A stretch of DNA of 64,000 bases from Streptococcus parapneumoniae (GTDB taxonomy: Bacteria; Bacillota; Bacilli; Lactobacillales; Streptococcaceae): NCBI RefSeq assembly GCF_037076355.1, contig NZ_AP026968.1, forward strand, positions 636,501 to 700,500, written 5' to 3'. Positions 1 through 64,000 of the stretch are shown piece by piece. Positions within the stretch are counted from its first letter, which is position 1. Each line of letters opens with the position of its first letter. Position numbers and translations under genes: made by a program. A model generated the notes under the pieces. That model was not told the DNA's origin and made no database searches. It saw nothing but the letters and a program-made list of their open reading frames with translations.

Positions 1-148
1 GTAAATCCTCTGATGGCTTGACTTTTCCTGTTTCAATATCGCTTAGATACTGCCTTGTAATACCAGTCGCAACAGCTAAACGGTTTTGAGATAGTCCATA
101 AGCCAAGCGTTTTTCTTTTAAATGCTGTAACCAAGTTTGTTCATTCAG
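1..148 (-). CDS. Relaxase / replication initiation protein of Tn916 family (orf20, MobT), N-terminus only
   Basis: The first 49 codons of a gene running off the left edge. The protein begins LNEQTWLQHLKEKR and carries a helix-turn-helix (residues about 15-45, with TGITRQYLSDIETGK), as in the N-terminal HTH of the Tn916 Orf20 rolling-circle relaxase, which nicks oriT in conjugative transfer. No ATG opens this frame. The best start is CTG at 148, seven bases after a GGAGGG at 156-161; the nearby ATG at 144 is in another frame and stops after eight codons. Product assignment rests on this N-terminus plus the neighbouring oriT and orf21-orf23. Confidence 0.85.
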   Translation of the reverse strand, partial: MNEQTWLQHLKEKRLAYGLSQNRLAVATGITRQYLSDIETGKVKPSEDL

Positions 149-264
149 TAAAAATCCCTCCAATCAAAAAGGCGTATGTCAACTTTTAAAGCCCATTTGA
201 CATACGCTGAAATTTTGTAAATCCCTTGTAACCAAAGGATTTTCTAATGTTTTTTTGACTGTTT

Positions 265-337
265 CCTGTCGATTTGTACCCCCCTGTTAGATACGGGGGG
301 TTAAGTGCTGGCGTGGCTATTGCCACACCAGCCAGCA
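265..337. other. oriT: Origin of transfer (oriT) of the Tn916-family element
   Basis: The gap between orf20 and orf21 holds a G/C inverted repeat, ACCCCCC (278-284) and GGGGGGT (295-301) around a 10-base loop, then a second hairpin at about 306-337 (CTGGCGTGGC / GCCACACCAG). The same location is known as oriT in Tn916, and the C6/G6 hairpin resembles the oriT of ICEBs1-like elements. The exact nick site was not determined. Confidence 0.75.
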
Positions 338-340
338 AGA

Positions 341-1726
341 TCAGTCCACACCTGCGACTTCCGCTTCGCACGTCGCCTGCGTGGACTGTCTGCTGTTGGA
401 TAACTTTTTAATTTCCTCCAAGAAATCATATCCTTTTGGTACAAGGGGAGTATAAAACTCTGATATGACACTTGTTCCTACATCAACATAGCCACGACCT
501 TTGATTCGCTTTAAGAAGAAATCCTTTTGTACGTCACTGCCAAACATCATGCCATAGCCCATTTCAGACATACGACCTAAAGCCACTCTGAAATTAAACT
601 GATCACGGATTCCGTCGCCTAAATATTTTGCGTCTGGACGTTGACAAGCCAGTATTAGAAAGAAGCCAGCTTGACGACCTAACATGACAATCTGTTTCAG
701 CTTATTCATAACTGCGGTGTTTTCTTTTGTTCCCAGCATTTCCATGAAAGCGACGTATTCATCAAAGATTAAGAAGTGTGCCGGGAGACCTAAGTAAGCA
801 TAATTTTTGCCAGTCTTATAGTTCTTCATCTGCTTCATTTCCTCACTACGTTTCATCATTTCTTCATAGAATGTTTCAATGCAAGAAAGCAAGTCTTCTT
901 TTCTATAGTAGACATTTGCCATCACAGAACCTAAGTCCGCAAGGTCAGCATTTTTCGGGTCAAGAATATACAGTTTTGAATCTGTATGAAGCAAGGCTTC
1001 AATCAGTGTCAGTATAAAGTAAGTTTTACCGCCACCTGTACCACCAGCAATCAACATATGAGGGAGCTTATCATATTCCCACCATACGTTTTTCATTAAG
1101 CGAAGTTTACCATCTTTAGCTTCTACTTCATCAATAGAAATACGACTGGCTATGGTGTCATAGAGCAAAGTATATTCCACATAGGAATCCTTTAACTCTT
1201 TATCCGTCAGCTCACAGTACAAGCCACTCTCTAATTTCTTTTCCAAGTGTAAGAGTTGGTCTTGATATTTTCCCAGCGTGATTTCCACCCGTATCTGTAT
1301 CAAGCCATTTTTAAGTCGATAATACATTTTAGGGAAGTAGGTTATCTTTTCCTTTGTACGACCAGCACTATCTTTAAAGAAACCCTCTGTTTTGACCTGT
1401 TCAGATTCATACCACTTGTTTTCAAGTATCATCTTTGCCAGTTTTTGACGGTGGTAAAGTTGTTTAACCGTATCATAGCGAACCCGTTTGAATACAAACG
1501 CTACCAGCAAGCAGATAAGAATTGCGACACTGAAACTGATAATTAAATAGGGAATGTCAATCTTATCTGCTTGTGATAGGTTAAAATCCTGCCAGTTGAT
1601 CTGCTGGATTGTCTTCACATGAAACAGTCCGACAACCAGCAGGAAAACAGGCAGGAGTGACGCTATCGTAAAATGAAAGACTAAATCTTTACCAGATGGG
1701 CGAATCCTTTTACCACGCTGTTTCAT
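341..1726 (-). CDS. Tn916 Orf21, FtsK/SpoIIIE-family coupling protein
   Basis: A 461-residue DNA-translocating ATPase, the coupling protein that hands the relaxase-bound strand to the conjugation channel. Two hydrophobic segments (about residues 15-37 and 58-80) anchor it in the membrane. The motor domain has Walker A GGTGGGKT near residue 228 and Walker B HFLIFDEY near 320. Its length and order are those of Tn916 orf21. It starts at 1726 after an AAGGAGACTTTTTCGC context and lies downstream of orf22 and orf23, all transcribed into the element. The oriT hairpins lie just beyond its stop codon. Confidence 0.93.
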   Translation of the reverse strand: MKQRGKRIRPSGKDLVFHFTIASLLPVFLLVVGLFHVKTIQQINWQDFNLSQADKIDIPYLIISFSVAILICLLVAFVFKRVRYDTVKQLYHRQKLAKMILENKWYESEQVKTEGFFKDSAGRTKEKITYFPKMYYRLKNGLIQIRVEITLGKYQDQLLHLEKKLESGLYCELTDKELKDSYVEYTLLYDTIASRISIDEVEAKDGKLRLMKNVWWEYDKLPHMLIAGGTGGGKTYFILTLIEALLHTDSKLYILDPKNADLADLGSVMANVYYRKEDLLSCIETFYEEMMKRSEEMKQMKNYKTGKNYAYLGLPAHFLIFDEYVAFMEMLGTKENTAVMNKLKQIVMLGRQAGFFLILACQRPDAKYLGDGIRDQFNFRVALGRMSEMGYGMMFGSDVQKDFFLKRIKGRGYVDVGTSVISEFYTPLVPKGYDFLEEIKKLSNSRQSTQATCEAEVAGVD

Positions 1727-1754
1727 GCGAAAAAGTCTCCTTTCTACCTAGCGA

Positions 1755-2141
1755 CTATTTGTCTTGTGTCGGTTCTTTCTTTGCTTGTGGTTGAGCTTTG
1801 AATGAACTAGAATCCTTTGTCAGCACAATATCGTCTGCCTTGATATACCAGTCAACATCTGCTCCTTGATAGGTGGCAGTAGCAACGGTGTCCGCAATGG
1901 GATTGATAAGTTCCACCCGTGCGTTATAATCAAACTCTTTCAAAGGCACGCTGGCAGGAATACTTACTTGAATCATGCGTCCTTGTCCTTTGGATTTTAA
2001 GTCATAGGTACGTTCCTTGATTTCATCTGAAACCGACCCGTCTTCATTTTGGATTCTCACTTCACGACGTAGAGCAGAGAATTTCAATTCTCCAAAAGTC
2101 GTGTCTTTATCTAATACAATGCCATTTGCTAATCTCATCAT
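1755..2141 (-). CDS. Tn916 Orf22, DUF961/YdcP-family protein
   Basis: A 128-residue soluble protein of the DUF961 family, found as a pair with Orf23 at the start of the conjugation module of Tn916-like elements. The family signature is visible (TFGELKFSALRREV, ERTYDLKSKGQG, VELINPIADTVA, then WYIKADDIVL). The biochemical role is not established; the position suggests an accessory part in transfer. The C-terminal 20 residues are charged and Gln/Lys-rich. It lies 28 bases from orf21 and 15 from orf23, so it is probably co-transcribed with both. Confidence 0.9.
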   Translation of the reverse strand: MMRLANGIVLDKDTTFGELKFSALRREVRIQNEDGSVSDEIKERTYDLKSKGQGRMIQVSIPASVPLKEFDYNARVELINPIADTVATATYQGADVDWYIKADDIVLTKDSSSFKAQPQAKKEPTQDK

Positions 2142-2156
2142 TTTTCCTCTCTTTCT

Positions 2157-2471
2157 TTATTCTTTTATCATGTCGTCAGCATGTAAAAGGTAATTTGTAA
2201 AACCACGAGTGCCGATTTTGTAGCCCTCTGCGGTAATACGTGGATTGACTAACTTCACACGTTCCTCAAAGCCGAAATGTTTTTCGCCAGCTTCAGCAGG
2301 AAGCACCACCACAATATCATCTGCTCTTTGAACATCAGAATAGAGATTATAGCTTCTTGATAAGACAGTTAGCCGTCCGTTGATTCTTCGCTGAACGACT
2401 TTATCCTCGCCAGCAAATTCTAAATTGCCGAATGTTTTTTCCATGTTGGGAATCACAAATTTAAGTTCCAT
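2157..2471 (-). CDS. Tn916 Orf23, DUF961/YdcP-family protein
   Basis: A 104-residue paralogue of the product of the next gene. The shared pattern is an early KTFGNLEFAG, then SRSYNLYSDVQ, RVKLVNPRITAEG and a terminal YLLHADDMI. The pair is a hallmark of Tn916-family conjugation modules; the function is unknown. An AGGATAGG ribosome binding site precedes the ATG at 2471. In the circular element this operon is reached by transcripts that cross the joined ends; in the integrated state psaR transcription points towards it. Confidence 0.9.
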   Translation of the reverse strand: MELKFVIPNMEKTFGNLEFAGEDKVVQRRINGRLTVLSRSYNLYSDVQRADDIVVVLPAEAGEKHFGFEERVKLVNPRITAEGYKIGTRGFTNYLLHADDMIKE

Positions 2472-2493
2472 ATTTTTACCTATCCTTTCTTTT

Positions 2494-2568
2494 TTATTGG
2501 CTGAATGAATGTTTGATGGTCTTAAAGAGTGGGGAACGACCTTTTGATTCTTGATTTTTTGTTTTCAT
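2494..2568 (-). CDS. Tn916 Orf24-like 24-residue peptide
   Basis: A small gene that standard length cut-offs miss. ATG at 2568 follows AGGAAG with seven bases between, and the frame runs 24 codons to TAA at 2494-2496. The peptide is basic and hydrophilic (MKTKNQESKGRSPLF, then KTIKHSFSQ). Its place, just upstream of orf23 and in the same direction, is that of orf24 in Tn916. The function is unknown; the good ribosome binding site supports translation. Confidence 0.65.
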   Translation of the reverse strand: MKTKNQESKGRSPLFKTIKHSFSQ

Positions 2569-2601
2569 AAGTTCACTTCCTTTCAAAATCGGGTAAAAAA
2601 A

Positions 2602-2628
2602 TAGACACCTCATTTTTTGAAGTGTCTA
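2602..2628 (-). terminator. Intrinsic-terminator-like hairpin upstream of orf24
   Basis: TAGACAC (2602-2608) and GTGTCTA (2622-2628) pair; read on the minus strand the stem is followed by seven T. It lies between the element end and orf24, so it could stop transcripts entering from psaR or weaken transcription across the joint of the circular form. Confidence 0.55.
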
Positions 2629-2714
2629 CCTATTAAATATTCAAATTTTATTGGAAGTATCTTTATATCTTCACTTTTCAAGGATAAATCGTCGTATCAA
2701 AGCTCATTCATAAG

Positions 2715-2734
2715 TAGTAAATTAGTAGTAAATT
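2715..2734. promoter_or_regulatory. Tn916 integrase arm-binding (DR-2-like) direct repeats
   Basis: TAGTAAATT occurs twice, at 2715-2723 and 2726-2734, with an 11-base period. As I recall, this is the core sequence bound by the N-terminal domain of the Tn916 integrase. It lies about 75 bases inside the presumed element end. Confidence 0.65.
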
Positions 2735-2802
2735 GAGTGGTTTTGACCTTGATAAAGTGTGATAAGTCCAGTTTTTATGCGGATAACTAGATTTTTATGC
2801 TA

Positions 2803-2818
2803 TTTTTGATATAAAAAA
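2803..2818. mobile_element. Junction of Tn916-family element with the chromosome
   Basis: A T-tract (2803-2807), a short spacer GATAT and an A-tract (2813-2818) form the usual Tn916 junction of T-run, coupling sequence and A-run. To the left lie element genes, to the right the psaR terminator. The exact base of the boundary cannot be fixed without the other end or an empty site. Confidence 0.6.
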
Positions 2819-2828
2819 TAGATAAGAA

Positions 2829-2855
2829 AACCCTGAAAATCAAACTTTCAGGGTT
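2829..2855 (-). terminator. psaR terminator
   Basis: AACCCTGAAA (2829-2838) pairs with TTTCAGGGTT (2846-2855). On the minus strand the stem is followed by a T-rich tail, into which the Tn916-family element has inserted. Confidence 0.8.
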
Positions 2856-2873
2856 GGTAGGGGATTGGAGAAA

Positions 2874-3524
2874 TTAGTTGATTTTCTCGACATAGAGTTG
2901 TTTTGCAATGTCCATACTTACTTGTAAGTCCTCGTCTTTACTAAGGATAGTGAAGGTGTTGCTGAAGCCATCAAACTGCTTGACTTGGAGCTGATCACCG
3001 ATGTGAAGTGAGTGCTTGTCCAGATAATGGAGAATGTCAAAACTATCATGCACCCGAGTCAGGCGGTAGGAGCCAGCTTCCTTGATGTCAGCTAGTGGGA
3101 GGTTATTGATTTCAACTAGGAGTTCTCCCTTGGCAGGAATGGTTCCTCCGTGAGGGCAGGTCTTGGGAAATCCAAGCAATTTATCCAGTCTTTCCACGAA
3201 GAGGTCAGAGACAGTATGTTCCAATACCTCAGCTTCCTCGTGAATCTGGTCACTCGTATAGTTTAAATGATGAACCAGAAAAACTTCAATCAAGCGGTGT
3301 TTACGATAGAGCTCAGAGACCAATTTGAGGCCGAGGTCAGTCAGTAGATAGCCACATTCCTTGTCCTTGAGGATGAGATTTTCGCTCTTCATCCGTTTAA
3401 TCATTTCAGTTACGGCAGGGGGAGAGACTTGCATGCGGGCAGCAATTTCCTTGTTGGTAATCTTATGCAAATCTATGCTAATTTCATAAATACATTTTAG
3501 ATAGTCTTCTTTATTCGGGGTCAT
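2874..3524 (-). CDS. psaR: Manganese-dependent transcriptional repressor, DtxR/MntR family
   Basis: A 216-residue metal-dependent repressor. In pneumococcus PsaR with Mn(II) represses the psaBCA manganese transporter and adhesin genes, and Zn(II) relieves this. Residues 1-65 form the winged helix (KEIAARMQVSPPAVTEMIKRM). Residues 66-140 carry the dimerisation and metal region with conserved His, Glu and Cys (HRLIEVFLVHHL, EEAEVLEHTVSD, CPHGGTIP). The C-terminal 60 residues form the FeoA/SH3-like domain. AGAGGAAG precedes the ATG. The gene stands alone and ends in a terminator now abutting the Tn916-family element. Confidence 0.9.
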   Translation of the reverse strand: MTPNKEDYLKCIYEISIDLHKITNKEIAARMQVSPPAVTEMIKRMKSENLILKDKECGYLLTDLGLKLVSELYRKHRLIEVFLVHHLNYTSDQIHEEAEVLEHTVSDLFVERLDKLLGFPKTCPHGGTIPAKGELLVEINNLPLADIKEAGSYRLTRVHDSFDILHYLDKHSLHIGDQLQVKQFDGFSNTFTILSKDEDLQVSMDIAKQLYVEKIN

Positions 3525-3635
3525 TCGCTTCCTCTTGTCTAATATCTTTATCTAGTATATCAAAAAAAGCTAGATTTCTCTAGCTGTGACTTTTTATGTT
3601 ATACTTATTGCAAGAGAAAAAACGAGGAGATGGAT

Positions 3636-4478
3636 ATGACGAAAATAGCTCTTCTTTCAGATATTCATGGAAATACCACCGCCTTGGAGGCTGTTTTGGC
3701 AGATGCTCGGCAGCGAGGAGTGGATGAATACTGGCTTTTGGGAGATATTCTCATGCCAGGGACAGGGCGTAGAAGGATTTTGGACTTGTTGGCTCAACTA
3801 CCGATTACGGTTAGAGTTTTGGGAAACTGGGAAGACAGTCTGTGGCATGGTATCCGTAAGGAATTGGATAGTACTCGTCCCAGCCAACGCTATCTCTTGC
3901 GCCAGTGCCAGTATGTTCTAGAGGAGATTTCCCTAGAAGAAATTGAACTGCTCCATAATCAACCACTCCAGATCCATCGTCAGTTTGGGGATTTGACGGT
4001 AGGAATTAGCCACCATCTTCCTGATAAGAATTGGGGACGAGAGTTGATTCATACTGGAGCGCAAGAGGATTTTGATCGCTTGGTGACCAATCCGCCTTGC
4101 GATATTGCTGTTTATGGTCATATTCACCAGCAGTTGCTTCGTTACGGTACTGGTGGGCAATTGATTGTTAATCCGGGTTCGATTGGGCAGCCTTTCTTTC
4201 TAGATGCTCAGTTGCGGAAGGACTTGCGGGCCCAGTATATGATTTTGGAGTTTGATGACAAGGGCTTGGTAGATATGAACTTCCGACGGGTAGACTACGA
4301 TGTGGCAGCTGAATTGCAGTTGGCTAAAGATCTTAAACTTCCCTATTTTGAGGTTTACTATGAAAGTCTGGTCAATGGGATCCACCATACTCATCATCAG
4401 GAATTTCTGAGAGAATTGGCCCAGAAAGAGGGCTACGATCGGGAGTTAGACGACTGGTTAAAAGGTGGTAATGATTGA
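3636..4478 (+). CDS. Metallophosphoesterase (YfcE/MJ0936-type phosphodiesterase)
   Basis: A 280-residue calcineurin-like phosphoesterase. The metal-binding motifs are in order: SDIHGN (residues 8-13), LLGDI near 35, GNWED near 65, then SHH and YGHIHQQ. Such enzymes hydrolyse phosphodiesters with Mn or Fe; the physiological substrate is unknown. An ATG at 3630 lies inside the ribosome binding site GAGGAG; the ATG at 3636 has proper spacing and gives MTKIALLSDIHGN, so that start was chosen. It is divergent from psaR and followed 75 bases later by an Rrf2-type regulator. Confidence 0.82.
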   Translation: MTKIALLSDIHGNTTALEAVLADARQRGVDEYWLLGDILMPGTGRRRILDLLAQLPITVRVLGNWEDSLWHGIRKELDSTRPSQRYLLRQCQYVLEEISLEEIELLHNQPLQIHRQFGDLTVGISHHLPDKNWGRELIHTGAQEDFDRLVTNPPCDIAVYGHIHQQLLRYGTGGQLIVNPGSIGQPFFLDAQLRKDLRAQYMILEFDDKGLVDMNFRRVDYDVAAELQLAKDLKLPYFEVYYESLVNGIHHTHHQEFLRELAQKEGYDRELDDWLKGGND

Positions 4479-4553
4479 CATTACAACTAAAAAGGGTATA
4501 ATAAAAGAAAAAGAAGAGTAGAGGCAGAGTAGCCTCGTAAAAAGGAGAAGAGG

Positions 4554-4991
4554 ATGCAAATTCCAAGTAGATTTACCATTGCGACTCATATGCTGATAAT
4601 CATTGCCCTCGAGAGGAAGGAAAGCAAGGTGACCAGTGATTTTCTGGCTGCTAGTGTCGGGGTCAATCCAGTCATTATCAGAAAAACCTTGTCCCAGTTG
4701 AAGAAGGCAGAGCTGATTTCAGTCGCGCGCGGAACAGGGGGAACAGAGATTGTTAAGGATCTCAAAGACATTAGTCTTTTAGATGTTTATCAGGCGGTCG
4801 AATGTCTTGGTAAGACTGGTCAACTCTTCAGTTTCCATGACAATCCAAATCCAAATTGCCCAGTTGGAGCTCATATTCATGATGTTTTGGATCAAAAATT
4901 GGAGAGAATTCAGCTGGCTATGGAGGCTGAACTTGGTCAGACCAGTTTAGAGCAAGTCGTGGCTGATGCAGAGAGTCAGATGAAGGAGTGA
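4554..4991 (+). CDS. Rrf2-family transcriptional regulator (YwnA-like)
   Basis: A 145-residue winged-helix regulator of the Rrf2 family. The HTH is residues 1-60 (RFTIATHMLIIIAL, TSDFLAASVGVNPVIIRKTL) with the wing ARGTGGTEI. It has only one Cys (NCPVG near residue 98), so it lacks the three-Cys Fe-S ligand set of IscR/NsrR. It resembles the single-Cys YwnA group, whose signal is unknown. AAGGAGAAGAGG precedes the ATG. The gene is convergent with the hydrolase gene that follows, and the two share a terminator split by a BOX repeat. Confidence 0.8.
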   Translation: MQIPSRFTIATHMLIIIALERKESKVTSDFLAASVGVNPVIIRKTLSQLKKAELISVARGTGGTEIVKDLKDISLLDVYQAVECLGKTGQLFSFHDNPNPNCPVGAHIHDVLDQKLERIQLAMEAELGQTSLEQVVADAESQMKE

Positions 4992-5006
4992 TTTTTTCTT
5001 TAAAAC

Positions 5007-5163
5007 AAAAAAGCTTATGAAAAGGTTTTTATACTCAATGAAAATCAAAAAGCAAACTAGGAAGCTAGCCGCAGGTTGCTCAAAGCACAGCTTTGAGGTT
5101 GCAGATAAAGCTGACGTGGTTTGAAGAGATTTTCGAAGAGTATTACCTTTTCATAAGCTTTTT
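5007..5163. terminator. Bidirectional terminator hairpin split by a BOX element
   Basis: AAAAAGCTTATGAAAAGGT (5007-5025) and its exact complement ACCTTTTCATAAGCTTTTT (5145-5163) are 19-base arms lying between convergent genes. The BOX repeat occupies what would have been the loop. Confidence 0.7.
5030..5143 (-). repeat. BOX repeat, internally shortened
   Basis: Reads TATACTCAATGAAAATC at one end and GATTTTCGAAGAGTAT at the other, which are the boxC and boxA ends of the pneumococcal BOX repeat in reverse orientation. The boxB part and much of boxA (the segment with TTACTGACTTCGTCAG and the CGCCTTGCCGTAG core) are missing when compared with the copy at 33937-34089. Confidence 0.85.
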
Positions 5164-6235
5164 ATCTATTTTTCCATGCTTGGTAACGGGTATCAATCAA
5201 TAACTGGGTGAGGCGTCCCATGGTTTCCCTTTCTTCTGGAGTGAGAGATTGAGCTTGGACAAAGAGATGACGAATGTGTTCGACAGCCTTTAAGGAAGAC
5301 AAGTCATTGATAGAAGTAATACCTGAATCAAGAATGGTGCCAAAGAAGAGATCAAAGTAGAGCTGGAGTTCCTCGTCAGGGACTGTGGCTACCCACTCCT
5401 TGAAGGTTATGTCTACTTGTTGACTATCGCTGTTGGTCTTATCCAGTTGGATGAAGTGCTTGTCCTCAATCTGCCAACTAAAGGTATCGTGCTGGGCAAT
5501 ACCACCCAGGGCAGTACTTTGAACGATGATTTGGTGAGCAGGGATTTCCATCATCATACCGATGATGGAACCTTGTGGGATAAAGACCTTGGTTCTATCC
5601 ATTATCCTTTGATAGCCCTCGGTTTGTGTCAGTTCTTTGTGGAGACCAGGCGCATCAAAGGTATAAACTGCTGTAATCTGATTTTGCAAGCTTTGCTCAA
5701 TTTGACTAGCCGCATAGATGGCTAGATTTCCTCCCTTGGAATGCCCAGCCAGAATGACCTTCTGCTTAGGATAGTGGGCAAAAAAGTTCTTTAAATAGCG
5801 GAGGGCGTGCTTTTGAGCAGGAATTTCCTTCATATAGGTTAGGTGGAAATCTTCCTTCCAGCCAATGATACTGTCATCAGTCCCACGAAAGACAATCAGA
5901 TAGGTATCGAGAGTGAGGCGGTAGGTTATAGCCGCAAATTGTTTTTGCAATTCAGGATCGATGTCATTGATAAAATGGGAGAGTTTGCAATTTTTGAAGC
6001 GTTTGTGTTGAGCTAATTCATCCAATAATTGGAGACGATTTTTACTGGTCAACATGTTGGGTTCCCTTGGAACCTGAGGTGCCAGGTCTAAAAGTCGCTG
6101 AGGACTTGTGGAGACCAGATTATCAAAGGAGAGGTAGGGGATTTCTGTTAGGGCTAGAATGTCTAATTCATTTAAAGGAAGGTCGTAATAAGAATCGTAT
6201 GCGACATCTTTCAGATAGTCAAAAATATTGGCCAT
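5162..6235 (-). CDS. Mbeg1-like lipase/esterase family protein (DUF2974)
   Basis: A 357-residue alpha/beta-hydrolase-fold protein. The nucleophile elbow AGHSKGG lies near residue 165, preceded by YLIVFRGTDDS as in class-3-lipase-like proteins. There is no signal peptide or membrane segment, so it is cytoplasmic. The substrate is unknown. The ATG at 6235 has AAAGGAGC before it. It is convergent with the Rrf2 gene, and no partner gene is seen. Confidence 0.75.
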   Translation of the reverse strand: MANIFDYLKDVAYDSYYDLPLNELDILALTEIPYLSFDNLVSTSPQRLLDLAPQVPREPNMLTSKNRLQLLDELAQHKRFKNCKLSHFINDIDPELQKQFAAITYRLTLDTYLIVFRGTDDSIIGWKEDFHLTYMKEIPAQKHALRYLKNFFAHYPKQKVILAGHSKGGNLAIYAASQIEQSLQNQITAVYTFDAPGLHKELTQTEGYQRIMDRTKVFIPQGSIIGMMMEIPAHQIIVQSTALGGIAQHDTFSWQIEDKHFIQLDKTNSDSQQVDITFKEWVATVPDEELQLYFDLFFGTILDSGITSINDLSSLKAVEHIRHLFVQAQSLTPEERETMGRLTQLLIDTRYQAWKNR

Positions 6236-6390
6236 AAGAGCTCCTTTCTTTTTATTTATCTTATCAAATTTCCCTCAAATTAGCTAGTAGGGTTGCCTCA
6301 CTTTGTTGGCTAAAAACAAGCTCTTTCAAATTCAGTTTCAGACCTTCTAGCATGGAAAAATCTGTTATAATAATAGAAAAGGAGGAGCGC

Positions 6391-7068
6391 ATGCACAAGA
6401 TTTTATTAGTAGAAGATGATCAGGTTATTCGTCAACAAGTCGGGAAAATGCTCTCTGAATGGGGATTTGAAGTGGTTCTGGTAGAAGACTTTATGGAAGT
6501 TTTGAGTCTATTTGTTCAGTCGGAGCCTCATCTGGTCCTCATGGATATTGGTTTGCCCTTGTTTAATGGCTATCACTGGTGTCAGGAAATTCGCAAGATT
6601 TCCAAGGTACCTATCATGTTTCTGTCTTCGAGAGACCAGGCTATGGATATTGTCATGGCAATCAATATGGGCGCGGATGACTTTGTGACCAAGCCTTTTG
6701 ACCAGCAGGTTCTTTTAGCCAAGGTTCAGGGCTTGTTGCGCCGTTCCTATGAGTTTGGGCGTGACGAGAGTTTACTGGAATATGCTGGTGTTATTCTCAA
6801 TACCAAATCAATGGATTTACATTATCAAGGTCAAGTCTTGAATTTGACCAAGAACGAATTTCAGATTTTACACGTGTTGTTTGAGCATGCGGGCAATATT
6901 GTAGCGCGTGACGACCTCATGCGGGAACTTTGGAACAGCGACTTTTTTATTGATGATAATACGCTCTCTGTCAATGTGGCTCGATTGCGTAAAAAGTTGG
7001 AAGAGCAGGGCTTGGTAGGATTTATCGAGACCAAGAAAGGGATAGGGTACGGACTGAAGCATGCTTGA
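6391..7068 (+). CDS. rr01: Response regulator, OmpR/PhoB family (pneumococcal TCS01)
   Basis: A 225-residue two-component response regulator. The receiver domain is residues 1-115 with the phospho-acceptor Asp in LVLMDIGLPLFNGY, conserved SS before RDQAMD, and Lys in TKPFD. The DNA-binding winged helix follows (residues 130-225, LTKNEFQILHVLFEHAGNIV). The frame is open from 6352, but AAAGGAGGAGCGC sits just before the ATG at 6391, giving MHKILLVEDD. It overlaps the kinase gene by eight bases. By order and type it matches pneumococcal TCS01. Confidence 0.88.
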   Translation: MHKILLVEDDQVIRQQVGKMLSEWGFEVVLVEDFMEVLSLFVQSEPHLVLMDIGLPLFNGYHWCQEIRKISKVPIMFLSSRDQAMDIVMAINMGADDFVTKPFDQQVLLAKVQGLLRRSYEFGRDESLLEYAGVILNTKSMDLHYQGQVLNLTKNEFQILHVLFEHAGNIVARDDLMRELWNSDFFIDDNTLSVNVARLRKKLEEQGLVGFIETKKGIGYGLKHA

Positions 7069-8035
7069 TTGGAAACAATTTTTTCTAGCCTATCTGCGTT
7101 CCCGTAGTCGTCTGTTTGTCTATCTGCTTGCTTTGGCATTTCTGGTTTTGCTCTTTCAGTTTTTATTTGCCAGTTTGGGAATTTACTTTCTCTACTTTTT
7201 CCTCTTGTGTTGCTTTGTAACCATCTTATTTTTCACTTGGGACATATTGGTGGAGATGCAGATCTATCGTCAGGAACTTCTCTACGGTGAGAGGGAAGCC
7301 AAATCTCCTTTGGAAATAGCCTTGGCTGAAAAATTAGAAGCGCGTGAGATGGAACTCTATCAGCAGAGGTCAGACGCAGAAAGAAAACTGACGGATTTGC
7401 TGGATTACTATACCTTGTGGGTCCATCAGATAAAGACTCCCATTGCAGCTAGTCAACTCTTAGTTGCAGAAGTAGCCGACCGCCAACTGAAGCAGCAATT
7501 AGAACAGGAAATTTTCAAGATTGACTCCTATACCAATTTAGTTTTACAGTACCTGCGTTTAGAAAGTTTTCATGATGATTTGGTCTTGAAGCAGGTGCAA
7601 ATCGAGGATTTGGTCAAGGAAATAATTCGTAAATACGCTCTTTTCTTTATTCAAAAAGGCTTAAATGTCAACCTACATGACCTTGATAAAGAAATCGTGA
7701 CGGATAAAAAGTGGCTGCTAGTGGTCATTGAGCAAATTATCTCAAACAGTCTCAAGTACACCAAGGAAGGTGGTCTGGAGATTTATATGGAAGGCCAGGA
7801 ACTCTGTATCAAGGATACGGGAATCGGGATAAAAAACAGTGATGTCCTCCGAGTCTTTGAACGTGGCTTTTCAGGATATAATGGCCGCCTAACCCAGCAG
7901 TCATCTGGACTTGGACTTTACCTATCTAAGAAAATTTCTGAAGAACTGGGTCACCAGATTAGTATCGAGTCTGAGGTTGGTACAGGAACGATAGTGCGGA
8001 TTCAGTTTGCTCAAGTGAACTTAGTCCTTGAGTGA
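7061..8035 (+). CDS. hk01: Sensor histidine kinase of TCS01, intramembrane-sensing type
   Basis: A 324-residue sensor kinase. Two membrane helices (about residues 18-38 and 41-62) are joined by almost no external loop, as in BceS-type intramembrane-sensing kinases that respond to cell-envelope stress. The HisKA box is VHQIKTPIA with His122. The ATPase domain shows SNSLKYT (N box), DTGIGI and GLGLYLSKK. It overlaps the regulator gene by eight bases and is surely co-expressed. No Bce-type transporter adjoins it; the ABC gene downstream is 800 bases away beyond decayed sequence. Confidence 0.87.
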   Translation: MLDWKQFFLAYLRSRSRLFVYLLALAFLVLLFQFLFASLGIYFLYFFLLCCFVTILFFTWDILVEMQIYRQELLYGEREAKSPLEIALAEKLEAREMELYQQRSDAERKLTDLLDYYTLWVHQIKTPIAASQLLVAEVADRQLKQQLEQEIFKIDSYTNLVLQYLRLESFHDDLVLKQVQIEDLVKEIIRKYALFFIQKGLNVNLHDLDKEIVTDKKWLLVVIEQIISNSLKYTKEGGLEIYMEGQELCIKDTGIGIKNSDVLRVFERGFSGYNGRLTQQSSGLGLYLSKKISEELGHQISIESEVGTGTIVRIQFAQVNLVLE

Positions 8036-8481
8036 GAAGAGACAATGAGTTTTTACCCAATCTCTTTTTGCTATATTTCAGGATATTTGAAGACTGTTTT
8101 TTACACAACCAATAATAGAATTTTTAATACGGAATATAGTATAAATACTGGTTCAAAGTGAAGTTTTGTATGCTTTTTGCTCTTGTTAAGTATAAAATCT
8201 ATTGACTAAGGTTGAAGTACAAAAAATCAATGTGAAATGAAGTGAATAGTAGACTTTGAAAATGTCTCCTACTCGATTTTAGAACGAATCTCTGACACAG
8301 GATTAAAAGAACTGAAGCTCTCTTTTTGTTTTGAATGAGATAGGTGTATATAGATTTGTGTAACTGGTGTAGAACTGTTTCCAAGAATTTATTGAATGTA
8401 TCGAATACACATTCTATTGATTTTGAACCAGTTTTAATTTCTAAATGTTATAATAGTTTTATCAAGTAAAAGGAGACTGCC
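8036..8481. other. Non-coding stretch with an 11-bp inverted repeat 286 bases apart
   Basis: No convincing gene in 446 bases. ACTGGTTCAAA at 8147-8157 and its complement TTTGAACCAGT at 8422-8432 bound an AT-rich segment, perhaps a MITE or remnant insertion sequence. A good -10 (TATAAT, about 8449-8454) precedes the broken XRE gene, with GAATGT/ACATTC half-sites just upstream. Confidence 0.4.
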
Positions 8482-8595
8482 ATGATTGGAGACAATATAA
8501 AATTCTTACGAAAATCACATAATCTGATATAACCAGAATTTTCACGGATTGTGGGTGTGTCATGAAATAGCCTAAATCGTTAGAAAAACTGAAAA
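8482..8595 (+). pseudogene. XRE-family HTH regulator, broken
   Basis: ATG at 8482 after AAGGAGACTGCC opens a frame reading MIGDNIKFLRKSHNLI, stop, PEFSRIVGVS, stop, NSLNR, stop. This is the start of a helix-turn-helix regulator of the XRE (HTH_3) family, in which Gln, Arg and probably Tyr codons have become TAA, TGA and TAG. The rest of the regulator is missing; the frame runs into the SPASM remnant. The intact ribosome binding site and promoter suggest recent decay. Confidence 0.75.
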
Positions 8596-8816
8596 AGCTT
8601 ACTTTCAATAGAAGTATTGGAAATATTCATTTTACATCTATCAAAGAAACATGGGATAGACCTATATTTTACAAAATAGCAAATTATATTTTGAATGATA
8701 GTAAAAACTGCAGTACTTGTGTGATTTACAATTATTGCACTCAATGTCCGAGTATCGCACTATCTGAAATAGGGAATAGTAGAGATTGTTCTGCGATATG
8801 TAAAAAAACGCATTAG
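8571..8816 (+). pseudogene. C-terminal remnant of a radical-SAM/SPASM peptide maturase
   Basis: An open frame of 81 codons without a usable start. It contains GNIHFTSIKETWDRPIFYKI, then a Cys-rich tail with the order CSTC, YC, CP, a GN turn, C and C. That is the arrangement of the SPASM domain, which holds auxiliary Fe-S clusters in radical-SAM enzymes that modify ribosomal peptides (RiPPs). The radical-SAM core and any precursor peptide gene are absent. The frame stops 15 bases before the ABC exporter gene, so it was probably in one operon with it. Assignment is from motif order only. Confidence 0.65.
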
Positions 8817-8831
8817 CAAGGAGTATCGTAT

Positions 8832-10343
8832 ATGCTACCATATCTTAAAACTATTAGATGGTATCTCTTCTTTAATTTTCTTTTTGGTGTAGTATCGAAT
8901 ATCTGCACAGCTTTGTTACCGTATTTCACGCAGGCATTAATCAAAGGGGATTATCAAGTAGCTCTATATGGTTACTCTATGTCAGTGGCAGGCTATTTGA
9001 GTTGTAACTATATCCAAATGATACTTGATTGGAAGCAGGGGATTATCTTTTCGACTACTTTGAAAAATGAGTGGTTTCGTTCACTTCTGGGACTCAGTCA
9101 CCACGATTTTAAGCAGAAAACAGTAGCAGAGTATATTTCCTATCAATCTAATGACCTAGATTCGTTGGAAAAGGATTACCTTCCTCCATTGATGAGTTTT
9201 ATCAAACAAATTTTACGTATTATCATTTATGCTTTCATTATTAGCAGAACAATTAATCCTATTGTATCACTGATTTTAATCTTTTCCACTGGAATTAGTA
9301 TTCAAATTCCTAAAATCGTTGGGAAGTTGACCGCTAATCGTAGACAGGTTTACTTGAAAAAACAAGGAGATTACTATCGAACTTTGGAGGATTTGCTCAT
9401 GGGACATCATTTGGTAAATAAACTAACTATGTCGCATTTTTTGAATCAACAAAAGAGTTCTCTAAAGAATTTGCAGGATAAGTATTTTAAGTATGGTTTG
9501 ACAAAAATTACAGGCATCTTATTGACAGGTGTTTCGTTTGAATTCATTAGTCTTGTTCTGTTTATTTATTTAGCCTACTCTCTATCTCACCAGCAACTCG
9601 GTATTCCTGAGGTGGTGGCGAGTTTCGGATATATTAATGCTTTTTCTGAACCAATACAGGAAATCCTTTATGATTTACAAATGTTAGAGTCCGTAAAGCC
9701 TGTAATCAAGAGTTTTCAAAACATTGTTGGGAGACCCGTTTCAGTTCAAGCACCTCAACATTCTTTTGATACGATTACTTTGAAAAACATTTCCAAACAA
9801 CTGGGAGAATCAAAATTGATAATTACTTCCGCTACGATTCAAAAAGGGGATAAAATTGCGCTTATTGGTAAGAATGGGTCTGGAAAAAGTAGTCTTCTCA
9901 ACATTTTAAATGGAACAGATGAAGATTTTGAAGGACAAATTGTGCTAGATGGCCTTGTTTTGGACCATCTTTGGGGAAGATTCGGTATGATTCTGCAACA
10001 AGAACATACATTTATTTCGAGTTATGAAAATAATGTAACGCTATTCAATAGTTTCAATGAAAAATTCAGAGAAGAAGATTTTGAAAAAATTCCACCACAA
10101 TCCCTGTCAGGTGGTCAGCAACAACGAATGTATTTAAATCGTGAGAAAAATCGTAAAAATCCATTGCTTATCCTAGATGAACCTTTCTCTGCCTTGGATA
10201 CTAATCAGTTTAAAATGGAATTGGAAAGAGTTCTGGAACTACCAAGTGCCGTCATTGTTACTTTACATCGCCAAAACGAATTATTAAGTAAGTTTGACCA
10301 AGTTTGGGAAATTAAGAATGGAGAACTTATAATTTTGAAATAG
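8832..10343 (+). CDS. ABC transporter, fused membrane and ATPase domains (exporter type)
   Basis: A 503-residue half-transporter: a type-1 membrane domain (residues 10-280, about six helices) and a nucleotide-binding domain (310-503). Walker A GKNGSGKS is 346-353, Q-loop Gln about 389, signature LSGGQ 425-429, Walker B LLILDEP from 445 and the switch His in VTLHRQN. The Q-loop-to-signature span is about 35 residues, shorter than the usual 60 or so, so part of the helical subdomain is missing. The upstream SPASM remnant suggests it once exported a modified peptide. Whether it still works is unknown. Confidence 0.82.
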   Translation: MLPYLKTIRWYLFFNFLFGVVSNICTALLPYFTQALIKGDYQVALYGYSMSVAGYLSCNYIQMILDWKQGIIFSTTLKNEWFRSLLGLSHHDFKQKTVAEYISYQSNDLDSLEKDYLPPLMSFIKQILRIIIYAFIISRTINPIVSLILIFSTGISIQIPKIVGKLTANRRQVYLKKQGDYYRTLEDLLMGHHLVNKLTMSHFLNQQKSSLKNLQDKYFKYGLTKITGILLTGVSFEFISLVLFIYLAYSLSHQQLGIPEVVASFGYINAFSEPIQEILYDLQMLESVKPVIKSFQNIVGRPVSVQAPQHSFDTITLKNISKQLGESKLIITSATIQKGDKIALIGKNGSGKSSLLNILNGTDEDFEGQIVLDGLVLDHLWGRFGMILQQEHTFISSYENNVTLFNSFNEKFREEDFEKIPPQSLSGGQQQRMYLNREKNRKNPLLILDEPFSALDTNQFKMELERVLELPSAVIVTLHRQNELLSKFDQVWEIKNGELIILK

Positions 10344-10359
10344 CTAAATTATAAAGAAT

Positions 10360-10407
10360 AAAACGCATAGTAACAAGGTCATTCAACACCTGATATTATG
10401 CGTTTTT
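10360..10407. terminator. Repeat-type bidirectional terminator (copy 1)
   Basis: An imperfect hairpin with AAAACGCATA and TATGCGTTTT ends, between the convergent ABC gene and thrS. A copy in the opposite orientation lies at 33875-33922, and similarity extends about 15 bases beyond the hairpin. Confidence 0.75.
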
Positions 10408-10435
10408 CTGATTTTAAGGACTTTTTACTAGGTTC

Positions 10436-12379
10436 TTATTTCTCAACGCGTGATTTGTTGGCGATATCAGCTAGGATAGCTTGAACAAAATCATCTACTG
10501 AGACAGTTTGTGTTTCTTTTTGACCGTAGCGACGAACGTTGACTGTTCCGTCTTCCATTTCCTTGTCCCCAACGATCAATTGGTAAGGAATCTTGCTGGT
10601 TTGTGAAGCACGGATCTTGAACTGCATTTTTTCATTGCGCTCATCTACATCTGCACGGACACCGCGGTCACGGAGTTTCTTCGCCACTTCCCAAGCGTAG
10701 TCCACGTGTTTTTCGTTAGAAACTGGGATGAGGGTTACTTGGTGTGGTGCAAGCCATGTTGGGAAGGCACCCTTGTAGTTCTCAATCAAGATAGCTGTGA
10801 AGCGTTCCATAGTTGAGATAACCCCACGGTGGATCATCACTGGACGGTGCTCTTCACCATCAGCTCCGATGTATTTGAGGTCGAAGCGTTCTGGAAGCAA
10901 GAAGTCAAGTTGGATAGTAGAAAGAGTTTCTTCTTTTCCAAGAGCGGTCTTAACTTGAATATCCAATTTTGGTCCGTAGAAGGCTGCCTCACCTTCGGCT
11001 TCAAAGTAGTCCACGCCCATTTCATCAAGGGCTGCACGAAGCATGGTTTGAGCATTTTCCCACATCTCATCGTTATCAAAGTACTTGTGAGTATCTTGAG
11101 GATCACGAAGAGAGAGGCGGAAGCGGTATTCAGTCAAGTTGAAGTCTTCATAAACATCGATAATCAACTGAAGGGCGCGTTGGAATTCTTCTTGGATTTG
11201 TTCTGGAGTTACGAAGAGGTGACCGTCGTTGAGCGACATTTCACGCACACGTTGAAGACCAGTGAGGGCACCAGATTTTTCATAACGGTGCATCATACCG
11301 ATTTCAGCGATACGGATTGGCAACTCACGGTAAGAGTGAACATGATGTTTGAAGACTTGGATGTGGTGTGGGCAGTTCATTGGACGAAGGACAAATTCTT
11401 CCCCGTCACCCATATCCATAGTTGGGAACATGTCTTCTTGGTAATGATCCCAGTGACCAGAAGTCTTGTAAAGTTCAACAGAAGCAAGAGGTGGAGTGTA
11501 GACGTGTTGGTAGCCAGAAGCCAACTCTTTGTCAACGATGTAGCGTTCCAACTCACGACGAATAGTCGCACCGTTTGGCAACCAGAATGGAAGCCCTTGA
11601 CCAACCTCTTGAGAAATCATGAAGAGATCAAGCTCTTTACCAAGTTTACGGTGGTCACGTTCCTTAGCTTCTTCACGCATTTGGAGGTAGTTTTTCAAGT
11701 CTTTTTTGTCAAACCAAGCTGTACCATAGATACGTTGCATCATAGCGTTATCACTATTTCCACGCCAGTAAGCACCTGCTACATGGAGAAGGTGGAAGAT
11801 TTGGATGCGGCTTGTTGATGGGACGTGAGGGCCACGGCAAAGGTCTACATATTCACCCTGACGATAGATAGTCAAACCGCCTTCGTCTTCTGAGTGTTCT
11901 TCAATCAATTCCAACTTGTAAGGGTCATTTTTGAAGATTTCACGCGCCTCGTCTTTAGTCACCTCTTCGCGAATAGATGGGAAGTTTTCTTTGACGATTT
12001 TTTGCATTTCTTCTTCGATACGAGGAAGGTCTTCGTTAGAGATTTGACCAGCAGTATTGTCAGTATCGTAGTAGAAGCCGTCTTCGATGGCTGGACCAAC
12101 TCCCAAGTGAATGTCTGGGAAAAGACGACGAGCTGCTTGGGCGAACAAGTGAGCGGCTGAGTGACGCAAGATTGGAAGGGCATCTTCGTGATCAGGTGTC
12201 ACGATTTCGATGCTTCCATCTTCAGTGATAGCACGAGTAGTGTCGATGAGTTTGCCGTTGAATTTACCAGCCAAGGCTTTTTTAGCTAGGGAATTGCTGA
12301 TAGATTGGGCAATTTCAAAAGTTGTAACGCCAGATTCGAATTCACGAACAGCGCCATCTGGGAAAGTAATGTTAATCAT
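10436..12379 (-). CDS. thrS: Threonyl-tRNA synthetase
   Basis: A 647-residue class II synthetase charging tRNA-Thr, full length for the family. The TGS domain is residues 1-62. The editing domain follows, with [10 protein letters not shown] and later CRGPHVPST. The catalytic core has motif 2-type [12 protein letters not shown] and [15 protein letters not shown]. The anticodon-binding domain is at the C-terminus ([17 protein letters not shown]). GGAGAACATC precedes the ATG. A T-box and a small MazG-like gene lie upstream in the same direction with only 54 bases between, so thrS is probably read from the T-box promoter. Confidence 0.97.
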
Positions 12380-12432
12380 GATGTTCTCCTTTTTATTATT
12401 TCATAGTTTTTAAGCATTGACTTTTTTGCAGA

Positions 12433-12756
12433 CTACTTCCTAGTCTTAATGTTCAATTGCTTTTCTTTATCAGAGAGGAAGTTTTCCATTTCCGTCAGAA
12501 TGTCTATATCCAGACGTTGAGAAAGTTCTACTAGCCACCAGATATTTTCTGAAAGTTTTTGTTCCAGTGTGTAGGGTGTTTCATCATAGTAGCGTCCTTG
12601 CTTTGTCATCACCAATCGTTGGAAATTTCCAATATCATTAGACAAAGCCAAGAGGTCTTCTTCTACCGTCCACTTGGAATCATGATGCTTAACTTCCAGT
12701 TCGTGATAAGCTTGTCGGATTGCCCCACAGCGCTCCACTAATTTTTGCAACTCCAT
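12433..12756 (-). CDS. MazG-like protein, possible nucleotide pyrophosphohydrolase
   Basis: A 107-residue all-alpha protein resembling MazG-type proteins: MELQKLVERCGAIRQAYHEL, KWTVEEDLLALSNDIGN and ENIWWLVELSQRLDIDI. The Glu/Asp residues in these helices would be metal ligands in true MazG enzymes, but the full EExxE-ExxD set is not clear, so activity is uncertain. The frame is open from 12822 across the T-box, but GAGGAGG lies six bases before the ATG at 12756, which was chosen. It is the first gene after the T-box and lies 54 bases from thrS. Confidence 0.75.
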   Translation of the reverse strand: MELQKLVERCGAIRQAYHELEVKHHDSKWTVEEDLLALSNDIGNFQRLVMTKQGRYYDETPYTLEQKLSENIWWLVELSQRLDIDILTEMENFLSDKEKQLNIKTRK

Positions 12757-12773
12757 AGTTAGCCTCCTCATAA

Positions 12774-12990
12774 AAAATTGCGACATCCTCGAAAGGACGT
12801 CGCAACGTGGTTCCACCTTCATTTATGTACCTCAAAAGAGAGGGACACCTCTGATTGGCTCTAACGTGGCCACCGTTTTATGTTTTCATAAAAAACTCAA
12901 GAGTAGTATCAGTTTAGGCTCTCTATGCGTTTCCAGCAACCACGCACTCTCTAGTAGAAAGGGACTAAGTGACTTGTCTCTATGGATTAT
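12774..12990 (-). promoter_or_regulatory. T-box leader controlling the MazG-like gene and thrS
   Basis: On the minus strand the leader contains the T-box motif AAGGTGGAACCACG (12806-12819), then a terminator stem TTGCGACGTCC/GGATGTCGCAA with six T (12774-12805). Stem I begins near 12960. Its basal helix (GAGAG with CUCUU) places ACU, followed by A, in the specifier position, which would be a threonine codon; UAC (Tyr) one base earlier is the alternative. A promoter with TATAAT at 12989-12994 (minus strand, extended TG) starts the leader. Confidence 0.85.
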
Positions 12991-13041
12991 TATAGCATGA
13001 TTGTGAGATTTTTCAAGGATTTTGTGAAAGTTTTTTGTTTT

Positions 13042-13395
13042 TCATTTTTGTAGAATATGCTTGATGCTAATACCAGAATCCATGCCGACCAGAGCAACTG
13101 TTTCATAGATTAGCAAGTAAATTAGTATAAACTCACCAAAGGTTATGATAGTAAAGTAAAAGAGCAGTCCGTTACCAACTAACCATCAAAGTGAGAAACG
13201 GAAACGGTAGCTATAGAGTAACGATACAATCAAGATTACCAGAGGTGTAAAGAAGAGAAGATTATTTACGTAGAGACTCTTGAGCAAAAGGGGGTCAGAA
13301 ATAATTAGTGATAACAACTGATAAAGTGGCCAATAAAAGAAAAATATGACCAGATAGTAGGGGAGATGGGAATAGAATCTACGCATGATAATCAC
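13042..13395 (-). pseudogene. Small membrane protein gene with an in-frame TGA
   Basis: The frame begins at 13395 (MIIMRRFYSHLPYYLV) and meets TGA at 13186-13188 after 69 codons. Read through that codon it stays open for another 47 codons (WLVGNGLLFYF, EFILIYLLIYETVALVGMD) to a second TGA at 13042. The extension is again hydrophobic and in the same frame, so the original was probably a 117-residue protein with three or four membrane helices, broken by one nonsense change. No family is recognised. AACGAGGTGATTATC precedes the start. Confidence 0.65.
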
Positions 13396-13471
13396 CTCGT
13401 TTTAAAAAACAGACAACTTATATTTCTTGCTATGATTATTATAGCATATTTAAAACAAGAAAGTAAATCTG

Positions 13472-13590
13472 TTGACAAAGAAGTTAGTTATTGGTAGAAT
13501 AGTGAATGTCGTAAAGACAAATAACTTCTTCTTGGTTACAGGCATGCCAACCTGTCACTCGGATGAAGCCAAATAAAAAGGAGAAACATC
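13472..13590 (+). promoter_or_regulatory. rpsO promoter and structured leader
   Basis: TTGACA (13472-13477) and TAGAAT (13495-13500) are 17 bases apart. About 80 bases of leader follow, with ACAGG/CCTGT pairing around 13540-13557. Ribosomal protein S15 often represses its own mRNA by binding such leaders; that this one does so is inference. Confidence 0.6.
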
Positions 13591-13860
13591 ATGGCAATCT
13601 CAAAAGAGAAAAAAAATGAAATTATCGCACAATATGCACGTCACGAAGGTGATACAGGTTCAGTAGAGGTTCAAGTTGCTGTCCTTACTTGGGAAATCAA
13701 CCACCTTAACGAACACATCAAACAACACAAAAAAGACCACGCTACTTACCGTGGATTGATGAAGAAAATCGGTCGCCGTCGTAACTTGCTTGCATACTTG
13801 CGTAAAAACGACGTTAACCGTTACCGTGAGTTAATTAACTCTCTAGGACTTCGTCGTTAA
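13591..13860 (+). CDS. rpsO: 30S ribosomal protein S15
   Basis: An 89-residue protein, exactly the normal length. It binds 16S rRNA helices 20-22 early in small-subunit assembly. The family core is intact: [38 protein letters not shown], and the C-terminal [27 protein letters not shown] precedes the ATG. It is monocistronic, with its own promoter and three terminator-like hairpins downstream. Confidence 0.98.
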
Positions 13861-13994
13861 TTCAAGATACAAAGGCCGTCAAAAGCACAAAGCAAAAATA
13901 GGAAAATTGACGAAGAAACTTCAGTTTCTAGGAGATTTTATCTTTTTTGCCAAGTGCTTAGGCCGTGTTCAATTGAGCATATCTTGATAATGAA

Positions 13995-14022
13995 GCTACT
14001 CTAAATTGGGTAGCTTTTTTAC
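13995..14022 (+). terminator. Terminator downstream of rpsO
   Basis: AAGCTAC (13995-14001) pairs with GTAGCTT (14012-14018), followed by six T. Confidence 0.8.
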
Positions 14023-14030
14023 TTTTGTTA

Positions 14031-14087
14031 CCTTACTTCGATATACTCAAGTATAATCTTCGGTTACAGTTCCTAGCACTGTAAGGT
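14031..14087 (+). repeat. Repeat A, copy 1 (paired with 15333-15390)
   Basis: A 56-base sequence with two small dyads, TATACT-CA-AGTATA and TTACAGT-N7-ACTGTAA. A copy about 86 percent identical lies in the same orientation at 15333-15390, on the other side of cadD. Confidence 0.7.
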
Positions 14088-14103
14088 AAAATAAACCAGA
14101 ATG

Positions 14104-14127
14104 ATCTCCCTTCGGGGAGATTTTTTT
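14104..14127 (+). terminator. Intrinsic terminator
   Basis: ATCTCCC-TTCG-GGGAGAT with a UUCG-type tetraloop and seven T. No gene between it and the previous terminator is apparent; it may end a small RNA from repeat A. Confidence 0.8.
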
Positions 14128-14274
14128 GTTTCACTAAAAATTTTGTACAATCTTCGGCTTACCGCCTAGTCTATAAACGGTTTATCCAGCAAGAATTATG
14201 ATGCTAAGGGCGTAAGAAATCCGTATGAAAACAGGGAAATGACACAGTGTTCGATGAACACAAGGAGTTTCATC

Positions 14275-14339
14275 TTTTTCACTAGGATTTTAGCCCGAGC
14301 TCAAATCAGCTCTCTGATTTTCAGAGGGCTTTTTTATTG
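14275..14339 (+). repeat. Repeat B, copy 1, containing a terminator
   Basis: CACTAGGATTTTA, CCGAGCTCAAAT and then the terminator stem AGCTCTCTGA/TCAGAGGGCT (14308-14330) with T-tract. A near-identical copy in the same orientation follows cadD at 15265-15331. Confidence 0.8.
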
Positions 14340-14433
14340 AGGTTTTATCGGTCACAATTTTGGAGACTACAAAAACCTCAAATGGTATCAGCTAATTACA
14401 CCATAAAGGTGCGTAGCTACTCGGAGAGCCCAC

Positions 14434-14469
14434 ACTTTACGAAGTAAAGTATAGTATGTTATACTTTAC
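14434..14469 (+). promoter_or_regulatory. cadD promoter with overlapping tandem dyads
   Basis: ACTTTAC-GAA-GTAAAGT (14434-14450) is a perfect 7-base dyad. GTAAAGTATA (14444-14453) and TATACTTTAC (14460-14469) form a perfect 10-base dyad with a 6-base spacer, sharing the middle half-site. A promoter TTACGA (14437-14442)-17-TATACT (14460-14465) lies inside, so a protein bound here would block RNA polymerase. The regulator is not known. Confidence 0.6.
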
Positions 14470-14533
14470 ATAGAAGTAGTCACCTAATTCCAGTTAGAAA
14501 TTACTTTGTAACTACGTTTTGAGGAGGAGTAAA

Positions 14534-14608
14534 ATGCTTTCCTATGTTCGAAATTACCCACTAGCGATAGCTAAATTAATGTGTCTGTGCTCTCCTAAAA
14601 TCTGCTGA
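14534..14608 (+). CDS. Candidate Cys-containing leader peptide of cadD (24 residues)
   Basis: ATG at 14534 follows a strong GAGGAGGAG site (14521-14529) and is read for 24 codons to TGA at 14606-14608. The peptide starts MLSYVRNYPLAIAKLM and ends CLCSPKIC, so three of its last eight residues are Cys. The frame ends 31 bases before cadD. The codons for Cys, Ser and Pro at its end overlap CTCTCCT (14590-14596), which can pair with the cadD ribosome binding site. It is therefore a candidate for leader-peptide control by cadmium or thiol state. Not a known family. Confidence 0.5.
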   Translation: MLSYVRNYPLAIAKLMCLCSPKIC

Positions 14609-14639
14609 TTTATTACTGACTAATACAGGAGGGTTTTTT
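14590..14639 (+). promoter_or_regulatory. Stem that would sequester the cadD ribosome binding site
   Basis: CTCTCCT (14590-14596) pairs with AGGAGGG (14627-14633) through seven pairs, one of them G-U. The second strand is the cadD Shine-Dalgarno sequence and is followed by six T (14634-14639), so the stem could act as a translational block or as a weak terminator. Confidence 0.5.
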
Positions 14640-15260
14640 ATGGGACAGACAATCATATCTGCTATTGGTGTTTATATTTCCACCAGTATCGATTATTTAA
14701 TTATTTTATTTATTTTATTTGCACAGCTATCACAGAATAAACAAAAATGGCATATTTATGCGGGGCAATATCTAGGCACAGGCTTACTTGTAGGGGCGAG
14801 TTTAGTTGCTGCTTATGTCGTTAATTTCGTGCCTGAAGAATGGATGGTTGGATTGCTTGGTTTAATCCCTATCTATTTAGGGATTCGCTTTGCAATTGTT
14901 GGAGAAGGTGAGGAAGAAGAGGAAGAAGAGGAAGAAATTATTGAAAGATTAGAACAAAGCAAGGCAAATCAACTGTTTTGGACAGTTACATTGCTAACAA
15001 TTGCGTCTGGCGGAGATAATTTAGGTATCTATATACCTTATTTTGCTTCATTAGATTGGTCACAGACCCTCGTGGCCTTGCTTGTGTTTGTAATCGGCAT
15101 AATTATCTTATGCGAGATTAGTCGGGTATTATCCTCTATTCCCTTAATATTCGAGACAATTGAAAAATACGAGCGAATCATTGTGCCCTTAGTATTCATT
15201 CTACTTGGACTATACATCATGTATGAAAATGGCACGATAGAGACTTTTCTGACCGTGTAG
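14640..15260 (+). CDS. cadD: Cadmium resistance transporter, CadD family
   Basis: A 206-residue membrane protein with about five or six helices, of the CadD family, which confers Cd(II) (and some Zn(II)) resistance in Gram-positive bacteria. Features include ISTSIDYLIILFILFAQ near the N-terminus, a cytoplasmic loop with nine consecutive Glu (about residues 91-99), then TIASGGDNLGIYIPYF. There is no adjacent cadC/cadX-type repressor gene. It starts at 14640, six bases after AGGAGGG. It stands alone between two copies of repeat B, downstream of a complex leader. Confidence 0.9.
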   Translation: MGQTIISAIGVYISTSIDYLIILFILFAQLSQNKQKWHIYAGQYLGTGLLVGASLVAAYVVNFVPEEWMVGLLGLIPIYLGIRFAIVGEGEEEEEEEEEIIERLEQSKANQLFWTVTLLTIASGGDNLGIYIPYFASLDWSQTLVALLVFVIGIIILCEISRVLSSIPLIFETIEKYERIIVPLVFILLGLYIMYENGTIETFLTV

Positions 15261-15264
15261 ATTT

Positions 15265-15331
15265 TTTTGTTTCACTAGGATTTTATCCCGAGCTCAAATT
15301 GGCTCTCTGACTTCAGAGGGCTTTTTTGTTG
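15265..15331 (+). repeat. Repeat B, copy 2, containing the cadD terminator
   Basis: Matches 14275-14339 closely. GCTCTCTGA (15302-15310) and TCAGAGGGC (15313-15321) with a T-tract form the terminator for cadD. Confidence 0.8.
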
Positions 15332-15332
15332 T

Positions 15333-15390
15333 CACCTTCCCTCGATATCTTCAAGTATAATCTTCGGTTACGATTATTAGCACTGTAAGA
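15333..15390 (+). repeat. Repeat A, copy 2
   Basis: Same orientation as 14031-14087, with eight differences in 56 bases; the second dyad is degraded. Order around cadD is A-B-cadD-B-A. Confidence 0.7.
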
Positions 15391-15414
15391 CCAATTATAT
15401 TTATTTTTCTCATC

Positions 15415-15467
15415 TTGTTCCATTGTTGAAAATATGGTATACTTTTCATGAGAATTTTCTAAATTTT
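15415..15467 (+). promoter_or_regulatory. Promoter of the iron-uptake operon with a CodY-box-like site
   Basis: TTGTTC-17-TATACT (-10 at 15438-15443). AATTTTCTAAATTTT at 15453-15467 matches 12 of 15 positions of the CodY box and lies at the expected transcript start. Confidence 0.45.
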
Positions 15468-15492
15468 TAAGATTCTATCAAAGGAGGTTTTC

Positions 15493-16539
15493 ATGCTTTC
15501 CAAATTTTCTGGAAGCCGACAAGACCAGCAATTTGTGTTACTTTTAGTTGTTTTGCTAGGTATTTTAGGGATTTCTCTCTTTCTAGCAGTTTCAATGGGA
15601 TCTGTTGCGATTGATCTAGGAGATACCTATCGGATTATTTTGAGCAGGTTGGGATTTCCTCTTGAGATAGGAGAGGTTTCCAAGTCTACTCTTGCCATTG
15701 TATGGAACATGAGATTCCCTCGAGTATTGTTAGGTCTGATAGTAGGAGCAGGCCTTTCTATGTGTGGTAGTGTGATGCAGTCTACAGTGAACAATCCCAT
15801 CGCTGAGCCTTATGTCTTAGGAATATCTGCGGGTGCAACTCTAGGAGCAACCTTGAGCATCATTCTTGGTTTAAAAGTGATGATTAGCCTTGGAGCTTTT
15901 CTTGGAGCTATTTTGGCAACAATTGCTGTCCTCATCATTGCCTCTATGCAGGGAAGGATGACGACTTCTAGTCTGATTTTATCAGGAACGGTGGTCAACG
16001 CTCTCTTTCTGGCATTTTCAAACTTTATTATCTCAGTCGGAGCTAATGCGGACAGTGTGATGACCATTAAATTTTGGACCATGGGCTCTCTTGCCGGGAC
16101 TACCTGGTCTGACTTGGTCCTGCCAACTATAGTAGTAGGAATGGCCTTTCTATTTTTCTCTACTCAGTATCGTGTTTTCAATGCGATGATGATGGGAGAT
16201 GAGGCTGCTTTAACTTTGGGAATTCCCTTACGCTTTTATTGGTATCTTTATGTGACAATGGTGGCTGTGCTGACAGCAGTTTTAGTGGCAACCTGTGGGA
16301 TTATTGGATTTGTCGGTCTGATTACTCCACATTTAGCTCGAGGGTTAGTAGGAACGAATTACAAGAGGCTTTTTCCTGTTGCAACCTTGCTAGGTGCCCT
16401 CTTTGTCATTTGGGCAGACGTACTCTCTCGTATCATCATTCCAAACGCAGAGCTTCCTATTGGTATTTTCACAGCCTTGGTAGGTGCTCCCTTCTTTATC
16501 TACATTGTTGGGGGTAGGCGAAGGGAGGTGAGGGTCTGA
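15493..16539 (+). CDS. Iron-siderophore ABC transporter permease, FecCD family
   Basis: A 348-residue permease with about ten membrane helices, of the BtuC/FecCD type. The family signature is present: RFPRVLLGLIVGAGLSMCGSV, NPIAEPYVLGISAGA, GFVGLITPHLARGLVG and the coupling region. Only one permease gene is present, so the channel would be a homodimer. AAAGGAGG precedes the ATG. It is first in an operon permease, ATPase, lipoprotein, esterase with gaps of 1-20 bases. Substrate assignment to ferric siderophore rests on the family and the linked esterase. Confidence 0.9.
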   Translation: MLSKFSGSRQDQQFVLLLVVLLGILGISLFLAVSMGSVAIDLGDTYRIILSRLGFPLEIGEVSKSTLAIVWNMRFPRVLLGLIVGAGLSMCGSVMQSTVNNPIAEPYVLGISAGATLGATLSIILGLKVMISLGAFLGAILATIAVLIIASMQGRMTTSSLILSGTVVNALFLAFSNFIISVGANADSVMTIKFWTMGSLAGTTWSDLVLPTIVVGMAFLFFSTQYRVFNAMMMGDEAALTLGIPLRFYWYLYVTMVAVLTAVLVATCGIIGFVGLITPHLARGLVGTNYKRLFPVATLLGALFVIWADVLSRIIIPNAELPIGIFTALVGAPFFIYIVGGRRREVRV

Positions 16540-16540
16540 T

Positions 16541-17296
16541 ATGGACTTGATTTGTCAGGATGTCCACTTTGGACTAGGAGAGAAAAAAATCCTCAAAGGA
16601 GTCTCTCTTAAGGTTGAAGGGAATCAATTTCACACGATACTAGGACCAAATGGAAGTGGAAAAACCAGTCTACTTAAACTCCTTTATCGTCAGGAAAAGG
16701 TGGACAAAGGCTTGATAAGCCTAGATGGAAAGCCTCTGGAACAATGGACGCTCAAAGAAACAGCCAAGCAAATGGCAGTTGTGACCCAGTTTAACCAGCT
16801 GCAGTTTGATTGTACAGTTGAGGAAATTGTCTTGCTGGGAAGAACTCCCCACCTCTCTTTTCTACAAAAGGAAAGGGAAAGGGATTATGCGCTCGTTCAA
16901 GATGCTCTCGTTAAGGTGGATATGCTCGAGAAGAAAACTCGTCTCTATTCGTCCCTGTCAGGGGGAGAGAAACAGCGAGTCTTGTTAGCACGTGCCTTGG
17001 CCCAAGAACCGACTATCTTGCTCCTAGACGAACCAACCAATCATCTGGATATCAAGTATCAGCTAGACTTGTTGGCCATTGTGAAAAATCTCAAGGTCAA
17101 TGTTCTAGCTGTCCTACATGATATTCAACTTGCTTGTCGCTATTCGGATTATCTCTATCTGATGAAAGAGGGAGAAATCCTTTACCAAGGGACTCCAAAG
17201 GAGACTATCACCCCTGAGTCATTGCAAACTGTATACGGAGTTCAAAGTCAGGTGACTTGGACCGAGGATCAGCAAGCTATGATTCACTATTTATAA
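16541..17296 (+). CDS. Iron-siderophore ABC transporter ATP-binding protein, FecE/FhuC family
   Basis: A 251-residue ATPase. Walker A GPNGSGKTS is near residues 36-44, Q-loop TQFNQL, signature SLSGGEKQRV near 143, Walker B ILLLDEPTNHLD near 163, and switch His in VLHDIQLA. These are the features of importers for Fe(III) complexes. It begins one base after the permease stop and is followed by the lipoprotein gene 19 bases later. The C-terminal segment is typical of FecE/FhuC proteins (GTPKETITPESLQTVYGVQ). Confidence 0.92.
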   Translation: MDLICQDVHFGLGEKKILKGVSLKVEGNQFHTILGPNGSGKTSLLKLLYRQEKVDKGLISLDGKPLEQWTLKETAKQMAVVTQFNQLQFDCTVEEIVLLGRTPHLSFLQKERERDYALVQDALVKVDMLEKKTRLYSSLSGGEKQRVLLARALAQEPTILLLDEPTNHLDIKYQLDLLAIVKNLKVNVLAVLHDIQLACRYSDYLYLMKEGEILYQGTPKETITPESLQTVYGVQSQVTWTEDQQAMIHYL

Positions 17297-17315
17297 GAAA
17301 GAAAAGGAAAACAAG

Positions 17316-18326
17316 ATGAAAAAAACACTAAGCATTTTACTCGTAACAGTAGCTACCTTAACTTTGGCAGCTTGTGGCAATACTACCACTGAAAAAGCTA
17401 CGACACAATCAAGCGCAGAAACAAGTCAAAAGGCCAGCACAGAGACGACTTATCCGTTAAATATCAAAACTTATGATGCTAAAGGAAATGAAGTCGAACA
17501 AGTCTTTGACAAGGCACCTGAAAAAGTTATCACCAACAATCTTTCAACCACTGAAATCTTATTGGAGTTGGGATTGAAGGATAAAATTGTTGGCATGCTC
17601 AATCCAGACAATGCTGTGACGGACAAATACAAGGACGCGATTGCAACTATTCCTCAAATCGGGGATAAAAAAACAGTCTCACAAGAGACAGTCCTTTCTT
17701 ATGAGCCAGACGCTGTGATGGGTCGAAATATGATGTTTTCTGAAAAATCCTTGGGGACAGTTAGCACTTGGAATGAAAACAAAATCCCAGTCTATACGCA
17801 AAAAGCTTCTCTCTCAACAATTCAGCAAGATTTGGGGAATATCGTAGAAGATGTCAAAAATCTTGGAATGATTTTTAATGTTCAGGACAAGGCCAATGAA
17901 TACGCAGCCCAATTACAAACTAAAATTGATGCTGTTAAGAAAGCAAATCCAGCAAGCCAAGGTGAAAAGAAAAAGGCTTTGATTATGGTTGCTTATAATG
18001 ATGAAACCTTTGGTGCCTACAAGTCTGCTTTGCAAGAAAGTTTACTGAACCAACTTGGTTATACAAACGTTGCTACGGGAACATCAGGCTTGACCTTGGA
18101 AAATCTCGTGTCAATGGATCCTGAATTGATTATCTATGTGACCAGCGACCGTAATAAAAAATTGGATGAAAAAGCAGTAGAGTTGATGAAGGCAAATGCT
18201 GTTTTGGAAAGCGTTCCTGCTATTAAGAATCAAAAAATCATGACCATCTCTTACGATGAGTTGATGGACTATGGTCCAGCAGTGATTGATTCCCTTGAGA
18301 AAATCAATGACTTTATCAATAAATAA
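17316..18326 (+). CDS. Iron-siderophore binding lipoprotein, FecB/FepB family
   Basis: A 336-residue surface lipoprotein. The signal peptide ends in LTLAAC with the lipid-accepting Cys at residue 20. A Ser/Thr-rich linker follows (residues 21-44), then the periplasmic-binding-protein type III fold: ITNNLSTTEILLELGLKDKIVGM, SYEPDAVMGRN, LENLVSMDPELIIYV. It would capture the ferric complex outside the membrane and deliver it to the permease. AGAAAGAAAAGG precedes the ATG. It differs from PiuA, PiaA and PitA as I remember them, so it may be a further accessory iron system. Confidence 0.88.
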   Translation: MKKTLSILLVTVATLTLAACGNTTTEKATTQSSAETSQKASTETTYPLNIKTYDAKGNEVEQVFDKAPEKVITNNLSTTEILLELGLKDKIVGMLNPDNAVTDKYKDAIATIPQIGDKKTVSQETVLSYEPDAVMGRNMMFSEKSLGTVSTWNENKIPVYTQKASLSTIQQDLGNIVEDVKNLGMIFNVQDKANEYAAQLQTKIDAVKKANPASQGEKKKALIMVAYNDETFGAYKSALQESLLNQLGYTNVATGTSGLTLENLVSMDPELIIYVTSDRNKKLDEKAVELMKANAVLESVPAIKNQKIMTISYDELMDYGPAVIDSLEKINDFINK

Positions 18327-18999
18327 TGAGTTTGATTGGGAAGGAATTCAAGTCAAAATCAGCCTTCCTTCTAACTACGACCTCAATCAAACCTATCCGG
18401 CTATTTTATTGAATGATGGAAACTTGGATTTCTTATCGTCTCTTTCCGAATCTGTGATTTTAGTGGGCTTGACCTCTAAAAATCGCCTAGACGACTACAC
18501 TCCATGGGCGACATCTGCTCTGAGAGATGGGGCTCCAGATTTTGGCGGTCAGGCAAATGCCTATCATAGTCATTTATTTGGAGGTCTTTTGGACAAGTTG
18601 CAGTCGCTTTATCGCTTGGATAAAAATCGCCTTGCTTATGGAGGTTACTCACTAGGTGGTTTGGTGGCAGTCTACAGTCTTTTCAGCTTTGACAAGGTTT
18701 CCTGTGTCTTTTCCATCTGCGGTTCCTTTTGGTATCCTGATTTTGTGACTTACTGCAAGACAGAGACAGTGAAAAATTTGGACTGTTTGCTGTATTTACA
18801 GAATGGTCAAACAGAAGGAGCACACCATACTAATCGCTTGGCTCAAGCACCAGTCTATGCTGAGCAGATCCATACCAGTCTTCAGAAACACTATCCGAAC
18901 TGTCAGTTTGTTTTTGATCCTTATGGACACCATGAACAATTGGATGAGCGATTTCTAGCCTTTTCCAGCTGGTTGGCCCAAAAATGGAAAATCGAATAA
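18307..18999 (+). CDS. Esterase/alpha-beta hydrolase linked to siderophore uptake
   Basis: A 230-residue hydrolase of the esterase D/Fes type. The nucleophile elbow is GGYSLGG near residues 114-120 and the catalytic His is probably in YGHHEQ near the end. No signal peptide, so it acts in the cytoplasm. Fourth gene of the iron operon, overlapping the lipoprotein gene by 20 bases; by analogy with Fes, IroD and BesA it may cleave an ester siderophore after import to release iron. ATG 18286 is an alternative start; 18307 was preferred because the homologous region begins there. Confidence 0.78.
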   Translation: MTLSINNEFDWEGIQVKISLPSNYDLNQTYPAILLNDGNLDFLSSLSESVILVGLTSKNRLDDYTPWATSALRDGAPDFGGQANAYHSHLFGGLLDKLQSLYRLDKNRLAYGGYSLGGLVAVYSLFSFDKVSCVFSICGSFWYPDFVTYCKTETVKNLDCLLYLQNGQTEGAHHTNRLAQAPVYAEQIHTSLQKHYPNCQFVFDPYGHHEQLDERFLAFSSWLAQKWKIE

Positions 19000-19006
19000 A
19001 AGATTT

Positions 19007-19034
19007 ATCCCTTGGCTTTTGCCAAGGGATTGTT
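19007..19034. terminator. Bidirectional terminator
   Basis: ATCCCTTGGC (19007-19016) and GCCAAGGGAT (19021-19030) around TTTT, between the convergent esterase and acyltransferase genes. Confidence 0.85.
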
Positions 19035-19042
19035 GTATTTAT

Positions 19043-19792
19043 TTAACCAAGTTTTTCTCTCTTTTTATCTGGATTCCAGATGAAGCTTGCGATAAAGCTA
19101 AAGATGATGGTTAGGATAGCGAGGATAATGGCAAGGATGAGGGCAGGGATACGGATAAACCACCAGAGTGGGTTTGGTTTTTTATCATTGTGCCATTGTT
19201 TTGTTTCTTGGTCCAAACGTTGAAATTCTGTTTGGATATGATTGGCGACTGTTTCAATCCCTTCATCATTCATTTTTTTGATATCTGAGATATCAATTGG
19301 ATTTCCAAAGTTCATATCAACACGCTCGCGGCTAACCAAGCCTTTCAAGGTCATAGGACCTGTATAGGTAACCGGCATGATACGGACCTTGGCCATCTTG
19401 GCAATTAGTGCAACTCCACCCTTGACATCGTTTGAGTGACGGCTCCCACTTGGAAACATGATGAGAGAGCGATCACTTTTTTTAAGAACATTGATAGGGT
19501 ATTTGATGGCTGAGGCGCTAGGATTTTCACGGTCGATAGGAAAAGCGCCACACATACGAATCCACCAGCCAAAGATACGGTTGGTAAAGAGCTCTTTTTT
19601 GGCCATAAAGATAAATTGTTTTGGTTTGGTCGCAAAGGCCATATAAACTGGATCCCACCAGGTACGGTGAGGGGCAACCAAAATATAATTTTCATCTTGA
19701 TTAGGAATTTTATCAGTATTATGATAGTGGGCATTGCCATTGATGGACCATAGGAGCAAGACAACCAATCCACGTAAATAAGTATAAAACAT
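19043..19792 (-). CDS. 1-acyl-sn-glycerol-3-phosphate acyltransferase family protein
   Basis: A 249-residue membrane-bound acyltransferase of the PlsC family, which adds the second acyl chain in phosphatidic acid synthesis. An N-terminal hydrophobic segment is followed by the catalytic HxxxxD (APHRTWWDP), the second motif GAFPIDREN, FPSGSRHS and the Pro-containing block MPVTYTGP. The C-terminus has a strong membrane helix (about residues 215-240). The frame is open from 19837, but AAGGAGATCGC stands before the ATG at 19792. It is divergent from the P-type ATPase gene. Confidence 0.88.
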   Translation of the reverse strand: MFYTYLRGLVVLLLWSINGNAHYHNTDKIPNQDENYILVAPHRTWWDPVYMAFATKPKQFIFMAKKELFTNRIFGWWIRMCGAFPIDRENPSASAIKYPINVLKKSDRSLIMFPSGSRHSNDVKGGVALIAKMAKVRIMPVTYTGPMTLKGLVSRERVDMNFGNPIDISDIKKMNDEGIETVANHIQTEFQRLDQETKQWHNDKKPNPLWWFIRIPALILAIILAILTIIFSFIASFIWNPDKKREKLG

Positions 19793-19924
19793 GCGATCTC
19801 CTTCGATTATTTTCTTGTTATTATTATACCTTATCAAAGGAGGGCTGGCAAACTTTTCCCTTGACCAGGTCCATATTTGGGATGAGATTAGAATTCTTTT
19901 AGAAAAAATGATATGATAGAATTT

Positions 19925-22261
19925 ATGGATAAAAATAAGATTATGGGATTAACCCAAAGAGAAGTCAAGGAAAGACAGGCTAAGGGCTTGGTCAATGATT
20001 TTACTGCATCGGCCAGTACTAGCACTTGGCAAATCATCAAACGAAATGTCTTTACTCTTTTTAACGCTTTGAACTTTGCCATTGCTTTGGCACTAGCCTT
20101 TGTGCAGGCTTGGAGCAATCTGGTCTTCTTTGCTGTTATCTGCTTTAACGCTTTTTCTGGAATTGTGACCGAGCTGCGGGCTAAACACATGGTGGACAAG
20201 CTCAATCTCATGACCAAGGAAAAGGTCAAGACTATTCGTGATGGCCAAGAAGTGGCTCTGAATCCTGAAGAATTGGTGTTAGGAGATGTCATTCGTTTGT
20301 CTGCAGGAGAGCAGATTCCTAGTGATGCCTTGGTTTTAGAAGGCTTTGCGGAAGTCAATGAAGCTATGTTGACGGGGGAAAGTGATTTGGTGCAAAAGGA
20401 AGTGGATGTCTTGCTTTTGTCAGGAAGTTTCTTAGCCAGTGGAGCAGTTTTAGCTCAAGTTCACCATGTTGGATCTGATAACTATGCTGCCAAACTCATG
20501 CTGGAAGCCAAGACCGTTAAACCAATCAACTCTCGTATCATGAAATCACTGGACAAGCTAGCTGGTTTTACTGGGAAAATTATCATTCCTTTTGGTCTGG
20601 CTCTCTTGCTGGAAGCCTTGCTTTTAAAAGGCCTGCCTCTTAAGTCGTCCGTTGTAAATTCATCGACAGCCCTTTTGGGGATGTTACCTAAGGGAATTGC
20701 TCTTTTGACCATTACTTCGCTCTTGACCGCGGTGATTAAGCTGGGCTTGAAAAAGGTCTTGGTGCAGGAGATGTACTCTGTTGAGACCTTGGCGCGCGTG
20801 GATATGCTCTGTCTGGACAAGACGGGCACCATCACCCAAGGAAAGATGCAGGTGGAAGCCGTTCTTCCGCTAATGGAAACTTATAGTGAGGAGACTATTG
20901 CCAGCATTTTGGCCAGCTACATAGCTCACAGTGAGGATAAAAATCCAACTGCCCAAGCTATTCGCCAGCGATTCCAAGGCCAAGTAGCCTATTCTATGAT
21001 TTCCAATCTCCCCTTCTCAAGCGACCGCAAGTGGGGTGCTATGGAGTTAGAAGGTTTGGGAACAGTTTTCTTAGGGGCGCCTGAGATGTTGCTAGATTCT
21101 GAGGTCCCAGAAGCCAGAGAGGCCTTGGAGAGAGGTTCACGTGTCTTGGTCTTGGCTCTCAGTCAGGAAAAACTAGACCATCACAAGCCACAGAAACCAT
21201 TTGATATTCAGGCTCTAGCCTTGCTGGAAATCTTAGACCCGATACGAGAAGGAGCGGCAGAGACGCTGGACTATCTCCGTTCTCAGGAAGTGGGATTGAA
21301 AATTATCTCTGGTGACAATCCAGTTACGGTGTCCAGCATTGCCCAGAAGGCTGGTTTTGCGGACTACCATAGCTATGTAGATTGTTCAAAAATCACTGAT
21401 GAAGAATTGATTGTTATGGCTGAAGAGATAGCTATTTTCGGACGTGTTTCCCCTCATCAAAAGAAACTCATCATCCAAACTCTGAAAAAAGCAGGGCATA
21501 CAACAGCTATGACAGGGGACGGAGTCAATGATATCCTGGCTCTTCGTGAGGCGGATTGTTCCATCGTAATGGCTGAGGGAGATCCAGCGACTCGTCAGAT
21601 TGCCAATCTGGTTCTCTTGAACTCTGACTTTAATGATGTTCCTGAGATTCTCTTTGAAGGTCGTCGTGTGGTCAATAACATTGCCCACATCGCACCGATT
21701 TTCTTGATAAAGACCATCTACTCATTCTTGCTCGCAGTTATCTGTATTGCCAGTGCTCTTCTGGGACGGTCTGAATGGATCTTGATTTTCCCTTTTATTC
21801 CAATCCAGATTACCATGATTGACCAATTCGTGGAAGGTTTCCCACCATTCGTTCTGACTTTTGAGGGAAATATCAAACCTGTCGAACCAAACTTCCTCAG
21901 AAGATCCATGCTTCGTGCCCTACCAAGCGCTCTCATGGTCGTGTTCAGCGTTCTTTTTGTGAAAATATTTGGAAGTAGCCAAGGTTGGTCTGAGTTAGAA
22001 ATCTCAACTCTACTCTATTATCTATTGGGGTCAATTGGTTTCTTATCCGTATTTAGAGCCTGCATGCCATTTACCCTATGGCGGGTCCTCTTGATTGTTT
22101 GGTCAGTAGGAGGCTTCCTAGCCACAGCTCTCTTCCCAAGAATTCAAAAACTGCTTGAAATTTCAACCTTGACAGGACAAACATTACCTGTTTATGGTGT
22201 CATGATGTTGGTCTTTACCGTGATTTTCATCCTGACTAGTCGCTATCAAGCCAGAAAATAA
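19925..22261 (+). CDS. Cation-transporting P-type ATPase
   Basis: A 778-residue P-type ATPase. TGES of the actuator domain is near residue 150, the phosphorylated Asp is in LCLDKTGTITQGK near 300, and the hinge is TGDGVNDILALREADCS. About ten membrane helices are present. The M4 sequence reads GMLPKGIALL, lacking the CPC of heavy-metal pumps; cation specificity cannot be read from this. ATG 19913 is in frame, but TATGAT overlaps it and looks like a -10; neither start has a ribosome binding site. 19925 (MDKNKIMGL) was preferred. Confidence 0.87.
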   Translation: MDKNKIMGLTQREVKERQAKGLVNDFTASASTSTWQIIKRNVFTLFNALNFAIALALAFVQAWSNLVFFAVICFNAFSGIVTELRAKHMVDKLNLMTKEKVKTIRDGQEVALNPEELVLGDVIRLSAGEQIPSDALVLEGFAEVNEAMLTGESDLVQKEVDVLLLSGSFLASGAVLAQVHHVGSDNYAAKLMLEAKTVKPINSRIMKSLDKLAGFTGKIIIPFGLALLLEALLLKGLPLKSSVVNSSTALLGMLPKGIALLTITSLLTAVIKLGLKKVLVQEMYSVETLARVDMLCLDKTGTITQGKMQVEAVLPLMETYSEETIASILASYIAHSEDKNPTAQAIRQRFQGQVAYSMISNLPFSSDRKWGAMELEGLGTVFLGAPEMLLDSEVPEAREALERGSRVLVLALSQEKLDHHKPQKPFDIQALALLEILDPIREGAAETLDYLRSQEVGLKIISGDNPVTVSSIAQKAGFADYHSYVDCSKITDEELIVMAEEIAIFGRVSPHQKKLIIQTLKKAGHTTAMTGDGVNDILALREADCSIVMAEGDPATRQIANLVLLNSDFNDVPEILFEGRRVVNNIAHIAPIFLIKTIYSFLLAVICIASALLGRSEWILIFPFIPIQITMIDQFVEGFPPFVLTFEGNIKPVEPNFLRRSMLRALPSALMVVFSVLFVKIFGSSQGWSELEISTLLYYLLGSIGFLSVFRACMPFTLWRVLLIVWSVGGFLATALFPRIQKLLEISTLTGQTLPVYGVMMLVFTVIFILTSRYQARK

Positions 22262-22268
22262 AGAAAGG

Positions 22269-22295
22269 CTGCAATCTGTGGATTGCGGTCTTTTT
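22269..22295 (+). terminator. Terminator of the P-type ATPase gene
   Basis: CTGCAATC-TGTG-GATTGCGG (22269-22288) followed by a T-rich run. Confidence 0.75.
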
Positions 22296-22361
22296 AGGTA
22301 CAAGATTGCCAGCTGAAATGTGGTATAATAAGAGGTAATAGAGTTTGGAAAGTGAGAGAAG

Positions 22362-23039
22362 ATGATTTCAAAGAGATTAGAATTAGTGGCTTCCTTTGTG
22401 CCACAGGGAACCATTTTACTAGATGTGGGGAGTGACCATGCTTATCTGCCTATCGAGTTGGTCGAAAGAGGACAAATAAAAAGTGCTATTGCAGGTGAGG
22501 TGGTGGAAGGCCCCTATCAGTCTGCGGTCAAAAATGTTGAGGCTCACGGACTAAAGGAGAAAATCCAGGTTCGTTTAGCCAATGGTTTGGCAGCCTTTGA
22601 AGAGGCAGATAAGGTATCGGTCATTACCATTGCTGGTATGGGTGGTCGTTTGATTGCTAGGATTTTAGAAGAAGGCTTGGACAAGTTAGCTAATGTAGAA
22701 CGATTGATCCTCCAACCCAATAATCGTGAAGATGACTTGCGTATCTGGTTGCAAGACAATGGTTTTCAGATTGTAGCAGAAAACATCCTAGAAGAAGCTG
22801 GCAAGTTTTACGAGATTTTGGTGGTGGAAGCAGGTCAAATGAAGCTATCAGCCAGTGATGTTCGCTTTGGACCTTTCTTGTGCAAAGAGGTCAGTCCAGT
22901 CTTTGTCCAAAAATGGCAAAAAGAAGCTGTTAAGCTAGAGTTTGCCCTCGGACAAATCCCAGAAAAAAATTTGGAAGAACGTCAAGTTCTAGTAGATAAG
23001 ATTCAAGCCATCAAGGAGGTGCTCCATGTTAGCAAGTGA
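22362..23039 (+). CDS. trmK: tRNA (adenine-22-N1)-methyltransferase
   Basis: A 225-residue SAM-dependent methyltransferase that makes m1A22 in tRNA. The SAM-binding motif is [15 protein letters not shown] (about 20-34) and the catalytic motif region is [15 protein letters not shown], followed by LILQPNN. The C-terminal 60 residues form a helical coiled domain as in B. subtilis TrmK (YqfN). It overlaps the Nif3-like gene by 14 bases, the usual pairing in Firmicutes. Confidence 0.92.
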
Positions 23040-23823
23040 AGTGATTAACGCGTATGAAGCCTTTTGCCCTCAGGAATTTTCAATGGAGGGAGACAGTCGT
23101 GGCCTGCAAATTGGAACTTTGGACAAGGATATCCAAAGAGTCATGGTGGCTCTGGATATTCGTGAAGAAACGGTGGCTGAAGCCATTGAAAAGGGTGTAG
23201 ACTTGATTATTGTCAAACACGCGCCGATTTTCCGTCCTATCAAGGACTTGGTAGCTAGCCGTCCGCAAAATCAGATTTATATCGACCTCATCAAGCATGA
23301 CATTGCAGTTTATGTCAGCCATACCAATATTGATATTGTTGAAAATGGTCTCAATGATTGGTTCTGTCAGATGCTAGGTATCGAGGAAACGACCTATCTG
23401 CAGGAGACAGGTCCTGAACGTGGAATTGGTCGTATTGGGAATATTCAGCCTCAGACCTTTGGAGAATTAGCCCAACATGTCAAGCAAGTCTTTGGCCTAG
23501 ATAGCCTTCGAATGGTGCATTATCAAGAGAATGACTTGCAGAAGTCTATTTCAAGAGTGGCTATCTGCGGTGGAAGTGGGCAGTCTTTCTATAAGGATGC
23601 TTTAGCTAAAGGAGCGGATGTCTATATCACTGGTGATATTTACTACCACACTGCCCAGGATATGTTGTCTGATGGCTTGCTAGCATTGAACCCAGGTCAC
23701 TATATTGAAGTGCTTTTTGTGGAAAAAATTGCAGAGCTTCTTAATCAATGGAAAGGAGAAAAGGGCTGGACAATCGATATTGTACCTAGTCAAGCATCGA
23801 CCAATCCTTTCCACCATATCTAG
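23026..23823 (+). CDS. Nif3-like dinuclear metal centre protein (YqfO/DUF34)
   Basis: A 265-residue protein of the Nif3/DUF34 family. Conserved metal-ligand regions are visible: [13 protein letters not shown] near 63, [11 protein letters not shown] near 97, and the C-terminal [16 protein letters not shown]. Several roles have been proposed, including GTP cyclohydrolase-like and metal-insertion activities, so the function is open. It lacks the central PII-like insertion present in longer Nif3 proteins. It starts within the end of trmK and is translationally coupled to it. Confidence 0.85.
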
Positions 23824-23839
23824 TTAGAAAGTGAAAACA

Positions 23840-24943
23840 ATGAAAAAAGTTGCTATTATCGGAGCAGGAATTGTGGGAGCAACAGCTGCCTACTACCTCT
23901 CGAAAGAAAGTGACCTAGAGGTGACCGTTTTTGACCATGGACAGGGTCAGGCAACCAAGGCTGCAGCAGGAATTATCAGTCCTTGGTTTTCCAAACGCCG
24001 CAATAAAGCTTGGTACAAGATGGCGCGCTTGGGGGCTGATTTTTATGTGGATTTATTGGCTGATTTAGAGAAGTCAGGACAAGAGATCGACTTTTACCAG
24101 CGTTCGGGAGTCTTTCTCCTGAAAAAGGATGAAACTAAGTTGGAAGAACTCTATCAACTAGCCCTCCAGCGCAGAGAAGAATCTCCCTTGATAGGGCAAT
24201 TAGCCATTCTGGACCCAGCATCAGCTAATGAATTATTCCCTGGCTTACAGGGATTTGACCGCTTGCTCTATGCTTCTGGTGGAGCGAGAGTAGATGGTCA
24301 ACTCTTAGTGACTCGTTTGCTGGAAGCCAGTCAGGTCAAGCTGGTCAAAGAAAAAGTGAGTCTGACACCGTTAGCATCAGGCTACCAGATTGGCGAAGAG
24401 GTGTTTGATCAGGTTATTTTGGCGACTGGAGCTTGGTTGGGGGATATGTTAGAACCCTTGGGTTATGAAGTGGATGTTCGTCCCCAAAAAGGACAACTCC
24501 GAGATTATTGGCTTGCCCAAGACATGGAATCTTATCCTGTGATTATGCCAGAAGGGGAGTGGGATCTGATTCCTTTTGTAGGTGGGAAATTATCTTTAGG
24601 CGCTACTCATGAAAATGATATGGGTTTTGATTTGACGGTGGATGAAACCTTGCTCCAGCAAATGGAGGAGGCGGCCCTGCCTTGCTATCCTAGTTTAGTA
24701 GAAGCTACCAGAGCTGGTGAGCGTGTGGGAATCCGTGCCTACACTAGTGATTTCTCACCTTTCTTTGGGCAGGTGCCAGAATTGGCAGGTGTCTATGCTG
24801 CTAGTGGACTAGGTTCATCAGGCCTCACAACTGGTCCTATCATTGGTTACCATCTAGCTCAACTGATCCAAGACAAGGAGTTGACTTTGGACCCTCTAAA
24901 CTACCCAATTGAAAACTATGTCAAACGACTAAAAAGCGAATAA
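23840..24943 (+). CDS. FAD-dependent oxidoreductase, DAO (D-amino-acid oxidase/DadA-like) family
   Basis: A 367-residue flavoprotein. The N-terminal dinucleotide fold is VAIIGAGIVGATAAYYL. Further DAO-family blocks are GIISPWFSKRR, ILATGAWLGDML, RPQKGQLRDYW and the C-terminal ASGLGSSGLTTGPIIGYHLA. It would oxidise an amine or amino acid; the substrate is unknown. GTG at 23831 is an alternative; ATG 23840 gives MKKVAIIGAG with normal spacing to the fold. It follows the Nif3-like gene by 16 bases and may be in the same operon. Confidence 0.82.
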   Translation: MKKVAIIGAGIVGATAAYYLSKESDLEVTVFDHGQGQATKAAAGIISPWFSKRRNKAWYKMARLGADFYVDLLADLEKSGQEIDFYQRSGVFLLKKDETKLEELYQLALQRREESPLIGQLAILDPASANELFPGLQGFDRLLYASGGARVDGQLLVTRLLEASQVKLVKEKVSLTPLASGYQIGEEVFDQVILATGAWLGDMLEPLGYEVDVRPQKGQLRDYWLAQDMESYPVIMPEGEWDLIPFVGGKLSLGATHENDMGFDLTVDETLLQQMEEAALPCYPSLVEATRAGERVGIRAYTSDFSPFFGQVPELAGVYAASGLGSSGLTTGPIIGYHLAQLIQDKELTLDPLNYPIENYVKRLKSE

Positions 24944-25042
24944 ATATTTTACTGAAATTTTAGCTTAGCTTCTAGGATGGCAAATGACATTCCCTATCAA
25001 AAATGGTAAAATAAGAAAAAATCCGAGAATCGAGGAACAAAG

Positions 25043-26062
25043 ATGCAAGAAAAGATTTTGGTAACGGGTGGAGCTGGTTTTATCGGAACCCACACTGTTA
25101 TTGAGTTAATCCAAGCAGGTCATCAGGTTGTTGTGGTGGATAACCTTGTCAACAGCAATCGCAAAAGTTTAGAAGTTGTTGAGAGAATTACAGGAGTTGA
25201 AGTGCCTTTTTATGAGGCGGATATCCGTGATACAGACACCCTCAGAGACATTTTCACACAAGAAGAACCAACAGGGGTCATTCACTTTGCTGGTTTGAAG
25301 GCTGTCGGTGAATCAACACGTATCCCTCTTGCCTACTATGACAACAATATCGCTGGAACTGTTAGTCTTTTGAAGGTCATGGAAGAAAACAACTGTAAAA
25401 ACATTATTTTCAGTTCTTCTGCGACAGTTTACGGAGATCCGCATACAGTGCCAATCTTGGAAGATTTCCCACTTTCAGTGACCAATCCATATGGCCGCAC
25501 CAAGCTTATGCTAGAGGAAATTTTGACGGATATTTACAAGGCAGACTCAGAATGGAATGTGGTCTTGCTTCGTTACTTTAACCCAATCGGAGCCCATGAG
25601 AGTGGAGATTTGGGAGAAAATCCAAACGGTATTCCAAACAATCTCTTGCCATATGTGACTCAAGTAGCCGTTGGAAAATTAGAGCAAGTGCAAGTGTTTG
25701 GAGACGATTACGATACCGAAGACGGAACTGGTGTTCGTGACTATATCCACGTTGTTGACTTGGCTAAAGGTCACGTTGCAGCTCTGAAAAAAATCCAAAA
25801 GGGTTCAGGTCTAAACATTTATAACCTTGGAACAGGGAAAGGCTACTCAGTTCTTGAAATTATCCAAAATATGGAAAAAGCAGTGGGACGTCCAATTCCT
25901 TACCGCATTGTAGAACGTCGCCCAGGGGATATCGCAGCCTGCTATTCAGATCCTGCAAAAGCCAAAGCAGAACTAGGCTGGGAAGCAAAATTAGGCATCA
26001 CCCAAATGTGTGAAGACGCATGGCGTTGGCAAAGCAAGCATCCAAATGGATTTGAAGACTAA
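25043..26062 (+). CDS. galE: UDP-glucose 4-epimerase
   Basis: A 339-residue short-chain dehydrogenase-type epimerase interconverting UDP-glucose and UDP-galactose. The NAD-binding motif is TGGAGFIGTH (residues 8-17). The catalytic Ser/Tyr/Lys set is in SSATVYG and NPYGRTKLMLE. The substrate loop RYFNPIGAHESG is typical GalE. It has its own promoter (TAAAAT near 25008) and GAGGAAC before the ATG. The glycosyltransferase gene starts two bases after its stop, suggesting a role in polysaccharide precursor supply. Confidence 0.94.
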   Translation: MQEKILVTGGAGFIGTHTVIELIQAGHQVVVVDNLVNSNRKSLEVVERITGVEVPFYEADIRDTDTLRDIFTQEEPTGVIHFAGLKAVGESTRIPLAYYDNNIAGTVSLLKVMEENNCKNIIFSSSATVYGDPHTVPILEDFPLSVTNPYGRTKLMLEEILTDIYKADSEWNVVLLRYFNPIGAHESGDLGENPNGIPNNLLPYVTQVAVGKLEQVQVFGDDYDTEDGTGVRDYIHVVDLAKGHVAALKKIQKGSGLNIYNLGTGKGYSVLEIIQNMEKAVGRPIPYRIVERRPGDIAACYSDPAKAKAELGWEAKLGITQMCEDAWRWQSKHPNGFED

Positions 26063-26063
26063 G

Positions 26064-27008
26064 ATGGTGATGTCAATCATTGTCCCCTGTTTAAACGAAG
26101 AGGAAGTACTTCCTCTTTTTTATCAGGCTTTGGAAACTTTACTTCCAGATTTGGGAACAGAAATCGAGTATGTCTTTGTCGATGATGGATCAAGTGATGG
26201 GACCTTGGAACTCTTAAAGGCCTATCGGGAACAAAATCCGACAGTGCATTATATTTCTTTCTCACGAAATTTTGGCAAAGAAGCAGCTCTGTATGCAGGC
26301 TTACAATATGCGACAGGAGATCTGGTGGTGGTAATGGATGCAGACCTCCAGGATCCTCCTAGTATGTTGCTTGAGATGAAAAACTTACTAGATCAGAATG
26401 AAGACTTGGACTGCGTTGGAACACGGAGAACTAGTCGGGAGGGAGAACCCTTCTTTCGCAGTTTCTGCGCCAATCTCTTTTACCGCCTTATGCAAAAAAT
26501 TAGCCCAGTAGCCCTACCGTCAGGTGTCCGTGATTTTCGCATGATGAGACGGTCTGTGGTCGATGCCATTTTATCCTTGACCGAGTCTAATCGTTTTTCA
26601 AAGGGACTCTTTGCTTGGGTCGGCTTTAAAACCCACTATCTGGACTATCCAAATGTTGAAAGGCAGGCTGGTAAGACCAGTTGGAGTTTTAGGCAACTCT
26701 TTTTCTACTCTATTGAAGGGATTGTTAACTTTTCAGATTTTCCCTTGATTATAGCCTTTGTGGCTGGTCTCCTATCTTGTTTTATTTCTCTGCTTATGAC
26801 CTTTTTTGTAGTAGTTCGTACCCTCATTTTGGGCAATCCGACATCAGGTTGGACCTCTCTGATGGCTGTCATTCTCTTTCTTGGAGGCATTCAACTCTTG
26901 ACCATTGGGATTCTCGGCAAGTACATCAGTAAGATTTATCTAGAGACTAAAAAAAGACCACTTTATCTTATCAAAGAAAAAAGTGATGGTAGGTCAAAAC
27001 AAAGATAG
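26064..27008 (+). CDS. Glycosyltransferase family 2, GtrB/dolichol-phosphate-type, with altered C-terminus
   Basis: A 314-residue membrane-bound glycosyltransferase transferring a sugar from a nucleotide sugar to undecaprenyl phosphate. The GT-A fold has SIIVPCLNEEEVLPLFY, FVDDGSSDGT, VVMDADLQDPPSM (DxD) and RSFCANLFYRL. Two C-terminal helices span about 228-285. It follows galE at two bases with little ribosome binding site, so coupling is likely. The last residues (SDGRSKQR) differ from the tail encoded by the duplicate at 27861-27956, so the end was replaced when the next gene was inserted. Confidence 0.9.
   Translation: MVMSIIVPCLNEEEVLPLFYQALETLLPDLGTEIEYVFVDDGSSDGTLELLKAYREQNPTVHYISFSRNFGKEAALYAGLQYATGDLVVVMDADLQDPPSMLLEMKNLLDQNEDLDCVGTRRTSREGEPFFRSFCANLFYRLMQKISPVALPSGVRDFRMMRRSVVDAILSLTESNRFSKGLFAWVGFKTHYLDYPNVERQAGKTSWSFRQLFFYSIEGIVNFSDFPLIIAFVAGLLSCFISLLMTFFVVVRTLILGNPTSGWTSLMAVILFLGGIQLLTIGILGKYISKIYLETKKRPLYLIKEKSDGRSKQR
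26934..26986 (+). repeat. Direct repeat, copy 1 (3' end of glycosyltransferase gene)
   Basis: 53 bases with only three differences from 27861-27913; the last 38 are identical. The two copies flank the nuclease-like cassette. Confidence 0.92.
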
Positions 27009-27171
27009 AATTTATCTAGCGTAGTTACTTTTTGTTTTTATAATTTTTTTACTCCGGAATTTTGGTAGTTTTTAAAGTAACTAGGGATTTGATACGATAT
27101 CAAGGATTTATGTAGGAAGATTTACTGCAAAAGTGGAAACTTAAGAAATAAAAAATTAGGAGGATTATTTT
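27009..27171. other. Non-coding start of the inserted cassette
   Basis: Very AT-rich. GTTACTT (27024 region) and AAGTAAC (27077 region) form an inverted pair. AGGAGG at 27160-27165 serves the next gene. No other feature seen. Confidence 0.5.
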
Positions 27172-27816
27172 ATGATAAATAAAGAAGACTATTTCCAAGA
27201 AATCGATCTTATAAAGAAACAAAATTATGTAGAGGTTGAACTGTATCCTTTAGTTGCTGATATAATTAAGCCAACTTTAAGAGAGAGTTTATCAAAAAGA
27301 TATGTCTTCGGAAGAAGAAAGAGTAATATGGGGCAAATATATTATGGTCTAAGTAATTTTCCTGATATAGTTATTTTGGATAAGAATTATCAAAATAAAG
27401 CCAGAAAAAGTATAGAAATTGAAGAATGGAAGAAACTTCGAGGATGCGTGGAAATTAAGAATTTAAACAATAGTTTAATTACAGAGGAAAAAATTAAATC
27501 AACCATATCGAACAGTTTGGAACATATAACTCGAGAGATGGGACAACTTATTGGAGACCTTTTATGGTATAAAAAAGTAATTTATACCAATGGAATTGAA
27601 TGGAGATTTCTAAGTTTAGATGATAAGGAAGAGATAGATAACACAATTGTTGAAGTGGTTAACAAAAGAATAGAAACAGAAGAAGCGGGAAATTCTTTTG
27701 ATTGGTGGAAGAATATTAAAGATTTATCATTCAATTATACGGATATATGTTTATCTAAAGATTGTAGACAAGAGTGGGACGAATTTGTAAAGAAAGTAAA
27801 GGAAATAGAATGGTAG
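27172..27816 (+). CDS. Putative PD-(D/E)XK nuclease-like protein (unknown function)
   Basis: A 214-residue protein, much more AT-rich than its neighbours. The segment FPDIVILD (about residues 62-69) followed by GCVEIKNLN (about 91-99) fits the D...ExK catalytic motif of PD-(D/E)XK nucleases, and GQLIGDLLWYKK then NGIEWRFLSL resembles the conserved Gln/Tyr block and W-R-F strand of restriction-type domains. No methyltransferase or partner gene is nearby. AGGAGGATTATTTT precedes the ATG. It is an inserted single-gene cassette flanked by a 53-base direct repeat. Function is inferred from motifs only. Confidence 0.6.
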   Translation: MINKEDYFQEIDLIKKQNYVEVELYPLVADIIKPTLRESLSKRYVFGRRKSNMGQIYYGLSNFPDIVILDKNYQNKARKSIEIEEWKKLRGCVEIKNLNNSLITEEKIKSTISNSLEHITREMGQLIGDLLWYKKVIYTNGIEWRFLSLDDKEEIDNTIVEVVNKRIETEEAGNSFDWWKNIKDLSFNYTDICLSKDCRQEWDEFVKKVKEIEW

Positions 27817-27860
27817 TAGTCTATTCTCATTAAGAAATTTAGATTTTAAGTTACAGTAAA

Positions 27861-27956
27861 ATTTATTTGGAGACCAAAAAAAGACCACTTTATCTTATCA
27901 AAGAAAAAAGTGACCTTCCTGATTTTACAGAAAAAAATAAAGTGAAAAGACTATAA
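27861..27956 (+). pseudogene. Orphan 3' end of the glycosyltransferase gene
   Basis: Reads IYLETKKRPLYLIKEKSD in the glycosyltransferase frame, then LPDFTEKNKVKRL and TAA. This is probably the ancestral end of the gene at 26064-27008, left behind when the cassette inserted. Confidence 0.85.
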
Positions 27957-28006
27957 TTTTACATGGAAATGTGCTAAACTAGAGGGAGTGGATTATCGCC
28001 ATTGAT

Positions 28007-28219
28007 TTAGGCTTCCTGATTTCCAATCAGGGCGCGAGTTGGGCAATTTTTAACAGCCTCTAAGACATCCTGACTAGGAGAAATTTCTTTTTCCAGTTGG
28101 TCAGGGTCATCGTAAAAACGCACGATTCCATTATCGTGGTAATCAAATAAATCAGAATAAGTTTGGCAAAGTCCACAGGCGATACATCGTTCAGGTATAA
28201 GTGTGATTTTCATGTTCAT
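28007..28219 (-). CDS. fer: Ferredoxin, single-cluster (possible 4Fe-4S or 3Fe-4S)
   Basis: A 70-residue electron carrier. Cluster ligands are ERCIACGLCQTYSDLF and, near the C-terminus, NCPTRAL: CxxCxxC plus a distant CP, the pattern of small single-cluster ferredoxins. It may partner the ferredoxin-NADP reductase at 57377-58345. The frame is open from 28303, but the region upstream of 28219 codes for no conserved sequence. A promoter (TTGTTT-17-TACAAT) ends so close to the ATG that the mRNA may be leaderless; ATG 28213 is an alternative. Confidence 0.87.
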   Translation of the reverse strand: MNMKITLIPERCIACGLCQTYSDLFDYHDNGIVRFYDDPDQLEKEISPSQDVLEAVKNCPTRALIGNQEA

Positions 28220-28264
28220 ATTTATATTGTAATAAGAAAAGTAAAAAAAAACAAGGAGTAGGGT

Positions 28265-28738
28265 ATGGAAAAAGAACCGTGGCAAGAAGATATTTATGAT
28301 CAAGAAGAATCAAGAGCAGAGCGTCGTAAGAGAACTCAAGGCAGAGATGTAGTGGCCAATCGTATTTTGACTATCCTAGCCAGTATTTTCTTTGTAATTG
28401 TGGTGGTGATGATCATTGTTCTTATCTATCTATCATCGGGTGGGAGTAATCGCACAGCAGCCTTGAAAGATTTTCACGATTCTGATGCAAGTGTAGCACA
28501 AGTCTCATCTTCAAGCAGTTCCCAGCCTGAGCAGAGTTCAGAGCCAGAATCTACTTCTAGTAGTTCAGAAGAAGCTGCTAATCCTGAAGGAACGATTAAA
28601 GTTCTCGCAGGAGAAGGGGAAGCAGCCATTGCAGCTCGTGCTGGGATTTCGATTGCTCAGTTAGAAGCTTTAAATCCTGGGCACATGGCTACAGGATCTT
28701 GGTTTGCTAATCCAGGTGATGTTATAAAAATAAAATAG
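28265..28738 (+). CDS. LysM-domain membrane protein (SAG1386/EF1546 family)
   Basis: A 157-residue single-pass protein. Residues 1-35 are charged and cytoplasmic, a membrane helix spans about 36-58 ([23 protein letters not shown] is the region), a Ser/Glu-rich linker follows (80-105), and the C-terminus is a LysM-like domain ([20 protein letters not shown], then NPGDVIKIK) that would bind peptidoglycan. AAGGAGTAGGGT precedes the ATG. It lies nine bases before cmk, a pairing common in streptococci, and is divergent from the ferredoxin gene. Confidence 0.87.
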
Positions 28739-28746
28739 GAGCCGAT

Positions 28747-29418
28747 ATGAAAACAATTCAAATTGCTATTGACGGTCCTGCTTCCAGTGGTAAGAGTACA
28801 GTCGCAAAGATTATTGCCAAGGATTTTGGATACACCTACCTAGATACAGGTGCCATGTATCGTGCGGCAACCTATATGGCTCTCCAAAACCAGTTAGGAG
28901 TAGAAGAAGTCGAAGCCCTTCTAGCCTTGTTGGACCAGCATCCAATTAGTTTTGGGCGTTCAGAAACTGGGGAACAGCTTGTCTTTGTAGGAGATGTGGA
29001 TATTACCCATCCTATCCGTGAAAATGAAGTGACCAATCATGTTTCTGCTATTGCAGCAATTCCTCAAGTGCGTGAGAAACTGGTTTCTCTCCAACAAGAA
29101 ATTGCCCAGCAAGGCGGGATTGTCATGGACGGTCGCGATATTGGGACTGTTGTATTGCCACAAGCAGAATTGAAAATTTTCCTAGTAGCTTCGGTAGATG
29201 AAAGAGCAGAGCGTCGTTACAAGGAAAATATTGCCAAGGGAATTGAAACAGACCTTGAAACTCTAAAAGAGGAAATTGCTGCGCGTGACTACAAGGATAG
29301 TCATCGTGAGACTTCGCCTCTCAAACAAGCAGAGGATGCTGTCTACCTTGATACAACTGGCTTGAACATTCAAGAAGTAGTTGAAAAAATCAAAGCAGAA
29401 GCTGAAAAAAGAATGTAA
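28747..29418 (+). CDS. cmk: Cytidylate kinase
   Basis: A 223-residue kinase that phosphorylates CMP and dCMP. The P-loop is [14 protein letters not shown] (residues 8-21), then [10 protein letters not shown], the CMP-binding insert, [12 protein letters not shown] and [10 protein letters not shown] with the LID region. It is of normal length. It follows the LysM gene at nine bases with AGGAGCCGAT before the ATG, and ends in its own terminator. Confidence 0.96.
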
Positions 29419-29426
29419 ATGTAGAA

Positions 29427-29454
29427 AAGCCGATAGATGGATATCGGTTTTTTT
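29427..29454 (+). terminator. Terminator of cmk
   Basis: GCCGATA (29429-29435) pairs with TATCGGT (29442-29448), followed by seven T. Confidence 0.8.
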
Positions 29455-29548
29455 CTAAATTTGTCAAAATGCTGATTTTAGGGTATAATAGTTGCTGTTC
29501 GAGAAATTTTGATTTTCAAAGAATAGTGAATGATGATAAGGAGAAACC

Positions 29549-29887
29549 ATGAACAACCTACCAAATTGTCCAAAATGTAACTCAGAGTATGTCTACGAAG
29601 ACGGTGCCCTACTGGTTTGCCCAGAGTGTGCTCATGAGTGGAATCCTGCTGAAGTTGCAGATGTAGAAGAGGGCCTTGTTGCTATTGATGCCAACGGGAA
29701 TAAATTGGCTGACGGTGATACAGTAACCCTCATTAAGGATTTGAAAGTAAAAGGTGCGCCAAAAGATTTGAAACAAGGGACGCGCGTGAAAAATATCCGT
29801 ATCGTAGAAGGCGACCACAATATCGACTGTAAGATTGATGGCTTCGGTGCCATGAAACTCAAATCAGAGTTTGTGAAGAAGATTTAA
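29549..29887 (+). CDS. PhnA/YjdM-family zinc-ribbon protein
   Basis: A 112-residue protein named for PhnA, though it is not a phosphonoacetate hydrolase. The N-terminal zinc ribbon is [11 protein letters not shown] and CPECAHEW (about residues 7-29); the C-terminal domain is a KOW/SH3-like barrel ([27 protein letters not shown]). The function is unknown. GATAAGGAG precedes the ATG, with a promoter TATAAT at about 29485. The Pr6Pr membrane gene follows after two bases. Confidence 0.88.
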
Positions 29888-29889
29888 GT

Positions 29890-30519
29890 ATGTCAAAACA
29901 CTATAAATTTGTATTTTATAGCCGTGTCTTCTTGTTTCTAGCGGCTTTTACGGGAGTTTACCTTGAAATTACCAAGCATGGTGGTTTTGGGATGCTTCTC
30001 TATTACACGGTTCTGTCAAATCTGTTAGTAACTATTTTTACCCTCTATCTCTTAAAGGTTATGAGCCGTGTAGGTGAAAACTGGCAAAAGCCAAGTCTCT
30101 TGCGCTTAAAAGGTGGAGTCACCATGAGTATCATGATTACCTGTGTGATTTACCATTTCCTCTTGGCGCCTATTGCGACTAATTTCTATACTCTGGAAAA
30201 TTTCCTTTGCCACTATATCGTTCCCCTTTGGTTTTTCGCAGATACCCTCTTTTTTGACAAACAGGGTCAATACAAGATTTGGGATCCAATTGTGTGGACG
30301 ATTTTACCCTTGCTGTATATGATTTTTGCTCTTTTTAATGGCTTGGTTCTAAAACTCAATATTCCAAATGCCAAGGATAATCCTTTCCCTTACTTCTTTT
30401 TGAATGTGAACAAGGGTTGGGATGTTGTGTTTAAGTGGTGTCTGATTATCTTTGTTGCCTATATGGTAGCAGGATTTATCTTCTACTTTATTAAGCAAAT
30501 CAAGAGAAAATCATCCTGA
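29890..30519 (+). CDS. Pr6Pr-family membrane protein
   Basis: A 209-residue integral membrane protein with six predicted helices and short loops, the plan of the Pr6Pr family. Family-like features include YYTVLSNLLVTIFTLYLL in helix 2, CHYIVPLWFFADTLFF and a C-terminal YFFLNVNKGW before the last helix. Function is unknown. It begins two bases after the PhnA-like gene and is probably co-transcribed. Confidence 0.82.
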   Translation: MSKHYKFVFYSRVFLFLAAFTGVYLEITKHGGFGMLLYYTVLSNLLVTIFTLYLLKVMSRVGENWQKPSLLRLKGGVTMSIMITCVIYHFLLAPIATNFYTLENFLCHYIVPLWFFADTLFFDKQGQYKIWDPIVWTILPLLYMIFALFNGLVLKLNIPNAKDNPFPYFFLNVNKGWDVVFKWCLIIFVAYMVAGFIFYFIKQIKRKSS

Positions 30520-30545
30520 GACACAAGGGATTCATTTTCGAGTTT

Positions 30546-30583
30546 AAGAAGGAGTCTACAAACCAATGGGACTTCTTCTTTTC
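30546..30583 (+). terminator. Terminator
   Basis: AAGAAGGAGTC (30546-30556) pairs with GACTTCTTCTT (30570-30580), then TTTT. Confidence 0.75.
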
Positions 30584-30643
30584 TTGCTTGTTTGATAACG
30601 ATCAAAAAAGTAGAAGATTAAGAGAAAGATAGAAAGAGATTTC

Positions 30644-31795
30644 ATGAAACAATTTTTAGAACGGGCCAGTATTTTGGCTCTCTCCCTCGTTTTGATTACC
30701 TCCTTTTCGATTTCAAGTGCCCTGCCAGCCATGTTTGACTATTATCAAGGCTATCCTAAGGAACAAATTGAGCTCTTGGCTAGCTTGCCTTCCTTTGGAA
30801 TCATGATGATGTTATTACTAAATGGTTTTTTAGAAAAAATATTCACTGAGCGCTTACAGATTAGTTTGGGCTTGCTGATTTTATCACTGAGCGGGACGGC
30901 TCCCTTTTGGTATCAAGCCTATCCCTTTGTCTTTGGAACACGGATTCTTTTTGGCCTGGGAGTTGGGATGATCAATGCCAAGGCCATTTCTATTATCAGT
31001 GAACGCTATCAAGGAAAAACGCGAATTCAAATGTTAGGGCTACGCGGTTCTGCAGAGGTCGTTGGGGCTTCTCTCATTACCTTGGCAGTCGGCCAATTGT
31101 TGGCCTTTGGTTGGACAGCTACCTTCCTAGCCTATAGTGCTGGATTTTTGGTGTTGACCCTTTATTTGCTCTTTGTCCCTTATGGAAAATCAAAGAAAGA
31201 AGTCAAGAAAAAAGCGAAGGATGCAAGTCGTTTAACTCGTGAAATGAAAGGCTTGATTTTTACTCTAGCTATTGAAGCGGCAGTTGTAGTTTGTACCAAT
31301 ACAGCTATTACCATCCGTATTCCAAGTTTGATGGTGGAAAGAGGACTTGGGGATGCCCAGTTATCTAGTTTTGTCCTTAGTGTCATGCAGTTGATCGGGA
31401 TTGTGGCTGGGGTGAGTTTTTCTTTCTTGATTTCTATCTTTAAAGAGAAACTGCTCCTCTGGTCCGGTATTACCTTTGGTTTGGGGCAAATTGTGATTGC
31501 CTTATCTCCATCCTTGTGGGTGGTAGTAGCAGGAAGTATTCTGGCTGGTTTTGCCTACAGTGTAGCCTTGACGACGGTCTTTCAACTTGTTTCTGAAAGA
31601 ATTCCAGCCAAACTCCTCAATCAAGCAACCTCATTTGCTGTTTTAGGCTGTAGTTTCGGAGCCTTTACGACCCCATTCATTCTAGGTGCGATTGGCTTGA
31701 TGACTCACAATGGGATGTTGGTCTTTGCCATCTTAGGATCCTGGTTGATTGTAACCTCTATCTTTGTCATGTACCTACTTCAAAAGAGAGCTTAG
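30644..31795 (+). CDS. Major facilitator superfamily transporter
   Basis: A 383-residue protein with twelve predicted helices, in two halves joined by a basic loop near 180-195 (KSKKEVKKKAKDASRL). The A-motif-like region is LLNGFLEKIFTERLQ, and helix 4-5 has GTRILFGLGVGMINAK. Its substrate is not apparent; the general layout is like drug or cyanate-type MFS carriers. The ribosome binding site AGAAAGAGA is weak. It stands alone upstream of truA. Confidence 0.82.
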   Translation: MKQFLERASILALSLVLITSFSISSALPAMFDYYQGYPKEQIELLASLPSFGIMMMLLLNGFLEKIFTERLQISLGLLILSLSGTAPFWYQAYPFVFGTRILFGLGVGMINAKAISIISERYQGKTRIQMLGLRGSAEVVGASLITLAVGQLLAFGWTATFLAYSAGFLVLTLYLLFVPYGKSKKEVKKKAKDASRLTREMKGLIFTLAIEAAVVVCTNTAITIRIPSLMVERGLGDAQLSSFVLSVMQLIGIVAGVSFSFLISIFKEKLLLWSGITFGLGQIVIALSPSLWVVVAGSILAGFAYSVALTTVFQLVSERIPAKLLNQATSFAVLGCSFGAFTTPFILGAIGLMTHNGMLVFAILGSWLIVTSIFVMYLLQKRA

Positions 31796-31894
31796 GATTG
31801 GTTTCCTAAGTTTTTCTTTTCGAAAATATTGTACCCGGACAGATTTAAATTTTGTAGCTTGTTTACAGACTATTTTCTTGATAAAATAGAGGTT

Positions 31895-32644
31895 ATGACG
31901 AGATATAAAGCAACTATTTCCTATGATGGTTATGCCTTTGCTGGTTTTCAGCGCCAGCCTCATGCGCGTAGCGTTCAGGAAGAAATTGAAAAAACCTTGA
32001 CCAGGTTAAATAAAGGGCAAGCCATTACTGTTCACGGTGCTGGTAGGACTGATAGTGGGGTTCATGCTTTGGGACAGGTTATTCATTTTGACCTGCCTTA
32101 TCAGATGGATGAGGAGAAGCTCCGTTTTGCTTTGGATACCCAGTCCCCTGAAGATATTGATGTGATTTCGATTGAGCTTGTGGCAGATGATTTTCATTGC
32201 CGTTATGCCAAGCATAGCAAGACTTATGAGTTTATTGTGGATAGAGGACGTCCCAAGAATCCTATGCGCCGTCACTATGCCACTCACTTTCCCTACCCAC
32301 TCGATGTGGAACGCATGCAGATTGCAATCAAAAAGCTAGAAGGAACCCATGATTTCACTGGCTTTACAGCCTCTGGGACTAGTGTAGAAGATAAGGTTCG
32401 CACTATTACAGAAGCTAGCCTTAGGGTGGATGAGACAGGCCAGTTTTTGACCTTTACCTTTTCAGGAAATGGTTTCTTGTATAAGCAGATTCGCAATATG
32501 GTGGGGACGCTACTCAAAATTGGCAATAACCGCATGCCAGTAGAGCAGATTGACCTCATCTTGGAGAAAAAGGACAGGCAGCTTGCAGGTCCCACTGCAG
32601 CACCAAATGGTTTATATTTAAAGGAGATTCGTTATGAAGAATAA
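31895..32644 (+). CDS. truA: tRNA pseudouridine synthase A
   Basis: A 249-residue enzyme converting uridines 38-40 of the anticodon stem to pseudouridine. The catalytic Asp is in [15 protein letters not shown] near residue 53. [12 protein letters not shown] near the N-terminus and [14 protein letters not shown] towards the end are typical. The frame is open from 31829, but the conserved protein begins at [12 protein letters not shown] (31895), preceded by GAGG. It overlaps the next gene by 11 bases, so the three genes to 33846 form an operon. Confidence 0.95.
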
Positions 32645-33398
32645 TCGTATTTTAGCACTTTCTGGAAATGATATTTTTAGTGGTGGTGGTTTGTCAGCTG
32701 ATTTGGCTACCTATACCTTGAACGGCTTGCATGGCTTTGTAGCAGTGACTTGTTTGACAGCCTTGACAGAAAAAGGATTTGAAGTCTTTCCAACTGACGA
32801 TGTCATTTTTCAATATGAATTAGATAGCTTGCGTGATGTGGAATTTGCAGGGATTAAGATTGGTCTTCTACCAACTGTCAGTGTGGCTGAGAAGGCCTTG
32901 GACTTTATCAAACAACGCCCAGGAGTACCTGTGGTGTTGGATCCTGTCTTGGTCTGCAAGGAAACGCATGATGTAGCTGTCAGTGAGCTCTGCCAAGAGT
33001 TGATTCGCTTTTTCCCTTATGTCAGTGTGATTACGCCTAACCTCCCAGAAGCAGAATTATTAGCAGATCAAGAGATTAAAACCCTTGAAGATATGAAAAC
33101 TGCAGCACAGAAATTGCATGACTTAGGAGCGCCAGCAGTCATTATCAAGGGAGGCAATCGCCTTAGTCAGGATAAGGCTGTGGATGTCTTTTATGATGGA
33201 CAAACCTTTACAGTCCTAGAAAATCCTGTTATCCAAGGGCAAAATGCTGGCGCAGGTTGTACCTTTGCCTCCAGCATTGCCAGTCACTTGGTTAAAGGTG
33301 ATGAACTTTTGCCAGCAGTAGAAAGCTCTAAGGCTTTCGTTTATCGTGCCATTGTACAAGCAGATCAGTATGGAGTAAGACAATATGAAGCAAACTAA
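32634..33398 (+). CDS. Pyridoxine/hydroxymethylpyrimidine kinase, ThiD/PdxK type
   Basis: A 254-residue ribokinase-fold kinase phosphorylating vitamin B6 compounds or the thiamine pyrimidine HMP. Substrate end: [20 protein letters not shown]; anion-hole region: [16 protein letters not shown], where the usual GTGD-type motif reads GAGC as in the PdxK subgroup with a catalytic Cys. The adjacent ECF substrate-binding gene (overlap 14 bases) indicates that the pair imports and traps a vitamin. B6 seems more likely than HMP, but sequence alone does not decide. Confidence 0.85.
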
Positions 33399-33846
33399 AA
33401 CAACTAAAATTGCCATTGTATCCCTATTAACCGCCCTTTCTGTGGTTCTAGGCTATTTCTTAAAAATTCCAACACCGACAGGCATTCTAACTCTTTTAGA
33501 TGCGGGTGTCTTCTTTACGGCCTTCTACTTTGGTAGTCGTGAAGGGGCTGTAGTCGGAGGACTAGCAGGTTTCTTGATTGACCTCTTATCAGGCTACCCT
33601 CAATGGATGTTCTTTAGCTTGGTCAACCATGGTTTACAGGGATTTTTCGCAGGATTTAAAGGAAAAACTCAGTGGTTAGGCCTTATCTTAGCAACGATTG
33701 CCATGGTAGGGGGTTACGCCCTAGGTTCAACTTTGATGAATGGCTGGGCTGCAGCCCTACCAGAAATCCTACCAAATTTCATGCAAAATATGGTAGGGAT
33801 GATTGTAGGATTTATCCTTAGTCAAAGTATCAAGAAGATTAAGTAA
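33385..33846 (+). CDS. ECF transporter S component, vitamin (pyridoxine or HMP) specific
   Basis: A 153-residue membrane protein with five or six helices, the substrate-capturing unit of an energy-coupling-factor importer. Family features: ALSVVLGYFLKIPTP, LLDAGVFFTAFYFGSREGAVVGGLAGFLIDLLSG. It has no ATPase or T gene beside it and would share the housekeeping EcfA1-A2-T module encoded elsewhere. The overlapping kinase gene upstream suggests vitamin B6 (PdxU-like) or HMP as the ligand. Confidence 0.87.
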   Translation: MKQTKTTKIAIVSLLTALSVVLGYFLKIPTPTGILTLLDAGVFFTAFYFGSREGAVVGGLAGFLIDLLSGYPQWMFFSLVNHGLQGFFAGFKGKTQWLGLILATIAMVGGYALGSTLMNGWAAALPEILPNFMQNMVGMIVGFILSQSIKKIK

Positions 33847-33874
33847 AGAATCTGGATAAAAGTCTTAAAAATCA

Positions 33875-33922
33875 GAAAAACGCATAGTATCAGGTGTTGA
33901 AACCTTGATAGTATGCGTTTTA
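33875..33922. terminator. Repeat-type bidirectional terminator (copy 2)
   Basis: AAAAACGCATAGTATCAGG with TATGCGTTTTA closing the hairpin, between convergent genes. Inverted relative to the copy at 10360-10407; the flank CTTAAAAATCAG is shared too. Confidence 0.75.
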
Positions 33923-33936
33923 TTGTGGGAAGATTT

Positions 33937-34089
33937 TATAATCTTCGAAAATCTCTTCAAACCGAGTCAACGTCGCCTTGTTGTAGATATGGTTACTGAC
34001 TTCATCAGTCTTATCTACAACCTCAAAGCAGTGCTTTGAGCAACCTGCGGCTAGTTTCCTAGTTTGCACTTTGATTTTCATTGAGTATT
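33937..34089 (+). repeat. BOX repeat, full boxA-boxB-boxC type
   Basis: Begins TATAATCTTCGAAAATC, contains CGTCGCCTTGTTGTAG (boxA), TTACTGACTTCATCAG, CTTTGAGCAACCTGCGG and ends TTTTCATTGAGTATTA. This is the pneumococcal BOX architecture with one change to the usual GCCGTAG core. Confidence 0.9.
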
Positions 34090-34098
34090 AGATGAATA

Positions 34099-35181
34099 TT
34101 AATCAAAATAAAGCAAGTCTTTGCTGGTACTTGTAAAGAGGTCAAAGCCATCCTTGGTAACAACACCGCAGTCTTCGATACGGACACCGACTTTACCAGG
34201 GATATAGATACCTGGTTCAACAGAGAAGCACATGCCTTCTTCGATGACCATGTCGTTTCCTTCCATGATAGATGGGAATTCATGGACATCCATACCGATA
34301 CCGTGACCAAGACGGTGGTTGAAGTACTCGCCGTAACCAGCTTTTTCAATGACTTCACGGGCAGCGCGGTCCACTTCATGGGCAGTCACACCCGGCTTGA
34401 TAAAGTCAAGAGCAGCCTGTTGGGCTTCGAGGGTCAAGTTGTAAATGTCTTTCTTGAATTGGTCTGGTTTACCAACAGCGACTGTACGAGTCATATCTGA
34501 AGCATAGCCGTTGACTAGAACACCAAGGTCAAAGAGGAGAAGAGCATTATTTTCAACCTTGTTTGCTGCTGGAATGCCGTGTGGATTTGCAGCATTATCA
34601 CCAGTCAAGACCATGGTATCAAAACTCATTTCATAGCCTTCACGTTTCATAGCAAAGTCAATTTGGGCGATGATATCTGTTTCTGTCTTATCAAGAGAAA
34701 TATTGTCAAAACCAACCTTAACAGCCTTGTCCGCATAGAGACCTGCAACCATCATTTTTTGCACTTCGTCAGCTGATTTGATGAGGCGCATGCGTTGGAT
34801 ACGAGGTGTGAGGTTTTCAAACTCAGCAGTTTCAAAAACGATTTTCAAGCCATGATATTTGGTCAAGATGAGATTGTCAAACTCAACAGCGACACGTTTG
34901 AAATCAAGCTGTGGAAGAGCGTGTTTCATTTTTTGCCATGGATTTTCAGAATCCACATAGCCCACAACTGGGAAGGAAACAGTGCTAGTAGCACGCTCAA
35001 CTTCAAGGGCTGGGACAAAGAGGAGGGGTTCCTGATCCGCTAGGACAAAAAGGAACATCTGGCGTTCATGGGGATCACTGTAAAAGCCAGTGAGGTAATT
35101 GATTGTGACGGGGTCAGATACGACAGCGACGTCTAGTTTTTCTGATTCAAGATATGTTACGATTTGTTGTAATTTAGACAT
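34099..35181 (-). CDS. pepQ: Xaa-Pro dipeptidase (prolidase), M24B family
   Basis: A 360-residue metallopeptidase that cleaves X-Pro dipeptides in the cytoplasm. The N-terminal creatinase-like domain is 1-130. The catalytic domain holds the dinuclear metal ligands in LLFDLGVLVNGYASDMTRT (two Asp), GHGIGMDVHE (His), CFSVEPGIY (Glu) and VRIEDCGVV (Glu). The length is typical of streptococcal PepQ. GAAGGTAGCAT precedes the start. The BOX repeat lies directly downstream. Confidence 0.93.
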   Translation of the reverse strand: MSKLQQIVTYLESEKLDVAVVSDPVTINYLTGFYSDPHERQMFLFVLADQEPLLFVPALEVERATSTVSFPVVGYVDSENPWQKMKHALPQLDFKRVAVEFDNLILTKYHGLKIVFETAEFENLTPRIQRMRLIKSADEVQKMMVAGLYADKAVKVGFDNISLDKTETDIIAQIDFAMKREGYEMSFDTMVLTGDNAANPHGIPAANKVENNALLLFDLGVLVNGYASDMTRTVAVGKPDQFKKDIYNLTLEAQQAALDFIKPGVTAHEVDRAAREVIEKAGYGEYFNHRLGHGIGMDVHEFPSIMEGNDMVIEEGMCFSVEPGIYIPGKVGVRIEDCGVVTKDGFDLFTSTSKDLLYFD

Positions 35182-35258
35182 ATGCTACCTTCTTTCTACC
35201 CCTCTATTTTGGCAAAAAAAGAGAGAAAATGCAAGGGAGAAGGGTAAAAGAAAAGACA

Positions 35259-35291
35259 AAAAGAACTCCGATAAGATAATGGAGTTCTTTG
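35259..35291 (-). terminator. Terminator of murT-gatD
   Basis: AAAGAACTCC (35260-35269) pairs with GGAGTTCTTT (35281-35290); on the minus strand a T-tract follows. Confidence 0.82.
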
Positions 35292-35308
35292 ATATGTTTT
35301 TCCTTGGT

Positions 35309-36091
35309 TTAAGAAAAGTCAGCCTTGCTTTTGACGTCGCTATATTCTTCAGCGATTTCTTGGCTGAGAATGTCCTCATAGGCAGGGAGTTGGATGTCCT
35401 GACCATATTTCTTCTTGAGGGCTGTAGTGACTAGGCGATAAGCTAGATTGGCATTACGAGAGAGGATAGGCCCGTGGAAGTAGGAACCAAAGACATTCTT
35501 ATAATGAACCCCTTCACCAATCTTTTCTTCATTGTTTCCATTTCCATAGACTACCTGTCCCAGTGGTTTTTGGTCATCTGAGAGGAAGGTACGGCCCTGG
35601 TGATTTTCAAAGCCATAGTAGGTTTCATTGAAATCTTCATTGTGAATCTTGATGTCCCCGATAAAACGGTTATTGGCCTGATTGAGCGTGTAGTGACCCA
35701 TGACCCCTAGTCCTTCGATGCGTTTGCCTGAAGCTTCAACATAATATTGCCCCAATAGTTGGAAACCACCACAGATAGCCAGAACCACACCGTCGTTTTG
35801 GATGTAGTTGTCAATGCTCTCTTTTTTAGCAGGTAGATCGTCTGCAATAATACTTTGTTCAAAGTCTTGACCGCCACCGAAAAAGGCGATGTCATAGTGG
35901 TTTTCATCAAAGTCATCATGGAGAGAAACGATGTCAACCGTTACATGTGTCCCCAGTTTTTCAGCCACATACTTGAGCATGAGGATGTTTCCATTGTCCC
36001 CGTAGGTATTCATGAGGTTTCCATAGAGGTGGGCAATGTTGAGCTGATAGGGGTAATTGCCAGCTTTTGAGGAAAGTGAAGTATAAACCAT
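35309..36091 (-). CDS. gatD: Lipid II isoglutaminyl synthase glutaminase subunit
   Basis: A 260-residue class I glutamine amidotransferase (CobB/CobQ-like). It makes ammonia from glutamine for MurT, and the complex amidates D-Glu of the stem peptide to iso-Gln. The nucleophile Cys is in [12 protein letters not shown] near residue 105; [11 protein letters not shown] precedes it and the catalytic His is probably in [10 protein letters not shown]. The start codon overlaps the murT stop as TAATG, ensuring coupled synthesis. Confidence 0.93.
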
Positions 36092-37434
36092 TAGTTCATC
36101 TCCTTTCTAACAATTTGACGACTAGCCAGCAGTTCACGGAATTCCAGCATAGCAGTATAGGTAGCCAGGATATAGGCATGCTTGCAGTCTTGGTTCTCAA
36201 TGGTCTTGAGAACTTGCTCCAGACTACTTGTTTCAGTGATTTTCTCAGCTGGATAGCCTGTTACTCGTAGACGACGAGCGATTTCAGAATGGCGAACACC
36301 GCCAGCGTTGATTTCAGGGATGTCCATGTCAGTGATTTGTTCAAAATCAGCATCCCAGATCCAGCTAGTATCAATACCGTCTGCATAGTTGGCATTGAGG
36401 AGGACAGATAGGCTAAATGGATAAGGTGCTAGTTTAATCATCTCGATAGCTTGGGTCGCACCGACTGGATTTTTAATCAAGATGAGGGTACATTCCTTAT
36501 CACCGATATGGAAGGTTTCTTGGCGTCCAAAGACTGCACGGCTCTTGTCAAATCCCTGCTTGATGAGTTGCGAATCTGCACCGAGGAAACGGGCGATGGC
36601 AACTGCAGCTAGGGCGTTGTAGATATTGTAGAGTCCCCCGATTTGGATTCCGTATTCTTGGCCGTCAATGACAAAGCGAGAGCGATTGTTGGTCAACTCA
36701 ACCAATTCTATCAAGCGATAGTCGAGATCAGGACGTTTACATCCACAGCCTTCACAGATATAGGCACCCAAGTTTGCATAGGTATTATGCTCATATTTGA
36801 GGATGCTTTGGCAGTCAGGACAGAGAATTCCTTCGGTATTATAGTGAGCCAGCTGGGCTGGACCTTTCTCCAAGTCAAAACCAAAATATTTTACAGGATT
36901 TGGAATAGCTGGCTTGTAGAAAAGTGGACTGTCTCCATTAAGGAGAACAGTGGCAGTAGGCACCTTACGAATGGCGTCCAAAATCATCTTGTAAGTTGTG
37001 TAAATCTCACCATAGCGGTCCATCTGGTCACGGAAGATATTGGTGATGACGAAGAGACTTGGCTGGATATAGTCACAGATACGAGAAAGACTGGCTTCGT
37101 CAATTTCTAATACTGCAATATTTTTCCCAGTTTTAGAAGATTTGGCAGTTAGGAAAGTTGTTGCAATTCCTGTAATCATGTTGGCACCGCTTGGATTGGT
37201 CAGAACTTGACCATAAACCTCTTTTAAAATACCGACAGTGAGGGCAGTTGTCAAGGTTTTTCCGTTGGTTCCAGTGACCACGACAATCTCGTAGTTCTTA
37301 GCTAGGTTTTGTAAAATATCTTTATCAAATTGAAGGGCGACTTTTCCTGGGAGCGTACTTCCACGGCCAAGACGGCTTAAAACGAAGTGGGAAGAACACC
37401 CAGCAAGAAGACCCAAAGTAGTTTTTAAGTTCAT
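36091..37434 (-). CDS. murT: Lipid II isoglutaminyl synthase Mur-ligase-like subunit
   Basis: A 447-residue Mur-ligase homologue. The ATP-binding P-loop is [12 protein letters not shown] near residue 55. A four-Cys zinc ribbon (CPDC and CEGCGC, about 201-233) is diagnostic of MurT. The C-terminal DUF1727 domain ([14 protein letters not shown]) contacts GatD. Amidation of the stem peptide is essential for pneumococcal cross-linking and affects beta-lactam response. The TATAAT of a likely promoter lies only six bases before the ATG and there is no ribosome binding site, so translation may be leaderless. Confidence 0.93.
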
Positions 37435-37487
37435 GTTTCTATTATATCACAAAAGAGGGAAAAGACAGATTTGGTGTTTCGCAGAAG

Positions 37488-37511
37488 TAAAAACAGCCCA
37501 AAGAGGGCTGT
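37488..37511 (-). terminator. Terminator of the disulfide reductase gene
   Basis: ACAGCCC (37493-37499) pairs with GGGCTGT (37505-37511), followed by TTTTTAC on the minus strand. Confidence 0.85.
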
Positions 37512-37532
37512 TCGATATGATTAAATCTCAAC

Positions 37533-38849
37533 TTAAATCGCAAACAAGTCATTCAAGTTCTCAGCCAAGGTTGGGTGAGTGAAGATTTGTTTTGTGAAGT
37601 AAGTGTAAGGAATCTTGTTGTCCATAGCAACAGTGATGATGTTGATGATTTCTTGAGATCCTTCTGAGAAGATGCTTGCTCCAAGAATTTCTTTTGTTTC
37701 AGTATTAACCACAGCTTTGAAGGCTCCGCGAAGGTCTCCGTTTACGTGACCACGAGGCATGGCTGCAACAGGAATTTCCTTAACGGCGTATGGAAGTTTC
37801 AAATCAGCTGCTTGGCTTTCAGTCAAACCTACTTGTGAAAGTGCAGGTGTGATAAACATGGTGTTTGGTACATTGAGACGGTCTTCAAGTGTGTAGCTGC
37901 CATCTCCAGCAAGGTAGCTGTAAACAACACGGAAGTCATCAAGTGAAATGTAAGTAAATTGAAGGCCACCGTTGACATCTCCAACTGCAAAGACACCAGG
38001 AACGTTTGTTTGACAATGTTTGTCTACTTTAATAGCACCACGTTCAGTTAGTTCAATATCTGTATTTTCAAGTTGAAGTGGTTCTACGTTTGGTTTGCGT
38101 CCAGTTGCGTAAAGAAGGGCGTCGAAACGGTAAGTTTCATTTTCAGTTACGACAAGCACTTGCTCACCGTCATTTTTAATTTCAGTAGTATGGATATTTT
38201 GAAGCAATTCAATGCCATCTTCTTCCATGTATTGTTTAGCAAGAGCTGCGATGGAAGGTTCTGCACGAGGTAGGAAAGTATCCAAGGCATCTAGGACTGT
38301 AACCTTGCTTCCTAGTTTATTGTAAAGGCCAGCAAATTCAAGACCGATATTTCCGCCACCAAGGACTCCAAGTTTTTCAGGCAATTTGTCCAAGTTTTGG
38401 ATACCTGTTGAGTCAAAGACGTTTTTGCTTGTAGCAAGTCCAGGGATTGGCAAGACGTTTGAAACAGCACCAGTGTTGATGACGATAGTTTCAGCAGTCA
38501 GTTCTTTCTTTTCATCACCAGCTTGGATTTCGATGACTTTATTTGAAAGGAAGTGAGCTTCCGCATCAAAGATATCTACGCCTGTACCAGCAACAGTCGC
38601 ATAGTTTTTACCGTTGAGGCGACCAGTGATAGTATTTTTGGTAGCAATGACTTCTTCAAAAGACAAGCCCTTCTCAGCAGCAACTAGCAAAGTTTTAGTT
38701 GGGATACAACCAATATTGATACAAGTTCCACCGTACATAGCTTTGCTACGTTCAATGAGGGCAACTTTTTTACCAGCTGAAGCCAATTTACCTGCTAGTG
38801 TTTTACCAGCTTTACCAAATCCGATAACGATTAAATCATAAGTTAACAT
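37533..38849 (-). CDS. har: Pyridine nucleotide-disulfide oxidoreductase, probable hypothiocyanous acid reductase
   Basis: A 438-residue flavoprotein of the RclA/MerA-like group. FAD binding: DLIVIGFGKAGKTLAGKLA. Redox-active Cys pair: GGTCINIGCIPTK near residues 40-52. NAD(P)H site: GVLGGGNIGLEFAGL. Second FAD motif: VFAVGDVNG. C-terminal dimer domain: FTHPTLAENLNDLF. From memory, the pneumococcal protein at this locus (D39 SPD_1415) was shown to reduce HOSCN, the lactoperoxidase-derived oxidant; the name follows that recollection. It is divergent from the MFS gene. Confidence 0.85.
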   Translation of the reverse strand: MLTYDLIVIGFGKAGKTLAGKLASAGKKVALIERSKAMYGGTCINIGCIPTKTLLVAAEKGLSFEEVIATKNTITGRLNGKNYATVAGTGVDIFDAEAHFLSNKVIEIQAGDEKKELTAETIVINTGAVSNVLPIPGLATSKNVFDSTGIQNLDKLPEKLGVLGGGNIGLEFAGLYNKLGSKVTVLDALDTFLPRAEPSIAALAKQYMEEDGIELLQNIHTTEIKNDGEQVLVVTENETYRFDALLYATGRKPNVEPLQLENTDIELTERGAIKVDKHCQTNVPGVFAVGDVNGGLQFTYISLDDFRVVYSYLAGDGSYTLEDRLNVPNTMFITPALSQVGLTESQAADLKLPYAVKEIPVAAMPRGHVNGDLRGAFKAVVNTETKEILGASIFSEGSQEIINIITVAMDNKIPYTYFTKQIFTHPTLAENLNDLFAI

Positions 38850-39042
38850 TTAGAGTTCCTCCTATTCGCATTTCATTCTAGCACAAGAAAAAAACTTTTG
38901 CACAATTCTGCTACGAAAAAGACAGAAAAAGATAAAAACGCTTTCCAGACAAAAAACTAGTAATTTTTTGACAAGCTTGATAAACTAAAATCCTATCTAT
39001 TTTTATATAAGATAGAATAAATGTTCGAAAATAGGAGGTTTT

Positions 39043-40269
39043 ATGAAATCGAATCGTTATATTATTGCCTTTGCTGGGGTCATTTTACACTTAATGCTGG
39101 GTTCGACTTATGCTTGGAGTGTTTATCGCAACCCTATTATTGAAAAAACGGGATGGGATCAGGCTTCTGTTGCCTTTGCCTTTAGTCTAGCAATCTTTTG
39201 TTTGGGCTTATCGGCTGCATTTATGGGGCGTTTGGTAGAAAAATTTGGTCCGAGAGTCATGGGGAGTCTATCTGCCTTTCTATACGCAGGTGGAAATATC
39301 TTAACAGGATTTGCAATAGACCGTCAGGAACTGTGGTTGTTGTATCTCGCTTATGGTATTTTAGGTGGGCTTGGTTTGGGAGCCGGCTATATTACTCCTG
39401 TGTCAACGATTATAAAATGGTTTCCTGATAAACGTGGTCTCGCAACAGGTTTAGCGATTATGGGGTTTGGTTTTGCTTCTTTATTGACTAGTCCCATAGC
39501 GCAACATCTCATCGCAGGGGTAGGGCTTGTAGAAACTTTTTATATTTTAGGTGCAAGTTACTTTATTATCATGCTCCTAGCTTCACAATTCATTAAGCGT
39601 CCAAATGAGCAAGAGCTTGCAATTTTATCTGTTTCAGGGAAAGAAAAAATAGCCTCTTTGACGCAAGGAATGGCTGCAAATCAGGCTCTGAAAAGCAATC
39701 GGTTTTATATACTTTGGATTATTTTCTTTATCAACATAGCTTGTGGTTTAGGCTTAATTTCAGCGGCATCGCCAATGGCACAGGAGATGGCTGGCTTGTC
39801 TACAAGTCATGCAGCAGTAATGGTGGGCGTTTTAGGGATTTTCAATGGGTTTGGTCGTTTGCTCTGGGCGAGTTTGTCTGACTATATCGGTCGCCCTCTA
39901 ACCTTTAGTATATTACTGCTTGTCAATCTTTTCTTTTCTCTCTCACTTTGGCTCTTTACAGATTCCGTTTTATTTGTAGTCGCTATGTCTATTTTGATGA
40001 CTTGCTATGGAGCTGGTTTTTCATTGATTCCAGCTTATCTCAGTGATATTTTTGGAACCAAGGAATTGGCCGCTCTGCATGGTTATATTTTAACAGCTTG
40101 GGCAATGGCTGGTTTAGCAGGACCTATTTTATTAGCAGAGACTTATAAAATGGCTCATTCTTACACACAAACCTTGTTCGTTTTTATCATTTTATATAGT
40201 ATCGCCTTGGCTTTGTCTTATTATTTAGGTCGTTCAATCAAAAAGGAAAGCCAAAAACCGCTTACATGA
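39043..40269 (+). CDS. MFS transporter, oxalate:formate antiporter (OFA) family
   Basis: A 408-residue transporter with twelve predicted helices. OFA-family features are the N-terminal GVILHLMLGSTYAWSVYR, GLGAGYITPVSTIIKWFPDKRGLATG and GFGFASLLTSPIAQ. Members exchange carboxylates such as oxalate, formate or pyruvate; the substrate here is unknown. ATAGGAGG precedes the ATG. It is divergent from the disulfide reductase gene, with which it shares the 190-base intergenic region. Confidence 0.86.
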   Translation: MKSNRYIIAFAGVILHLMLGSTYAWSVYRNPIIEKTGWDQASVAFAFSLAIFCLGLSAAFMGRLVEKFGPRVMGSLSAFLYAGGNILTGFAIDRQELWLLYLAYGILGGLGLGAGYITPVSTIIKWFPDKRGLATGLAIMGFGFASLLTSPIAQHLIAGVGLVETFYILGASYFIIMLLASQFIKRPNEQELAILSVSGKEKIASLTQGMAANQALKSNRFYILWIIFFINIACGLGLISAASPMAQEMAGLSTSHAAVMVGVLGIFNGFGRLLWASLSDYIGRPLTFSILLLVNLFFSLSLWLFTDSVLFVVAMSILMTCYGAGFSLIPAYLSDIFGTKELAALHGYILTAWAMAGLAGPILLAETYKMAHSYTQTLFVFIILYSIALALSYYLGRSIKKESQKPLT

Positions 40270-40313
40270 TTTTCTAGAGAAATTGGGCTATCTTTTGCTC
40301 TAGTCTTGTGTTA

Positions 40314-40466
40314 TACTAGATAGGTTGCAAAGAAAACAGTACTTTTCTTTTGTGGAAAAGAAGCAACACGATTTTATATCCAGTATATGAAAATACGTCA
40401 TAAAAAGAAAAGTATACACTAAGCCCTATAGGGTGGCTTCGCACCACCTTTAGAAAGAAGAATAAC
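40314..40466 (+). promoter_or_regulatory. Long structured leader of the DEAD-box helicase gene
   Basis: An extended -10 (TGTGTTATACT, ending about 40318) starts a leader of about 145 bases. GGTGG-CTTCG-CACC at 40430-40447 forms a hairpin with a tight loop just upstream of the weak AGAAAGAAG site and the GTG start. Confidence 0.55.
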
Positions 40467-42041
40467 GTGAAATTTAATGAATTAAACTTGTCTGCTGATT
40501 TGTTAGCAGAGATTGAAAAAGCTGGTTTTGTAGAAGCCAGTCCGATCCAAGAACAAACTATTCCCTTGGCCCTTGAAGGCAAGGACGTTATCGGTCAAGC
40601 TCAGACTGGTACAGGGAAAACCGCAGCTTTTGGCTTGCCTACCCTTGAAAAAATCCGTACAGAAGAAGCGACTATCCAAGCCTTGGTTATCGCTCCAACA
40701 CGTGAACTAGCTGTCCAAAGTCAAGAGGAATTGTTCCGTTTTGGTCGTAGCAAGGGAGTCAAAGTCCGCTCAGTATATGGCGGATCGAGCATTGAAAAAC
40801 AAATTAAGGCTCTTAAATCTGGTGCCCATATCGTGGTGGGAACTCCTGGTCGCCTCTTGGACTTGATTAAACGCAAGGCCTTGAAATTACAAGATATTGA
40901 AACGCTCATCCTTGATGAAGCGGATGAAATGCTCAACATGGGCTTCCTTGAAGATATTGAAGCCATCATCTCGCGTGTCCCTGAAAACCGTCAAACTCTA
41001 CTCTTCTCAGCAACTATGCCAGATGCCATCAAACGTATCGGTGTTCAGTTTATGAAAGAACCTGAGCATGTGAAGATTGCTGCTAAGGAATTGACAACAG
41101 AATTGGTTGACCAGTACTATATCCGAGTTAAAGAACAAGAAAAATTTGACACCATGACTCGTCTCATGGATGTGGAGCAACCTGAGCTTGCTATCGTATT
41201 TGGTCGTACCAAGCGCCGTGTAGATGAATTGACTCGTGGTCTGAAAATCCGTGGCTTCCGTGCAGAAGGAATTCATGGTGATTTGGACCAAAACAAACGT
41301 CTTCGTGTCCTTCGTGACTTTAAAAATGGCAATCTTGATGTTTTGGTTGCGACAGACGTGGCAGCGCGTGGTTTGGATATTTCAGGTGTGACCCATGTCT
41401 ATAACTACGATATTCCACAAGATCCTGAAAGTTATGTTCACCGTATCGGTCGTACAGGTCGTGCTGGTAAGTCAGGCCAGTCGATTACTTTTGTTGCTCC
41501 AAACGAAATGGGCTACCTTCAAATCATTGAAAACTTGACCAAGAAACGCATGAAAGGTCTTAAACCTGCAAGTGCAGAAGAAGCCTTCCAAGCTAAAAAA
41601 CACGTAGCTCTCAAGAAAATCGAACGTGATTTTGCAGATGAAACTATTCGTGCCAACTTTGAGAAATTTGGCAAGGATGCTCGTAAGCTAGCTGCCGAAT
41701 TTACTCCAGAAGAATTGGCAATGTATATTTTGAGTCTGACTGTTCAAGATCCAGATAGCCTTCCTGAAGTGGAGATTGCGCGTGAAAAACCACTGCCATT
41801 TAAACCATCAGGTAATGGCTTTGGTGGTAAAGCTAAGGGAGGTCGTCGTGGAGATGACCGTCGTGATAATCGCCGTGTAGACAATCGTCGTGGTGGTCGC
41901 CGTGATGATTTCAAAAAAGGAAGTCGTGGCAATGATCGTTTTGATAAGGAAAAACGTTACCGTAAGGATAATAAAAAACCACGCAATACTTCAAGCGAAA
42001 AGAAAACAGGCTTTGTGATTCGTAACAAGGGCGATAAATAA
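40467..42041 (+). CDS. cshA: DEAD-box ATP-dependent RNA helicase (CshA type)
   Basis: A 524-residue RNA helicase, likely acting in RNA decay, ribosome biogenesis and cold adaptation. Motifs in order: Q motif (FVEASPIQEQTIP), AQTGTGKT, PTRELA, TPGRL, DEAD, SAT, then in domain 2 ARGLD and HRIGRTGRAG. The C-terminal 80 residues are basic and rich in Arg, Gly and Asp (RRGDDRRDNRR), an RNA-binding tail. The start codon is GTG (40467), with a weak ribosome binding site after a long structured leader. Confidence 0.93.
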   Translation: MKFNELNLSADLLAEIEKAGFVEASPIQEQTIPLALEGKDVIGQAQTGTGKTAAFGLPTLEKIRTEEATIQALVIAPTRELAVQSQEELFRFGRSKGVKVRSVYGGSSIEKQIKALKSGAHIVVGTPGRLLDLIKRKALKLQDIETLILDEADEMLNMGFLEDIEAIISRVPENRQTLLFSATMPDAIKRIGVQFMKEPEHVKIAAKELTTELVDQYYIRVKEQEKFDTMTRLMDVEQPELAIVFGRTKRRVDELTRGLKIRGFRAEGIHGDLDQNKRLRVLRDFKNGNLDVLVATDVAARGLDISGVTHVYNYDIPQDPESYVHRIGRTGRAGKSGQSITFVAPNEMGYLQIIENLTKKRMKGLKPASAEEAFQAKKHVALKKIERDFADETIRANFEKFGKDARKLAAEFTPEELAMYILSLTVQDPDSLPEVEIAREKPLPFKPSGNGFGGKAKGGRRGDDRRDNRRVDNRRGGRRDDFKKGSRGNDRFDKEKRYRKDNKKPRNTSSEKKTGFVIRNKGDK

Positions 42042-42042
42042 G

Positions 42043-42072
42043 AAAAAGCGGTTCAAAATGAATCGCTTTTTT
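42043..42072 (+). terminator. Terminator of cshA
   Basis: AAAGCGGTTC-AAAAT-GAATCGCTTT (42045-42069) with six T. Confidence 0.82.
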
Positions 42073-42195
42073 ATATAAGGAGACCGAATGGAAAAAGATG
42101 GTGATAGCAAAGGATAGGTGAAATGGAAAGGTATTATCAATCCACCTTCTTGTGATGATATAATATCAAATATAAATTAGGTTGTCAATAAGAAA

Positions 42196-42285
42196 ACATA
42201 ATTTTCTAAAATATTTCAGCTAGTCTAAATTGCAATTAAATAAGCAATTTTCAGATAATAATTGAAAATTCAATCTGTTTATGTT
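42196..42285 (+). promoter_or_regulatory. codY promoter region with CodY-box-like sequences
   Basis: AATTTTCTAAAATAT (about 42195-42209) matches 12 of 15 CodY-box positions, and AATTGAAAATTC follows near 42262. A -10 (TATAAT, about 42285) lies before the gene. Suggests autoregulation. Confidence 0.4.
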
Positions 42286-42316
42286 ATAATGATAGCGATT
42301 AAATTCGAGGTGAAAA

Positions 42317-43105
42317 ATGGCACATTTATTAGAAAAAACAAGAAAAATTACTTCTATCCTGAAGCGCTCAGAGGAGCAGTTGCAGGAAGAACTTCCCTAC
42401 AATGCGATTACCCGTCAATTGGCAGACATTATTGATTGTAATGCTTGTATTGTTAACAGCAAGGGGCGTCTCCTTGGCTATTTTATGCGTTATAAAACAA
42501 ATACAGATCGCGTAGAGCAGTTCTTCCAAACTAAGATTTTCCCGGATGACTACATTCAAGGTGCGAATATGATTTACGATACAGAAGCCAATCTGACAGT
42601 TGATCATGATTTAAGTATTTTTCCTGTGGAAAGTCGTTCGGACTTTCCAGATGGTTTGACGACTATTGCACCGATTCATGTATCGGGGATTCGCCTTGGT
42701 TCTTTGATTATTTGGCGTAATGACAAAGAATTTGATGACGAGGACTTGATTCTTGTTGAGATTGCCAGTACCGTTGTTGGAATTCAACTCCTTAATTTCC
42801 AACGTGAAGAAGATGAGAAAAATATCCGTCGCCGTACTGCTGTTACCATGGCGGTTAATACCCTTTCTTACTCCGAACTCCGTGCTGTTTCAGCCATTTT
42901 AGGAGAATTAAACGGAAATGAAGGGCAGTTAACTGCGTCTGTAATTGCAGACCGTATCGGAATTACCCGTTCTGTGATTGTCAATGCCCTTCGTAAACTT
43001 GAGTCTGCGGGGATTATTGAAAGTCGCTCACTTGGAATGAAGGGAACCTATCTTAAGGTCTTGATTTCAGATATTTTTGAAGAAGTGAAGAAAAGAGATT
43101 ACTAA
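42317..43105 (+). CDS. codY: GTP-sensing and branched-chain-amino-acid-responsive global repressor
   Basis: A 262-residue repressor of full length. The N-terminal GAF domain (1-155) binds Ile/Leu/Val ([37 protein letters not shown]). The C-terminal winged helix binds DNA ([42 protein letters not shown] region). In pneumococcus it controls amino acid uptake, competence and, by reports I recall, iron transport. GAGGTG precedes the ATG. Its stop overlaps the next start by one base. Confidence 0.97.
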
Positions 43106-43680
43106 TGACTAAGGCTTTAATTTCGATTGATTATACAGAAGATTTTGTTGCTGATAGTGGTAAATTGACAGCAGGCGCTCCAGCTCAAGCTATTTCGGAA
43201 GCCATTAGCAAGGTGACTCGATTAGCTTTTGAACGTGGAGACTACATCTTCTTTACTATCGATGCTCATGAAGAAAACGATTGTTTCCATCCAGAAAGTA
43301 AACTATTCCCGCCTCATAATCTGATTGGGACTAGTGGACGGAATTTATATGGAGATTTGGGGATCTTTTATCAAGAGCATGGTTCAGACAGTCGTGTCTT
43401 TTGGATGGATAAACGCCATTACTCAGCTTTTTCAGGGACTGACCTAGATATTCGTTTGAGAGAGCGTAGAGTGTCTACAGTTATTTTAACAGGAGTCTTG
43501 ACGGATATTTGTGTCCTGCATACAGCTATAGATGCCTATAATCTAGGATATGACATCGAGATTGTTAAACCAGCTGTTGCTTCTATCTGGCCTGAAAATC
43601 ATCAATTTGCCCTAGGTCATTTCAAAAATACACTTGGAGCTAAGTTGGTAGATGAAAATCTAAATGAACTTTCTGAGTAA
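43105..43680 (+). CDS. pncA: Isochorismatase-family hydrolase, probable nicotinamidase
   Basis: A 191-residue cysteine hydrolase. The catalytic triad is visible: Asp in ISIDYTEDFV (residue 9), Lys in WMDKRHYSAFSG, and the nucleophile Cys in GVLTDICVLHTAIDAY near 135. Metal-ligand residues are DAHEEND and H near 57. It probably deamidates nicotinamide to nicotinate for NAD salvage. The ATG overlaps the codY stop (TAATG), so expression is coupled to CodY, an arrangement conserved in streptococci. Confidence 0.85.
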   Translation: MTKALISIDYTEDFVADSGKLTAGAPAQAISEAISKVTRLAFERGDYIFFTIDAHEENDCFHPESKLFPPHNLIGTSGRNLYGDLGIFYQEHGSDSRVFWMDKRHYSAFSGTDLDIRLRERRVSTVILTGVLTDICVLHTAIDAYNLGYDIEIVKPAVASIWPENHQFALGHFKNTLGAKLVDENLNELSE

Positions 43681-43716
43681 TTTGGTTGATGAAATGAAAA
43701 ATTTTGAAAAAAAGTG

Positions 43717-43745
43717 TTGACAAGTATCCCAAAAGTTGATATACT
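43717..43745 (+). promoter_or_regulatory. Promoter of tRNA-Leu
   Basis: TTGACA (43717-43722) and TATACT (43740-43745) with a 17-base spacer; the tRNA begins 16 bases later. Confidence 0.85.
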
Positions 43746-43760
43746 AGTAAAGTAATCGAC

Positions 43761-43846
43761 GCGGGGATGGCGGAATTGGCAGACGCGCAGGACTAAGGAT
43801 CCTGTGACCGCTTTAGGTCGTGAGGGTTCAAGTCCCTCTCTCCGCA
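43761..43846 (+). tRNA. tRNA-Leu, anticodon AAG
   Basis: An 86-base class II tRNA. The acceptor stem is GCGGGGA with TCTCCGC and discriminator A. The anticodon stem CAGGA/TCCTG encloses loop CTAAGGA, so the anticodon is AAG (codon CUU). A long variable arm (TGACCGCTTTAGGTCGT region) and the T loop GGTTCAAGTC are present. CCA is not encoded. It is a single gene with its own promoter and terminator. Confidence 0.97.
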
Positions 43847-43853
43847 TAGGATA

Positions 43854-43878
43854 AGAGTTAGCTTAGGCTAGCTCTTTT
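43854..43878 (+). terminator. Terminator of tRNA-Leu
   Basis: AGAGTTAGC-TTAG-GCTAGCTCT and a T-tract. Confidence 0.82.
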
Positions 43879-43918
43879 GTATTTCTCTAAAAAATTAGAA
43901 TCCAGTCAAATGTAGTGG

Positions 43919-44045
43919 AGAATCAGCGAAAATATGGGAAAGCTGATTCTTGTTTCTGCTTTTGTATAGAAGAATAATAAAGATTATCTTCTTCAAATTC
44001 TCCGATATTCTCTAAAGTTTTGTGCAAGTTGCACAGAACTTTTTT
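43919..44045 (+). other. Two further hairpins upstream of msmK
   Basis: AGAATCAGC/GCTGATTCT (43919-43950) and AAGTTTTGTGCA/TGCACAGAACTT (44014-44045, followed by T) lie between the tRNA and msmK. The second looks like a terminator. The gap has no open reading frame with a ribosome binding site. Confidence 0.6.
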
Positions 44046-44067
44046 GTTTTTTTGGTCACCTTGCCAT

Positions 44068-44102
44068 AGAAATGTAAAGCGTTTTCATCTATAATATAAT
44101 TA
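44068..44102 (+). promoter_or_regulatory. msmK promoter region with a cre-like site
   Basis: TGTAAAGCGTTTTCA resembles the catabolite-responsive element bound by CcpA but has one extra base in the left half. TATAAT-like sequence follows. GGAGTTCACCTC precedes the gene. Confidence 0.4.
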
Positions 44103-44127
44103 TCAAAAGACAAAAGGAGTTCACCTC

Positions 44128-45258
44128 ATGGTAGAATTAAATCTTAAAAATATTTACAAAAAATATCCAAACAGCGAACACTATTCAGTTGAAGATTTCA
44201 ACTTGAACATCAAAGATAAAGAATTTATCGTTTTCGTAGGTCCTTCAGGATGTGGTAAATCAACTACACTCCGTATGATTGCTGGTCTTGAAGACATCAC
44301 AGAAGGTACTGCATCTATCGATGGCGTGGTTGTCAACGACGTAGCTCCAAAAGACCGTGACATCGCCATGGTATTCCAAAACTACGCTCTTTACCCACAC
44401 ATGACTGTTTATGACAACATGGCTTTCGGTTTGAAATTGCGTAAATACAGCAAAGAAGACATCGACAAACGTGTGCAAGAAGCAGCTGAAATTCTTGGAT
44501 TGAAAGAATTTTTGGAACGTAAACCAGCTGACCTTTCAGGTGGTCAACGTCAACGTGTTGCCATGGGTCGTGCCATCGTCCGTGATGCAAAAGTATTCTT
44601 GATGGACGAACCTTTGTCAAACTTGGATGCTAAACTTCGTGTATCAATGCGTGCTGAGATTGCGAAAATCCACCGTCGTATCGGAGCTACTACTATCTAC
44701 GTAACTCACGACCAAACAGAAGCGATGACACTTGCAGACCGTATCGTTATCATGTCAGCAACTAAGAACCCTGCTGGTACAGGTACTATCGGACGTGTTG
44801 AACAAATCGGTACTCCTCAAGAAGTTTACAAAAACCCAGTTAATAAATTCGTAGCAGGATTCATCGGAAGCCCAGCTATGAACTTCATCAATGTGAAATT
44901 GGTTGGAAGTGAAATTATTTCTGATGGTTTCCGTTTGAAAGTTCCAGAAGGTGCTTTGAAAGTTCTTCGTGAAAAAGGCTACGAAGGTAAAGAATTGATC
45001 TTCGGTATTCGTCCAGAAGACGTGAATGCAGAACCTGCTTTCCTTGAAACATTCCCAGACTGTGTTGTAAAAGCGACTATCTCTGTATCAGAACTGCTTG
45101 GTTCAGAATCTCACCTTTACTGCCAAGTTGGTAAAGATGAATTTGTTGCAAAAGTTGATGCTCGTGACTACTTGCAAACAGGTGCAACAGTTGAACTTGG
45201 ATTTGACTTGAACAAAGCACACTTCTTTGATGTAGAAACTGAAAAAACAGTCTACTAA
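44128..45258 (+). CDS. msmK: Multi-sugar ABC transporter ATPase
   Basis: A 376-residue ATPase of the MalK/MsmK type that energises several carbohydrate importers in streptococci. Walker A is GPSGCGKST near 37, signature [10 protein letters not shown] near 135, Walker [14 protein letters not shown] and switch His VTHDQTEA. The C-terminal OB-fold regulatory domain is residues 240-376. No permease genes adjoin it, consistent with a shared ATPase serving transporters elsewhere. Codon usage is strongly biased, as in highly expressed genes. Confidence 0.95.
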
Positions 45259-45287
45259 AATAAATAAAATTCAAAGCACTACAAGAA

Positions 45288-45364
45288 AAGATATCTCTTT
45301 ATCAATTGTAGTGGAGAGATATCAGTTAATCTAAGGAGAGAAACAAAATGCTTCTCTCCTTTTT
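45288..45364 (+). terminator. Tandem hairpins after msmK
   Basis: GATATCTCT/AGAGATATC (45288-45322) and then AGGAGAGAA/TTCTCTCCT (45334-45360) with a T-tract, the second being a good intrinsic terminator. Confidence 0.75.
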
Positions 45365-45530
45365 GCTAGGGAAGTCATATTATGCATCTATCTTGTGATA
45401 CCCTTTGAATAAAAATGGTCATCTTATTTGCCTTATAGGGTGACTAGCAGATGAAATATTGTTTTCTCTTTCTTCTTTACTAGAAAGTATGGTATAATAG
45501 AGAGTAAAAAACTTTGAAAGAAAGAAAAAG

Positions 45531-46043
45531 ATGAATTTAAAAGATTACATTGCAACAATTGAAAATTATCCAAAGGAAGGGATTACCTTCCGTGATATCA
45601 GTCCTTTGATGGCTGATGGAAATGCATATAGCTACGCTGTTCGTGAAATTGTTCAGTATGCTACTGACAAGAAAATAGACATGATTGTAGGGCCTGAGGC
45701 TCGTGGATTTATCGTGGGCTGTCCAGTTGCCTTTGAGTTGGGAATTGGTTTTGCCCCTGTTCGTAAGCCAGGTAAATTACCACGTGAAGTCATTTCTGCT
45801 GACTATGAAAAAGAGTACGGTGTTGATACCTTGACTATGCATGCGGATGCCATCAAGCCAGGTCAACGTGTTCTTATTGTAGATGACCTCTTGGCAACAG
45901 GTGGAACTGTTAAGGCAACCATCGAGATGATTGAAAAACTTGGTGGTGTTGTAGCAGGTTGTGCCTTCCTTGTTGAATTGGATGAATTGAACGGCCGTGA
46001 AAAAATCGGTGACTACGATTACAAAGTTTTGATGCATTATTAA
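45531..46043 (+). CDS. apt: Adenine phosphoribosyltransferase
   Basis: A 170-residue salvage enzyme making AMP from adenine and [15 protein letters not shown] is near the N-terminus, [14 protein letters not shown] in the middle, and the PRPP-binding loop [17 protein letters not shown] near 120. It is full length. TATAAT at about 45493-45498 and GAAAGAAAAAG before the ATG are visible. It is monocistronic, with a terminator at 46047-46069. Confidence 0.96.
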
Positions 46044-46046
46044 TGA

Positions 46047-46069
46047 AAAACAGTCCCTAGGGCTGTTTT
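46047..46069 (+). terminator. Terminator of apt
   Basis: AAAACAG-TCCCTAGGGC-TGTTTT hairpin followed by TCTC; short T-tract within the stem. Confidence 0.65.
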
Positions 46070-46116
46070 CTCTACATTAGGATATAAAAATAGACTATAG
46101 CTAGTTAGAGAAAAAC

Positions 46117-46150
46117 TATAATTGAAAACTATATCTTCTTGCAGTATAAT
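46117..46150 (+). promoter_or_regulatory. metA promoter with an overlapping MET-box
   Basis: TATAATTGAAAACTATA (46117-46133) differs at one arm position from the streptococcal MET-box TATAGTT-N3-AACTATA recognised by MtaR/MetR-type LysR regulators. It overlaps the -35 TTGAAA (46122-46127); the -10 TATAAT is 46145-46150, spacer 17. Confidence 0.6.
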
Positions 46151-46225
46151 AAAAGGACTAAGTGTTTGAGATTTGGCTTCAAACATATGCAATGATTCCT
46201 GAAAGAATACAGTTAGGAGAGGGTT

Positions 46226-47170
46226 ATGCCGATTCGAATTGATAAAAAATTGCCAGCTGTTGAGATTTTACGGACAGAGAACATCTTTGTCATGGATGAT
46301 CAACGTGCTGCTCACCAAGATATTCGTCCTTTGAAGATTTTAATTTTAAATCTCATGCCACAGAAAATGGTCACAGAAACCCAGTTGTTACGCCACTTGG
46401 CTAATACCCCCCTACAACTGGATATTGATTTTCTCTATATGGAGAGCCACCGTTCTAAGACAACTCGTTCAGAGCACATGGAGACCTTTTATAAAACTTT
46501 TCCTGAAGTCAAGGATGAGTATTTTGATGGGATGATTATCACGGGTGCTCCAGTTGAACATTTACCATTTGAGGAAGTGGACTATTGGGAGGAATTTAGC
46601 CAGGTGCTTGAGTGGTCCAAGACTCATGTCTATTCGACGCTTCATATCTGTTGGGGGGCTCAGGCTGGGCTCTACCTACGCTATGGGGTAGAAAAATACC
46701 AGATGGACAGTAAGTTATCAGGTATTTATCCTCAGGATGCTTTAAAAGAAGGGCACCTTCTTTTTAGAGGCTTTGACGATAGCTATGTATCCCCTCATTC
46801 ACGGCACACGGAGATTTCTAAGGAAGAAGTCTTAAACAAAACCAATCTCGAGATTTTATCAGAAGGGCCACAGGTTGGGGTTTCGATTTTGGCCAGTCGT
46901 GATTTACGAGAAATTTATAGTTTTGGGCATTTGGAATATGACCGTGATACCTTGGCAAAAGAGTATTTTAGGGATCGTGATGCAGGTTTAGATCCTCATA
47001 TTCCAGAAAATTATTTTAAGGATGATGATGTTAATCAGACGCCTTGTCTTTGTTGGTCTTCATCGGCAGCCCTCTTTTTCAGTAACTGGGTGAACTATGC
47101 GGTCTATCAGGAAACTCCTTTTGACTGGAGAAAAATAGAAGATGATGCATCCGCATTTGGATATTTATAA
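46226..47170 (+). CDS. metA: Homoserine O-acyltransferase (MetA family)
   Basis: A 314-residue class I amidotransferase-like enzyme that activates homoserine for methionine synthesis. [19 protein letters not shown] near 36 and [19 protein letters not shown] with the catalytic Cys near 142 are typical, with His and Glu in [11 protein letters not shown]. The residue after ICWGAQA that sets acetyl versus succinyl donor choice was not resolved, so the acyl donor is left open. It stands before dnaD with an 8-base gap. Confidence 0.93.
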
Positions 47171-47178
47171 GAGGAATT

Positions 47179-47856
47179 ATGACATATTTAGACGCTTTTA
47201 AATCAGGGAACTTGGTTTTACCGAGTACCCTGCTCTTGCATTTTAAGGAACTCTTTCCTTCCAGCGATGATTTTCTGGTCTGGCAATTTTTCTATTTGCA
47301 AAATACGACAGGCTTGGAAGAAATGTCGCCAAGCCAGATTGCTGACAGGATTGGCAAGGAAATTTCGGATGTCAACCAGTCCATTTCTAATCTGACGGAG
47401 AGGGGACTTCTCCAGTATCGAACGATTGAATTGAATGGTGAAATTGAATTGCTTTTTGATGCTAGTTTGGCTTTGGAACGTCTGGATGACTTGCTTGGAG
47501 TCGCTCATTCAAGTTCAGACCAGTTGACACCTCAAAATCAGCTCAAGGATTTGGTAGAAACCTTCCAGCAGGAATTAGGACGCTTGTTGACACCTTTTGA
47601 AATTGAAGATTTGACTAAGACCCTAAAAGAAGATGGAACCAGTGCTGACTTGATTAAGGAAGCTCTTCGTGAAGCTGTTTTGAATGGAAAAGCAAACTGG
47701 AAGTACATTCAGGCGATTTTGAGAAACTGGCGCCATGAAGGTATCAAGAGTGTGGCTCAAATCGAGGCTAAGCGGGCAGAGAGAGAAGCAAGCAATCCTC
47801 AGTTGACACAGGTATCCGCAGATTTTAGAACTGCTATGGATCTCTGGAAGGATTAA
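47179..47856 (+). CDS. dnaD: DnaD-family primosome protein
   Basis: A 225-residue replication initiation protein that helps load the helicase at the origin and at restarted forks. The N-terminal winged helix is residues 1-95 (MSPSQIADRIGKEISDVNQSISNLTERGL region). The C-terminal DnaD domain (about 125-200) has GRLLTPFEIEDLTKTL and the WKYIQAILRNWRHEGI motif. It starts eight bases after metA and may share its transcript. Confidence 0.92.
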   Translation: MTYLDAFKSGNLVLPSTLLLHFKELFPSSDDFLVWQFFYLQNTTGLEEMSPSQIADRIGKEISDVNQSISNLTERGLLQYRTIELNGEIELLFDASLALERLDDLLGVAHSSSDQLTPQNQLKDLVETFQQELGRLLTPFEIEDLTKTLKEDGTSADLIKEALREAVLNGKANWKYIQAILRNWRHEGIKSVAQIEAKRAEREASNPQLTQVSADFRTAMDLWKD

Positions 47857-47953
47857 TCCATGTAAGCAGACTTGAAATCCGAGTAAGATTTGCAAGCTGT
47901 GTCTAATTGTGATAAAATAAATAGAAAATAAATTGAAAAAAGAGGTATGTGAA

Positions 47954-48712
47954 ATGTCACGTAAACCATTTATCGCTGGTAACTGGAAAATGAACAAAAA
48001 TCCAGAAGAAGCTAAAGCATTCGTTGAAGCAGTTGCGTCAAAACTTCCTTCATCAGACCTTGTTGAAGCAGGTATCGCAGCTCCAGCTCTTGATTTGACA
48101 ACTGTTCTTGCTGCTGCTAAAGGTTCAAACCTTAAAGTTGCTGCTCAAAACTGCTACTTTGAAAATGCAGGTGCTTTCACTGGTGAAACTAGCCCACAAG
48201 TTTTGAAAGAAATCGGTACTGACTACGTTGTTATCGGTCACTCAGAACGCCGTGACTACTTCCATGAAACTGACGAAGATATCAACAAAAAAGCAAAAGC
48301 AATCTTTGCAAACGGTATGCTTCCAATCATCTGTTGTGGTGAGTCACTTGAAACTTACGAAGCTGGTAAAGCTGCTGAATTTGTAGGTGCTCAAGTATCT
48401 GCTGCATTGGCTGGATTGACTGCTGAACAAGTTGCTGCATCAGTTATCGCTTATGAGCCAATCTGGGCTATCGGTACTGGTAAATCAGCTTCACAAGACG
48501 ATGCACAAAAAATGTGTAAAGTTGTTCGTGACGTTGTAGCTGCTGACTTCGGTCAAGAAGTTGCGGACAAAGTTCGTGTTCAATACGGTGGTTCTGTTAA
48601 ACCTGAGAACGTTACTTCATACATGGCTTGTCCAGACGTTGACGGTGCCCTTGTAGGTGGTGCGTCACTTGAAGCTGAAAGCTTCTTGGCTTTGCTTGAC
48701 TTTGTAAAATAA
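47954..48712 (+). CDS. tpiA: Triosephosphate isomerase
   Basis: A 252-residue glycolytic enzyme, normal length, interconverting DHAP and GAP. The catalytic residues are Lys in GNWKMNKN, His in VIGHSERR near 97 and Glu in [15 protein letters not shown] near 168. Strong codon bias indicates high expression. The frame is open from 47933, but GAGGT lies seven bases before the ATG at 47954, which gives the family start [12 protein letters not shown]. Confidence 0.98.
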
Positions 48713-48730
48713 TCAGTAGCAAAAGCTAGG

Positions 48731-48764
48731 TGGAACAGCATTCAGGTGCCTGTTCCATTTTTTA
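48731..48764 (+). terminator. Terminator of tpiA
   Basis: TGGAACA (48731-48737) pairs with TGTTCCA (48751-48757), then TTTTTTA. It lies 15 bases before the lytC start. Confidence 0.85.
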
Positions 48765-48778
48765 TAGGAGAGGAAAGA

Positions 48779-50236
48779 TTGAAAACAAAAATTGTATGTA
48801 TAGGGCTAGCAAGTCTCTGCTTACTTGGCGCAAGAGTTTCAGGAATTGCGGCAGATGAAACAAGTGGAAGCACAGTTTCAGAAAAATCTAGTCTATCAAC
48901 AGGGACTTCATCAACTAGTAGCAATGAACAGAGAAACAGTGTCTCTGCCCACTGGGATGGGGATTATTATGTAAAGGCTGATGGTTCTAAAGCTCAAAGT
49001 GAATGGATTTTTGACAACTACTACAAGGCTTGGTTTTATATTAATTCAGATGGTCGTTACACGCAGAATGAATGGCATGGAAATTACTACCTGAAATCAG
49101 GTGGCTATATGGCCCAAAACGAGTGGATCTATGACAGTAATTACAAGAGTTGGTTTTATCTTAAGTCAGATGGGGCTTATGCTCATCAAGAATGGCAATT
49201 GATTGGAAATAAGTGGTATTACTTCAAGAAGTGGGGTTACATGGCTAAAAGCCAATGGCAAGGAAGTTATTTCTTGAATGGTCAAGGTGCCATGATGCAA
49301 AATGAATGGCTTTATGATCCGGCTTATTCTGCTTATTTTTATCTAAAATCCGATGGAACTTATGCCAACCAAGAGTGGCAAAAAGTGGGCGGCAAATGGT
49401 ACTATTTCAAGAAGTGGGGCTATATGGCGCGGAATGAGTGGCAAGGCAACTACTATTTGACTGGAAGTGGTGCCATGGCGACTGATGAAGTGATTATGGA
49501 TGGTGCTCGCTATATCTTTGCGGCTTCTGGTGAGCTCAAAGAAAAGAAAGATTTGAATGTCGGCTGGGTTCACAGAGATGGTAAACGCTATTTCTTTAAT
49601 AATAGAGAAGAGCAAGTGGGAACCGAACATGCTAAGAAAGTTATTGATATTAGTGAGCACAATGGTCGTATCAATGATTGGAAAAAGGTTATTGATGAGA
49701 ACGAGGTGGATGGTGTCATTGTTCGTCTAGGTTATAGCGGTAAAGAAGACAAGGAATTGGCGCATAACATTAAGGAGTTAAACCGTCTGGGAATTCCTTA
49801 TGGTGTCTATCTCTATACCTATGCTGAAAATGAGACCGATGCTGAGAATGACGCTGAACAGACCATTGAACTTCTGAAGAAATACAATATGAACTTGTCT
49901 TACCCTATCTACTATGATGTTGAGAACTGGGAGTATGTGAATAAAAGTAAGCGTGCTCCGAGTGATACAGGTACTTGGGTTAAGATTATCAACAAGTACA
50001 TGGAGACGATGAAGCAGGCGGGCTATCAAAATGTGTATGTCTATAGCTATCGTAGTTTATTACAGACGCGTTTAAAACACCCAGATATTTTAAAACATGT
50101 AAACTGGGTAGCGGCCTATACCAATGCTTTAGAATGGGAAAATCCTCATTATTCAGGAGAAAAAGGTTGGCAGTATACCTCTTCTGAATACATGAAAGGA
50201 ATTCGTGGTCGTGTTGACGTCAGCGTTTGGTATTAA
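48779..50236 (+). CDS. lytC: Choline-binding lysozyme LytC (GH25 muramidase)
   Basis: A 485-residue secreted autolysin. The signal peptide is about residues 1-24 (KIVCIGLASLCLLGARVSGIA region). A Ser/Thr linker follows, then about eleven choline-binding repeats (residues 55-275; GYMAQNEWIYD, KWYYFKKWGYM), which hold it on teichoic acid. The C-terminal GH25 domain has VIDISEHNG, VIVRLGYSG and the catalytic YYDVENW. TTG at 48779 was chosen because GGAGAGG lies just before it; GTG at 48746 is in frame but sits in the tpiA terminator. Confidence 0.93.
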   Translation: MKTKIVCIGLASLCLLGARVSGIAADETSGSTVSEKSSLSTGTSSTSSNEQRNSVSAHWDGDYYVKADGSKAQSEWIFDNYYKAWFYINSDGRYTQNEWHGNYYLKSGGYMAQNEWIYDSNYKSWFYLKSDGAYAHQEWQLIGNKWYYFKKWGYMAKSQWQGSYFLNGQGAMMQNEWLYDPAYSAYFYLKSDGTYANQEWQKVGGKWYYFKKWGYMARNEWQGNYYLTGSGAMATDEVIMDGARYIFAASGELKEKKDLNVGWVHRDGKRYFFNNREEQVGTEHAKKVIDISEHNGRINDWKKVIDENEVDGVIVRLGYSGKEDKELAHNIKELNRLGIPYGVYLYTYAENETDAENDAEQTIELLKKYNMNLSYPIYYDVENWEYVNKSKRAPSDTGTWVKIINKYMETMKQAGYQNVYVYSYRSLLQTRLKHPDILKHVNWVAAYTNALEWENPHYSGEKGWQYTSSEYMKGIRGRVDVSVWY

Positions 50237-50249
50237 GATATAAGTTTGA

Positions 50250-50286
50250 AAAAGGAGTGTGCAAGAAAATTGCATCCTCTTTTTCT
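50250..50286 (+). terminator. Terminator of lytC
   Basis: AAAGGAGTGTGCAA with TTGCATCCTCTTTT; imperfect stem followed by T-tract. Confidence 0.72.
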
Positions 50287-50389
50287 TTATTTTGTCGCAG
50301 TTAAGAGATGTGTAAGGGGACTGTGTTTTATTCTAAAGAATTCTTAAATTATCAGTCTATTGCAACTTTTCTCATGTGGGTCATTTGGC

Positions 50390-50422
50390 TTGCTATTGTC
50401 TTTCCTTAGTAGTATACTAAGG
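50390..50422 (+). promoter_or_regulatory. dpr promoter with a palindrome over the -10
   Basis: TTGCTA (50390-50395)-17-TATACT (50413-50418). CCTTAGTA-GTA-TACTAAGG (50404-50422) is a perfect 8-base dyad that includes the -10 element, a good operator position. The cognate regulator is not known. Confidence 0.6.
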
Positions 50423-50473
50423 TAGTAATCATTAAGAAGTGGTTACAAAAAATAATGAACGAGGTAAAATAAA

Positions 50474-50992
50474 ATGGTAGAATTGAAAAAAGAAGCAGTA
50501 AAAGATGTAACATCATTGACAAAAGCAGAGCCAGTAGCATTGGCAAAAACAAAGGAAGTCTTGAACCAAGCAGTTGCTGATTTGTATGTAGCTCATGTGG
50601 CTTTGCATCAAGTACACTGGTACATGCGTGGTCGTGGTTTCCTTGTATGGCATCCAAAAATGGATGAGTACATGGATGCTCTTGATGGTCACTTGGATGA
50701 AATCAGCGAACGTTTAATTACCCTTGGTGGCAAACCTTACTCAACTTTGACAGAATTCCTTCAACACAGTGAAATCGAAGAAGAAGAAGGAGAATTCCGT
50801 AACGTTGAAGAAAGCTTGGAACGTGTCCTTGAAATTTATCGTTACCTCATCACGCTTTTCCAAGAAGCTTTGGATGTGACAGATAAAGAAGGCGATGATG
50901 TAACCAATGATATCTTTGTTGGAGCTAAGGCTGACCTTGAAAAAACAGTCTGGATGCTTGCAGCAGAACTTGGACAAGCACCTGGTTTGTAA
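50474..50992 (+). CDS. dpr: Dps-like peroxide resistance protein
   Basis: A 172-residue ferritin-like protein that forms 12-mers, stores iron and protects DNA from peroxide; important in a catalase-negative, H2O2-producing streptococcus. The ferroxidase ligands are in [37 protein letters not shown] (His, His, Asp, Glu). The N-terminal 30 residues are Lys-rich and longer than in E. coli Dps. It is monocistronic, with a candidate operator in the promoter. Confidence 0.95.
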
Positions 50993-51012
50993 GAAATAAT
51001 AGTAATATATAT

Positions 51013-51044
51013 AAATCTGTAGGAAATTTCTTACAGATTTTTTC
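51013..51044 (+). terminator. Terminator of dpr
   Basis: AAATCTGTA (51013-51021) pairs with TACAGATTT (51032-51040), followed by TTTT. Confidence 0.85.
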
Positions 51045-51122
51045 TATCTTATAAGCTATTCCAAACCAGTCTTTTTTCGAGTTTTTTGATAAAATAGTAC
51101 TATCAGTGAAAAGGATGGAAGC

Positions 51123-51629
51123 ATGACTAAGAAAATCGTAGCTATTTGGGCCCAGGATGAAGAGGGTGTGATTGGTAAGGACAATCGTCTGCCTTGGCAT
51201 TTGCCAGCAGAATTGCAACACTTTAAAGAAACAACTCTGAATCATGCTATCTTGATGGGGCGTGTGACCTTTGATGGAATAGGGCGTCGCTTGCTTCCCA
51301 AACGGGAGACCTTGATTTTGACTCGTAACCCAGAAGAAAAGATAGACGGGGTTGCTACTTTTTATGATGTTCAGTCTGTCTTGGACTGGTATCAGGCTCA
51401 AGATAAGAATCTTTATATTCTAGGTGGAAAGCAAATTTTTCAAGCTTTTGAACCCTACCTTGACGAAGTGATTGTGACTCACATTCATGCTCGGGTGGAA
51501 GGAGATACCTATTTCCCTGAAGAATTTGACTTGTCTCTTTTTGAGACAGTTTCAAGCAAATTCTATAGCAAAGATGAGAAAAATCCTTATGATTTTACCA
51601 TCCAATACCGCAAGAGAAAGGAAGTCTAA
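51123..51629 (+). CDS. folA: Dihydrofolate reductase, allele with Leu100
   Basis: A 168-residue reductase producing tetrahydrofolate, target of trimethoprim. [11 protein letters not shown] holds the catalytic region and [16 protein letters not shown] and [11 protein letters not shown] bind cofactor and drug. Residue 100 is Leu (NLYIL), where susceptible pneumococci have Ile; I100L is the well-known resistance change. Compared with the susceptible sequence as I remember it, there are also changes near residues 16, 20, 53, 81, 92, 94, 135 and 149, the pattern of a mosaic allele. The next small gene overlaps its stop. Confidence 0.95.
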
Positions 51630-51799
51630 TGGAACGTAGTATATTTGGTTTTTTCACAGCCATGCTGTGTTTGGTCTGCTTGCTTGCTGGCGCACAGGCT
51701 TTTCGTAAAAAGCGTTATGGACTTTCTATCCTCCTCTGGTTAAATGCCTTTACCAATTTGGTCAATAGTGTTCATGCCTTTTACATGACCTTATTTTAG
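51629..51799 (+). CDS. Small conserved membrane protein between folA and clpX
   Basis: A 56-residue protein. The ATG overlaps the folA stop as TAATG, so it is translationally coupled. Two hydrophobic segments (residues 6-24, FGFFTAMLCLVCLLAGAQA; residues 32-55, LSILLWLNAFTNLVNS and HAFYMTLF) are joined by a basic turn RKKRYG. As I remember, pneumococcal genomes carry a hypothetical gene here. Function unknown; the fixed position suggests it is real. Confidence 0.8.
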   Translation: MERSIFGFFTAMLCLVCLLAGAQAFRKKRYGLSILLWLNAFTNLVNSVHAFYMTLF

Positions 51800-51835
51800 A
51801 TAGAATGATAGTATAGAATAGAACGGAAGGAAATC

Positions 51836-53068
51836 ATGCCTACAACTAGGAATAATGATATGATGGTTTATTGCTCATTTTGTGGCAAAAGCCAAGAAGA
51901 AGTACAAAAAATAATCGCAGGCAACAACGCCTTTATCTGTAATGAATGTGTGGAGTTGGCCCAGGAAATCATTCGAGAAGAATTGGTTGAGGAAGTCTTG
52001 GCAGACTTGTCTGAGGTGCCAAAACCAATTGAACTCCTCCATATCTTGAACCACTATGTAATTGGTCAAGATCGTGCCAAGCGTGCCTTGGCAGTGGCAG
52101 TTTACAACCACTACAAACGCATCAATTTCCACGATACGCGAGAAGAGTCAGAAGACGTAGATTTGCAGAAATCAAACATCTTGATGATTGGTCCAACTGG
52201 TTCAGGGAAAACTTTCCTTGCCCAGACCTTGGCTAAGAGCTTGAATGTGCCTTTTGCTATTGCGGATGCGACAGCTCTGACGGAGGCTGGTTATGTGGGT
52301 GAGGACGTGGAAAATATCCTCCTTAAACTCTTGCAGGCTGCTGACTTTAACATTGAACGTGCAGAGCGTGGCATTATCTACGTGGATGAAATTGACAAGA
52401 TTGCCAAGAAGAGCGAAAACGTGTCTATCACACGTGATGTTTCTGGTGAAGGGGTGCAACAAGCTCTTCTCAAGATTATAGAGGGAACAATTGCAAGCGT
52501 GCCGCCTCAAGGTGGACGCAAACATCCGCAACAAGAGATGATTCAAGTGGATACTAAAAATATCCTCTTCATCGTGGGTGGTGCCTTTGATGGCATTGAA
52601 GAAATTGTCAAACAACGTCTGGGAGAAAAAGTCATCGGATTTGGTCAAAATAATAAAGCGATTGATGAAAATAGCTCTTACATGCAAGAAATCATCGCAG
52701 AAGATATTCAAAAATTCGGGATTATTCCAGAATTGATTGGACGCTTGCCTGTCTTTGCTGCTCTTGAGCAATTGACGGTCGATGACTTGGTTCGTATCTT
52801 GAAAGAGCCAAGAAATGCCTTGGTCAAACAATACCAAACCTTGTTATCTTATGACGACGTTGAGTTGGAATTTGACGACGAAGCCCTTCAAGAAATTGCC
52901 AATAAGGCCATCGAACGGAAGACAGGGGCGCGTGGTCTTCGCTCCATCATCGAGGAAACCATGCTGGACGTTATGTTTGAAGTACCGAGTCAGGAAAATG
53001 TGAAATTGGTCCGCATCACTAAAGAAGCTGTCGATGGAACGGATAAACCAATCCTAGAAACAGCCTAG
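51836..53068 (+). CDS. clpX: ATP-dependent Clp protease ATP-binding subunit ClpX
   Basis: A 410-residue AAA+ unfoldase feeding substrates to ClpP. The N-terminal zinc domain is CSFCGK and CNEC (residues 13-38). Walker A is GPTGSGKT near 120, Walker [12 protein letters not shown] near 180, the pore loop GYVGED, RKHPQQE, and the ClpP-binding loop near IGFGQNNKA. Sensor 2 is in [23 protein letters not shown] precedes the ATG. engB follows within eight bases, the usual order. Confidence 0.97.
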
Positions 53069-53076
53069 AGGTGACT

Positions 53077-53664
53077 ATGGAACTGAATACACATAATGCT
53101 GAAATCTTGCTCAGTGCGGCGAATAAATCCCACTACCCACAGGATGAACTGCCAGAGATTGCCCTAGCAGGGCGTTCCAATGTTGGTAAGTCTAGCTTTA
53201 TCAACACTATGTTGAATCGTAAGAATCTAGCCCGAACATCAGGTAAACCTGGTAAAACCCAGCTTCTTAACTTCTTTAACATTGACGACAAGATGCGCTT
53301 TGTGGATGTGCCTGGTTATGGTTATGCCCGCGTTTCCAAAAAGGAACGTGAAAAGTGGGGGCGTATGATTGAGGAGTATCTGACAACTCGAGAAAATCTC
53401 CGTGCGGTAGTCAGTTTAGTTGACCTTCGTCATGACCCGTCAGCAGATGATGTGCAGATGTACGAATTTCTCAAGTACTATGAGATTCCGGTCATCATCG
53501 TTGCGACCAAGGCAGACAAGATTCCACGTGGTAAATGGAACAAGCACGAATCAGCAATCAAAAAGAAATTAAACTTTGACCCAAGTGACGACTTCATCCT
53601 CTTTTCATCTGTCAGCAAGGCAGGGATGGATGAGGCTTGGGATGCAATCTTAGAAAAATTGTGA
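53077..53664 (+). CDS. engB: Ribosome biogenesis GTP-binding protein EngB/YsxC
   Basis: A 195-residue essential GTPase for 50S subunit assembly. G1 is [10 protein letters not shown] near 30, G2 around [10 protein letters not shown]3 DVPGYG, G4 ATKADK and G5 SSVSK. The length is typical. GTG 53071 is in frame, but AGAGG lies five bases before the ATG at 53077, which gives [11 protein letters not shown]. It forms an operon with clpX. Confidence 0.96.
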
Positions 53665-53674
53665 GGAAAAGAAA

Positions 53675-54055
53675 ATGGCAAAAACAATTCATACAGACAA
53701 AGCTCCAAAGGCTATCGGACCATATGTTCAAGGAAAAATCGTTGGCAACCTTTTGTTTGCTAGCGGTCAAGTTCCCCTATCTCCTGAAACTGGGGAAATC
53801 GTTGGAGAAACAATCCAAGAACAGACAGAACAAGTCTTGAAAAACATCGGTGCTATTTTGGCAGAGGCAGGAACAGACTTTGACCATGTTGTCAAAACAA
53901 CTTGCTTCTTGAGCGATATGAACGATTTTGTTCCTTTTAACGAGGTTTACCAAACGGCCTTTACAGAGGAATTTCCAGCTCGTTCAGCAGTAGAGGTAGC
54001 TCGTCTTCCTCGTGATGTAAAAGTCGAAATTGAAGTCATCGCAGAGATTGGATAA
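53675..54055 (+). CDS. ridA: RidA family (YjgF/YER057c/UK114) enamine/imine deaminase
   Basis: A 126-residue protein that hydrolyses reactive enamines and imines such as 2-aminoacrylate. The family signatures are GPYVQGKIVGNLLFASGQVP, EQTEQVLKNIGAIL, and the active-site Arg in FPARSAVEVARLPRDVKVEIEVIA near residues 102-107. It trims at normal length. It begins 10 bases after engB with GAGGAAAAGAAA before the ATG, and ends in a terminator. Confidence 0.93.
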   Translation: MAKTIHTDKAPKAIGPYVQGKIVGNLLFASGQVPLSPETGEIVGETIQEQTEQVLKNIGAILAEAGTDFDHVVKTTCFLSDMNDFVPFNEVYQTAFTEEFPARSAVEVARLPRDVKVEIEVIAEIG

Positions 54056-54062
54056 GCTAGTT

Positions 54063-54089
54063 GAAGTTTGGTGTTGCCAAACTTCTTTT
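54063..54089 (+). terminator. Terminator after ridA
   Basis: GAAGTTTGG-TGTTG-CCAAACTTC followed by TTTTG. Confidence 0.85.
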
Positions 54090-54106
54090 GATATAAGGAG
54101 AAAAAG

Positions 54107-54997
54107 ATGACAAAGAAACAACTTCACTTGGTGATTGTGACAGGAATGAGTGGTGCAGGGAAAACAGTTGCCATTCAGTCCTTCGAAGATTTGGGTTATT
54201 TTACTATTGATAATATGCCGCCAGCTCTCTTGCCTAAGTTTTTGCAGTTGGTGGAAACTAAGGAAGACGATCCCAAGTTGGCCTTGGTAGTGGATATGCG
54301 TAGCCGTTCTTTCTTCTCGGAGATTCAAACTGTTTTGGATGAGTTGGAAAACAAGGAAGAACTGGACTTTAAAATTCTCTTTTTGGACGCAGCAGATAAG
54401 GAATTGGTAGCCCGTTACAAGGAAACCAGAAGGAGTCACCCATTAGCTGCAGATGGACGGATTTTGGATGGAATCAAGCTGGAACGTGAACTCTTGGCAC
54501 CTTTGAAAAATATGAGCCAAAATGTGGTGGATACAACTGAACTCACTCCTCGTGAGCTACGTAAAACCATTGCAGAGCAGTTTTCAGATCAAGAACAAGC
54601 CCAGTCTTTCCGTATCGAAGTCATGTCTTTCGGCTTTAAATATGGAATCCCAATTGATGCAGACTTGGTTTTTGATGTGCGCTTTTTGCCAAATCCATAT
54701 TACCTTCCAGAGCTGAGAAACCAAACGGGTGTGGATGAACCTGTTTATGACTATGTCATGAATCATCCTGAGTCAGAAGATTTTTATCAGCATTTATTGG
54801 CCTTGATTGAGCCGATTTTGCCAAGTTACCAAAAGGAAGGGAAGTCTGTTTTGACCATTGCCATGGGTTGTACAGGTGGACAACACCGTAGTGTGGCCTT
54901 TGCTAAACGCTTGGCGCAGGACTTATCCAAGAATTGGCCTGTTAATGAAGGGCATCGCGACAAAGACCGGAGAAAGGAAACGGTAAACCGTTCATGA
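54107..54997 (+). CDS. rapZ: RNase adapter / nucleotide-binding protein RapZ (YvcJ)
   Basis: A 296-residue P-loop protein. Walker A is [12 protein letters not shown] (residues 11-22), DNMPPALLP follows, and the C-terminal domain has [24 protein letters not shown] and [11 protein letters not shown], which bind amino-sugar signals in E. coli RapZ. In Gram-positives YvcJ affects competence and envelope metabolism. It is the first of the rapZ-yvcK-whiA operon; its stop overlaps the yvcK start by four bases (ATGA). Confidence 0.95.
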
Positions 54998-55971
54998 GAA
55001 AACCAAAGATAACGGTGATTGGTGGAGGTACTGGGATCCCCGTCATTCTTAAAAGTCTGCGTGAAAAAGATGTGGAAATCGCTGCTATCGTAACGGTGGC
55101 GGATGATGGTGGTTCATCAGGTGAACTCCGAAAAAATATGCAGCAATTGACACCGCCAGGTGATCTTCGTAATGTCCTTGTGGCCATGTCGGATATGCCT
55201 AAGTTTTATGAGAAAGTCTTTCAGTATCGCTTTTCCGAGGATGCCGGAGCCTTTGCTGGCCATCCATTGGGCAATCTCATTATTGCAGGTCTGTCAGAGA
55301 TGCAGGGTTCGACCTATAATGCCATGCAGTTATTGAGCAAATTTTTCCATACAACTGGGAAGATTTATCCTTCCAGTGACCATCCTTTGACCTTGCATGC
55401 AGTCTTTCAGGATGGGACAGAAGTGGCTGGAGAGAGTCATATTGCAGACCATCCAGGCATGATTGACCATGTCTATGTGACCAATACCCTCAACGATGAT
55501 ACGCCTCTGGCCAGCCGTCGAGTAGTCCAGACCATTCTTGAAAGTGACATGATTGTCCTCGGACCTGGTTCTCTCTTTACCTCTATTTTGCCCAATATCG
55601 TGATTAAGGAAATCGGGCAGGCGCTTTTGGAAACCAAGGCAGAAATCGCCTATGTCTGCAATATTATGACCCAACGTGGGGAGACAGAACACTTTACAGA
55701 TAGTGATCACGTGGAAGTCTTGCATCGTCACCTTAGCCGACCTTTTATCGATACGGTCTTGGTGAATATCGAAAAAGTGCCTCAAGAATACATGAATTCC
55801 AATCGCTTTGATGAATACTTGGTCCAGGTGGAACATGATTTTGCTGGTCTTTGTAAGCAAGTTCCGCGCATGATTTCATCCAACTTCCTTCGTCTGGAAA
55901 ATGGCGGTGCCTTCCACGATGGAGATTTGATTGTGGATGAGTTGATGCGGATTATACAGGTGAGAAAATGA
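54994..55971 (+). CDS. yvcK: Gluconeogenesis/cell-shape factor YvcK (CofD-like)
   Basis: A 325-residue UDP-sugar-binding protein of the CofD-like family needed for correct peptidoglycan synthesis on some carbon sources. Its N-terminus [15 protein letters not shown] and [14 protein letters not shown] are the family signature, with [22 protein letters not shown] and [12 protein letters not shown] further on. It overlaps both neighbours by four bases, so the operon is tightly coupled. Confidence 0.95.
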
Positions 55972-56879
55972 GTTTCACAGTAGCAGTAAAAGAAGAAATC
56001 CTAGGTCAACACCATCTGAGCCGGTATGAATTATCTGCCATTATCAAAATGTCTGGTAGCATCGGTCTCTCGACTTCGGGCTTGACTTTGTCAGTTGTGA
56101 CAGAAAATGCCAAACTGGCCCGTCACCTCTATGAGTCCTTTCTCCATTTCTATGAAATCAAATCGGAAATTCGTCACCACCAGAGGAGCAATCTTCGCAA
56201 GAATCGCGTCTATACCGTTTTTACAGATGAAAAGGTGCAGGATTTGTTAAGTGATTTGCACTTGGCAGACTCTTTCTTTGACCTGGAAACAGGTATTGAT
56301 GAGGCGATTTTATCGGATGAGGAAGCAGGTCGTGCTTATCTTTGTGGTGCTTTCTTGGCAAATGGAAGTATTCGTGACCCTGAATCAGGTAAGTACCAGT
56401 TGGAAATCAGTTCTGTTTATCTGGACCACGCGCAAGGGATTGCCTCACTTCTCCAGCAATTTTTACTGGATGCCAAGGTGCTTGAGCGCAAGAAGGGAGC
56501 TGTGACCTATCTCCAGCGTGCCGAAGACATTATGGACTTCTTGATAGTCATCGGAGCCATGCAGGCGCGTGATGATTTTGAGCGGGTTAAGATTTTGCGA
56601 GAAACCCGTAACGACCTCAATCGGGCCAATAATGCCGAGACAGCTAATATCGCTCGGACAGTTTCTGCCAGCATGAAGACTATCAATAATATCAGTAAAA
56701 TCAAAGATATCATGGGCTTAGAAAATCTGCCAGTGGATTTGCAGGAAGTAGCGCAGTTGCGTATTCAGCACCCAGACTACTCTATCCAGCAGTTAGCAGA
56801 TAGCCTCAGCACCCCTCTGACCAAAAGTGGTGTCAATCACAGACTCAGAAAGATAAACAAATTAGCTGATGAGTTATAA
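55968..56879 (+). CDS. whiA: Sporulation-type regulator WhiA
   Basis: A 303-residue DNA-binding protein. The N-terminal LAGLIDADG-like domain (residues 15-190: [29 protein letters not shown]) has lost nuclease function in this family, and the C-terminal HTH is about 215-300 ([27 protein letters not shown] region). WhiA influences division and chromosome segregation. The terminal residues KINKLADEL matter here because a second, diverged copy of this tail lies at 57320-57343. Confidence 0.95.
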
Positions 56880-56975
56880 AGATATAAAACAAGCCCTTGA
56901 ATTATCAGTATGATTGGTTGATTCCATTTTTCTAACAGCCTGATGTCGCTAGTTTACAAAATATTAACCTGTTTC

Positions 56976-57080
56976 TTGACAATTGAATAGAGCATGTGAG
57001 ATAATAAAGGGGAATTGAGAAGTTCTAGCATTTTAGTGCTAACAGAAATCCCCTCGGTACTGCAATACCGAGGGGATTTT
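56976..57080 (+). ncRNA. Antitoxin RNA (RNA II-like) of an Fst-type toxin-antitoxin locus
   Basis: Promoter TTGACA (56976-56981)-18-GATAAT (57000-57005) points to a transcript from about 57012 to the terminator at 57046-57080. Near its 5' end it carries GAGAAGTTCTAGCAT, which is exactly complementary to the first codons of the toxin mRNA made from the opposite strand. It converges on the toxin transcript and shares its terminator, the layout of the par/fst locus. The RNA ends are inferred. Confidence 0.7.
57046..57079. terminator. Shared convergent terminator of toxin and antitoxin RNAs
   Basis: AAATCCCCTCGGTA (57046-57059) and TACCGAGGGGATTT (57066-57079), a perfect 14-base stem with T/A tails on both sides. 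An outer pair TAGTGCTA (57034-57041) / TAGCACTA (57093-57100) extends it. Confidence 0.88.
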
Positions 57081-57110
57081 TTCTGGGTTAGATAGCACTA
57101 ACCATGAAGG

Positions 57111-57206
57111 TTACTTGTCGAAGTGATCGTCTAACCAACGAGTCACCAGCCATGAGATGATACTCTCGATGACTGCGATAAGTACTATTCTGAGAAGTTC
57201 TAGCAT
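57111..57206 (-). CDS. Fst-like type I toxin (31 residues)
   Basis: ATG at 57206 follows GGAGG with eight bases between and the frame runs 31 codons to TAA. The peptide has a membrane helix (LLRIVLIAVIESIISWLVT) and a charged C-terminus (RWLDDHFDK), the plan of the Fst/Ldr family of small pore-forming or membrane-disturbing toxins. A promoter with TGA-TATAAT (57251-57256, minus strand) lies upstream. Translation would be blocked by the antisense RNA described at 56976-57080. Too short for ordinary gene calling. Confidence 0.75.
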   Translation of the reverse strand: MLELLRIVLIAVIESIISWLVTRWLDDHFDK

Positions 57207-57319
57207 CTGTAATACCTCCTTTTCCAAGGCGTATTGTTAGTGCCGTCCCTATTATATCACATGTTTTATCAGTTTGATAGGCATTTTTATTTTTGTTAAA
57301 GAAGGGGGAAATATGAGCT

Positions 57320-57343
57320 AACAAGATAGCCGATGAACTATAA
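57320..57343 (+). pseudogene. Orphan copy of the whiA 3' end
   Basis: Reads NKIADEL and TAA, matching the last residues of WhiA (NKLADEL). It lies at the far side of the toxin-antitoxin cassette, directly before the reductase terminator, so it may be the ancestral end of whiA. Confidence 0.55.
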
Positions 57344-57371
57344 AACCACGAATCCTATGTTACTCGTGGTT
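57344..57371 (-). terminator. Terminator of the ferredoxin-NADP reductase gene
   Basis: AACCACGA (57344-57351) pairs with TCGTGGTT (57364-57371), with T/A-rich tails. Confidence 0.82.
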
Positions 57372-57376
57372 CTTTT

Positions 57377-58345
57377 TTATAAACTAGTAGAGTGTTTTGG
57401 TTGTACTTTTTGCTCTGGGTCGATGTAGTTGATAGCATTATTGACAGCAGTTGGAGCTTCTCCGAGACCTGTCGCAATCAAGTCAATTTTTCCGTCATAG
57501 TAGCAGCAGTCACCGATAGCATAGATACCTGCTTGGCTAGATTCTTGTTTGCTGTTGACAATAATCTTGTGACGATTGAGGTCCAGACCCCAGTTTTTAA
57601 GGTTACCGACAGAAGATTTGAAGCCATAGTTGACAAAGAGGTGGTCTAGGTCAATCGTTTCTGTTTCATCAGATTTAACTTTTGTGATTTCCAACTTGTC
57701 AAGCATTTTTCCATCTCCAAGGAGTTGGCTAGGAACGAATGGTGTCTTGATGGATACAGATGATTCTTGCAAGGCTTGAACACTGTGTTCCAAGGCACGG
57801 AAATTATCTCTGCGGTGAACAAGGGTGGTTGGTGCAATTTTTTCAAAAGCCAAAGCCCAATCCACTGCTGAGTCTCCCCCACCAAGAATCGTCACTTTTT
57901 TACCAGCGTATTGCTGGATGTTGGAAACGTGGTAATGGATATTTTCATAGCCCTCAACGCCTTCTAGTTCCAAAGGACGTGGCTTGAAGGCACCGCCCCC
58001 CATAGCGATGATAACAGTTTTTGATAGATGACTTCCTTTAGAAGTTGTGATGATAAAGCCTTCTTCTTGTTTTTCAATCTCAAGAACTGTTTCATTGAGA
58101 TGGATAGGGGTATCAAAGCTGTTTAGTTGTTCAATCAAGCGGTTGGTCAATTCTTCTCCAGTCAGGTTTGGGAAGCCTGGGACGTCTAGGATTTCCTTTT
58201 CAGGATAGAGAATAGCAGGTTGTCCACCTAGTTGGGGAAGGGAGTCGATGATTTGGACCTTGGCTTGGCGTAGATGGGCATAAAAGGATGCAAAAAGCCC
58301 GACAGGACCACCACCTACAATGGTAATATCATAGAGTTGAGACAT
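57377..58345 (-). CDS. Ferredoxin-NADP reductase, thioredoxin-reductase-like type
   Basis: A 322-residue flavoprotein of the TrxR-like FNR family (YumC-type). FAD motif: DITIVGGGPVGLFASFYA; NADPH motif: VTILGGGDSAVDWAL; second FAD motif: GIYAIGDCCYYDGKIDLIATG. The position of the TrxR redox CxxC is occupied by sequence without the Cys pair, which separates it from thioredoxin reductase. It may reduce the ferredoxin encoded at 28007-28219. AAGGAGAAAC precedes the ATG. Confidence 0.9.
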   Translation of the reverse strand: MSQLYDITIVGGGPVGLFASFYAHLRQAKVQIIDSLPQLGGQPAILYPEKEILDVPGFPNLTGEELTNRLIEQLNSFDTPIHLNETVLEIEKQEEGFIITTSKGSHLSKTVIIAMGGGAFKPRPLELEGVEGYENIHYHVSNIQQYAGKKVTILGGGDSAVDWALAFEKIAPTTLVHRRDNFRALEHSVQALQESSVSIKTPFVPSQLLGDGKMLDKLEITKVKSDETETIDLDHLFVNYGFKSSVGNLKNWGLDLNRHKIIVNSKQESSQAGIYAIGDCCYYDGKIDLIATGLGEAPTAVNNAINYIDPEQKVQPKHSTSL

Positions 58346-58479
58346 AGTTTCTCCTTTGTTTTTTCTAGTCAGTTTATTTTATCATATTTTTGCTCAATGT
58401 AAAATGAACTAGGATAGGGAAAAAATGCCAGAAAATGGTATAATAGGACGAAAGTGTTTTGATAGGGAGGATATCAGGG

Positions 58480-59337
58480 ATGAATTTTCAACAATTATCC
58501 AATCTGCAATATTGGACCAGTTTGTTTGCAAGTCCATGGACGATAGCTATCAATCTGATTGATATTTTGATTGTTGCTTATATTTTATACCATTTTACAA
58601 AAGCTATTGCAGGAACCAAGATTATGATTTTGGTACGTGGAGTTTTGGTGTTTATTTTAGCTCAAATCCTTGCAAATATGATTGGCTTGACTACGATTTC
58701 TTGGTTAATCAATCAAATTATTACTTATGGGGTTATTGCGGCGGTTGTTATCTTCTCTCCAGAGATTCGGACTGGTTTGGAACGTTTGGGAAGAGCGACA
58801 GATTTCTTTTCCAATGCCCCTATTAGTGCTGAGGAACAGATGATTCGTGCCTTTGTTAAGTCTGTTGAATACATGAGTCCTCGTAAAATCGGGGCCTTGG
58901 TTGCTATTCAGCGTGTACGTACCTTGCAGGAGTATATTTCGACAGGAATTCCCTTAGATGCTAAGATTTCTGCAGAACTTCTCATTAACATTTTTATTCC
59001 CAACACTCCCCTACATGATGGTGCGGTGATTATCAGAGAAGAACGTATCGCTGTGACGTCTGCCTATCTGCCTTTGACAGAAAGTACAGGAATTTCCAAG
59101 GAATTTGGGACCAGACACCGGGCGGCTATCGGTTTATCAGAAGTCTCAGATGCCTTGACTTTTGTCGTATCAGAGGAAACGGGAGGAATTTCGGTAACCT
59201 ATAATGGAAGCTTTAAGCACAACCTAACACTTGATGAATTTGAAACAGAATTACGTGAAATCTTACTTCCAAAAGAGGAAGCAGGTCTTAGTTTTAAAGA
59301 ACGATTGCTAGGAGGATGGAAACATGAGAAAAAATAG
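58480..59337 (+). CDS. cdaA: Diadenylate cyclase CdaA
   Basis: A 285-residue membrane enzyme making c-di-AMP from two ATP. Three N-terminal helices (about 15-95) precede the DAC domain, with the catalytic DGAVII and the GTRHRAAIGLSE motif. c-di-AMP controls potassium uptake, competence and beta-lactam tolerance in pneumococcus. GGGAGG lies nine bases before the ATG at 58480; the upstream in-frame ATG at 58459 has no such site. It overlaps cdaR by 14 bases. Confidence 0.96.
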   Translation: MNFQQLSNLQYWTSLFASPWTIAINLIDILIVAYILYHFTKAIAGTKIMILVRGVLVFILAQILANMIGLTTISWLINQIITYGVIAAVVIFSPEIRTGLERLGRATDFFSNAPISAEEQMIRAFVKSVEYMSPRKIGALVAIQRVRTLQEYISTGIPLDAKISAELLINIFIPNTPLHDGAVIIREERIAVTSAYLPLTESTGISKEFGTRHRAAIGLSEVSDALTFVVSEETGGISVTYNGSFKHNLTLDEFETELREILLPKEEAGLSFKERLLGGWKHEKK

Positions 59338-60103
59338 TTTATATATCATATCCTCACTCTTTTTTGCTTGTGTCTTATTTGTCTATGCTACGGCGACGAA
59401 TTTTCAAAACAGTACCAGTGCTAGGCAGGTAAAAACGGAAACCTATACGAATACAGTAACAAATGTCCCTATTGACATACGCTATAATAGTGATGAGTAT
59501 TTTATTAGCGGTTTTGCTTCAGAAGTATCAGTGGTCTTGACTGGTGCAAATCGCCTATCGCTAGCTAGTGAAATGCAAGAAAGCACACGTAAATTCAAGG
59601 TTACTGCTGACCTAACAGATGCCAGTGTTGGAACGATTGAAGTTCCTTTGAGCATTGAAGATTTACCCAATGGGCTGACCGCTGTGGCGACTCCGCAAAA
59701 AATTACAGTCAAGATTGGTAAGAAGGCTCAGAAGGATAAGGTGAAGGTTGTACCAGAGATTGACCCTAGTCAAATTGATAGTCGGGTACAGATTGAAAAT
59801 GTCACGGTGTCAGATGAAGAAGTGTCGATTACGAGTGACCAAGAGACATTGGATAGAATTGATAAGATTATCGCTGTCTTGCCAACTAGCGAACGCATAA
59901 CAGGTAATTACAGTGGTTCAGTACCTTTGCAGGCAATCGACCGCAATGGTGTTGTCTTACCGGCAGTTATCACTCCGTTTGATACAATAATGAAGGTGAC
60001 TACAAAACCAGTAGCATCAAGTTCAAGCACATCAAATTCAAGCACAAGCAGTTCATCGGAGACATCTTCGTCAACGAAAGCAACTAGTTCAAAAACGAAT
60101 TAA
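59324..60103 (+). CDS. cdaR: CdaA regulatory protein CdaR (YbbR-domain protein)
   Basis: A 259-residue extracytoplasmic protein with one N-terminal membrane helix (residues 5-22) and two or three YbbR repeats (about 35-215: VPIDIRYNSDEYFISGF, LPNGLTAVATPQKITVKIG, VPLQAIDRNGVVLPAVI). It ends in a low-complexity Ser/Thr tail of about 35 residues. It binds CdaA and modulates its activity. glmM follows 24 bases later, the conserved cdaA-cdaR-glmM order. Confidence 0.94.
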   Translation: MRKNSLYIISSLFFACVLFVYATATNFQNSTSARQVKTETYTNTVTNVPIDIRYNSDEYFISGFASEVSVVLTGANRLSLASEMQESTRKFKVTADLTDASVGTIEVPLSIEDLPNGLTAVATPQKITVKIGKKAQKDKVKVVPEIDPSQIDSRVQIENVTVSDEEVSITSDQETLDRIDKIIAVLPTSERITGNYSGSVPLQAIDRNGVVLPAVITPFDTIMKVTTKPVASSSSTSNSSTSSSSETSSSTKATSSKTN

Positions 60104-60127
60104 AAATAGAAAAAGGATTTTATAAAA

Positions 60128-61480
60128 ATGGGTAAATATTTTGGGACTGATGGAGTCCGTGGAGAAGCTAATGTAGAACTTACTCCGGAATTAGCCTTTA
60201 AACTAGGACGTTTTGGAGGCTATGTTCTGAGTCAACATGAAACGGAAGCACCAAAAGTCTTTGTGGGACGTGACACACGTATTTCCGGGGAAATGCTAGA
60301 ATCTGCCTTGGTGGCAGGTCTCCTCTCTGTAGGGATTCACGTATACAAATTAGGCGTTCTGGCAACACCAGCAGTAGCTTACTTGGTTAAAACTGAAGGA
60401 GCAAGTGCCGGTGTCATGATTTCTGCCAGCCACAACCCAGCCCTTGATAACGGAATCAAGTTCTTTGGTGGTGATGGCTTCAAACTAGATGACGAAAAAG
60501 AAGCAGAAATTGAAGCCTTGCTAGATGCTGCGGAAGACACTCTTCCTCGTCCAAGTGCAGAAGGCTTGGGAACCTTGGTAGATTACCCAGAAGGCTTGCG
60601 TAAGTATGAAGGCTACCTTGTTTCAACTGGAACTCCTCTTGATGGAATGAAGGTTGCCTTGGATACAGCTAATGGAGCAGCTTCTACCAGTGCCCGTCAG
60701 ATTTTTGCTGATCTTGGTGCTCAGTTGACGGTTATCGGAGAAACACCAGATGGTCTTAACATCAACCTTAATGTTGGTTCAACCCATCCAGAAGCCCTTC
60801 AAGAAGTGGTCAAAGAAAGCGGGTCAGCGATTGGTTTGGCCTTTGATGGAGACAGTGACCGCTTGATTGCTGTTGATGAGAATGGTGACATCGTTGATGG
60901 TGACAAGATTATGTACATCATCGGAAAATACCTTTCTGAAAAAGGGCAATTGGCTCAAAATACAATTGTGACAACTGTTATGTCTAACCTTGGTTTCCAC
61001 AAGGCCTTGGACCGTGAAGGCATTAACAAGTCAGTCACTGCAGTTGGCGATCGTTACGTTGTTGAAGAAATGAGAAAATCAGGCTACAACCTTGGTGGTG
61101 AACAGTCTGGTCACGTCATCTTGATGGACTACAATACAACAGGTGATGGTCAATTATCTGCTGTTCAATTGACTAAAATCATGAAGGAAACGGGTAAGAG
61201 CTTATCAGAGTTGGCAGCAGAAGTAACCATTTATCCACAAAAATTAGTCAATATCCGAGTGGAAAATGCCATGAAGGAAAAGGCTATGGAAGTGCCAGCT
61301 ATCAAGGCTATTATCGAGAAGATGGAAGAAGAAATGGCAGGGAATGGCCGTATCCTAGTACGCCCAAGTGGAACAGAGCCCCTCTTGCGTGTTATGGCAG
61401 AAGCTCCTACAACAGAAGAAGTGGACTACTATGTTGATACTATCGCAGATGTAGTTCGAGCTGAAATCGGGATTGACTAA
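60128..61480 (+). CDS. glmM: Phosphoglucosamine mutase
   Basis: A 450-residue mutase converting glucosamine-6-P to glucosamine-1-P for peptidoglycan. The catalytic Ser is in [17 protein letters not shown] near 101; metal binding is DGDSDR near 241; the sugar loop is GGEQSGH near 327 and the phosphate site [12 protein letters not shown] near 418. GlmM also binds and inhibits CdaA in other Firmicutes, which fits its place in the operon. Confidence 0.97.
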
Positions 61481-61553
61481 ATCCTAGAAAACTAGATGAA
61501 AATAAAAAAATATGGTACAATAGCTTATAATATTGTAGCCAAGGGAGAAAGAC

Positions 61554-61928
61554 ATGAATCTTAAACGTGAACAAGAATTTGTTAGTCAGTATCATTTTGA
61601 TGCGCGTAATTTTGAATGGGAAAATGAAAATGGAGCTCCTGAAACCAAGGTGGATGTGAATTTCCAATTGCTCCAACATGACCAAGAAAATCAAGTGACT
61701 TCCTTGATTGTCATCTTGACCTTTATGATTGTATTTGATAAGTTTGTCATCAGTGGAACCATTTCACAGGTAAATCATATCGATGGCCGTATTGTCAATG
61801 AACCAAGTGAATTGAGCCAAGAAGAAGTGGAAACTTTGGCTCGCCCAAGTTTGAACATGCTCAACCGTTTGACTTACGAAGTAACTGAAATTGCATTAGA
61901 CTTACCAGGAATCAATTTGGAGTTCTAA
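61554..61928 (+). CDS. DUF1149-family protein
   Basis: A 124-residue protein of the streptococcal DUF1149 family, related in fold to SecB-like chaperones (conserved core [46 protein letters not shown]). No membrane segment or catalytic motif. Its function is not known. AAGGGAGAAAGAC precedes the ATG. It ends one base before the degV-family gene and is probably co-transcribed with it. Confidence 0.87.
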
Positions 61929-61929
61929 T

Positions 61930-62778
61930 ATGAAACTAGCTGTTATCACAGATTCTTCTGCCTATCTCAGTGCAGAGACCTTGCAAAGAGAAGATTTATT
62001 TGTCTTGGATATTCCTGTCAATATTGATGGTGAGGAGTATGTCGAAGGTATCAATCTGACTGCTGAGGAATTTTACCAAAAAATGGCTCAGGCTTCTGAA
62101 TTGCCTAAGACCAGTCAACCAAGTATTGCCAAGTTAGATGAGATTCTAACTTCGCTCAAAGAACAAGGTTATACCCATGCCTTGGGGCTTTTCCTATCTT
62201 CTGGAATTTCAGGTTTTTACCAAAATATTCAGTATATGATAGATGAATATGAGGGCTTAACCATTGCTTTTCCAGACACTTTGATTACAAGTGCTCCTCT
62301 GGGTATCATGGTTGAAAGCGTCTTTAATTGGCGTGACCAGGGCGATGATTTTGCCAGCATTCAGGATAAGCTAGCCATTCAAATCAGTCGTACGTCAGCT
62401 TTTATCATGGTAGATGATTTAGATCATTTGGTGAAAGGTGGGCGCCTTTCAAATGGGGCTGCCATTTTGGGCAATCTGCTAAGCATTAAGCCAATCCTTT
62501 ATTTCAACGACCAAGGTGTGATTGAAGTTTACGAAAAAGTTCGTACTGAAAAGAAAGCAACCAAACGCTTAATTGAAATTATCAAGGAAACAACGGCTTC
62601 AGGCCAATATCGGGTCATTGTCATTCATGGGAATGCTCCTGAAAAGGCTGAGGAATTGCGTCAACACTTGCTTGATTCTGGCTTGGGTTCGGATGTTTCA
62701 CTTGCTACATTTGGTAGTGTCATTGGAACTCACCTAGGAGCAGGAAGCATTGCTCTGGGTTATATTCCAGTGATTTAG
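61930..62778 (+). CDS. DegV-family fatty acid-binding protein
   Basis: A 282-residue fatty-acid-binding protein of the DegV (FakB) family, which presents fatty acids to the kinase FakA for incorporation. N-terminal [14 protein letters not shown] and the TSQPS motif ([14 protein letters not shown]) bind the carboxylate; [20 protein letters not shown] is the second signature. Pneumococcus has several FakB paralogues, and which fatty acid this one prefers is not evident. Confidence 0.9.
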
Positions 62779-62941
62779 TTGGCATTTTTAGACTAGTTAA
62801 GATGGCTTGTATCTTAGCAATTGAACACGGACTACCTGCCTCTTGAAAAAAGATGCCTGTCTTGCCTTTCGTGGAAAGTCAGCGCCATTCCCTATTTTTC
62901 ATGGGCAGCTAACGTCCTTTGTATCTTAGACAGGAGTAGAG
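62779..62941. other. Spacer before dapB
   Basis: 163 bases with no supported gene. TTGTATCTTAG occurs twice (about 62809 and 62918) and two short frames lack convincing ribosome binding sites. ACAGGAGTAGAG at the end serves dapB. Confidence 0.5.
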
Positions 62942-63709
62942 ATGAGTATTCGAGTAATTATTGCCGGTTTTAAGGGAAAGATGGGCCAAGCTGCTTGTCA
63001 GATGGTCTTGGCTGATCCAGACTTGGACTTGGTAGCAGTTTTGGATCCTTTTGAGTCTGAGTCAGAATGGCAGGGTATTCCTGTTTTCAAGGATAAGGCT
63101 GATTTAGCAGGCTTTGAAGCGGATGTCTGGGTAGACTTTACTACACCAGCCGTTGCCTATGAAAATACACGCTTTGCTCTTGAAAATGGCTTTGCTCCAG
63201 TAGTTGGAACAACAGGTTTCACAAGTGAAGAAATTGCAGAGCTAAAAGCATTTTCTCGTGAACAAAATTTGGGTGGTTTGATCGCTCCAAATTTTGCCTT
63301 GGGTGCTGTTTTACTCATGCAATTTGCAAGGCAGGCTGCTAAATATTTCCCAAATGTGGAGATTATTGAGCTCCATCATGACAAGAAAAAGGATGCTCCG
63401 AGTGGAACAGCTATTAAAACAGCTGAGTTGATGGCAGAAGTTCGAGAGTCTATTCAGCAAGGTGCGCCTGATGAGGAAGAATTGATTGCAGGTGCCCGTG
63501 GTGCTGACTTTGATGGTATGCGTATTCACTCAGTTCGTTTACCAGGCTTGGTAGCCCATCAGGAAGTCATCTTTGGCAATCAAGGAGAAGGATTGACCCT
63601 TCGTCATGACTCCTATGATCGCATCTCCTTCATGACAGGGGTGAATTTGGGAATTAAAGAAGTTGTCAAGCGTCATGAGCTTGTCTATGGATTAGAACAC
63701 TTATTATGA
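62942..63709 (+). CDS. dapB: 4-hydroxy-tetrahydrodipicolinate reductase
   Basis: A 255-residue enzyme of lysine and diaminopimelate synthesis. NAD(P)H site: [14 protein letters not shown]. Active site: [15 protein letters not shown] near 153-167 with catalytic His and Lys, and [10 protein letters not shown] earlier. Full length. Its stop overlaps the cca start as ATGA, so the two are coupled. Confidence 0.96.
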
Positions 63710-64000
63710 GATTAACGCAAATGCCTTCTGAATTTCAGAAGGCTTTACCAGTATTAGAAAAAATTAAAGAAGCAGGTTTTGAAGCCTATTTTGTTGGGGG
63801 CTCTGTTCGAGATGCCCTTCTCAATCGCCCTATCCACGATGTGGACATTGCGACGTCTTCTTATCCAGAAGAGACCAAGCAGATTTTTCCGCGAACAGCC
63901 GATATCGGAATCGAGCATGGAACTGTCTTGGTCTTAGACGGGGATGAGGAGTATGAGGTAACCACCTTCCGGACAGAGGATGTCTATGTGGACTATCGCA
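63706..64000 (+). CDS. cca: CCA tRNA nucleotidyltransferase, N-terminal part
   Basis: The first 98 codons, cut by the window edge. The class II nucleotidyltransferase head is clear: [25 protein letters not shown], with the G-G-S/R and DxD catalytic motifs, then the [14 protein letters not shown] segment. The enzyme adds CCA to tRNA 3' ends, which is needed for the tRNA-Leu in this window, whose CCA is not encoded. ATG overlaps the dapB stop. Confidence 0.95.

Follow-up and report, generated by a model that had tools for sequence, protein, structure and literature searches.

In many bacteria of the lactic-acid group, including the pneumococcus, a short cysteine-ended leader peptide is encoded upstream of cadD and is likely to serve as an intrinsic metal sensor, which would switch on the pump at loci without a neighbouring cadC. 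The leader was found in the window, by which we mean the whole stretch of Streptococcus parapneumoniae DNA that was analysed (64,000 nucleotides; NZ_AP026968.1, positions 636,501 to 700,500), and the features of the locus are collected in Table 1. To our knowledge, bacterial heavy-metal efflux is generally described as being under the control of repressor proteins. If our reading is true, the cadD leader family would control heavy-metal efflux through the ribosome, without a repressor, by means of the shortest metal-sensing nascent chain that we know of. It would also explain the purpose of rio79, a translated but unexplained pneumococcal small ORF (sORF), and of the fitness-linked RNA trn0760.

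The cadD product scored 215.3 bits in the NCBIfam search with TIGR00779, for which the cut-off is 181.65. Its ATG (14640) comes straight after a run of six T (T6), and the neighbours of the gene in the window are rpsO and a gene for a FecCD-type permease. A tblastn search of the window locus (L001), taken with 1.5 kb on either side of cadD, yielded no CadC-like gene, and an ArsR-type gene adjoining cadD, as in CadC- or CadX-type arrangements, was not found at this locus. The genome that carries the window is a single contig of 2.33 Mb. It has a second, distant cadD (37%) elsewhere, labelled in our CadD tree as having a CadC-like gene downstream. A separate scan of genome contigs with CadD gave no more than two loci. 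No known metal riboswitch was detected, as Rfam gave no model match for positions 14430-14680 at E ≤ 1; at the gathering threshold, the whole window contained one tRNA and no riboswitch. A TTG frame upstream of rpsO (13532-13576) corresponds to rio80, an sORF listed in a table of PMC9426450.

Table 1. Features of the cadD locus, in coordinates of the window.
Feature	Position	Strand	Basis
Left copy of the repeat flanking the cadD unit, with terminator-like hairpin	14266..14340	+	repeat and terminator scans
Putative relic of a MobV-type plasmid oriT/RSA (origin of transfer), within which the cadD promoter lies	14420..14481	+	blastn, repeat/nick context
Predicted promoter: -35 TTTACG 14436-14441, extended -10 TATG then TATACT within 14455-14465	14436..14465	+	
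Leader Shine-Dalgarno GAGGAGGAG	14521..14529	+	sequence
Leader ORF, 24 codons, MLSYVRNYPLAIAKLMCLCSPKIC-stop	14534..14608	+	ATG 14534, TGA 14606-14608
Conserved core codons Y-P-L-A-I-A-K-L-M-C-L-C	14555..14590	+	alignment of leaders, codon comparison, pattern search
Cys17-Leu18-Cys19 codons, proposed sensing/stalling site	14582..14590	+	Cys pair conserved; predicted fold
CTCTCCT, candidate anti-SD inside leader codons, not covarying	14590..14596	+	sequence
cadD Shine-Dalgarno AGGAGGG 14627-14633, then T6 14634-14639	14627..14639	+	sequence
cadD, CadD-family cadmium resistance transporter, 206 aa	14640..15260	+	Pfam Cad 9.3e-93; NCBIfam TIGR00779
Right copy of the flanking repeat	15259..15331	+	repeat and terminator scans

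An earlier, sequence-only reading of this DNA had described a 24-codon, Cys-ended frame with a strong ribosome binding site, and we confirmed both the frame and its Shine-Dalgarno sequence (SD). Judged from its sequence, the leader is a short upstream ORF with its own SD, as in erm- and cat-type leaders, and its start has been mapped by others in strain D39 (see below); the peptide and its critical codons are conserved as well. For close relatives we compared 73 near-relative locus records, in which some loci were fetched repeatedly and which contain 19 distinct ORFs. The frame shows no indel or length change in any of the 73, and Cys17 and Cys19 are invariant throughout, while Cys24 is replaced by Tyr in seven records. 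Column-minimum changes among these leader ORFs amount to 13 synonymous versus 8 non-synonymous, where 27% synonymous would be expected (P = 0.0008). Among 147 Streptococcus genomes, 29 carry cadD at E below 1e-100, and the leader is present in all 28 of these besides the window's own (L005-L032). Leader and cadD also occur together on nine plasmid records from Lactococcus, Enterococcus, Lactobacillus, Ligilactobacillus and Lacticaseibacillus. We set aside a tally of variability in the upstream flank, since indels move its columns out of register. Some individual loci are unusual: cadD has one internal stop codon in each of L009 and L022, where the leader is intact, and in an Enterococcus faecium plasmid (L039, AP026629) cadD departs abruptly from its relatives after codon 6, with the leader and the length of the gene kept.

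A peptide ending in [YS]PLAxxKLMCLC or a variant of it is encoded upstream of divergent cadD genes (CadD identity 39-100%) within the order Lactobacillales. Short ORFs preceding CadD proteins of only 39-66% identity encode MDFIRFYPLATFKLMCLCA (L059), VSFILFYPLATFKLMCLC (L079), MKQFIKHSPLALAKLMCLCENHQF (L068), VKRFIKRYPLALAKLMCLCNTLGCSY (L071), VKLFLKMSPLATAEAQCVCSQF (L069) and MNRNFYFYLSKLMCLCK (L203), and the leaders of L060 and L061 end in FDYPLKTHKLMCLC and FDYPLEWHKKMCLCKV, respectively. Cys-x-Cys is found in all 14 aligned leaders, so the conservation of the Cys codons that the earlier reading had offered as a check holds, for the peptide, well outside Streptococcus. Lys14 is present in 13 of the 14, and 11 contain only two Cys. 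The aligned leaders are 14-28 residues long, with a variable N-terminus, hydrophobic-basic in several of them, and a tail of 0-9 residues beyond Cys-x-Cys. Neither NCBIfam nor Pfam returned a family for the leader peptides, the one weak Pfam match (NS4a, E 0.19, one leader) being meaningless.

Across 12 representatives there are 494 pairs of identical degenerate residues, of which 273 differ in codon; mismatches occur at rates of 0.31, 0.24 and 0.55 at the first, second and third codon position, respectively. As degenerate codons vary while residues stay, it is the peptide, not the RNA alone, that is kept, and these comparisons show peptide-level selection on the leader frame in the sequences analysed. 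Such selection would also fit a microprotein that has a function of its own, such as a small CadD partner in the membrane or in metal handling, and that stands upstream simply by operon order; the hydrophobic-basic N-terminus of several leaders and the secretion signal predicted for rio79 in the published table (PMC9426450) would agree with this. We give this reading little credence, however, given that the leaders vary at the N-terminus, range from 14 to 28 residues and continue for 0-9 residues past Cys-x-Cys, that the distance to cadD is tighter from Cys-x-Cys than from the stop codon, and that the leader was not found near cadD where cadC adjoins.

The pattern of conservation also bears on cysteine supply. 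Cadmium might tie up cysteine or thiols, or slow the synthesis of cysteinyl-tRNA, and a pause at the Cys codons would then open cadD in the way that Trp codons work in trp leaders, with the peptide itself binding nothing. The invariance of Cys17 and Cys19 (73/73), the Cys-x-Cys of all 14 aligned leaders, the spacing of the two Cys codons two apart and the induction of cadD by cadmium (PMC4366526) are all compatible with such attenuation. A codon-counting leader, however, needs none of the Pro, Leu, Ala, Lys and Met residues upstream, which are selected while their codons are free; conservation spans PLAxxKLM, and no terminator was found at the site (loops up to 8). Together with the presence of only two Cys in 11 of 14 leaders and the resemblance of the leader residues to the CadC metal site described below, this makes cysteine-supply attenuation an unlikely explanation.

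The placement of the leader in genomes shows that it is closely tied to cadD. A DNA pattern for PLxxxKxMCLC gave 41 matches in 39 of 395 Lactobacillales genomes, and all 41 lie directly upstream of cadD on the same strand (30 were placed by reading them as loci and 11 by coordinates relative to cadD matches). The reversed control pattern gave three matches in the 395 genomes. The motif K[LF]MC[LF]C, searched in 76 genomes from a single family, matched 15 times, 13 times before cadD and twice without cadD, against eight matches for its reversed control. When the diverged L068 leader was searched against 72,556 plasmid records (7.3 billion bases) at E ≤ 10, nine records were returned, the same nine cadD leaders that had been found with the window peptide; an L080-type leader had no match in plasmids. 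A taxonomic spread beyond the order was considered and rejected. A looser pattern matched 51 places in 398 genomes of the class, versus about 86 for its reversed control (hand count), and the 30 of these places that were read as loci comprised 7 cadD leaders and 23 places without cadD. Moreover, the leader motif was absent within 260 nt of cadD in 22 loci outside the order (L179-L181, L183-L201). One loose-pattern match outside the order (L114) is a frame with PLATRKERCVC and has no adjoining cadD.

No leader was found within 260 nt of cadD in any of 35 locus records that have cadC beside cadD (31 and four more). A look of this length would miss a leader placed farther up, before cadC, and none of the 41 PLxxxKxMCLC matches precedes a cadC-cadD pair. 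Our CadD tree has 116 rows, some loci being represented twice, after leaving out identical proteins, proteins shorter than 170 residues and all but six near relatives. It comprises 31 rows with the leader, 31 with cadC, 12 with a CadC-like gene downstream and 42 with none of these. Some cadD genes therefore have neither leader nor cadC, although the 42 rows include L177, whose leader lies beyond the 200-nt look. A single group of 37 rows (support 86/93) contains all 31 cadC rows and none with the leader. Leader rows are split between two regions of the tree, a distribution that requires at least six changes on its starred branches. As the deepest forks are weakly supported (27/76), both an ancestral leader with losses and repeated gains fit the tree.

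The leader core further resembles the metal site of CadC, whose Cys-x-Cys residues we take to be its cadmium ligands. Without gaps, up to 8 of 12 positions are identical between YPLATFKLMCLC and CadC segments such as YALATYKEMCVC. Among 131 distinct CxC-ending segments from 1301 ORFs, predicted on DNA that was cadC-rich by design, most of the highest-ranking ones are CadC sites. Two further segments with high ranks are not from CadC, namely WPLATRKERCVC (L114, fetched by the leader pattern) and PPLSNAKKRCIC. Permutation of the non-Cys positions, a test made after the likeness had been noticed, gave P = 0.0032 for 17 segments and 0/5000 for four of them. CadC was not found when the leader profile was run against solved structures, where the one match was unrelated (E 1.6). 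We put forward only tentatively that a 12-residue module in the nascent leader is a pared-down form of the Cys-x-Cys metal site of CadC, whether inherited or arisen by convergence. The ribosome would then be the cadmium sensor, and a whole CadD branch would have swapped a repressor protein for a peptide of 14-28 residues able to act without ever being released from the ribosome.

For the mechanism, we lean towards a cis-acting sensor in which the Cys-Leu-Cys of the nascent peptide would detect cadmium before release from the ribosome, causing a stall that would lay open the cadD start. Cd2+ or a similar thiophilic ion would bind or block the nascent C-x-C, or another metal-dependent ribosome pause would occur there. 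In the 12 representatives, the paused ribosome would extend to a point some 24-41 nt short of the cadD start and would melt pairing between the leader codons and the cadD initiation region; translation of cadD would follow, with its mRNA either shielded or carried to completion. When metal is absent, ribosomes would run on to the stop codon of the leader and the initiation region would refold. The leader would in this way do in cis the job of the CadC repressor in related operons. We infer the metal contact, the stalling and the opening of cadD.

The distance from Cys2 to the cadD ATG is 39-56 nt in the 12 representatives (mean 46.8, sd 5.3), and that from the leader stop to the ATG is looser (19-53 nt, sd 10.0). 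L177 is an exception, as its leader lies about 187 nt upstream of cadD and thus beyond the reach of the proposed mechanism. The sequence-only reading had proposed a stem between CTCTCCT, which consists of the last base of Cys19 and the codons of Ser20 and Pro21, and the cadD SD AGGAGGG. The geometry allows seven pairs including one G-U, yet the stem did not pass the covariation check: codon 20 is TCC in 12 and TTC in 15 of the 73 near-relative records, which puts a mismatch in the stem, and no compensating SD change was seen among them. The overlapping terminator suggested at T6 was likewise not found in a terminator scan (loops of at most 8). The leader-peptide switch as originally proposed is thus unsupported in its specific stem and its terminator, but supported in its conserved frame, its tie to cadD and the agreement with a published start, sRNA and cadmium induction, so that its central idea withstood most of the refuting conditions set for it.

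Predicted folds suggest other pairings. That of the window sets TGTCTGT, in the Cys17-Cys19 codons, opposite ACAGACA in cadD codons 2-4 (14645-14651) and includes the SD region in the same long hairpin. The Cys-Leu-Cys codons pair with the SD in the predicted fold of L203, and the Pro-Leu codons do so in those of L060, L061, L068, L216 and L071. Alternative SD-masking structures are thus predicted in several lineages, each with different pairings. L060 and L061 have a predicted three-helix arrangement running from leader to cadD, in which A-U is exchanged for G-C on both sides of one helix (two sequences). Relative to synonymous recodings, SD accessibility ranked no higher than the 10th percentile in 9 of 19 rows and above the median in four, the rows not being independent, as seven are near relatives; for L069, L070 and L080 this test used an internal Met as the leader start. 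With a ribosome-sized stretch masked at Cys2, the SD became more accessible in 11 of the 19 rows and less accessible in five, and its accessibility stayed within 0.01 in three. Native combinations of leader and SD were not significantly more paired than swapped ones in 11 rows (P = 0.15 for accessibility and 0.10 for duplex energy). With mixed results against recodings and no significance against swaps, SD masking was not established as a general conserved feature.

Published pneumococcal data concern the same leader. In the parts of PMC9426450 available to us, rio79 of S. pneumoniae D39 is MLSYVRHYPLAIAKLMCLCSPKIC, with an ATG start mapped by ribosome profiling (highest peak 117); it is placed between spv_1438 and spv_1439 and marked as present in six of six further strains. 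Its peptide is identical to the window leader except for His7 in place of Asn7. The sRNA trn0760 shares the sp_1625-sp_1626 gap with rio79, the same kind of gap before cadD as in the window, and is given there with a nasopharynx fitness of 0 (Table 2, PMC9426450); a transposon fitness of 0 in the nasopharynx (p < 0.003) is reported for it in the accessible part of PMC3395615. The words 'cadmium' and 'cysteine' are absent from the text of PMC9426450. We equate spv_1438 with spd1438 because of the shared gene number. The latter is the pneumococcal cadD and, according to the portions of PMC4366526 at hand, is induced about 3.6-fold at 30 µM Cd2+, an effect at the transcript level that is abolished by added Mn2+.

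Among known systems, the nearest precedents for such a sensor are CruR and CutF, both for copper. The leader peptides of erm and cat genes offer a more general model: a short leader ORF with a strong SD precedes a resistance gene, and antibiotic-dependent stalling frees the start of that gene. At cadD, by contrast, the proposed ligand is a metal, and a mutually exclusive hairpin pair was not established. As described in the sections of PMC9426467 available, CruR (DUF2946) of Bordetella pertussis is an upstream ORF whose nascent Cys pair (CXXC) perceives metal, and it controls downstream metal-transport genes in cis. CruR is, however, longer than 140 residues and has a C-terminal RAPP arrest motif, and copper shuts its operon off by Rho, whereas the cadD leaders have 14-28 residues, CXC, no RAPP in 14 aligned sequences, an efflux gene downstream and presumably induction. 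The window leader had no Pfam match at E ≤ 10 and hence no DUF2946. CutF of Rhodobacter capsulatus is also an upstream ORF that acts as a metal sensor with a stalling-like motif, and the downstream gene is turned on when a stem-loop shielding its ribosome-binding site unfolds (PMC9973294, available sections). CutF differs from the very short cadD leader, whose Cys motif is near the end, in responding to extracytoplasmic copper while being exported and in carrying a proline-rich motif at its C-terminus, as stated in the same sections. The cadD operon of Streptococcus suis has the same transporter family and the same metal, but is controlled by CadX, a trans-acting repressor that binds the promoter and is released by Cd2+ (PMC11430099, as far as accessible); no such repressor gene was found adjoining cadD at the window locus. 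A literature search judged by titles and the openings of abstracts, a scope in which subscription papers are mostly missing, turned up no description of a cadmium leader peptide.

The region upstream of the leader appears to derive from a plasmid transfer site. A blastn search with 14400-14640 matched 650 plasmid records. In 60 evenly spaced rows of these, nearly all match only about query positions 21-89, and two have mobV annotated beneath. In the layout of the pMV158 oriT and Pmob1, the -10 is TATAcT with the extension TGTG and adjoins the nick site (PMC5863519, PMC8264293, in the parts accessible). The window has the corresponding inverted repeats and nick context around the -10 TATACT, and AAAGTATARTRNGTTATACTTTAC at 14446-14469 was absent from 100 shuffles. 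The predicted +1 at about 14472 lies 14 nt past the oriT-like nick position, as for Pmob1, and agrees with the start at 14472 given in the earlier reading. A promoter scan found eight sites versus 6.8 expected in shuffles, which by itself proves nothing. From the match at 14420-14481, cadD in the window's lineage seems to be transcribed from a former relaxase promoter, and the cadD cassette may have spread by relaxase-site recombination.

This promoter, which elsewhere is an autoregulated relaxase promoter according to the same partly accessible sources (PMC5863519, PMC8264293), brings up the question of whether the leader merely couples or boosts cadD translation, with cadmium control exerted by an unrelated factor acting at the promoter. 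The strong SD of the leader and the fact that the reported induction concerns the cadD transcript (PMC4366526) would agree with this. Coupling would not require a fixed peptide, however, and L059, L068 and L203 keep the peptide without an oriT-like promoter (by eye); we hold coupling alone to be quite improbable and retain the nascent-peptide sensor as the preferred reading. The cadD unit is in addition flanked by direct repeats, which look like the outcome of an adjacent intergenic segment being duplicated on both sides of the unit. Besides the copies in Table 1, a second pair lies at 14018-14085 and 15322-15389. The flanking repeats are imperfect (82-95%), and some contain terminator-like hairpins.
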